In this document: piece after piece, positions 1-33,670 of the stretch
Position numbering within the stretch: the stretch's first letter is position 1
Layout of the letters: each line of letters opens with the position of its first letter
NCBI GenBank assembly: GCA_902613845.1
Contig: CACMIW010000008.1
Span: 1 to 33,670 of the forward strand
Direction of reading: 5' to 3'
Length of the DNA: 33,670 nucleotides
Source of the DNA: an uncultured Alphaproteobacteria bacterium
GTDB lineage: Bacteria; Pseudomonadota; Alphaproteobacteria; HIMB59
Translations under genes and position numbers: made by a program
The notes under the pieces: generated by a model
Databases searched by the model: none
Told to the model about the DNA's origin: nothing
The model's input: the letters and a program-made list of their open reading frames with translations, nothing else

Positions 1-1137
1 GATATTGCTGAGTGTGTCTCAAAAAATGATTTAACAGTTGCTTCAGTACTTTCAGGAAATAGAAATTTTGAAGGCAGAGTTAATCCACACGTTAAAGCTA
101 ATTATCTTGCCTCACCACCTTTAGTTGTAGCATATGCTTTAACAGGGTCTGTACTTATTAATTTAACAAGTGATCCCATTGGTATTGACACAGATGGTAA
201 TGATGTATTTTTAAAAGACATTTGGCCAAGCAATAGCGAAATCCGAAATGCTGTTGAAAAAAATGTATCGCCTGAAATGTTTAAAAAACAATATTCTAAT
301 GCTTTAGATGGGCCAAAAGAATGGCAAAAAATTAATACTTCTACGGGAGACCTATATAATTGGAATTCTTCATCAACTTACGTACAGAAACCTCCGTTTT
401 TTGATAATCAATCAAATGATGATAAAGAGATTAAGCCAATTGAGAATGCAAGACCTTTATTACTTCTAGGCAATAGTGTTACAACAGATCACATTTCACC
501 TGCAGGGGCTATTAAAGTTGATAGTCCTGCTGGCAACTACTTCATGGAACGGCAAATACGTCAAAATGATTTTAATTCATATGGTGCTAGAAGGGGCAAT
601 CATGAAGTAATGGTAAGGGGTACTTTTGCCAATATAAGAATTAAAAACCAACTGCTATCAAACGTTGAGGGCGGATACTCAATTTTAGAACCTGATAAGA
701 AAAAAATGAGTGTTTATGATGTTGCTATGGAGTATGCAAAAAGGTCTGAAAATGTTGTAGTTTTTGCAGGAGAAGAATACGGAACTGGATCATCGCGTGA
801 TTGGGCTGCAAAAGGTACGAAGTTATTAGGTATTAAGGCAGTTATTGCTGAAAGTTTTGAAAGAATACACCGATCAAATTTGGTTGGTATGGGAGTTCTG
901 CCTATACAACTTAAAAGTCACACAATAAATGATTTAAATATTCAATCGTCTGATTTAATAAATGTAAAACTTACTGAAGACCTGAAGCCTTTACAAGAAT
1001 TAGAAGTCATTATTCAAAGCAATGTGAGAAATATAAAAATAGATTGTATTTTAAGAATTGATACTATCAATGAGCTACAATATTATAAATCAGACGGCAT
1101 ATTAAATTTTGTTTTAAAAAATATTCTAAAAAATTAA
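1..1137 (+). CDS. acnA: Aconitate hydratase, 3' part (5' end outside window)
   Basis: Aconitase, which interconverts citrate and isocitrate in the TCA cycle. The frame is open from base 1, so the gene starts upstream; 378 residues are visible. The first codons give the aconitase stretch [20 protein letters not shown] (residues 19-38). Next come the start of the swivelling domain ([16 protein letters not shown], about residue 158) and the substrate-loop motif [16 protein letters not shown] near residue 256. The [4Fe-4S] cysteines would lie mostly upstream of the window. The stop TAA overlaps the sucB stop on the other strand by 4 bp (TTAA at 1134-1137), with no hairpin between them. Family assignment is secure. 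AcnA rather than AcnB is judged from the domain order, with the swivelling domain at the C-terminus. Confidence 0.96.
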
Positions 1138-2219
1138 ATAATTTTTGGATTTTCTAACAGTTCTTTCAGTCTAACTAAAAAAGTTACTGCTTGCTTACCA
1201 TCTATTAATCTGTGGTCATAACTTAATGCAATATACATCATTGGTTTTATAACAATCTTCTTTTTTACAGCAATAGGTCTATCAATTATTGAGTGCATAC
1301 CTAATATAGCACTTTGAGGTGGGTTGATAATTGGGGTGCTCATCATAGAGCCATATATTCCTCCATTTGTAATTGAGAATGTTCCTCCTGATAAATCACT
1401 CATGGCAAGTTTATTTGAATTTGCTTTCTCAGATAATTCAATAATATACTTTTCAATTTCTGCATTTGATAAATCTCCAGCATTTCTAATTATTGGAACA
1501 ACAAGCCCCTTTTCAGATCCAATTGCAATACCTATATCAAAGTAGTTTTTATAAATTATTTTATCTTCGTGAATTTCTGAATTAATCTCTGGTATTTCTT
1601 TTAAAACTTCTGTGCAGGCTTTAACAAAAAAAGACATAATGCCAAGTTTCACACCATGTTTTTTTTGAAAACTTGTTTGTTCTTTTTTTCTAAGAGACAT
1701 AATTGCTGACATATCTACTTCGTTAAATGTTGTGAGAATGGCAGCTGTATTTTGAGCTTCTTTTAACCTTCTGGCAATTGTTTGCCTTAATTTTGACATT
1801 GGGATAGTTTTTTCATCTAACGTAGAGTCATCTTTGTCGAAGTTTGGGAGATCAACTACCTTAGCTGGAGTTTTTGTTTGATTTTCGCTAACTTTAGAGA
1901 CATTAGATTGGTCCATTGTTTGTTTTTCTTCATTTATTTCTTCGATTTGACTTGTCTCTGGTTTGGGCTTTTGTTCTATCGTCGTATTTTCTGATATTTC
2001 AGCAATAGATTGACCAACATTCACAGTAGATCCCTCTGGGGTTATTATCTTTGTTAATTTTCCAGAGGTTTGAGCAGGTATTTCAATTGTGATTTTCTCT
2101 GTTTCAATTTCAGCTAAATTATCGCCAGACTCAAAGCTATCTCCCTCTTTGATCAACCAAGATGTAAGTGTGCCTTCAATGATCGACTCTCCAAGCTCAG
2201 GTACTGTTATGTTTTTCAT
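1134..2219 (-). CDS. sucB: 2-oxoglutarate dehydrogenase E2 (dihydrolipoyl succinyltransferase), no visible E3-binding domain
   Basis: E2 core of the 2-oxoglutarate dehydrogenase complex; moves succinyl groups from E1 to CoA. An N-terminal lipoyl domain (about 1-76) carries the modified lysine K42 in ETEKI. A low-complexity Glu/Lys/Ser/Thr linker (about 77-138) follows, then the acyltransferase domain from [14 protein letters not shown] to the end, with catalytic SYDHRLIDG (H336, D340). At 361 aa it is shorter than the usual 400-odd. I find no peripheral subunit-binding domain: the expected GTGxxGRxxKEDV motif is absent from the linker. The start overlaps the sucA stop by one base (TAATG), so translation is probably coupled. 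Last gene of the sdh-mdh-suc operon, convergent with aconitase. Confidence 0.96.
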
Positions 2220-5068
2220 TACTCTTTAGGTAAGTTTTTAAATTTCATAAAACTGACACCACTTCTTTCTTTTATAACACGTTTTAGTGATGATTTAAGA
2301 GCTAATTCTTTTATTAGTTGCTGATTAGTACTATGTCTTTTTGATATGCCTGTAGCAGGAGCTGCTGCAGGGCGTCTTCCAACATAATGAACTTTTTTGG
2401 TTAAATTATTTTTTACTAACACATGTCTAATACGACTTTTAACAAAACTCCATGCTCCCATATTTTTTGGCTCCTCTTGAACCCATAAAATCTCACTTTC
2501 TTTATGTTTTAATATAACCTCTCCTATGGCATCAAATGGAAATGGATAAATTTGCTCAATACGAACTATTTTTACATCTTTAATATTATTCTTTGTTCTA
2601 AAATCATCTAATTCATAAAATATTTTTCCAGAGCAGAAAATTATCCTTTTTGGGTTTTTGATTTCATCTTCAATAAGGCGATGAAACGATGAGCGTCCAG
2701 TAAATTCACTAATAGAGGATACATTATTTGGGTGGCGCAGTGTGGATTTAGGGGTAAATACTATTAGCGGTTTTCTAAAATTTCTATGTATTTGCCTTCT
2801 CAAAGCATGAAAGTAGCTTGCAGGAGTGCTGCAATTTACAATCTGAACGTTATCTTCTGCTGCCATTTGAAGAAATCTTTCTATTCTTGCGCTGGAGTGT
2901 TCAGGACCCATACCCTCATGACCATGGGGTAATAACATGACTAATCCACTCATTTGCATCCATTTTCTCTCACTTGAAGCAATAAACTGGTCAATAATAA
3001 TTTGGGCACCGTTGGCAAAATCTCCAAATTGGGCCTCCCATAAAACCAAAGTATTTGGGTCTGCTAATGAGTACCCATATTCAAAACCTAGGACACCTAA
3101 TTCAGAGAGAAAACTATCAATTACTTCAAACTGTTTTTGATTTTTAGCAATGTGATTGAGTGGAATATATCTCTCTTCTGATTTTTGATCATAAAAAACT
3201 GAGTGTCTCTGACTGAAAGTTCCCCTTCCAGAATCTTGACCTGCAAGTCTCACTCTATATCCTTCCTTTAACAATGCTCCAAATGCTAAAGCCTCAGCAA
3301 AAGACCAGTCAATATTCTTTCCTGATTTTATTGAAGTTAATCGAGATTTATTAAATTTTTCTAATTTAGGATGAAGATTAAATCCTTTAGGTATTTGTGA
3401 AATTTTTGTGCCAATTTCCTTTAAGGATTTCTCTGACTCAGCTGTTCTACCTCTTCTAAGTGGATCTTTTGGTGCAAGACTTAATCCACTCCATTGTCCA
3501 CCCATCCAAGATTTTGTTTTTAATTTATAGCTTTTTGCTTTTTCAAATTTCTTCTCAAGATCAGACCATATTCTGTCTTTGATGAAGTCTACCTGTTTTG
3601 TATTTACTACTTCTTGGCTTATAAGTTTATCTGCATAAATACTAGCAACTGTTTTTTTCTTTTTTATAGTTTGATACATCAATGGTTGAGTAAAAGAGGG
3701 CTCGTCACCCTCGTTATGTCCATGTTTTCTGTAACAAAACATATCGACAAGTGTATCTTTTTTGAATGTGTTTCTAAACTCTGTTGCAGCTCTTGAGGCT
3801 AAAACAACAGCCTCTGGGTCATCTCCATTTACATGAAATATTGGGGATTGAACAATTTTTCCTATCTCTGAAGAGTAAGGCGCAGATCGGCTATATTGAG
3901 GACTGGTTGTAAATCCAATTTGATTATTAATAATAAAGTGAATTAGTCCGCCAATTCTGTAGCCATTTAATTGTGACATAGTAAAGGTTTCAGCAACAAT
4001 ACCTTGACCAGCAATTGCTGCGTCTCCATGAATTAGTAGACCTGAAACTTTCGTATTATTTTTGTCTTGAATAATTGTTTGTTTAGCTCTTATTTTGCCG
4101 GCTACAACTGGATTTACTGCTTCTAAGTGAGAGGGATTAGCAGCCATACTCACATGAATAATCTTACCTCCAAAACTTCTATCAGAGCTTGCACCTAAAT
4201 GATATTTGACATCACCAGAGCCCTGATCACTGAGGGCATTCTCGCCTCCATGGATAAATTCTCCAAAAATTTGAACATGAGGTTTTTTTACTATGTTGGC
4301 TAATATATTTAGTCTTCCTCTGTGGGCGCATGCAAAGGAAAAATCTTCTACACCATATTCTGAGGATCTTTTTAAAATCTGTTCAAGCGCAGGTATTGTA
4401 GACTCAGCTCCTTCAAGTCCAAATCTTTTGGTACCTCTGTACTTTGTATCTAGAAACTTTTCAAAATATTCTGCTGTAATTAATCTCTCCAAGATTGTCC
4501 TTTTACCCTTAGAGGTTAATTGCATATCTTTTTTTTCTTCTATTCTATCCTTCAGCCATTTGTATTCTTCGGCGGACTGAATATGTTTGTATTCAATTGC
4601 CAAGGTGCCAGAATAGATGCTTTGAAGTTTTTCAAAAACTTCACGCACAGTAGCTTTCTGAAATCCTAAATATCCAAATAGAAAAATTTTTCGATCATAA
4701 TCTTTTTTTTGAAAACCGTAATACTCGGGATCTAAACCTGATGGATTGTTCTTTGCCATTAAACCTAAAGGGTCTAAATCAGCTATAAGGTGCCCTATCT
4801 CTCTGTAAGCTCTTATCATCATTACAAGTCGAAGAGAGTCAGTAATTGCCTGATCAAGAGAAATCTGATTAAAATCAATGTTTCTTGAGGTCTGTGACCA
4901 ATTTATTTTTTGATAGTCAGCTAGAATAGAAATTTCCTCAGGAGCAAGAGCTTTAAAGAATTCATGCCAGCTCTTATCAACAAGACTTGGGTCTTTTATA
5001 TAATCTCTATATATCGCTATTACTTGAGAGGCATTATTAGTTGTGAGAAATGAATTATAAGATCTCAT
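2219..5068 (-). CDS. sucA: 2-oxoglutarate dehydrogenase E1 component
   Basis: Thiamine-diphosphate-dependent decarboxylase of the 2-oxoglutarate dehydrogenase complex. It has 949 residues, close to the family's usual length. The N-terminus ([20 protein letters not shown], residues 6-25) is the typical SucA tail. HRGRLN (249-254), GDAAIAGQG (348-356) and NNQIGFTT (381-388) belong to the ThDP/Mg site, and [20 protein letters not shown] is in the transketolase-like half. The ATG at 5068 lacks a clear Shine-Dalgarno and sits at the edge of a possible hairpin (5067-5097). The gene lies 51 bp after mdh and is coupled to sucB by TAATG. The frame is intact throughout. Confidence 0.98.
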
Positions 5069-5119
5069 TAATAGGTTTATGTATACGCCTATCTAATAAA
5101 GATGTCATTTGATTTTTGA

Positions 5120-6065
5120 TCATAAAAGCTTATCAACAGCTGATACTAAACCCTGCACAGATTTGACAGATTTTTTTAACATTAATTTCTCTTTTGCTGT
5201 GAGTTTTACCTCAATAATTTTTTCAATTCCTTTATTTCCAATAATTGTAGGTACTCCCATATACATATTTTTAAGGCCATATTGGCCATTGATATAAGCA
5301 GCACAAGGTAAAAGTTTTTTTTGATTTAATAAAAAAGCCTCTGCCATCTGAATTGCCGAACTAGCAGGTGCGTAGAAAGCTGATCCATTTTTTAATAACT
5401 TAACGATTTCGCCACCGCCCATTCTCGTTCGATCGACTATTTTTTCAATTTTTGAATAAGGGAATTTTTTAAGCTTTATAAAATCGATTAAAGGGACACC
5501 TCCTATTGTTGTGTAATTAATTAGAGGGACCATGTCATCTCCATGGCCTCCTAATACAAATGTTTCAACATCATTCACGGATACCTTCAAAGCATCTGAT
5601 AAAAAGTATTTCATTCGGGAGGAGTCCAATACTCCCGCCATTCCCACACACATATTTTTGGGTATTTTGGAATATTTCTGGAGAACGTATACCATCGCAT
5701 CTAGTGGGTTTGTAATACAAATAACAAATGCTTTAGGAGCATATTTTTTTATATCTAGTGCAATTTTTTTTATTATTTTTCCATTGATCTCAAGTAAATC
5801 ATCTCTACTCATTCCAGGTTTACGGGGTAAGCCAGCAGTTATGATGATAACGTCAGATCCCTTCATTTTTGAAAAAATCATTGGTACCTTCAATTGACCC
5901 TGTAAAACCTTCGACTGCTGATGATTGACTAAGGTCTAAAGCTTTTCCTTGAGGCATCCCGGTAACAACATCAATAAGTGTTATATTACCGAGTTTTTTT
6001 AAAGCTAATAAATGTGCGAGTGTGCCTCCAATATTTCCAGCACCAATTAGTGATATTTTATTCAC
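5120..6065 (-). CDS. mdh: Malate dehydrogenase, interrupted by a single-base frameshift
   Basis: NAD-dependent malate dehydrogenase (malate to oxaloacetate). The gene begins at GTG 6065, overlapping the sdhB stop by 4 bp (GTGA). It reads the Rossmann motif GAGNIGG (residues 8-14) and EGTNDFF, then hits TGA after 70 codons. The remainder continues one frame over, from [20 protein letters not shown] through ITNPLDAM and the GGHGDDM active-site region to the stop at 5120. Removing one base from the run at 5872-5877 (T6 on the coding strand), or from the adjacent A5, gives a continuous 314-aa protein with no gap against the family pattern GTNDYxxxxGxDVVIxTAG. As written it would be inactive. Sequencing error is most likely; a real mutation or slippage is possible. 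Confidence 0.93.
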
Positions 6066-6865
6066 TTATTATCCATTTTGGATATTTCATGTTTTATTTC
6101 AGCTATCGCTTTAGCTGGATTTAATCCTTTCGGACAAGAGTTCGTGCAATTCATAATCGAATGACATCTATATAGTTTAAAACTATCATCTAATTCATTC
6201 AACCTTTCTTTTTTTTCTTCATCTCTACTATCTTGTATCCAACGATTTGCTTGAAGCAATACAGCTGGTCCTAAATATTTATCCTCATTCCACCAATAAC
6301 TAGGACAAGAAGTGCTACATGAGAAACACATAACACATTCCCATTTACCATCTAATTTATCTCTGTCTTCGACTGACTGTAAGTTTTCACGTTTATTATT
6401 TGGGGACTTTTTATTTAACCATGGTTTTATAGATTTAAATTGTTCAAATGCTTTTTTTAAATCAACTACTAAATCTTTTAAAACCTTCATATGAGGAAGA
6501 GGATAAATATTTATTTCATCCGAACACTCTTCTATATGTTTTTGACATGCAAGTGTATTTACTCCATCTATGTTCATTGCACATGATCCACAAACACCCT
6601 CTCTACAAGATTTTCTAAAAGTTAAACTTGGATCAACTTCAGCTTTTATTTTATTTAATATATCTAGAACCATTGTTCCTGCTTTAGCTACATCAATTTC
6701 AAATCGATCGATTTGAGGAGGGGTATTTTCATCACCAGACCACCTATAAACATTTATAATTCGGATATCATGATTTTGTTGAGATTGCTCGTCAATGAGA
6801 TCGACATTAGAATAAGATTTTCCTTTAACTGGAACTGAGTTTTTTGGAAGAGTAAGTTGTACCAT
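6062..6865 (-). CDS. sdhB: Succinate dehydrogenase iron-sulfur subunit
   Basis: Iron-sulfur subunit of complex II, carrying electrons from SdhA flavin to quinone at the membrane anchor. It has 267 residues. The [2Fe-2S] cysteines are C87, C92, C95 and C107 (CREGVCGSC...C). The [4Fe-4S] ligands are C177, C180 and C183, and the [3Fe-4S] set is C234, C240 and C244, with C187 completing the 4Fe/3Fe region. An N-terminal segment of about 30 residues before the ferredoxin fold is slightly longer than usual, but ATG 6865 directly follows the restored sdhA stop (TAAATG), so this start is well supported. The stop overlaps the mdh GTG. Confidence 0.98.
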
Positions 6866-8645
6866 TTAATAAACCCTTACTTGTGGTTGGATGACAGAGA
6901 TTTGATTACTCAGTGTAGTCATTCTCACTGGTCTATGGGTGACTTTATAATCAGTGACATCCCCCCCAAAAAAGACTGTGTTTTAACCAATTTTCATCAT
7001 CTCTGTCTGGAAAGTCCTCTCTAGCGTGAGCACCTCTACTTTCAGTTCTTTGCTCAGCAGAAACACCAACACTTCCAGCAACCTGCATTAAATTATGTAG
7101 TTCTAAAGCTTCAACTAAATCTGTATTAAAAACATCAGACTGATCTTTAACTTTAATATGTTTTAAATCTTGTGACATCGAGGCTAATTCATCATTGCCT
7201 AATTTCAAAGTTTCACCTTCTCTGTAAACACCAAATCTTTTTTGAACAGTCTTTTGCATCCTCTCTCTTAGCTCACCGACTGAAACATCTCCTTTGTTAC
7301 TTTTAATAGACTCTAATCTCTCTATGATAGAATTTGTTTGCGACACAGATGGGGTTCTCAATGACTCTTTGGTATCAATAACTTGGCCGGCCTGAATTGC
7401 TGCACCCCTTCCAAAAACTACAAGCTCAGCTAAAGCATTTGTTCCAAGTCGATTAGCTCCATGAACTGAAGCGCATGCAGCTTCTCCGATAGCCATTAGT
7501 CCCTCACAGACTTCTTCTGTATTAGAGTCACTTGGTTTCAAAACCTCTGCTTTAAAGTTTGTAGGAATTCCACCCATACAATAATGAACAGTTGGAATTA
7601 CTGGGATTGGCTCTTTTGAAATATCTCTTCCACAAAAGGCTTTAACTGACTCAGAAATACCAGGTAATCTTTTTGCAAGCATATCAGCATCAAGATGTTC
7701 CAAATGAAGATTTATATAATCTTTGTTAGGTCCGCATCCTCTACCTGCGCTAATCTCTTTGCTTATGAATCTTGATATGACATCTCTAGCTGCAAGATCT
7801 TTTGCGTTCGGGGCATATTCTAACATAAACCTTGTGCCTTCGTTGTTCTTAAGAATACCTCCTTCACCTCTAGCTGCTTCTGAAATTAAAACACCCACAC
7901 CATATATTCCTGTTGGATGGAATTGAATAAACTCCATATCAGATAGAGGAAGACCGGCTCTCAGAGCTATGCCTGCTCCATCACCAGTGCAAATATGGGC
8001 GCTTGTTGAGGATTGAAAAATTCTTCCATAACCCCCAGTTGCAAGAATTGTCATTTTTGCAATAAAACGATGCAATGATCCGTCCTCTATACTAATTGCT
8101 AAAAGACCACAAATTGTATCATTGTCATCTTTTAGTAAGTCTATAGCGAAATATTCGTTATAAAAATCAACATCATTTTTGAGGCTTTGTTGATACAGAG
8201 TATGGAGTAATGCGTGACCAGTCCTGTCAGCTGCAGCGCAAGCTCGGCTTGCTGGCTCGCCTTTACCATTTTTTGTCATATGGCCGCCAAAAGGTCTTTG
8301 ATAAATCTTACCATCATCTGTTCTTGAAAATGGCATACCATAATGTTCAAGCTCAACAATTGAGTCGACTGCATTTGAGCATAAATATTCAATACTGTCT
8401 TGATCACCCAGCCAGTCTGAGCCTTTTACAGTGTCAAACATATGCCACTGCCAGCTGTCCTCACCCATATTAGCTAAGGCAGCTCCAATTCCACCTTGAG
8501 CCGCAACAGTATGACTTCTTGTAGGGTAAACTTTTGAGACACATGCAGTTTTAAGGCCTTGTTCAGAACACCCCAAAGCTGCTCTCAAGCCCGCTCCACC
8601 AGCACCTAATACAACTACATCCAATTTATGATCTGTATAATTCAT
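6866..8645 (-). CDS. sdhA: Succinate dehydrogenase flavoprotein subunit, C-terminus frameshifted
   Basis: Catalytic flavoprotein of complex II (succinate to fumarate). ATG 8645 follows the sdhD stop by one base. The open frame extends upstream to 8690, but that part lies inside sdhD and lacks family sequence. From this start the FAD motif is [11 protein letters not shown], and the covalent-FAD histidine falls at H45 ([11 protein letters not shown]), the E. coli numbering as I know it. As written the frame ends at a TGA (6951-6953) just after [13 protein letters not shown]. Dropping one C from C7 at 6961-6967 (G7 on the coding strand) continues the protein through [14 protein letters not shown] to QVRVY and a TAA at 6866-6868. 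That is the normal SdhA ending, gives 592 aa and exactly abuts sdhB. Confidence 0.95.
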
Positions 8646-8646
8646 A

Positions 8647-8958
8647 TTAAAAAAATAACACCGGTAAAAAGAGGAGAAAGGAAATACCAATAATTCCGTC
8701 TGTTATTAAAGAATAAAGTTTCATTTTATTTAATTGAAAATAATCCTCATAAACTTTGCCCAGTTGAATTCTAATATGAAGCATTGATATGATAAAAAAA
8801 ATTAATAATAAAATTTTATTAGTGGAAGTAGATAATGAGATAACGAGAGAATTTACATCGGAGTAAGAACTTAAAAAAAATAAAATAAACCAATAACTAA
8901 TAGGAATTAACGCTAGATATAAAAATCTTTCTATTTTCCACTTTTGAGAAGCTTTCAT
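8647..8958 (-). CDS. sdhD: Succinate dehydrogenase membrane anchor subunit
   Basis: Second membrane anchor of complex II; helps bind haem b and quinone. The frame is open from 8973, but ATG 8958 forms a TAATG junction with the sdhC stop, the same arrangement as sucA/sucB, and yields the natural start [12 protein letters not shown] (103 aa). Three hydrophobic helices are visible: [28 protein letters not shown] and a C-terminal stretch ending at [10 protein letters not shown]. The histidine in [16 protein letters not shown] fits the haem-ligand position of the SdhD pattern HxxxGxxxxxxDY. Sequence is otherwise weakly conserved, so identity rests on this motif and on position between sdhC and sdhA. 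Confidence 0.9.
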
Positions 8959-9323
8959 TAAAATATCATCCAAGTAAAAATCAAAGTCATTATAATATTT
9001 GCTACTAGAATGAGATATGTCACTAAGTAGACATTTTTAAGATCCATTCCAATTGAAAATGACCATAAGAAATATTTAAAACCATTTAACAAATGATGAT
9101 TAAAGATAAAAAACCAAAAGACAAATATTAGCTTTATAGGTAGCAAGTTTATCAACAATGTTAATACTTGATTAAGTTGAGGAAGAAAATTTAAGCTTCC
9201 TAACCAAATTGCAAAAAAAGGCAAAGAAAAAGCAAATGCAATTACTCCTATCCTGCTGGAGATAGAAAATACCATTGTTAAAAAAGGTCTATATATTTGC
9301 AAATGTGGTGATATTGGAGCCAT
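8958..9323 (-). CDS. sdhC: Succinate dehydrogenase cytochrome b556 subunit
   Basis: First membrane anchor of complex II and first gene of the seven-gene TCA operon. The 121-residue protein opens with the SdhC signature PISPHLQIYRPFLTMVFSIS and has three transmembrane helices. The segment FNHHLLNGFKYFLW matches the helix-two HxxNGxRHLxWD pattern, with a histidine in the haem-ligand region. The start MAPISPHLQ agrees with family N-termini; no strong Shine-Dalgarno is visible. Transcription should start in the 297-bp divergent region 9324-9620, which carries an inverted repeat about 55 bp upstream of this start. Confidence 0.93.
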   Translation of the reverse strand: MAPISPHLQIYRPFLTMVFSISSRIGVIAFAFSLPFFAIWLGSLNFLPQLNQVLTLLINLLPIKLIFVFWFFIFNHHLLNGFKYFLWSFSIGMDLKNVYLVTYLILVANIIMTLIFTWMIF

Positions 9324-9376
9324 AGAAAGGCAATATATTTAAAAATGTCTTATAGTAAAAAACTATTATTTTATTA

Positions 9377-9395
9377 ATTCATGCGTTACATGAAT
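9377..9395. promoter_or_regulatory. Operator-like inverted repeat upstream of sdhC
   Basis: ATTCATG-CGTTA-CATGAAT: two perfect 7-bp arms with a 5-bp spacer, about 55 bp upstream of sdhC. The dyad size suits a dimeric regulator binding site. No regulator gene is nearby, so the factor is unknown. A role in sdh regulation is inference from position. Confidence 0.4.
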
Positions 9396-9486
9396 AAATT
9401 AAGGCTGTGGAAAAAATGTTAATCAAATTACCCATTTATTGAAATTAAGGTTCTGAAAATGCCCTATATTCAATTAAAATCCAATC

Positions 9487-9570
9487 AGGTCGTGAACATT
9501 TTTGTTTAAATGTGCCGAATCTCACCCCGCATGAGAAAGCTTTATTCATATAAAGTTGGCACCACGACCT
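9487..9570 (+). ncRNA. Candidate structured RNA or riboswitch-like element upstream of the TRAP operon
   Basis: An 84-nt stretch folds on paper into five helices. P1 is 9487-9494 with 9563-9570 (AGGTCGTG/CACGACCT, 8 perfect pairs). P2 is 9496-9501 with 9508-9513. P3 is 9514-9516 with 9558-9560, extendable to GTGCC/GGCAC at the expense of P2. P4 is 9520-9524 with 9532-9536, loop CCCCGCA. P5 is 9538-9545 with 9550-9557, tetraloop TCAT. Stems are richer in G and C than the flanks. A G-U pair in P5 (9539/9556) would be C-A on the other strand, slightly favouring the + strand. I do not recognise a known riboswitch class. It ends 50 bp before dctQ. Confidence 0.5.
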
Positions 9571-9620
9571 ATCAATATACTCTCTTTAATATGTTAATTG
9601 TCTATATATAATCTGCTGCT

Positions 9621-10148
9621 ATGTCTGCTTTGGCGCAATTATCCAAATTTATTGATCGATTTAATACAATCATAGGATATTTATGTGCTTTTTTTGTTTT
9701 CTCTATGGTCATAGTTGTATTCACTGTTGTCGTCTTAAGATATGGGTTCAATATTGGTTTTATATGGATGCAAGAGGTTTATGTTTGGCTTCATAGTTTT
9801 GTTTTTATGTTGGGTGCTGGTTTTACTTATTTAGCTAATGAGCATGTCAGAATAGACGTCTTTTACCGAGAGGCATCAAAAAAATATAAAGCTACTGTAG
9901 ATCTATTTGGAAATATTTTTTTACTTCTACCTTTTTTATATATTATTTGGAATTACAGCTATCCCTTTGTATATAGATCTTTTTTAATGGGAGAGGTTTC
10001 CAGAGAAGCGGGCGGTATGCCTGCTTTATATATTTTAAAAAGTGCAATTCTATGGTTTTGTTTAGTTTTATTTCTTCAATTAGTCTCTAATGTAATTAAA
10101 TCAATACTAACACTTTCAAACTATCATTTGTCTGATAATAAATCATGA
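9621..10148 (+). CDS. dctQ: TRAP transporter small permease (DctQ family)
   Basis: Small membrane subunit of a tripartite ATP-independent periplasmic transporter. The 175-residue protein has four hydrophobic segments (about 17-40, 55-73, 92-112 and 138-162). It shows DctQ-family features: WMQEVYVWLHSFVFMLGAG in the second segment, then NEHVRIDVFYREAS after it. ATG 9621 is the first usable start after an in-frame TAA at 9609, and no Shine-Dalgarno is visible. The stop overlaps the dctM start by 4 bp (ATGA). With dctM and the binding protein at 11571-12698 it makes a complete transporter. Confidence 0.93.
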   Translation: MSALAQLSKFIDRFNTIIGYLCAFFVFSMVIVVFTVVVLRYGFNIGFIWMQEVYVWLHSFVFMLGAGFTYLANEHVRIDVFYREASKKYKATVDLFGNIFLLLPFLYIIWNYSYPFVYRSFLMGEVSREAGGMPALYILKSAILWFCLVLFLQLVSNVIKSILTLSNYHLSDNKS

Positions 10149-11521
10149 TTAGTCCTGAAATTTTAGCAATTGTAATGTTTGTAACAACATTGGGATTATT
10201 ACTTTTCGGTTTTCCCGTTGCTTTTACACTCGCTGGAACAGCTCTTCTGTTTGGATTTTTAGGAGATGCTCTGGAAATATTTAATTTCAGAATGCTAGGA
10301 TTTTTTCCTCAACGCATTTTTGGAACAATGATTAATGAGCCCCTTGTGGCTGTGCCCCTATTCATTTTTATGGGAATAATGCTAGAAAAAACAAAAATTG
10401 CAGCCGGACTATTACATTCAATTGGAGAACTTTTTGGGACTACTAAAGGAGGTCTTGGAATAGGGGTTGTAATAGTGGGTATGTTGTTAGCTGCATCAAC
10501 AGGCATCGTTGGTGCAACAGTTGTTACAATGGGAATGTTATCTTTACCATCAATGATGAAAGCTGGCTATGATCAAAAAATAGCCACAGGTACAATTTGT
10601 GCCGCTGGCACATTAGGACAAATAATACCTCCCTCAATTGTTTTAGTTTTACTGGCAACAATTTTACAAGGCGCAAATGAAGAAGCAGCGATGTTAGTTG
10701 GTAATTTAGCTCCAGATCCGGTTACAGCAATTGATTTATTTGCTGGTGCTATTCTACCTGGATTGATGTTAGTAGTCTTATTTATAATTTTTATTTTCTT
10801 TTACGCTAGAATAAACCCATTAAGTTGTCCGCCTGTTGAGACTACCAAGTCAAGAACTGAGATATACATCGAAGCTGCTAAATCAGTTGTTCCTCCCATA
10901 ACTCTTATTGTGCTAGTTTTAGGCTCAATTTTATTTGGAATAGCTACCCCCACAGAGTCTGCATCAGTTGGAGCTGTTGGAGCTGCGATAATTGCACTGT
11001 TAAAGGGTGAATTAAATTTCAAGAATATTAAAGAGACAGCTTTAGGAACTGTAAAACTTAGTTCATTTGTATTTGTAATTTTAATTGGTGCCTCAATGTT
11101 TTCTCTTGTGTTTCGTGGTTTTGGTGGTGATGAAATGATAGAGCATTTTCTTGGAACTCTACCTGGTGGGCTTTACGCAGCACTCATTTTAGTAATGATA
11201 GTAATTTTTCTATTAGGTTTTTTCCTAGACTATATCGAAATAATTTTTGTCATCGTTCCATTAGTTGGTCCAATATTAATTGCAAACGGGGCAGACCCAT
11301 TATGGTTAGGTATTCTTATTTCACTGAATTTACAAACTAGTTTTTTAACACCTCCTTTTGGATTTTCTTTATTTTTTTTAAGAGGAGTAGCCCCAAGTAG
11401 TATTAAAACTAGAAACATGTACAGAGGCGTAATTCCCTTCATAGGAATTCAGGTATTAGCTATATTAATTGTTGGTTTTTATCCTGAAATAGCAACCTGG
11501 TTGCCAAATAAAATGTTCTGA
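10145..11521 (+). CDS. dctM: TRAP transporter large permease (DctM family)
   Basis: Large membrane subunit of the TRAP transporter, forming the transport path for secondary, probably sodium-coupled, uptake. It has 458 residues, nearly all hydrophobic segments. The DctM hallmark AASTGIVGATVVTMGMLSLP is followed by MMKAGYDQKIATGTICAAGTLGQIIPPS, and the repeated half contains GFFLDYIEIIFVIVPLVGP and FLTPPFGFSLFFLRG. The start overlaps dctQ by 4 bp. The gene ends 8 bp before a strong terminator hairpin that separates it from the convergent binding-protein gene. Substrate is set mainly by the binding protein, which looks TakP-like. Confidence 0.95.
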   Translation: MISPEILAIVMFVTTLGLLLFGFPVAFTLAGTALLFGFLGDALEIFNFRMLGFFPQRIFGTMINEPLVAVPLFIFMGIMLEKTKIAAGLLHSIGELFGTTKGGLGIGVVIVGMLLAASTGIVGATVVTMGMLSLPSMMKAGYDQKIATGTICAAGTLGQIIPPSIVLVLLATILQGANEEAAMLVGNLAPDPVTAIDLFAGAILPGLMLVVLFIIFIFFYARINPLSCPPVETTKSRTEIYIEAAKSVVPPITLIVLVLGSILFGIATPTESASVGAVGAAIIALLKGELNFKNIKETALGTVKLSSFVFVILIGASMFSLVFRGFGGDEMIEHFLGTLPGGLYAALILVMIVIFLLGFFLDYIEIIFVIVPLVGPILIANGADPLWLGILISLNLQTSFLTPPFGFSLFFLRGVAPSSIKTRNMYRGVIPFIGIQVLAILIVGFYPEIATWLPNKMF

Positions 11522-11528
11522 TAGATAG

Positions 11529-11560
11529 ATCATCCCCGAATAGGTATCGGGGATGATTTT
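11529..11560. terminator. Bidirectional hairpin terminator between dctM and the binding-protein gene
   Basis: A perfect 11-bp stem, ATCATCCCCGA (11529-11539) with TCGGGGATGAT (11547-11557), and a 7-base loop, followed on the + strand by TTTTAATTTTAT. It lies between two convergent genes ending at 11521 and 11571. The + strand U-tract is the better one; on the - strand the tail is weak. Confidence 0.9.
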
Positions 11561-11570
11561 AATTTTATAT

Positions 11571-12698
11571 TTATGCTGATGGATAAGTAAATGGGAGACT
11601 TCTTACTCTCATGTACTCTTTTTCAGATGTATTTGTCCATCTCAGAATTGATGATCTAAATTCAACAATATGTGAGAAAAGAGCCTGAGAAACAGGGTCT
11701 TCCGCTGCTATTGAGCTACAAACCTCTCCTGCTCTTTGACCCAATGCATTCATAACTGGATCTGGTAATTGTCTCATTTGAACACCATGCTCATTAATAA
11801 GTTTTTGATACGAACTATCGTTTGCAGCTTGGAACATAGATAGAACTTCCATGTTAACTGCCTTAGTTGCGATTGTGACTAGCTCTTTAGTTGCGTCATC
11901 AAGTTTTTCCCACTCAAACATATCTATTGAACAATCTAAGATAGTTGCTGGCTCATGCCATCCTGGGTTATAGTAATACTTAGCTGCTTGGTGTAATCCT
12001 TTACCTAAGTCAGCAGCAGGACCAATCCATTCTGTTGCATCAATCGCACCTGAGGCAAGTGATGGAAGCACATCCGCTCCAGCCAAAAGAACTGTATTAG
12101 CGCCAAAAGATTTTAATACCTCTCCACCAAGACCAGGCATTCTGATTTTTAGACCTTCAAAGTCTGCAAGTGAATTAATTTCTTTATTAAACCAACCACC
12201 CATCTGGTTTCCAGTATTACCCATTGGAAGAAATTTTACACCGATAGCATTATAAGCTTTGTCTGCTGCTTCAATTCCTCCACCATAGTAACACCATGCA
12301 TTTTGTTCTTGAGCCGTTAAACCAAAAGGTAAAGCTGCAGAAAAAGATGGAGCCATACTAATGTTTGTCCAATAATAACCTGCACCATAAGCCATTTGAG
12401 CGGCTCCAGATCTTACTGCGTCCAATGACTCAAGTGGTGGTACTAATTCGCCACCATGATAAACAGTAATTTTTAGTTTATCAGAAGCATTGTTAACGTA
12501 ACTTGCAAATCTATCTATTGCTTTACCAAGACCTCCTGCTTTACCAAAAGCAGAACATGCAATCCATTCCATGTGTCCACCTGATATTGCTGGTGCTGGA
12601 AATGAAGAAACTGCTGCGGCGCCCAGTGCTGCAGCACCTGCACCTTTAAGGAAATTTCTTCTTTTCATGGTCTTATTATTCATCTTCTTTTTTGCCAT
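11571..12698 (-). CDS. dctP: TRAP transporter substrate-binding protein, TakP-like (2-oxo acid type)
   Basis: Periplasmic binding protein for the TRAP permease encoded convergently at 9621-11521. A twin-arginine signal is clear: KRRNFLKGAG (R13-R14), then an Ala-rich hydrophobic stretch ending near SFPAPAISG. In the mature part, GNTGNQMGGWF (Q165), LKIRMPG (R186) and IDATEWIGP (W224) match the ligand residues I remember for Rhodobacter TakP (Q156, R177, W215), at a constant offset of nine. This suggests a 2-oxo acid or related keto-acid ligand; the specific ligand is inference. ATG 12698 has an excellent AGGAGG at 12708-12713, nine bases upstream. The gene follows the eamA gene by 33 bp, at the end of the acetoacetate gene block. 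Confidence 0.92.
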   Translation of the reverse strand: MAKKKMNNKTMKRRNFLKGAGAAALGAAAVSSFPAPAISGGHMEWIACSAFGKAGGLGKAIDRFASYVNNASDKLKITVYHGGELVPPLESLDAVRSGAAQMAYGAGYYWTNISMAPSFSAALPFGLTAQEQNAWCYYGGGIEAADKAYNAIGVKFLPMGNTGNQMGGWFNKEINSLADFEGLKIRMPGLGGEVLKSFGANTVLLAGADVLPSLASGAIDATEWIGPAADLGKGLHQAAKYYYNPGWHEPATILDCSIDMFEWEKLDDATKELVTIATKAVNMEVLSMFQAANDSSYQKLINEHGVQMRQLPDPVMNALGQRAGEVCSSIAAEDPVSQALFSHIVEFRSSILRWTNTSEKEYMRVRSLPFTYPSA

Positions 12699-12731
12699 AA
12701 ATATTCCCCTCCTAATATTAGAAATAATTAA

Positions 12732-13622
12732 TTATTTTTTATTAGCTATCATTATACCAACAATCACAGATAAAATTCCAGCGTAATGATAACTCTGTAA
12801 TGTTTCTTGGAAGACTAAATATGCAAGAATTCCACCAAAAATGGGCATTAAGTGGAGAAAAGGGCCTGATTTATTTGGGCCAATCAAAGCTACACCAGTA
12901 TTCCAACAAATATATGACAAGATGCTAGGAAAAGTTCCGGTATAGCCAATTACTAATAAGGTTTTGTGGTCAAATACTATGAAATTGTTTTGAATTATAA
13001 CGTCATATAAATAAACAGGTAAGAGTAAGATTACTGTAAAGACAAATGATAAATATAAAAAACTAAATCCTGAAACACCTGTTTCATTTTTTTTTAGAAA
13101 TATTGAATACAATGCCCAAGATATAACAGCAAGTAGAATGAATAAATCTCCAGAGTAAAATTTTGAATCAAATATATTTTGATAGTTACCTTTTGTTATA
13201 ACATAACTAACACCAATAAGAGATAAAATGACACCTAACATTTGAAACAAGTTTGTTTGATTTTTATAAATCAATTTGTTTAAAAGGATTATCAACATGG
13301 GGGTTGTCGAAATAACTAATAAAGAATTAATAACAGTTGTCGCTGTTAGACCAATATAAGTTAATGTGTTAAATAGTGTCGGACCAGTTAAAATAATCAA
13401 AAAAACCATTCCTGGTTGTTTTTTTAAAAGGGGTAAGTCAACTAAAGCATTTTTTAGACAAAAGGGAGTTAGAATTATTAAAGCAATTACCCATCTGTAA
13501 AAAGACAATGATAGCGGTGATACTAATTCCTCAACTGAGGATAATCTTCCTACTATAAAATTGCCTGACCAAAATAAGGAGGCAAAACATAAAAATATAG
13601 CTGCTTTAAGAGAAACACTCAC
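12732..13622 (-). CDS. EamA/DMT-family permease
   Basis: Inner-membrane transporter of the drug/metabolite superfamily. The 296-residue protein has ten hydrophobic segments in two EamA repeats: the first begins FLCFASLFWSGNFIVGRL and the second GDLFILLAVISWALYSIFLKK. The start is GTG 13622, nine bases after the thiolase stop, so it is probably co-transcribed with ybgC-aacS-thiolase. The substrate cannot be told from sequence; family members export amino acids, metabolites and other small molecules. The binding-protein gene follows by 33 bp. Confidence 0.9.
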   Translation of the reverse strand: MSVSLKAAIFLCFASLFWSGNFIVGRLSSVEELVSPLSLSFYRWVIALIILTPFCLKNALVDLPLLKKQPGMVFLIILTGPTLFNTLTYIGLTATTVINSLLVISTTPMLIILLNKLIYKNQTNLFQMLGVILSLIGVSYVITKGNYQNIFDSKFYSGDLFILLAVISWALYSIFLKKNETGVSGFSFLYLSFVFTVILLLPVYLYDVIIQNNFIVFDHKTLLVIGYTGTFPSILSYICWNTGVALIGPNKSGPFLHLMPIFGGILAYLVFQETLQSYHYAGILSVIVGIMIANKK

Positions 13623-13631
13623 TTAGATTTT

Positions 13632-14783
13632 TTATTTGAGATTTTCAATAGCAATTGCTAAACCTTGACCACCACCAATACACATACTTGCAACACCAAA
13701 TTTTTGTTTTGTTCTTCTGAGTTGATGGGACAAGGTTGTGATAATTCTTGCACCTGAACAGCCAATAGGGTGTCCTAATGCGATAGCGCCTCCTGCAATA
13801 TTTAATTTATTTGGATCAATCTTTAAAGATCTTTGGACAGCAACTGAAGTTGCAGCAAACGCCTCATTGACCTCAACCAAATTAAAATAGTTAATATTTA
13901 CACTCATTTTCTTCATTAATTTCTGTATAGCTGTAATTGGAGTAATACCCATATAATCAGGATTACCCGCCGAGGACGCCCAAGATAGTACTTTTGCTAT
14001 TGGTTTAATTTTGTTTGAAGTTACATATTTTTCAGAAGCTAAAACCAAAAAACTAGCTCCATCATTTAATGAAGAAGCATTTCCAGCAGTAACTGTTCCA
14101 GATTTTTTAAAAACAGCTTTTAATTGGCTTAATTTTGGCAAAGTCGTGTCTTTTCGAACTTCATCTTTAAGGGGTGTTTTTGTCAATTCGTTTTTGAAGT
14201 AATTGTTTTTAATAGCCTTATAAGTTTTTAGATAAGACTGATAAGCAAATTGATCTTGGTCTTGTCTTGTAACATTATATTTTCTTGAAACGTTTTCAGC
14301 TGTTATACCCATATGTTCTTTTGAAAAAGCATCAGTCAGGCCATCATTAACTAAAGTGTCTATAAAGATATTATTTCCTAATTTTTTTTCTCCAGTCCTA
14401 CTTAGATACGCATGGCGTGCCCTTGACATACTTTCTTGACCACCAACAATTAATAAATTTGACTCGCCGGAATAAATTTTAGATGAACCATCTATTGTAG
14501 CTCTCATACCACTTCCACAAACTTGATTTACTACATAAGCAAAGGATGTCTGTTGCATTCCGGAACCTAGCGCAACTTGCCTTGCTGTATTCATTCCTAG
14601 TCCACTTGTTAATACTTGTCCTAAAATTAATCCTTCAACTTCTTTAGTATTGATTGTTTTGTTTCTATCAAATAATTCTTTGAGACAAGAGGTTCCTAAT
14701 TCTACTGATTCAGTTTTTTTGTAATTACCTAAATAAGCTCCTATTGGTGTTCTAACTGCATCGATTATAAAAACATCACTCAT
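13632..14783 (-). CDS. phaA: Acetyl-CoA C-acetyltransferase (thiolase)
   Basis: Thiolase that cleaves acetoacetyl-CoA to two acetyl-CoA, or condenses them. At 383 residues it is near the family's usual 390. The nucleophilic cysteine is C89 in NQVCGSGMR, the NEAFAA motif is present, and the catalytic pair is H338 (GHPIGCSGARI) and C368 (CIGGGQG). The start overlaps the aacS stop by 8 bp, which ties it to acetoacetyl-CoA synthetase and supports the degradative direction: acetoacetate to acetoacetyl-CoA to acetyl-CoA. atoB is an equally fair symbol; a role in polyhydroxybutyrate synthesis is not excluded, but no phaB or phaC is in view. Confidence 0.92.
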   Translation of the reverse strand: MSDVFIIDAVRTPIGAYLGNYKKTESVELGTSCLKELFDRNKTINTKEVEGLILGQVLTSGLGMNTARQVALGSGMQQTSFAYVVNQVCGSGMRATIDGSSKIYSGESNLLIVGGQESMSRARHAYLSRTGEKKLGNNIFIDTLVNDGLTDAFSKEHMGITAENVSRKYNVTRQDQDQFAYQSYLKTYKAIKNNYFKNELTKTPLKDEVRKDTTLPKLSQLKAVFKKSGTVTAGNASSLNDGASFLVLASEKYVTSNKIKPIAKVLSWASSAGNPDYMGITPITAIQKLMKKMSVNINYFNLVEVNEAFAATSVAVQRSLKIDPNKLNIAGGAIALGHPIGCSGARIITTLSHQLRRTKQKFGVASMCIGGGQGLAIAIENLK

Positions 14784-16692
14784 TAATATTTATCTTTCTG
14801 TATTCAATTACTGACTCAGGATTTGCCAACGATCCTAAGTTCTGCACTTTATCATTATTGATAATTTTTTTGACAAGTATTTCAGAGTTTTTACCACTTT
14901 TTGTTCTTGGAATGTCTTTAACTATAAATATTTTCCACGGAACATGCCTTGGACTAAGCGATGTCTTGAGGTGTTTTTTCAATATTGTATTAAAATCAAC
15001 ATTAATTTTTGCGTTTAACAATTTCAAAAAAAGGATAATTTTTTCATCATTTTTAGTTAAATAACCTGTTGCCAAACAGTCATCGATCCAATGAAATTTT
15101 TGTAGGCAACTGTATATTTCACCTGTTCCTATTCTGACACCACCTGGATTTAAAGTAGCATCTGATCTTCCAAAGATTACATAACCTCCATTTTTAGTTT
15201 TTTTCACATAATCTCCATGAGACCATATGTTCGGAAATTTTTTAAAGTATGCGGATTTATACTTATCATTCAATCTGTCATTCCAAAAGTAGATAGGCTT
15301 AGAGGGGAAAGGGGTCTTGCAAACTAGTTCTCCTGTCTTTTTGGTTGGCTTGCCATTATCATTGAAAACATCAATATCCATGCCTAAGCCCGGTCCTTGA
15401 ATTTCACCTGAATAGACAGGTAAAGTTGGTATTCCTAACATAAAACACGAAACTATGTCTGTACCGCCACTCACCGAATGTATAAAAGATTTTGAATTTA
15501 AACTTTTATTAATAAACTTAAAAGTGTCTGGGCTTAGCGGAGAGCCAGTTGATATAAAACAATTAATATTTTTTAAAATATCTTTTTTATTTGATTTATA
15601 ATTATTCTGGATAGTTTCATAAACTTTTGCTCCCGCACCTAGCATTGTTGAATTAGTATCTTTTGTAATATTGATAACTCGATTTATATTTGGATAAAAT
15701 GGGGAGCCATCATAAAGAACGATTGAGGAACCCAGTAGTAAGTTTGAAACTGTCCAGTTCCACATCATCCACCCGCAAGTAGTTAAGAAAAGCATTTTAT
15801 CTTCAGATTTAACATTTGTATGTAATGCTAGTTCTTTTAAATGTTGAAGGAGTGAGCCTCCGTGGCCGTGCGTAATACACTTGGGAAGCCCTGTCGTTCC
15901 ACTAGAAAATAAAACGTATAGCGGATGATTAAAACTCAATGATATATTTTTATTTAGTTTTGAATATTTTTTTTGATTGTAAATTTTTTTCAATTCAGAG
16001 GTATTTTTTTTAGAGGGATAGCTTGTTTTTAAAATTATTGGATTATTTAATTTTGCTTTTAATGTTCTTAGTTTTTTTGAATATTGAAATTTCTTGCCGT
16101 TATAAAAATAATAGTCAGCAACAATTAAAAGCTTAGGCTTAAGCTGTGAAAATCTATCAATCACTGCTTGTGTTCCAAAGTCAGCAGAACAAGAGGACCA
16201 AACTGCACCAATTTTTGCAGCAGAAAGGAAGCTTATAACTGTATCAGGTATATTTGGGAGATATCCAACAATTACATCACCTTTTTTAATGCCTTTTTCT
16301 CTAAAAAAATTGCTCAAAGAATTAATTCTTTTATTTAAATCTTTATAAATAATTTTTTCACTGAATTTGTTTTCTCCAGTAAATTCAATGGCCAAATCTG
16401 ATGAATTATTTTTAGAAATTAAATCGTAATAATTAAGATTACTGTTATCAAAAAAAATTGAATTCCAAAAAGTTTTTTTTTTGTAAGCTTTAAAAAATCT
16501 TTTCCTCTCAAGGTCGATATTAAAATACTCAACTATAGACTCCCAAAACTCACCAGGGTTCTTATTGGTCCATAACCAAAGCTTGTTATAATTTAAAAAT
16601 TTTTTAGAAAGTTTTTGTTCTAAATATGTCTGAAATTTATAAAGATTTGTAGATTTAATAAATTTTCTACTTGGCTCAAATAACTTATCCAT
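14776..16692 (-). CDS. aacS: Acetoacetyl-CoA synthetase
   Basis: ATP-dependent ligase activating acetoacetate to acetoacetyl-CoA. The 638 residues show the acyl-adenylate family layout. The N-terminal ACAS region includes NPGEFWESIVEYFNID (45-60), the phosphate loop is FSSGTTGLPK (262-271), and AacS-typical TTCGWMMWNWTVSNLLLG follows. GRSDATLNPGGVRIGTGEIY lies near the C-terminus, and RTKSGK ends in the catalytic lysine K601. The start overlaps ybgC by 8 bp and the stop overlaps the thiolase start by 8 bp. A ten-base A run at about residue 71 (lysine codons) stays in frame, unlike the three broken homopolymers elsewhere. AacS rather than acetyl-CoA synthetase is favoured by the GWMMWNW and GGVRIGTGEIY segments and by the thiolase neighbour. 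Confidence 0.93.
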   Translation of the reverse strand: MDKLFEPSRKFIKSTNLYKFQTYLEQKLSKKFLNYNKLWLWTNKNPGEFWESIVEYFNIDLERKRFFKAYKKKTFWNSIFFDNSNLNYYDLISKNNSSDLAIEFTGENKFSEKIIYKDLNKRINSLSNFFREKGIKKGDVIVGYLPNIPDTVISFLSAAKIGAVWSSCSADFGTQAVIDRFSQLKPKLLIVADYYFYNGKKFQYSKKLRTLKAKLNNPIILKTSYPSKKNTSELKKIYNQKKYSKLNKNISLSFNHPLYVLFSSGTTGLPKCITHGHGGSLLQHLKELALHTNVKSEDKMLFLTTCGWMMWNWTVSNLLLGSSIVLYDGSPFYPNINRVINITKDTNSTMLGAGAKVYETIQNNYKSNKKDILKNINCFISTGSPLSPDTFKFINKSLNSKSFIHSVSGGTDIVSCFMLGIPTLPVYSGEIQGPGLGMDIDVFNDNGKPTKKTGELVCKTPFPSKPIYFWNDRLNDKYKSAYFKKFPNIWSHGDYVKKTKNGGYVIFGRSDATLNPGGVRIGTGEIYSCLQKFHWIDDCLATGYLTKNDEKIILFLKLLNAKINVDFNTILKKHLKTSLSPRHVPWKIFIVKDIPRTKSGKNSEILVKKIINNDKVQNLGSLANPESVIEYRKININE

Positions 16693-17083
16693 CTTTGTTT
16701 TTCATTAATCTTTGAAGATCATCTGGTATTTTACTTGGGGATCCTTGAGAATTGACGCAAACCATCAAAATCTTTGATTTAAAAATAATATTATTATGTT
16801 TGTAAATATTTTGTTCGATTTCAAATGATGCATTTTTAAGAGACAAAATATTGCTTTTAACAGTTAATTGATCCTCTAGTTTGCATGACTCAGTATAATC
16901 ACATTCAATCTTTTTTACTAAAAAAAGTCGATCATGATCTTTCAATAAAGAATTAAGTGTAAATCCCAATTCATTGATGATTTCAGTACGGGCTCTTTCA
17001 ATAAATTTTAAATAATTTGCGTAATATACAACTCCACCAGAGTCTGTGTCTTCATAATATATTTTGAAGTTGTATTGGAACAT
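16685..17083 (-). CDS. ybgC: YbgC-like acyl-CoA thioesterase
   Basis: Hotdog-fold thioesterase of 132 residues. The N-terminal YEDTDSGGVVYYANYLKFIERART is the YbgC/4-hydroxybenzoyl-CoA thioesterase signature, with the catalytic aspartate in EDTDSGG. Relatives often sit at the head of tol-pal operons, but here the gene heads aacS-thiolase with an 8-bp overlap. It may therefore hydrolyse short acyl-CoA in that pathway, or the arrangement may simply reflect genome packing. The 102 bp upstream (17084-17185) are AT-rich and presumably hold the promoter; I see no clear -35/-10 pair there. Confidence 0.9.
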   Translation of the reverse strand: MFQYNFKIYYEDTDSGGVVYYANYLKFIERARTEIINELGFTLNSLLKDHDRLFLVKKIECDYTESCKLEDQLTVKSNILSLKNASFEIEQNIYKHNNIIFKSKILMVCVNSQGSPSKIPDDLQRLMKNKDG

Positions 17084-17185
17084 TAAGTTGTGAGACCCAA
17101 ATACAATATATAAGTTATTACAATTATAACTATTCCAAAAATTAAATATCTATACTCATTCACGAATTTATTTTACTTTTCGAAT

Positions 17186-18256
17186 TTATGTTTGAAATAA
17201 TTTTCTTATTTCTTCTTTTGTAGGTTTACAAACACCTTTCTCTGTTATTAGAGCTGTTACATATTTTGAAGGGGTTATATCAAAAGCAAGATTTAAAGCT
17301 TTACTTTTTTTTGGATATATTAATATTTTGCTTATATTACTCTGATCATCAATTCCCATAATATGAGATAATTCTTCAGGGCTTCTCTCTTCTATTGGAA
17401 TATCTTTTGAGTATTCCAAACTTAAATCTATAGTTGAACATGGTAACGCAACAAAAAATGGTATTTTATTATCATATGCAGCTAATGCTTTTAGATAAGT
17501 ACCGACTTTATTGCATACATCTCCATTTGATAATGTTCTATCGCTTCCTACTAGACACATATCAACTTTACCTCTTTGCATTAGAAGCCCGCCTGTATTA
17601 TCTGAAATAATAGTGTTTGGAATACATTCCTCGTTAAGTTCAAAGGAAGTTAAATTTGCCCCTTGGTTTCTTGGTCTAGTTTCATCAACCCAAACATGAA
17701 TTGGTATGCCCTGATTATAAGCCATATAAATTGGTGATGTTGCAGTGCCCCAATCAATAGTCGCCAACCAACCTGCATTGCAATGGGTTAAAATATTTAC
17801 AGTTTTATTTGTTCTATCGTATATCGACTTTATTAAATTTAAACCATTTATCCCGATATTTTTACATGACTCTAAGTCTTCTTCACAAATAGTTTCTGCT
17901 TCTTTGAGTGCAATGTCTAAAATTTCCTTATTATTATTTTGAATTTTTTTCATCATTCTATCTACTGCCCATTTAAGGTTGACAGCTGTTGGTCTAGATT
18001 GAATCAAATCTTGCGATTTTTTTTTTAAATATTCAGGATCATTATTTTCTCTTATGGCCAGTACTAAGCCATAAGCAGCAGCTGCACCAATTAGAGGCGC
18101 ACCTCTAACTTCCATATTTTTAATTGCATTTATTGCATCATGAGAACTGTTTAATTCTTTTATTTCAAACTTATGAGGTAATTTGGTTTGGTCAATAATT
18201 TTAATTGTTCCATTTTCATTCCATATTGTCTTGTATTGTTTGCCCTCAATTCTCAT
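17186..18256 (-). CDS. mtnA: 5-methylthioribose-1-phosphate isomerase
   Basis: Isomerises methylthioribose-1-phosphate to methylthioribulose-1-phosphate in methionine salvage. With ATG 18256 the protein is 356 aa and starts MRIEGKQYKTIW, as family members do. The open frame extends to a TTG at 18277, but those seven extra codons lie inside mtnP. The catalytic cysteine is C159 (LTHCNAGW) and the catalytic aspartate D239 (GSDRTLSNGDV). VRGAPLIGAAAAYG and SDNTGGLLM are also typical. The start overlaps the mtnP stop by 11 bp, so the two consecutive pathway enzymes are co-translated. Later methionine-salvage genes are not in this window. Confidence 0.95.
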   Translation of the reverse strand: MRIEGKQYKTIWNENGTIKIIDQTKLPHKFEIKELNSSHDAINAIKNMEVRGAPLIGAAAAYGLVLAIRENNDPEYLKKKSQDLIQSRPTAVNLKWAVDRMMKKIQNNNKEILDIALKEAETICEEDLESCKNIGINGLNLIKSIYDRTNKTVNILTHCNAGWLATIDWGTATSPIYMAYNQGIPIHVWVDETRPRNQGANLTSFELNEECIPNTIISDNTGGLLMQRGKVDMCLVGSDRTLSNGDVCNKVGTYLKALAAYDNKIPFFVALPCSTIDLSLEYSKDIPIEERSPEELSHIMGIDDQSNISKILIYPKKSKALNLAFDITPSKYVTALITEKGVCKPTKEEIRKLFQT

Positions 18257-19118
18257 TATCAAGAATTCTTCCAGCAATTATCCTAAGTTTATTTATAGTT
18301 TCTTTAGTTCTTTTTTCAGGTGAAGTGATAATAGCATTATCTAAACATACATTTGTAGGGTCATTGGGATCAATGTGTTGTTCATAATTTTCAATTAAAT
18401 TCTTAATCATAATCTTCGCTTTTTCAGCATTCTCTGACAAAACTTTAATAATTTGTGCAACATCTACATTATCATGTTCATGATGCCAACAATCAAAATC
18501 AGTAACCATTGAAACTGATGCATATCTAATTTCAGCCTCTCTTGATAATTTAGCCTCTGGCATATTAGTCATACCAATTACATCTGCTTTCCAACTTCTA
18601 TATAAATTTGACTCAGCGTATGTAGAAAATTGAGGCCCCTCTATCACAACATAGGTTCCGTTTCTTTGATACTCTATGTTTGATTTTTTTATTGCCTCCT
18701 CACAAGCATTCATTAAACCATTGGAGGTTGGATTAGCCATGGAGACGTGAGCGACAATTTCATCATCGAAAAAAGTTTTTTTTCTGGAATAAGTTTTGTC
18801 AATATATTGATCAACTATAACAAACGTACCAGGAGAAAGTTCTTCTTTTAATGATCCAACAGCGGATATTGATACAATATCAGTTACACCTAATTTTTTG
18901 AGAGCAGCTATATTTGCTTGAAAATTTATTTTACTTGGTGAGATGTAATGGCCTTTTCCATGCCTAGGTAAAAAATAAACTTCTTTATCTTTGTAATTAG
19001 TTTTTAAAATTTGATCAGAAGGTTCACCCCATGGAGTTTCTATTTTTAATAAATCTCTATCATAAAATTCCTCTACATCATAAAGACCGCTACCACCAAT
19101 TATCGCTAATTTATTCAT
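18246..19118 (-). CDS. mtnP: S-methyl-5'-thioadenosine phosphorylase
   Basis: Phosphorolyses methylthioadenosine, a polyamine and SAM by-product, to adenine and methylthioribose-1-phosphate. The protein has 290 residues. The N-terminus IIGGSGLYD and LPRHGKGHYISPSKINFQAN are diagnostic. ISAVGSLKEELSPGTFVIVDQ is the phosphate/base region, and VIEGPQFSTYAES with IGMTNMPEAKLSREAEI contains the purine-site residues. The aspartate in MVTDFDCW suits 6-amino purines. The start overlaps the small gene at 19111 by 8 bp and the stop overlaps mtnA, so it is part of a transcription unit probably beginning at 20321. Confidence 0.96.
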   Translation of the reverse strand: MNKLAIIGGSGLYDVEEFYDRDLLKIETPWGEPSDQILKTNYKDKEVYFLPRHGKGHYISPSKINFQANIAALKKLGVTDIVSISAVGSLKEELSPGTFVIVDQYIDKTYSRKKTFFDDEIVAHVSMANPTSNGLMNACEEAIKKSNIEYQRNGTYVVIEGPQFSTYAESNLYRSWKADVIGMTNMPEAKLSREAEIRYASVSMVTDFDCWHHEHDNVDVAQIIKVLSENAEKAKIMIKNLIENYEQHIDPNDPTNVCLDNAIITSPEKRTKETINKLRIIAGRILDNEN

Positions 19119-19332
19119 TATTTAATTTTTCTCTTTTAAAATAATAGATCATTTTGTGTTTTGAGGGGATATCAGATTTATCCTTAATTACATTGACCAA
19201 CTCCCAACCTTCTTTTCCACCCTTATTAAGCCAGTCATTTTCGGACTTTAATTCTTCATCATCTAAATATTGAGTGTAAATTCTATACTCCCACTTTAAA
19301 TGCTCTTTTTTATCAAAAGTTGGGTTAATCAT
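19111..19332 (-). CDS. Small DUF4177-like protein
   Basis: A 73-residue soluble protein resembling the DUF4177 pattern: an early WEYRIYTQYL, then LNKGGKEGWELVNVI, and a final YYFKRE. Function is not known. ATG 19332 is 11 bp after the upstream small gene, and the stop overlaps the mtnP start by 8 bp. That linkage supports a real, translated gene co-expressed with methylthioadenosine salvage. No signal peptide or membrane segment. Confidence 0.75.
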   Translation of the reverse strand: MINPTFDKKEHLKWEYRIYTQYLDDEELKSENDWLNKGGKEGWELVNVIKDKSDIPSKHKMIYYFKREKLNNE

Positions 19333-19343
19333 TTCTTTATAAC

Positions 19344-19583
19344 TTACGCATTCAAATTATAGAAAAACCAGACTGCAGACAAACACCAAAGCATTAAAAA
19401 AATCTTCCCTAATTTATCTGCCTTTTTAAAATGTGATTTCATATCATTGAGTTGACTTTCATTATGTTGGTCAGTGCTATGAGAAAAATCTTTCAATTTT
19501 TTTTGATAAAAAAATTTGTATATATTTATTGCACAAGTCCAACCTGTCAATATATAGAAAATGGAAGATGATAAAGTATTCAT
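19344..19583 (-). CDS. Hypothetical small membrane protein
   Basis: A 79-residue protein that I do not recognise. Two hydrophobic segments (about 6-26, SSSIFYILTGWTCAINIYKFF, and about 59-77, LGKIFLMLWCLSAVWFFYN) flank a charged, His- and Lys-containing stretch (KDFSHSTDQHNESQLNDMKSH). A hairpin of two membrane helices with a polar loop is likely. It lies in the same direction as, and 11 bp from, the small gene leading into mtnP, consistent with one operon. Confidence 0.6.
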   Translation of the reverse strand: MNTLSSSIFYILTGWTCAINIYKFFYQKKLKDFSHSTDQHNESQLNDMKSHFKKADKLGKIFLMLWCLSAVWFFYNLNA

Positions 19584-19635
19584 AAATATTAGTTTAAAGA
19601 AAATAAAAAATTATCATATCAATAATAAAAAATAC

Positions 19636-19932
19636 TTAATTATTTTCTAAATTAATCATCTCGTCCATTTTACTCAAAGTATCCATGCAAACATTAGTGT
19701 ATGCTACTAAATTCGACATTATAAACCCTTCATCTTTTGATAATGCGATTCTCTCTGACCAATCACTGCAATAATCAATATTTTTTTCCCACACTTCATC
19801 AATGCCATACTTTGTTTCTCTAATTTCCTTTAATTGTTTCCAAAAATCATCGACTTCAATTTTTGTAATGACATTTTCATTACTATAACTAAAAAAGGGA
19901 ATTAATAAAAATAAGGCTAAGAAGGATTTCAT
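19636..19932 (-). CDS. Hypothetical exported small protein
   Basis: A 98-residue protein with an N-terminal signal peptide (MKSFLALFLLIPFFSYS, likely cut near residue 17-18). The mature part is acidic and helical-looking, with two cysteines (in NIDYCSDW and YTNVCMDT) that could form a disulfide in the periplasm. Function unknown. The start overlaps the preceding exported protein by 4 bp (ATGA), so the two are almost certainly co-translated and may act together. Confidence 0.65.
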   Translation of the reverse strand: MKSFLALFLLIPFFSYSNENVITKIEVDDFWKQLKEIRETKYGIDEVWEKNIDYCSDWSERIALSKDEGFIMSNLVAYTNVCMDTLSKMDEMINLENN

Positions 19933-20321
19933 ATTTTATCTAAATTCTTACAAGAGCCGTAGTCAAAACTATGTAATTCTTGAGATTTCATATCAATTTT
20001 GTAATTAAAAAAATTATCTACAACAATAGTATATTCTTGTCCTGACCAAGTGCCAGAAGCGTTAATCTTTTTGTTATGTATTTCATCGTCTATGAGAAAT
20101 TTTCTTTTAAATCCTGATGAGGTTTCTAATTCAATATAGCTCATAGACTCATTAATTCGAATAATAAAGCTAATAGTATTTAAATCCTCATGAGTTAAGT
20201 TGTTTTCAGTAAATATAATCCCATCAAACATCTTATATTCTTTAGGTATACATTTAAGTTCAATTAAATTTCCCCAACCTAGAGAGGGAATAAATAACAA
20301 TAAGGTTAAAAGAGTTTTCAT
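19929..20321 (-). CDS. Hypothetical exported protein
   Basis: A 130-residue protein with a signal peptide (MKTLLTLLLFIPSLGWG) very like that of the next gene, followed by a beta-rich mature region. It has two cysteines (LKCIPKEY near the N-terminus, YGSCKNL near the C-terminus), spaced as in small periplasmic beta-barrel or lipocalin-like proteins. No family recognised. It is the first gene of the run leading to mtnP-mtnA. The 93 bp upstream, up to the tRNA, carry no promoter that I can call with confidence. Confidence 0.65.
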   Translation of the reverse strand: MKTLLTLLLFIPSLGWGNLIELKCIPKEYKMFDGIIFTENNLTHEDLNTISFIIRINESMSYIELETSSGFKRKFLIDDEIHNKKINASGTWSGQEYTIVVDNFFNYKIDMKSQELHSFDYGSCKNLDKI

Positions 20322-20414
20322 TAATAAAGTTATATCTTTAGTGTCCCATGTTTGTCCCTTAAAAAAAAATATATCCTCTATGAATTAATTAAAAAGTTAA
20401 TAAGATCAATAATT

Positions 20415-20489
20415 GGTTCCGTGGTGTAACGGATAGCACAAATGACTTCGGATCATTTAGTCAGGGTTCGAATCCTTGCGGAACCGCCA
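20415..20489 (+). tRNA. tRNA-Arg (anticodon TCG)
   Basis: Complete cloverleaf of 75 nt with encoded CCA. The acceptor stem GGTTCCG/CGGAACC has seven pairs. The D arm is GTGT-AACGGATA-GCAC, and the anticodon stem AATGA/TCATT has loop CTTCGGA with TCG in the anticodon position. The T arm is CAGGG-TTCGAAT-CCTTG, the discriminator G, then CCA at 20487-20489. It reads CGA arginine codons. It is alone, converges on the EF-hand gene, and has no obvious terminator. Confidence 0.97.
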
Positions 20490-20496
20490 ATCTTAT

Positions 20497-21375
20497 TTAT
20501 AAAAAACTACCTAAACCTTGAAGCTTATTAATGAAGTCCCTAATTTGTTCGTTAATTTTTTTATTATCTATTTCTATTTGATCATTTTCATCAAAATCTA
20601 AATCAAATAAACCCTCTCTGTCTTGAAGTATTTCTTCTAGTGTGAGATCTGCGCTGTTGTCAAAATCAAAATTATTTAAAATAACTTTAGTAATCAAGGG
20701 GGTGATAGCATAACTAGAAATTATTCCAAACAGACCTGCCTCGTCAAATTCTTGACCATTTATTGTACTAAAAAAAACTAAAAGTTTAGTAGCCCTATTA
20801 ATCTCTGCATTTGAAAGTGCTTTGTTTCCAGAAACATCTAAAAAACTGAAAACATCTTCAAAACACTCTCCCTTATTCTTGGAGAAATTTGAGCAGGATA
20901 AAGATGCTTTTGAATTCATATATGATAGTACCTCTCCAAATACTAAGGTTAGACTAGCTGGGGTGTTATCGCACTTTGCGTATGTAAAAGTATTATTCGT
21001 ATTATTTAAAAAATCATAGGACTCGTCAGGATTATCTTGCTCTTCAAATACAACCTCTAAAATATCGTCATTCAGTTTCATAAAAACATTTTTAAATTCA
21101 AATATTTCACCGTTTAGATAAATCCAATCTTTATATGTCTTTGAGTCAGAAAACTGAAGATAGAAATACGCATAATCGTCTGTTTCGTCCTGGCTTTCAT
21201 AAAGATTGAAGTAGCTACTCTGAGTAATAATAAAAACATCTTCTTCTTTGGAGCAGTCATTACTCCATGTTCCATGAAATTTTTCTGGTATCAAATCTGC
21301 TGCGAATAAAAAGAATGGGCTTAATAAAGAAACTAAAAAAAAGCTTAAAAAATTTTTCACGATATAAAATATCAT
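20497..21375 (-). CDS. Exported EF-hand protein
   Basis: A 292-residue protein with a long hydrophobic N-terminus (about 1-26, ending FLFAA) typical of a signal peptide. Residues 30-135 form a beta-rich, acidic domain beginning EKFHGTWSNDCS with cysteines C41 and C135. The C-terminal half has three EF-hand loops: D180-E191 (DVSGNKALSNAE), D237-E248 (DFDNSADLTLEE) and D260-N271 (DFDENDQIEIDN, with Asn instead of Glu in the last position). Calcium binding outside the cytoplasm is expected; the biological role is unknown. It lies downstream of the PAP2 gene (gap 32 bp) and may share its transcript. Confidence 0.8.
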   Translation of the reverse strand: MIFYIVKNFLSFFLVSLLSPFFLFAADLIPEKFHGTWSNDCSKEEDVFIITQSSYFNLYESQDETDDYAYFYLQFSDSKTYKDWIYLNGEIFEFKNVFMKLNDDILEVVFEEQDNPDESYDFLNNTNNTFTYAKCDNTPASLTLVFGEVLSYMNSKASLSCSNFSKNKGECFEDVFSFLDVSGNKALSNAEINRATKLLVFFSTINGQEFDEAGLFGIISSYAITPLITKVILNNFDFDNSADLTLEEILQDREGLFDLDFDENDQIEIDNKKINEQIRDFINKLQGLGSFL

Positions 21376-21407
21376 AAAAATCCATATATATAAAATTATA
21401 TGTATTT

Positions 21408-22844
21408 TTAATTAGAATTTTTCTTAGTCAGCCAAGAAGGTTTTTTTAATTGGTTTAAATTAAGATCCTCTGGAAAATTTTTAAAGATATCATTGAGCCC
21501 CTTAATTATTACATATGTGATTATAAAACTCATAATCGTATCACTCAAAAAATGATCACCCTCCATAATTCTTAATAATGAGATTAAAAGAATTGAAGCA
21601 TATGCAAATGTGTTCCATGAAGTTTTATTGAAAATTATTAGTAAAGCCAAAGATAACGTAAAAAAAGACACGTCACCTGAAACGAAACTACAATTGGTAC
21701 TGCAATAATCAACATTTAACCATGGAATGGTAAATGGCTCTTCTCCTCCAAATTGAATGGTGTCATTAGGCCTTGCACGACCCCACAAATTTTTAAAAAT
21801 AGAGTTTACAACAATACCTGTTCCGATAATAAGACAAGAAAACAAGTAAGCCCATTCTCTAACAGCAACATTTAAAATTTTTTCTTTATAATAAATTTGT
21901 TTGAAAACAGCAGCTATGGGGACAAAGAAAACTAATAAAGCCATAAGTGGTAGCAACATCTTACGAACAAAATAGATAAACCAGTCAGACTCTGAAGCAA
22001 TAAATTTACCGTCCTGTCCAAAAAATAGGCCACTAACAGTTATGTCTAATGAGGGAAATATGAAAAATACTATAGAGAGTAGGAGGGTTATGGTTAGGGT
22101 TTTAAAGTAAAAATTAAAATTCAAGTAAAGAGAGAAAATGTTTGTATAAAAATTGGAAATATTACTTGAAATTATTTCAACGTTATTGTTTGGGATTAAT
22201 TTGTCATTCTCTGATGTAAATAGCTTTTTTTTATCTGCTAGTTTTTTTGAAATAAATATTGTTGAAAGATATGCAACAAGCGTGCCACCAAAGATATCAC
22301 TAATAAAGTGAGCACCGACTATGACTCTCGTGGATGCAATAATAATTGCAATGGTTATCAATGCATTTTTAATTTTCGGAAAGAGAAATATCATACAAAA
22401 GATAAAAGCAAAAATAGTTGCAGTATGACCTGATGGGAATGAATGCCATTTGGAGTCAAATTGTATTATATCTAAAGATTTTAATTCAAAGCCATTATAT
22501 AAGACTGGCCTTGGTCTTCCAAAGATATGTTTTAATATTTGTGTAACCATGCCACTTAATAAGATATTTAAAAAAATAAATAGACTAATGTCACTTACAG
22601 TTTCCATAATCTGATTTTTACTTTTTATAATTTTTATTAAGCCCCAGATTAAAATAGTAGGTACAAAAAAATATAAAGAGTCACCAAAGTGAGTGAGTGT
22701 TCCAAAAAGAGACTTTGTTTGATGATTAATACTGTCAAAAAAAGAAGCTACTGAATAATCAAATAATAAGAAAAAAAAAGCTCCAATTAACAGATAAATA
22801 CTTACTCTTTTTTCTTGCGAGTTTAACTGATTGAAGAAAGTCAT
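21408..22844 (-). CDS. Membrane phosphatase with two PAP2 domains
   Basis: A 478-residue membrane protein in which two phosphatidic-acid-phosphatase type 2 domains are joined. Domain one (about 1-200) has all three motifs: K105-x6-RP ending RPRP, FPSGHT (H140) and R173-x5-H179-x3-D183. Domain two (about 245-465) has KNLWGRARP (351-359) and R425-x5-H431-x3-D435. In place of PSGH it has VSGD (388-391), preceded by a cysteine-containing stretch. Such enzymes dephosphorylate lipid phosphates in the envelope (undecaprenyl diphosphate, lipid A, phosphatidylglycerol phosphate); which one is unknown. The start overlaps the preceding glycosyltransferase-like gene by 4 bp (ATGA), implying a joint role in an envelope glycolipid. 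Confidence 0.9.
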   Translation of the reverse strand: MTFFNQLNSQEKRVSIYLLIGAFFFLLFDYSVASFFDSINHQTKSLFGTLTHFGDSLYFFVPTILIWGLIKIIKSKNQIMETVSDISLFIFLNILLSGMVTQILKHIFGRPRPVLYNGFELKSLDIIQFDSKWHSFPSGHTATIFAFIFCMIFLFPKIKNALITIAIIIASTRVIVGAHFISDIFGGTLVAYLSTIFISKKLADKKKLFTSENDKLIPNNNVEIISSNISNFYTNIFSLYLNFNFYFKTLTITLLLSIVFFIFPSLDITVSGLFFGQDGKFIASESDWFIYFVRKMLLPLMALLVFFVPIAAVFKQIYYKEKILNVAVREWAYLFSCLIIGTGIVVNSIFKNLWGRARPNDTIQFGGEEPFTIPWLNVDYCSTNCSFVSGDVSFFTLSLALLIIFNKTSWNTFAYASILLISLLRIMEGDHFLSDTIMSFIITYVIIKGLNDIFKNFPEDLNLNQLKKPSWLTKKNSN

Positions 22845-24331
22845 AATTTATTAAAGTTGATATTTATGAATGATTTTGTTGTCATATCGAGTATGGTTTT
22901 ATTTATTGAGTCACTATCTTCTATTGGCATTGTATCAAGGGAACTAAATTTGAATTCTATTTGGCAATCTGAAAAATAGTCTGGTTTCACTTTGTCACTA
23001 AAAAACAACATTAAATCTAGTGGATAATTTTCTTCCAATATAAATTCGGATTTTTTTATATCACAATTTAAATCATTTTTTAAAGTATCATAGATAACGG
23101 GACTCAATGTTTTATTCTTATATTGTGAATAAAAAAAGACTGATGTAAAAAATACAACTAAAATCAAAGAAAATGAGATAGTTTTATATACTGTAGTTAA
23201 GGATTTTTCTTGGAAAGAAAAAACTGGATTAATTAATGATACTAAAATTATCATTAAATAAAAAATATAATTTATCTGAGGTATCTCTGAAGTACTGTGA
23301 TAAAGCGAGGTATCAAAATAAATTATGCCTGCTGGTATAAAAAAAAGGGTAACTAAAACTATTTTCGACCATTTTAATTCAACAAATTCTAATGTTCTAA
23401 AAATATAAATAGACATTATTGGTAATAAAAAGACTAAAATCGATATATTTAATTTATTAGAAAAAATAAACATAAACCAACAAAGAATTATTGAAAAAAG
23501 GAATATAATCAATTCCTTATTCCAGTTAATTCTTTTTATGCCATTATAAAAAATAGAAATAATTAGCAAACTTAATAAAGGTAGTAAAAAAATAACACTC
23601 TTTGAAAGTTTCTTTAATAAAATATTTGGATCGAAATTAAGTATGGAATAGTAATCCGTTTTATTAATACCTTGAATAATCAGAAAAACTAAAAAAGATA
23701 TATAAATAAAACTTAGATAAGAAATTAAGTTAAGACGTTTTTTTTTCTCTAGCTTTAAATTAAATAATTTTATGAATATCAAAAATGTTATTAATATAAC
23801 AAAATAGAAATTATTGAGAATTAATGCAATTAAACTAAATAATATAAAAAAAAATACATTATAAAAATTTTCATCATCGAAAATTTTTAATAAATAATAG
23901 AATATTAATAAAGTCACCAAGCCTGAAATAAGAGAACCATCAATGGTTATCATTGAAATTAAAATTGTGCCACTTAACATCACTGCTGTAAGAGGCATTA
24001 AATAATTGAGGTCATAAAATTTTAATTTAATAATTTTATATGAGACAAAAATTAATAATCCTAAGTATATAAAATTCGGTAGTCTAAATAGAAAGTAATT
24101 GTTAAAACCAAAAAAATTCGTGAGCTTTGATGCGATATTTAAAAACATCAAATGTGGATTGAAAAACTCTGAAAAATTTGAAACTAATTCATTATCTTTA
24201 ATTGTGATAAGAATTTTTATGTCTTCAATAGAAATATATGGTGCACCTAAAGTTATTGCACCGAGTAATCCAATCCAAATAATTGTGAAAAAAACAGTCG
24301 GAATATTATCTAGGAATCTAAAGATGCTCAT
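22841..24331 (-). CDS. Polytopic membrane protein, probable GT-C (ArnT/PMT-like) glycosyltransferase
   Basis: A 496-residue protein with about twelve hydrophobic segments and a short soluble C-terminal domain (about 410-496). The first large loop holds acidic residues (YISIEDIKILITIKDNE). It is followed by FFNPHLMFLNIASKL and FLFRLPNFIYLGLL, which recall the N/K-P-P-L and RLPS segments of lipid-linked-sugar transferases such as ArnT. Homology is distant, so substrate and donor are not predicted. The 4-bp overlap with a PAP2 phosphatase fits a pathway using polyprenyl-phosphate sugars. Very AT-rich, with Lys-, Ile-, Phe- and Asn-rich composition. A transporter or a wholly unknown membrane protein remains possible. 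Confidence 0.65.
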   Translation of the reverse strand: MSIFRFLDNIPTVFFTIIWIGLLGAITLGAPYISIEDIKILITIKDNELVSNFSEFFNPHLMFLNIASKLTNFFGFNNYFLFRLPNFIYLGLLIFVSYKIIKLKFYDLNYLMPLTAVMLSGTILISMITIDGSLISGLVTLLIFYYLLKIFDDENFYNVFFFILFSLIALILNNFYFVILITFLIFIKLFNLKLEKKKRLNLISYLSFIYISFLVFLIIQGINKTDYYSILNFDPNILLKKLSKSVIFLLPLLSLLIISIFYNGIKRINWNKELIIFLFSIILCWFMFIFSNKLNISILVFLLPIMSIYIFRTLEFVELKWSKIVLVTLFFIPAGIIYFDTSLYHSTSEIPQINYIFYLMIILVSLINPVFSFQEKSLTTVYKTISFSLILVVFFTSVFFYSQYKNKTLSPVIYDTLKNDLNCDIKKSEFILEENYPLDLMLFFSDKVKPDYFSDCQIEFKFSSLDTMPIEDSDSINKTILDMTTKSFININFNKL

Positions 24332-24402
24332 TTTCTGATTTAACTAAGTTTAGTAGCATATAGATCTAATTTATTCTATATATTGTGGTTATTTCAATTT
24401 TC

Positions 24403-24431
24403 TTGATGTTATTTTTACCCGTAATTATAAT
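24403..24431 (+). promoter_or_regulatory. Sigma70-type promoter
   Basis: TTGATG (24403-24408) and TATAAT (24426-24431) are separated by exactly 17 bp, the best housekeeping-type promoter I saw in the window. Start of transcription would be near 24438, just ahead of tandem hairpins. The nearest + strand genes are the small ORF at 24565 and the aminotransferase at 24691. Confidence 0.65.
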
Positions 24432-24437
24432 CAAAAA

Positions 24438-24538
24438 TAAGAGATTAATCTCTTTTTACAGCCTTATAGAAGCGGCTTTTTTCTTAGTGGGCCACTTCTT
24501 TCTTAAAGGGTTAGGACAAATTGTTCTAACCCTTTTTT
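24438..24538 (+). ncRNA. Candidate small RNA or attenuator leader
   Basis: About 100 nt bounded by a good promoter and a strong terminator, with no ORF inside. Hairpin one is AAGAGA-TTAA-TCTCTT (24439-24454) plus T3. Hairpin two is AGCC (24460-24463) with GGCT (24474-24477) plus a T6 tract. Hairpin three is the terminator at 24506-24538. AGAAGCGGC (24468-24476) can also pair, with one C-A mismatch, to GCCACTTCT (24491-24499), which would break hairpin two. That mutually exclusive pairing looks like termination control of the downstream genes, but a free sRNA is equally possible. Confidence 0.45.
24506..24538 (+). terminator. Rho-independent terminator
   Basis: The stem AAGGGTTAGGAC (24506-24517) pairs with GTTCTAACCCTT (24523-24534) over 12 positions with one G-U pair and a 5-base loop, followed by further T residues (TTTTTT in total). 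It lies on the + strand although no + strand gene precedes it, so it must end the short transcript from the promoter at 24403 or act as an attenuator. Confidence 0.85.
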
Positions 24539-24564
24539 GATTTCTATATTATCCTTTTTTAAAG

Positions 24565-24690
24565 ATGTTGAAGTTAATTTTCATGATACTCTTCTTTTTT
24601 ATTGGATATTTTCTTGCTGATACAGGATTAGTGGATATTCCATTTAGAAATATTCCAATTTTTGAAAGTTTATATGAGGTTGTAGATTAA
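24565..24690 (+). CDS. Possible 41-aa small membrane protein
   Basis: A short frame from ATG 24565 to TAA 24688-24690, immediately followed by the aminotransferase ATG (TAA-ATG). It encodes one hydrophobic segment (MLKLIFMILFFFIGYFLA, residues 1-18) and a short tail rich in Ile and Phe with acidic residues. The Shine-Dalgarno is poor (AAAG). The exact abutment with the next start favours a coupled small gene or an upstream regulatory ORF; chance is not excluded in AT-rich DNA. I recognise no family. Confidence 0.45.
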   Translation: MLKLIFMILFFFIGYFLADTGLVDIPFRNIPIFESLYEVVD

Positions 24691-26041
24691 ATGATTAATA
24701 CAGATAAAGTTTTACATGGTTTTACCGATCTTAAAAATTTAAATGTACTTGGTCCTATTGTTTTAAACCAAGCGAAAGGAATATATGTTTACGATCAAGA
24801 TGGAAAAAAATATTTAGATGCCAATTCAGGATTATGGAATTCTGTGGTTGGTTTCGATCATCCCAGAATGGTTGAAACAGCAAAAAAACAATATGAAAAA
24901 TTTTCTGGTTACCACGCCTTTTTTTGGAAGAATATCTGAACCAGCTGTAGAACTTGCAGATAAATTAATTGAAATATCTCCTTTCACGGATGGTAAAGTT
25001 TTTTTTACAAACTCAGGATCTGAAGCTAATGACACTACTGTAAAATTATTATGGTTTATTAATAAAAGAAAAGGGCATCCCAATCGAAGGAAAATAATTA
25101 CTCGAATAAATTCATATCATGGTGTAACGGCTGTTTCTGCTTCGATGACAGGAAAACCATACAATAGTGAATTTGGATTACCCTTAGATGGTTTTTTACA
25201 TTCAGCTTGTCCTCATTATTGGAAATTTGGCTTAGAAAAAGAGAGTGAGGAAATGTTTACCAAAAGAATGGGTGAAGATTTAGAAAATTTAATTTTAAGA
25301 GAGGGACCTGATACCATTGCAGGTTTTTTTGCAGAACCTGTTATGGGGGCAGGTGGTGTGATACCTCCTTCAAAAGGATATTTTGAGATAGTTCAAAAAA
25401 TTTTAAAAAAATACAATATTCCATTTATTGCTGATGAGGTAATTTGTGGTTTTGGTAGAACTGGTAACTTATGGGGATCTCAAACATACAATATTGATCC
25501 CGATATTATTATTGCCTCTAAATGTATAACATCAGGTTTTTTTCCACTCGGTGCAGTTATTTTGGGAGAAAAAATGACAAAAGAAATGATGGAGGCTTCT
25601 TATGAGGCAGAGGAATTTTTTCATGGCTTCACAGCCGGTGGACATCCTGTAGGTTGTGCCCTAGCGCTAGAAGCAATTGATATTATAATTAATGAGAAAA
25701 TGATTGAAAATGTTAGACACCTTGAGCCAATTTTTATGGGTGGTTTAAAGAACTTTGAAGATTTAGAGTTTATAGGTGAGTCTCGCGGCATTGGACTTAT
25801 GGGTGCTTTAGAGATGGTTCAAGATAAAAAAAATAAACTACCCTTCGATGGTTCGATATCCATTGGCGAGCGTGTTGCTAATAAGTGTATTGAAAATGGT
25901 TTGATATGTAGACCTCTTGGACCATCAATTGTGTTATGTCCCCCTTTTATTACATCGGAGGAGGAGATGGGTATAATATTTGATACTCTAGAGAAAACTC
26001 TTAAAGAAGTATTTAGTGAAGTTAAATCTTTAGGACAATAG
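24691..26041 (+). CDS. Class III (omega-amino acid type) aminotransferase, interrupted by a single-base frameshift
   Basis: PLP-dependent aminotransferase of the fold-type I, class III family (relatives act on beta-alanine, putrescine, taurine or 4-aminobutyrate, often with pyruvate). As written, the frame from ATG 24691 stops after 82 codons in YHAFFWKNI; the rest continues in another frame. Removing one T from T7 at 24919-24925 gives YHAFFGRISEPAVELADKL, the expected family sequence, and a 449-aa protein. The corrected protein shows FFTNSGSEAND, HGVTAVSASMTGKP, ADEVICGFGRTG (D248) and the PLP lysine K277 in ASKCITSG. GAGGT-like GAGG at 24676-24679 precedes the start. The 3' end overlaps qor by 20 bp. 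Amino donor not predictable from sequence. Confidence 0.9.
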
Positions 26042-26993
26042 ACCCCGAAGTCTTTCTATTTTCTATATCTGTGTGAGCGCCAGCAACATTATCAAGATCA
26101 TATTTTGTAATTTTATCCAATTTAATTTTATCTTTTACAATCATCTCAAATAATTTATGGCTTGCAATTTCAAGCCACTCTCTATTAGCGTAAAAATGGA
26201 ATAGTGTAGGTCGAGTTAAATAAAAAGAACCAAATGCTAGATCTGTCATTTGAATGTCTTTATATGGTCCAGATGATTGACCAAAGCTAACTAACATCCC
26301 ATGTTTTTTTAAACATTTAAATGATTGAAACATTGTATCTTTACCAACACTGTCATAAACCACGTCAAGGCCTTTGTTATTTGTGATTTTTAATACTTCA
26401 TCTAAAAAATTTTTTTCAGAGTAGTTTATAACCTCGTCAAAGCCTCTTTGTTTTGCTAACTCACATTTATCTGAATTACCAGCTGTACCTATTAATTTTG
26501 CACCAATGTCTTTTATCCATTGGCCTGCGATCAATCCTACGCCTCCAGCCGCAGCATGAAATAATACCTCATGATTACTTTGTAAGTTATAACTGTCACA
26601 AACAAGATACTTTACTGTTAGTCCTTTAAGAATTGATGCGGCTGCTTGATCGAAAGATATGCTATCTGGGATAGAAACTACGAGATCCTCTGATATCATT
26701 CTATGTGTTGCGTATGCATTATTAGGTTGCGCATATGCTACGCGATCCCCTATTTTAAACTTTGTAACATTAGGGCCTATAGCTTCAACCTCGCCTGCAC
26801 CTTCGGAGCCTAAAACAAGATCTTTGTCAACAGGCCAAGGATATAATCCTGCTCTAAAATAAATATCGATAAAATTTACTCCAATTGCTCTATTTTTAAT
26901 CAAAATTTCATTCGATTTAAGTTCAGTGAGCTCAATACTTTTCCTTTGAAGAACGCTTGTATCACCAGGCTTATTTGCAACAATTGAATACAT
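26022..26993 (-). CDS. qor: NADPH:quinone oxidoreductase (zeta-crystallin type)
   Basis: Medium-chain dehydrogenase/reductase without zinc, reducing quinones or enones with NADPH. The 323 residues are the usual length. GVNFIDIYFRAGLYPWP is the QOR signature, LGSEGAGEVEAIGPNV the next, and the Rossmann motif is HAAAGGVGLIAGQW. Zinc-ligand cysteines are absent, as expected for the subfamily. The stop lies inside the end of the convergent aminotransferase gene (20-bp overlap). The 166-bp upstream region is shared with hsp20, transcribed the other way. Confidence 0.93.
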   Translation of the reverse strand: MYSIVANKPGDTSVLQRKSIELTELKSNEILIKNRAIGVNFIDIYFRAGLYPWPVDKDLVLGSEGAGEVEAIGPNVTKFKIGDRVAYAQPNNAYATHRMISEDLVVSIPDSISFDQAAASILKGLTVKYLVCDSYNLQSNHEVLFHAAAGGVGLIAGQWIKDIGAKLIGTAGNSDKCELAKQRGFDEVINYSEKNFLDEVLKITNNKGLDVVYDSVGKDTMFQSFKCLKKHGMLVSFGQSSGPYKDIQMTDLAFGSFYLTRPTLFHFYANREWLEIASHKLFEMIVKDKIKLDKITKYDLDNVAGAHTDIENRKTSGSIVLKI

Positions 26994-27042
26994 TAAAAGA
27001 ACCTATCATCTAAAAAAATGATCCAACAGTCAATTTGAAAGT

Positions 27043-27070
27043 CTTGAAATTCAAAATTGAAATCCCAAAT
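27043..27070 (+). promoter_or_regulatory. Heat-shock (sigma32/RpoH-like) promoter for hsp20
   Basis: CTTGAAA (27043-27049) and CCCAAAT (27064-27070), 14 bp apart, match the sigma32 consensus CTTGAAA / CCCCATnT closely. They lie 90 bp upstream of an hsp20 gene, where such a promoter is expected. A flanking imperfect dyad (CAATTTGAA ... TTCAAAATTG) overlaps the -35 element. Confidence 0.7.
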
Positions 27071-27128
27071 TAATAGTATGAGAAATTGCCATTTGGAATT
27101 TCTTTATTAACGCAGGTTTAAAAACTGC

Positions 27129-27162
27129 AATTAACAATTAACGCTTAAGGAGGTTAATTATG
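27129..27162 (+). promoter_or_regulatory. Shine-Dalgarno hairpin, possible RNA thermometer
   Basis: AATTAAC (27136-27142) pairs perfectly with GTTAATT (27153-27159), which touches the ATG. The 10-base loop and the first stem base contain the strong AAGGAGG (27147-27153). A second tandem copy of AATTAAC (27129-27135) offers an alternative partner. The stem is all A-T except one G-C pair, so it could melt with temperature and expose the site. This is inference; no known thermometer class (ROSE, fourU) is clearly matched. Confidence 0.45.
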
Positions 27163-27609
27163 ACTACATTTGACTTATCTCCTCTATGGAGATCATCAGT
27201 TGGTTTCGATGAGTTTGATAAACTTTTTGATACCGTCTTTTCTACGAACAATAAAGGTGCTTCTTATCCACCTTATAATATCGTCAAACATGATAAAAAT
27301 ATTTACCAAATTACTATGGCTATCGCCGGTTTTGGTGAGGACCAAATAGATATATCCCAAGAGGGTAATCTTTTGACTGTTAAGGGTGAAATGGGTGAAG
27401 ATAAAACTATGAATAAATCAGAATATCTTTATCGAGGAATTGCCAACAGAAATTTTGAGAGAAAGTTTGAGTTAGCTGATACTGTAAAAGTTATAGAGGC
27501 TGATTTAAATAATGGTCTGTTAAGTATAAATCTTGAAAGAGAAATACCTGAACACCAAAAACCTAGAAAAATAAAAGTTAATACAAATTCTAAACTTTTA
27601 TCAGCTTAA
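27160..27609 (+). CDS. ibpA: Small heat-shock protein (Hsp20, IbpA type)
   Basis: ATP-independent holdase that keeps unfolding proteins soluble. The 149 residues contain an alpha-crystallin domain from about 38 to 135. YNIVKHDKNIYQITMAIAGF opens the domain. YLYRGIANRNFERKFELAD and VKVIEADLNNGLLSINLERE are the IbpA-type core. The N-terminus MTTFDLSPLWRSSVGFDEFDKLF is the usual IbpA/HspA leader. Start is fixed by AAGGAGG upstream. A sigma32-like promoter and a possible thermometer hairpin precede the gene, both consistent with heat control. Confidence 0.95.
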   Translation: MTTFDLSPLWRSSVGFDEFDKLFDTVFSTNNKGASYPPYNIVKHDKNIYQITMAIAGFGEDQIDISQEGNLLTVKGEMGEDKTMNKSEYLYRGIANRNFERKFELADTVKVIEADLNNGLLSINLEREIPEHQKPRKIKVNTNSKLLSA

Positions 27610-27611
27610 AT

Positions 27612-27643
27612 AAAAAAAATGGGCTGCTTTTTATAAGCAGCCC
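27612..27643 (-). terminator. Bidirectional hairpin terminator between hsp20 and sodB
   Basis: A perfect 9-bp stem, GGGCTGCTT (27621-27629) with AAGCAGCCC (27635-27643), and a 5-base loop. Read on the - strand it is followed after one base by eight T residues, an excellent terminator for sodB. On the + strand TAATATTT follows, weaker but usable for hsp20. Confidence 0.9.
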
Positions 27644-27649
27644 TAATAT

Positions 27650-28243
27650 TTAATCTAATTGAGAAGCAACAAATTCCCAGTTTACTAAACTATCTAAAAA
27701 TGCTTTTAAATAATCAGGTCGTTTGTTTCTATAATCTATATAATAAGAGTGTTCCCATACGTCACAACCTAGTATTGGCTTCATTCCATCAACTAGAGGG
27801 TTAGAAGCATTAGGTGACTTAGTGACCACTAGTTTACCATTATCAATGGCAAGCCAAGCCCATCCAGAACCAAATTGAGTTGTTCCTGCCTGAATAAAAG
27901 CTTCTTTGAATTGATCAATCCCTCCTAGGTCTGATGTAATTCTGCTCTCCAATTCGGACGGCATAGAGCCTCCCCCATTGGGTTTCATACATTGCCAAAA
28001 TAAAATATGGTTCCAATGTTGACCTGCATTATTAAAAATTCCTGCCATCGATGAGTCTTTACTTGATTTTACAACTATTTCCTCAAGAGAAGAGTCTTTC
28101 ATATCAGTGTCTTTAACAAGATTATTTAAATTTGTTACATATGTTTGATGATGTTTGCCATGATGGAAATCAAGAGTTTCTGATGACATATATGGAGCTA
28201 AAGCATCATTTGCATAAGGTAAGCTTGGTAATTCAAAAGTCAT
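27650..28243 (-). CDS. sodB: Superoxide dismutase, Fe type
   Basis: Converts superoxide to oxygen and hydrogen peroxide. The 197 residues match the Fe/Mn family from MTFELPSLPYANDALAPYMS. Metal ligands are H27 (FHHGKHHQTY), H79 (HWNHILFW), D161 and H165 (DVWEHSYYIDYRN). The active-site glutamine is in the first half (Q75 in NNAGQHWNH), the Fe-SOD arrangement, so iron is the likely metal. A good Shine-Dalgarno (AAAGGAAAT) precedes ATG 28243, and a strong hairpin terminator follows the stop. Confidence 0.96.
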   Translation of the reverse strand: MTFELPSLPYANDALAPYMSSETLDFHHGKHHQTYVTNLNNLVKDTDMKDSSLEEIVVKSSKDSSMAGIFNNAGQHWNHILFWQCMKPNGGGSMPSELESRITSDLGGIDQFKEAFIQAGTTQFGSGWAWLAIDNGKLVVTKSPNASNPLVDGMKPILGCDVWEHSYYIDYRNKRPDYLKAFLDSLVNWEFVASQLD

Positions 28244-28332
28244 ATTTATTTCCTTTAATTAAAATTCTTAATGCGTATTTTTTATATTATTGTGGAAACA
28301 ATGACAACCTTTGAAGAAATAGATACAAAAAT

Positions 28333-29133
28333 ATGAGGAATATAGTTAGTATTCAGTCTACTGTCTTAAATGATAAAGTAGGAAATCATGCCGCTCGATC
28401 AATCTTAAGTGACAAAGGTTATAATATTTATGAGATACCGACTGTAATTTTAACATCTCATAAAGCTGTAAAGGGCACACTTCAAATCAGTAACAACAGT
28501 TTAAATCCATGGGTAATTTTTAATAAAGTCAGGAAAACATATAAATTAAGCTTAAATGATTTAACAATTATTGGCTACACACCCAACTCAAAGATTTCAA
28601 AATCGATTGGTAAAATTATTAATGTGCAAAATAGAATTGTTTTAGACCCTGTAATGGGAGATATAGGAATAGGTCTATATGTAGAAAAAAACGTTGCAAA
28701 TTTTTTTAAAAAAGTAATAACAAGAGTTAAATATATATCAGCAAATTTTTTTGAGTGGTCATACTTAAGTAATAAAGATGTAAAAAACTATAGTATTAGC
28801 GAGATCATAACTGACCTCAAATCGTTTACGAGGAAGTTTAATAGTCAAGTATTAATACGAAGCATTCCAAAAAATAAAAAAATATTAAATATTATTTGTA
28901 ATAAAAGAGAAATTTTTGTCATAGAAACACCTTACATCAATTTCAAAGAAAGATTTCATGGAGCTGGCGACCAATCTACAGCTTTATATGCTCACTATAT
29001 CTATAAAAAAAATACAACAAGAGAAATACTAGAAAATGTTACGAATGATATTTATGATATTTTGCTAAAAAATAAAATACGTTCTAAAAAAAGAAAAAAA
29101 AGATTTAAAGCTAAGAGCTTAAATAATCTTTGA
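28333..29133 (+). CDS. pdxY: Pyridoxal kinase-like protein (PdxY/PdxK family)
   Basis: Ribokinase-fold kinase, probably phosphorylating pyridoxal in the B6 salvage pathway. The N-terminus IVSIQSTVLNDKVGNHAAR matches the PdxY start (SIQSxVxxGxVGN). VLDPVMGDIGIGLYV (103-117) and the catalytic GAGD (D213 in FHGAGDQSTALYAHY) are present. Between them the sequence is unusually divergent, and the normal TPNxxE segment reads SANFFEW. A basic tail (KNKIRSKKRKKRFKAK) ends the protein. The last 23 bp overlap asd on the other strand. A relative with a different small substrate is possible. Confidence 0.78.
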   Translation: MRNIVSIQSTVLNDKVGNHAARSILSDKGYNIYEIPTVILTSHKAVKGTLQISNNSLNPWVIFNKVRKTYKLSLNDLTIIGYTPNSKISKSIGKIINVQNRIVLDPVMGDIGIGLYVEKNVANFFKKVITRVKYISANFFEWSYLSNKDVKNYSISEIITDLKSFTRKFNSQVLIRSIPKNKKILNIICNKREIFVIETPYINFKERFHGAGDQSTALYAHYIYKKNTTREILENVTNDIYDILLKNKIRSKKRKKRFKAKSLNNL

Positions 29134-30142
29134 TCAAGATTTCTGCTATTTGTACAGTGTTTAAAGCAGCTCCCTTTCTTAAATTGTCAGACACGCACCA
29201 GAAATTAAGACCATTTGGAATAGTGGGGTCTCTTCTAATTCTGCTAACGTAGACAGGGTCTAAACCTGCAGATTCAATCGGAGTTACGTACCCCTCATCA
29301 GCGCGGTAATCAATCATTTTTAGACCAGGGGATTTCTTAAAAATTTCTCTTATTTGGTCCTCTTCATAAGGCTTTTCAAACTCGATGTTTACAGCTAGTG
29401 AATGAGATATAAATACTGGTACTCGAACACAAGTTGCGGTTAATTCTATGTTTTGATCAAGAATTTTTTTTGTTTCATTGTACATTTTCCACTCTTCTTT
29501 GGTTTGACCGTCCTCTAAGAAAACATCTATATGCGGGATAACATTAAAAGCAATTTGTTTAGTAAATTTTTCCTTCACTACTGCTTCATTTGCATAGATT
29601 GATTTAGTTTGATTAAATAATTCATCTGCAGCTTCTTTACCTGCACCAGAAACTGATTGATAAGTTGAAACAACAATTCTTTTGACTTTGAAATGATCAT
29701 GCAAAGGTTTAACCGCAACTAGCATCCCCATAGTTGAACAGTTAGGATTAGAAATGATATTTTTTTTTCTAAAGTCTTTTAGCGCCTCAGGATTGACCTC
29801 AGCGACTACTAATGGGACATCTGGATCTGTTCGAAAATGAGAGGTATTGTCAATTACTATACAACCTTGCTTGGCTGCTTTAGGAGCAAACTCACTTGAA
29901 ACTTTCGCACCTGGTGAAAAAATAGCTATGTCAGTATCAGAAAAATCATATTCAGCTAAGTCTGCTACTACAACAGACTTGTTTTCTCCGTAATCAATTG
30001 TGCTTCCTTTAGAACGAGAAGAAGCTAAAGCGATTAAATCAGAATATTGAATTTCTTTTTCATCAATAATATCTAAAACCTCTCTACCGACATTTCCAGT
30101 TGCTCCGACAACAGCAATTTTAGGTTTTTTAGAAGAAGCCAA
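29111..30142 (-). CDS. asd: Aspartate-semialdehyde dehydrogenase
   Basis: NADPH-dependent conversion of aspartyl phosphate to aspartate semialdehyde, the branch to lysine, threonine and methionine. The NADP motif VVGATGNVGREVLDII is near the N-terminus, the catalytic cysteine is in SNPNCSTMGM (C135 from this start), and YQSVSGAG and RVPVFISHS are typical. Two TTG starts are possible: 30157, inside leuB with no Shine-Dalgarno, and 30142, one base after the leuB stop with GAGAG upstream. I prefer 30142 (343 aa), moderately. The stop overlaps the pyridoxal-kinase-like gene on the other strand. Confidence 0.95.
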   Translation of the reverse strand: MASSKKPKIAVVGATGNVGREVLDIIDEKEIQYSDLIALASSRSKGSTIDYGENKSVVVADLAEYDFSDTDIAIFSPGAKVSSEFAPKAAKQGCIVIDNTSHFRTDPDVPLVVAEVNPEALKDFRKKNIISNPNCSTMGMLVAVKPLHDHFKVKRIVVSTYQSVSGAGKEAADELFNQTKSIYANEAVVKEKFTKQIAFNVIPHIDVFLEDGQTKEEWKMYNETKKILDQNIELTATCVRVPVFISHSLAVNIEFEKPYEEDQIREIFKKSPGLKMIDYRADEGYVTPIESAGLDPVYVSRIRRDPTIPNGLNFWCVSDNLRKGAALNTVQIAEILIKDYLSS

Positions 30143-30143
30143 A

Positions 30144-31226
30144 TTAAATTCTCTCAATTATTAAATCGCCCATTTTAGAACAGGAGACAAGAGTTTGGTC
30201 TTCATTTGTGTAAATGTCTCCAGTTCTGTAACCCTCAGAAAGAATTTGTTGAACAGCACTTTCTACTTTGTTAGATAACTCTGGTTTATTGAGGTTATAT
30301 TTTAACATCATAGACAAACTTAAAATGGTAGCGATTGGATTTGCTTTATCTTGACCTGCAATATCAGGGGCACTTCCATGAACGGGCTCAAAAAGTCCAT
30401 GTCTTTTGCCATTTTTTTCTTCTCCTAATGATGCCGATGGTAACATTCCAAGCGAACCAGTGAGCATAGCAGCACAATCACTCAGCAGATCTCCAAAGAG
30501 ATTATCTGTAACTATTACATCAAATTGTTTTGGGTTTCTAACAAGTTGCATGGCACAATTATCTGCTAACATATTTTCTAGTGTAATATCTGAAAAATCT
30601 TTATGAGTTTCTTTCACAATCTCTCTCCAGAGTACACCTGTTTCCATAACGTTAGCTTTCTCAACAGATGTTACTTTATTGTTTCTTTTTCTGGCTAAAT
30701 CAAAAGCAACTCTAGCAATTCTATCTATTTCGTAATCGTAATAAATTTGTGTGTCGATCGCTTTCTTACCATTTGGTGTGTCTTCAATTCCTCGAGGTTG
30801 ACCAAAATATACACCACCAGTCAATTCTCTTACAATCATAATATCTAAATTGTTTACCACTTCATTTTTTAAAGTTGAAGCTGAAACAAGAGCATCAAAA
30901 ACTAATGCAGGTCTCAGATTTGCAAAAAGTTCTAATTCTTTCCTCAAACCTAAAAGCCCAGCTTCTGGTCTTTTTGATCTTTCAACGTCATCCCACTTTG
31001 ATCCACCAACTGCTCCCAATAATACAGCATCTGAATTTTTTGCTTTCTCTAAAACAGTGTTAGTTAAAGGTTCGCCATTAACATCATATGAAGCGCCTCC
31101 AACTAAATCTTTTTCATAACTTGCATTAAGACCTTGCTCATTTAATTTTTCAATTACTCTTATGGCTTGATCTGCAACTTCCACACCTATGCCATCTCCA
31201 GGTAAAACTAAAATTTTAGAACTCAT
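30144..31226 (-). CDS. leuB: 3-isopropylmalate dehydrogenase
   Basis: Oxidative decarboxylation of 3-isopropylmalate in leucine biosynthesis. The 360 residues include LVLPGDGIGVEVADQA at the N-terminus, LRPALVF, VRELTGGVYFGQPRG, and FEPVHGSAPDIAGQDKANP for NAD binding. ATG 31226 immediately follows the leuD stop (TAA-ATG). Part of the run rplS-leuC-leuD-leuB-asd, an order common in Alphaproteobacteria. Confidence 0.98.
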   Translation of the reverse strand: MSSKILVLPGDGIGVEVADQAIRVIEKLNEQGLNASYEKDLVGGASYDVNGEPLTNTVLEKAKNSDAVLLGAVGGSKWDDVERSKRPEAGLLGLRKELELFANLRPALVFDALVSASTLKNEVVNNLDIMIVRELTGGVYFGQPRGIEDTPNGKKAIDTQIYYDYEIDRIARVAFDLARKRNNKVTSVEKANVMETGVLWREIVKETHKDFSDITLENMLADNCAMQLVRNPKQFDVIVTDNLFGDLLSDCAAMLTGSLGMLPSASLGEEKNGKRHGLFEPVHGSAPDIAGQDKANPIATILSLSMMLKYNLNKPELSNKVESAVQQILSEGYRTGDIYTNEDQTLVSCSKMGDLIIERI

Positions 31227-31835
31227 TTAATTTTTTTTAAATAACCAAGGTTTTGTATTTTTTTTATCCTCTTCGTATGCATTAATTTTGTCTTGGTAAC
31301 CAAGGGTAATGCCTATATCGTCTAATCCCTGCAAAAGTCTTTCTTTTCTGAATTCTTCAATTTCAAAATTGATTGAATGATTGCCAGCTTTAATGATTTG
31401 CTCCGGAAGGTCGATAGTGAACTCAATTTGATTTTTAGCTGCTGTCATTAACCGATCAAGATTTTCAGGGCTGACAACTATCGGTAGAATTCCATTTTGA
31501 AAGCAATTATTATAGAAAATATCTGCAAAACTTGTTGAAATTACGCTTCTTATTCCAAAATCTTTAAGAGACCAAGGGGCGTGTTCTCTACTTGATCCAC
31601 AACCAAAATTATCACCAGCAACCAAAATTTTTGACTGATCAAAAGGAGACGTATTCAAAACAAAATCTTTAATGAGGTTTCCATCGTTATCATATCTCAT
31701 CTCATAAAACAAACTTACACCAAGACCAGTTCTTTTAATTGTTTTGAGAAATTGCTTTGGGATGATCATATCAGTATCGATATTAACAATTGGCAAAGGA
31801 GCTGCGATACCTTTTAAAGAATGAAACTTATCCAT
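31227..31835 (-). CDS. leuD: 3-isopropylmalate dehydratase small subunit
   Basis: Swivelling-domain subunit that pairs with LeuC to isomerise isopropylmalate. The 202 residues are the usual bacterial length. [20 protein letters not shown] is the N-terminal signature, and [20 protein letters not shown] contains the substrate-loop serine/arginine region. ATG 31835 lies one base after the leuC stop, and its stop abuts leuB. Confidence 0.98.
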
Positions 31836-31836
31836 T

Positions 31837-33246
31837 TTATGTAAAATCTCTTATATCTGAAATGTTTCCAGTAATAGCAGATGCCGCAGCAAGCTCAGGA
31901 CTCATTAAATGAGTTCTACCACCTCGGCCTTGTCTACCTTCAAAATTTCTATTAGAAGTTGATGCGCACCTTTCACCTGGTTTTAATTGATCGGGATTCA
32001 TACCAAGGCACATTGAACATCCAGCCTCTCTCCATTCGAAGCCAGCATCTTTTAAAATTATATCAATTCCTTCTTCTTCTGCTTGTTTTTTAACTAAGCC
32101 TGATCCTGGTACTATCATTGCTTGAACGTGTGAAGCAATCTTTTTGTCCTTAACAATAGATGCAACTTTTCTTAAATCCTCAATTCGACCATTTGTGCAA
32201 GAACCAATAAATATTTTATCTAATTTTATGTCTGTAATTTTTGTTCCGGGCTTAAGACCCATATACTCAAGTGATCTTTCAATACTTTTCTTTTTATTTT
32301 CTGTTTTAGCACTACTTGGATTTGGCACCGTGCCTTTCACTGACACAACATCCTCAGGGCTAGTTCCCCATGTCACCATTGGGTCAATTTCTGAACTATC
32401 TATAACTATTTCATGATCGTAATTTGCATCATTATCTGAGGGAAGAGATGACCAGTATTCTACTGCTTGATCCCAGTGTTCAGTTCCAGGGGCATAAGGT
32501 CTACCTTTTATATAATTAAAAGTTGTTTGATCTGGGCTAATTAATCCAGCGCGAGCACCAGCTTCAATGCTCATATTACAAATAGTCATTCTGCCTTCCA
32601 TAGAAAGGCCCATGATAGATGAACCAGCATACTCAATTACATGACCAGTTCCCCCAGCTGTTCCAATTTTTCCAATTATGTACAAGATTAAATCTTTAGA
32701 ATTTACTCCAAAGGGAAGTTCACCATTTACCGAAATTCTCATATTTTTTGCAGGATTTTGAACAATTGTTTGCGTAGCCAGAACATGCTCAACTTCACTT
32801 GTTCCGATACCAAAAGCGAGAGCCCCGAAAGCTCCATGAGTAGAGGTGTGACTGTCTCCACAGACAATTGTCATGCCCGGTTGGGTAATTCCCTGCTCAG
32901 GACCAATGATGTGAACAATACCTTGTCTTTGGTCCATTAAATCAAAATATTGAATTCCATGCTCTTTAGTGTTTTTTGCTAAAGTATCGACTTGAATTTT
33001 ACTTTGTGGATCCTCAATATTTTGTCTATTTATAGTAGGAACATTATGGTCTGCGACAGCTATCGTAGCCTCTGGTCTGTGAACAGGACGATTGGATAGT
33101 TTTAATCCTTCGAAAGCTTGAGGGCTAGTTACTTCATGAACTAAATGACGATCAATATATAAAAGATTAGTCCCATCTTCTCTTTGACCGACAAGATGCT
33201 CAGACCAGATTTTATCAAAAAGTGTTTTTGGGCCTTGGTTGCTCAA
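31837..33246 (-). CDS. leuC: 3-isopropylmalate dehydratase large subunit
   Basis: Iron-sulfur subunit of isopropylmalate isomerase. The 469-residue protein has its [4Fe-4S] ligands at C350 ([13 protein letters not shown]), C410 and C413 ([11 protein letters not shown]), and typical [28 protein letters not shown]. The start is TTG 33246: no ATG lies near, and [19 protein letters not shown] aligns with family N-termini. The gap from rplS is only 10 bp and lacks a terminator, so the ribosomal protein and leucine genes may be co-transcribed. Confidence 0.97.
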
Positions 33247-33256
33247 GATAATACTT

Positions 33257-33670
33257 TTAGCTTTTAGTTTCTGCCTCTTCTATTTTTTTCTCTACAGGCT
33301 TTTCTTCTTTTGGCTCATCTTCAACTTTGGGTTCTTCTTGTGGTGATGATTCCTCTGATTTAGTTTCTTTAATTTCTTCTTTAGAGTTGTCTTCAGACTT
33401 AGGGGCTTCTTGAGATAAAGTTTCCTCTGTTTTAGTCTCTTTAGCTTCTTCCTTTGGTATTTCGTCAGTTACAGGTGTATCTGATTTATTTTCTTCAGTA
33501 CTAACCTCTGAAATTTCTTCAGCATCTTCGATTGTGGATACAAATTGGTTATCATCATATGATCGACCGTCAGTTCTTTCTGCAATTCTTGCTTTTTTAC
33601 CAGACAAACCTCTTAGATAATATAATTTAGCTCTTCTTACATCTCCAACTTTTACACGTTCGATTGAGTC
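33257..33670 (-). CDS. rplS: 50S ribosomal protein L19, 3' part with a long acidic tail (5' end outside window)
   Basis: The frame is open to the right edge: 137 residues are visible, beginning [20 protein letters not shown], the conserved C-terminal part of L19, followed by [16 protein letters not shown]. Here a typical L19 would end or nearly end; this one continues for about 100 more residues, rich in Glu, Lys, Ser, Thr and Pro and predicted disordered. The tail holds two 24-residue repeats and a third partial one (33260-33457). An in-frame TTG at 33607 is internal, not a start. L19 makes a bridge region between ribosomal subunits; a function for the tail is unknown. Confidence 0.93.
33260..33457 (-). 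repeat. Tandem 72-bp coding repeats in the L19 tail
   Basis: Two 24-codon units (33386-33457 and 33314-33385) encode the pattern xKEExKETKxEExxxQExPKxED, and a third partial unit (33260-33313) starts PKEEK. The unit length is constant, which points to tandem duplication followed by divergence. Confidence 0.8.

Follow-up and report, generated by a model that had tools for sequence, protein, structure and literature searches.

An important question raised by this locus is whether the compact multi-helix element between two divergent genes is a switch in the leader of a transporter mRNA, as originally predicted, or an RNA gene of its own. The window, i.e., the whole stretch of 33,670 nucleotides analyzed here, comes from an uncultured HIMB59-type alphaproteobacterium. 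Such bacteria, which we take to be the same as AEGEAN-169, are frequently found in the surface waters of the ocean, and their genomes are very small. On the minus strand lies sdhC (8958–9323; PF01127), encoding a membrane subunit of succinate dehydrogenase, and on the plus strand dctQ (9621–10148; PF04290) and dctM (10145–11521; PF06808), encoding the small and the large membrane subunits of a TRAP transporter. The element occupies positions 9487–9570 of the gap between sdhC and dctQ.

Fold, covariation and strand of the element

The 84-nt stretch folded with an MFE of −27.5 kcal/mol (z −5.5), against −13.2 ± 2.6 for shuffled sequences, none of which (0 of 200) was equal or better. Among 1,680 equal-sized stretches of the window, taken on the plus strand in 20-nt steps, four were at least as stable. 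The G+C content was 0.42, compared with 0.28 upstream and 0.24 downstream, in line with the claim that the stems are richer in G and C than the surrounding DNA. All five predicted helices were recovered in place in the MFE structure. P1 pairs 9487–9494 with 9563–9570 (CACGACCU), including GGUCG/CGACC; P2 is a hairpin at 9495–9506 (strands 9495–9498 and 9503–9506); P3 pairs GUGCC at 9512–9516 with 9558–9562 and encloses two hairpins, the nearly invariant P4 at 9520–9536 (UCUCA-CCCCGCA-UGAGA; strands 9520–9524 and 9532–9536, loop CCCCGCA) and P5 at 9538–9557 (strands 9538–9545 and 9550–9557, tetraloop UCAU). P2 and P3 had been proposed to exclude each other and so to form a two-state switch. Since both are present in the MFE structure with high pair probabilities (0.69–0.86 for P2 and 0.89–1.0 for P3), the claimed exclusion is absent.

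Covariation was examined in alignment A3, with 27 sequences in 25 distinct rows, matched from 29 sources. The P1/P2 columns are misaligned in two members (L099 and L102); the covariation test counted these cells in that state, and the count of G-U and A-C cells left them blank. In this alignment, which was fitted to the structure so that its counts are biased towards it, 92.4% of cells were paired, falling to 36–45% when partners were slid by 1–3 columns, and 12 of the 28 pairs had two-sided changes (40 cells against 12.7 ± 3.4 in shuffles, with 0 of 500 as high). Further pair types showed no excess (25 against 25.2 in shuffles). The lack of covariation in homologous regions had been named as the observation that would speak against an RNA; covariation was found, far above the shuffles. 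Two-sided changes occurred in P1, P2, P3 and P5. They include a double change in P1 of L058 (GGUUA/UAACC) and three of the six modelled pairs of P5. Compensatory changes in P1, P4 and P5 had been named as support, and were seen in P1 and P5; P4 hardly varies and is therefore silent on covariation, its loop columns being invariant in alignments A1 and A2. The three most diverged members (L098, L099 and L102) have a larger arm instead of P2, and the outer helix of this arm keeps 10 of 10 pairs, three of them through two-sided changes (three sequences only; 22 of 500 shuffles as high).

The core helices contained 18 G-U against 5 A-C cells, which favors the plus strand. Mean identity across 10 lineages was 0.79 for the element and 0.98 for P4 (9519–9536), whereas the upstream flank reached 0.59 and the spacer to dctQ 0.56. 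A conserved structure on one strand, as a small RNA should have, is thereby found, and it is confirmed that 9487–9570 encodes a real folded RNA on the plus strand. Coding sequence was rejected, as the core lengths (81–94 nt) differ by amounts not divisible by three.

Distribution and relation to known RNA families

A covariance model, R1, was built from alignment A2, which holds 22 sequences and 28 pairs. These are the 22 distinct P1-bearing cores of 33 distinct stretches; the remainder were duplicates, except for the three large-arm members, which were omitted. R1 scored the RNA of the window at 90.2 bits (83-nt core, 9488–9570) and gave one match per genome in 42 of the 52 genus genomes, among them that of the window. 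No match was found in 110 further genomes of the order (162 order genomes searched in all), and a search of 385 class genomes likewise gave none beyond the genus; the order and class samples overlap, and both were scored with strict filters. The RNA is thus restricted to one genus within the genomes searched. All 10 genus genomes that are at least 90% complete carry it. In the 10 that do not, the sdhC–dctQ locus is probably unassembled: eight show neither sdhC nor the close dctQ, in G007 the close dctQ starts at base 34 of its contig, and in G008 sdhC is shortened (residues 32–121) at an apparent contig end. Among the 52, no genome has a readable sdhC–dctQ gap without the RNA. As the RNA is present wherever the locus could be read in this genus, and the genomes are small, it likely does something important. 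The exact 15-nt hairpin core also occurs in 31 viral stretches and in four class genomes outside the order, but a wider spread was rejected, as R1 scores these 35 loci at 20.1 bits or less (E 0.011, L153), which was taken as chance.

P1 is an inverted repeat, as would suit an element acting at the DNA level (a mobile repeat, a palindrome or a protein site) that folds only incidentally. The compensatory changes in branched helices, together with the G-U pairs and the single match per genome, make this explanation extremely improbable. A repeat or mobile element was likewise rejected on the single match in the window's own genome.

At the gathering threshold of Rfam 15, the whole window yielded only a tRNA (20415–20486). 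Over 9330–9640, at E up to 10, three matches to snoRNA-type and MS2 families lay far below threshold. The Rfam search that had been asked for hence bears out that the element matches no known class there. A tRNA or tmRNA was dismissed, neither ARAGORN nor Rfam having a match at the element; SRP RNA (RF00169) was dismissed with the genome's own copy at G000:C7:32904–32998, and 6S RNA (RF00013) with a 6S model that found no match in the window. Among the literature matches listed, no title or abstract describes the RNA, and the letters of the hairpin match no paper. The word HIMB59 does not occur in PMC5069720. The family is new in the sense of lying outside Rfam 15 and being undescribed among these literature matches.

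Whether the RNA might be a strongly diverged housekeeping RNA of the order, e.g., a functional stand-in for 6S RNA, was also considered. It is a single-copy RNA carried by all the most complete genus genomes, as would fit such a role, and the Rfam 6S model found nothing in five genomes from both families, an absence that says little as the same model matches just 5 of 14 control genomes. 6S RNA is a long bulged hairpin, a shape unlike 84 nt in nested three-way junctions, and SRP RNA was found elsewhere in both genomes tried. We regard the housekeeping explanation as very unlikely.

Promoters and the dctQM-leader question

The likely promoter of the RNA lies at 9453–9480 on the plus strand, with CTGAAA (9453–9458), a 16-nt spacer and TAAAAT (9475–9480), and a predicted +1 at 9487. 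Upstream regions were compared among 13 lineages, representatives of 42 distinct stretches, with upstream stretches less than 80% alike. In 10 of the 13, the first base of a TAnnnT box precedes the GG of P1 by exactly 13 nt, leaving a gap of 7 nt, whereas the next-best offset is shared by 4 of 13; the three lineages lacking the box at this offset are the large-arm members. The original prediction had placed a weak TATATT box at 9465–9470 and a start just before P1. The start is likely there, but the constant box is TAAAAT at 9475–9480. A promoter consensus scan of 9324–9640 gave two sites against 1.6 expected, which is chance level, so that the scan alone lends the RNA promoter no support. Moreover, the region holding the −10 box (9471–9486) had an identity of 0.51, not above the flank (0.59). 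A small-RNA gene should have a promoter at the RNA 5′ end, and such a promoter is seen here solely in where the −10 box stands (10 of 13 lineages). At the other end, a simple scan found no intrinsic terminator after the element in 9324–9640; a run of at least four T within 4 nt after P1 occurs in 7 of the 13 lineages, the window not being among them.

The element might instead act from the minus strand within the leader of sdhC, a divergent gene whose start lies 164 nt away. The excess of G-U over A-C cells favors the plus strand, and the only promoter-like site of the minus strand in 9324–9640 (TTTACT-16-TATATT, 9359–9332; weak, from the same chance-level scan) lies between the element and sdhC, leaving the element upstream of it. 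This makes a role in the sdhC leader highly improbable.

In the same direction as the RNA, dctQ has a −10 box of its own, TATAAT at 9607–9612, 8 nt before the ATG, with an identity of 0.87 over 9605–9612 compared with 0.56 for the spacer. TATAAT or TATACT is found 8–9 nt before the dctQ ATG in 10 of 13 lineages, and in the remaining three, comparable boxes lie at a greater distance upstream. Because of this distance, the promoter is probably leaderless, and the dctQ mRNA is probably separate from the RNA. A Shine-Dalgarno-like word before dctQ was absent in 13 of 13 lineages, a weak sign, since the window has 25 gene starts and 21 of them likewise lack one. Judged from sequence, the putative promoters of both the RNA and dctQ are supported.

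The RNA had been proposed to control dctQM, in which case a transcript starting at about 9487 would run through dctQM, and a riboswitch or protein-binding leader would govern read-through or translation. The RNA is on the same strand as dctQ, at a near-constant distance of 46–53 nt, and the two share the gap wherever both are readable. The invariant hairpin and A-rich junctions resemble an aptamer, and the missing terminator in 9324–9640 would suit a longer transcript, which possibly runs into dctQM. The binding protein of the transporter also counts for this reading: its closest solved relatives include 4pet, 5cm6, 2hzk (E 8.7e-62) and 7ug8 (E 2.1e-60), of which the 7ug8 entry is named 'Ketoacid-binding protein' and 2hzk, presumably TakP, was deposited as SmoM, which supports the description as a TakP-type TRAP system. 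The separate −10 box next to the dctQ ATG weighs against a leader. Furthermore, simple scans found no expression platform: neither a terminator in 9324–9640 nor a Shine-Dalgarno-like word in the 13 lineages, and no alternative pairing, P2 and P3 being compatible. The RNA was seen in a single gene context, and two diverged dctQ genes (59% identity; L063 and L064) do not have it. The proposed control of dctQM as a leader was consequently not upheld; a leader is rather unlikely, and the dctQM switch is the weaker of the two readings.

Two further observations concern the transporter genes. The binding-protein gene dctP (11571–12698) is on the minus strand, opposite and convergent to dctQM, and its TAT-signal match reaches 22.1 bits at a cut-off of 22.7. 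In the diverged relative L063 (725–2911 and 2962–3507), a gyrA/parC-type gene, not sdhC, precedes dctQ (59% identity), and the RNA is lacking. Elsewhere in the window, a long gap at 24403–24535 (+) has TTGATG-17-TATAAT and, about 70 nt on, a 14-pair hairpin with a T-run (24505–24535); to judge by these motifs, it may encode another small RNA, one that has an intrinsic terminator. The stretch at 24461 folds better than 9487–9570.

A probable second RNA upstream of sdhC and comparison with known systems

Six genera of a sister family (f2) have a different conserved, G+C-richer stretch upstream of sdhC, probably a structured RNA: L215:1148–1282(−), L216:1067–1238(−), L217:2086–2231(+), L218:2121–2268(+), L219:2115–2259(+) and L220:1151–1288(−). 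All six share GGAGGAACGC, CCGCCG and GTGTCTGCC. None has an Rfam match at gathering, and a search of one of them by E-value gave low-scoring matches only (best E 0.63). On the strand opposite to sdhC, the stretch has a closed multi-branch fold, which is stabler than on the other strand in five of six (−59.4 vs. −37.9 in L216) and less stable in L219. On that strand, two G-U pairs are kept in 6/6, and two-sided changes affect 5 of the 36 predicted pairs, while the covariation term of the six-sequence alignment is unfavorable (+0.5 kcal/mol). Upstream of the closing helix, TTGAAW, 17 nt, TAATTT and a further 6–7 nt were found in five of six, and L215 has TACTCT. The stretch ends 0–4 nt from the stop codon of a gene of 327–330 codons, an alpha/beta-hydrolase in both cases tested (of six). 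As this gene is convergent, the f2 RNA is no leader of it.

The f2 model, R2, had no match in G000, G029 and G030, and in 289 class genomes it found, besides G052 (in part its source), only G233 at chance level (E 0.009). R2 does not find the RNA of the window's family (f1) in the loci tried, nor does R1 find the f2 RNA; with filters off, R1 reached at best 11.9 bits (E 0.39) on the f2 loci and the diverged dctQ loci L063 and L064. Judging by the layout of these loci, we read the slot upstream of sdhC as a place for a stand-alone RNA in both families. It is a doubtful, though conceivable, further step that one ancestral RNA gene sits upstream of sdhC throughout the HIMB59 order and that its sequence and branching have turned over to the point where neither family's model now recognizes the other RNA. 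Strand, promoter placement, closing helix and a hairpin with a C-rich loop would then have been retained. If true, the order would have an RNA regulator, perhaps of central carbon metabolism, that is absent from Rfam. The same region has DnaA-box-like sites: TGTGGAAAA at 9406–9414 (−) of the window, between sdhC and the RNA promoter, recurs in all 10 f1 lineages aligned, and a TTWTNCACA box occurs upstream of f2 sdhC in five of six loci (L216–L220), L216 and L220 each having a pair spaced by 12 nt. The boxes may mark a site of replication or of regulation by DnaA; on an origin there, GC skew gave no information.

Overall, we favor, with some reservation, a stand-alone small non-coding RNA on the plus strand rather than a switch in the dctQM mRNA. 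The structure is conserved, prefers one strand and keeps a fixed position. Covariation, strand bias, the fixed TAnnnT, the dctQ −10 box and the f2 counterpart were counted for a stand-alone RNA, together with the failure to find a leader's terminator, P2/P3 exclusion or Shine-Dalgarno-like word. Counted against it were the lack of an intrinsic terminator after the element, the near-constant 46–53 nt to dctQ, the unconserved −10 region of the RNA, the chance-level promoter scan and the f1 and f2 models that do not recognize each other. The RNA would be about 84–110 nt long, transcribed from its own sigma-70-type promoter with a start near 9487, so that its first bases form P1. Its fold would consist of two three-way junctions, one nested in the other (P1 closes P2 and P3, and P3 closes P4 and P5), and would present the invariant CCCCGCA loop of P4. 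Its action would most likely be in trans, the loop contacting a protein or a few RNA targets, and dctQM would have a leaderless promoter and a transcript of its own. What we infer here is that the RNA is independent of dctQ and acts in trans, what its loop does, how long it is and where its 3′ end lies. The complement of the loop, TGCGGGG, occurs 61 times in four genomes and the reversed pattern 65 times; this lack of enrichment speaks against an antisense regulator with many targets. The search for antisense targets with TGCGGGGT gave three genome sites, one of them being the RNA itself.

For the new family, there is now a covariance model, along with its strand, a predicted start site and partners that can be tested. 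Screens for ligands that take the adjacent transporter as their guide may target the wrong molecule, and the sister family, with another RNA in this slot, is a test case for the speed of non-coding RNA turnover.

As in metabolite riboswitches, a multi-helix fold combines one invariant hairpin with variable outer stems, but the RNA has no Rfam match at gathering, and no expression platform was found. Trans-acting small RNAs with C-rich loops are known in Alphaproteobacteria, among them the CuckooRNA/CcsR and alpha-r14 families. The RNA shares their accessible C-rich loop and intergenic location; it differs in its more elaborate fold, in that no terminator was found and in loop-complementary sites that are not enriched, with the sequence compared via Rfam only. 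With the f2 RNA, it has in common the slot upstream of sdhC, the strand, a −10-like box 6–7 nt before the closing helix and a hairpin containing CCCGC (TCCGC in L219), whereas the f2 RNA is 135–172 nt long, with other sequence and branching and no mutual match of the covariance models. Among the orphan structured RNAs of 'Ca. Pelagibacter ubique', the fourth motif is described as a three-stem junction and likely a separate non-coding RNA (Meyer et al., 2009; PMC2704228). Like those RNAs, the one described here is small, intergenic and from AT-rich marine Alphaproteobacteria. As described there, the fourth motif has two bulged regions in a conserved stem and SAR11_0635/0636 as neighbors, which sets it apart from the present RNA, with its nested junctions between sdhC and dctQ.
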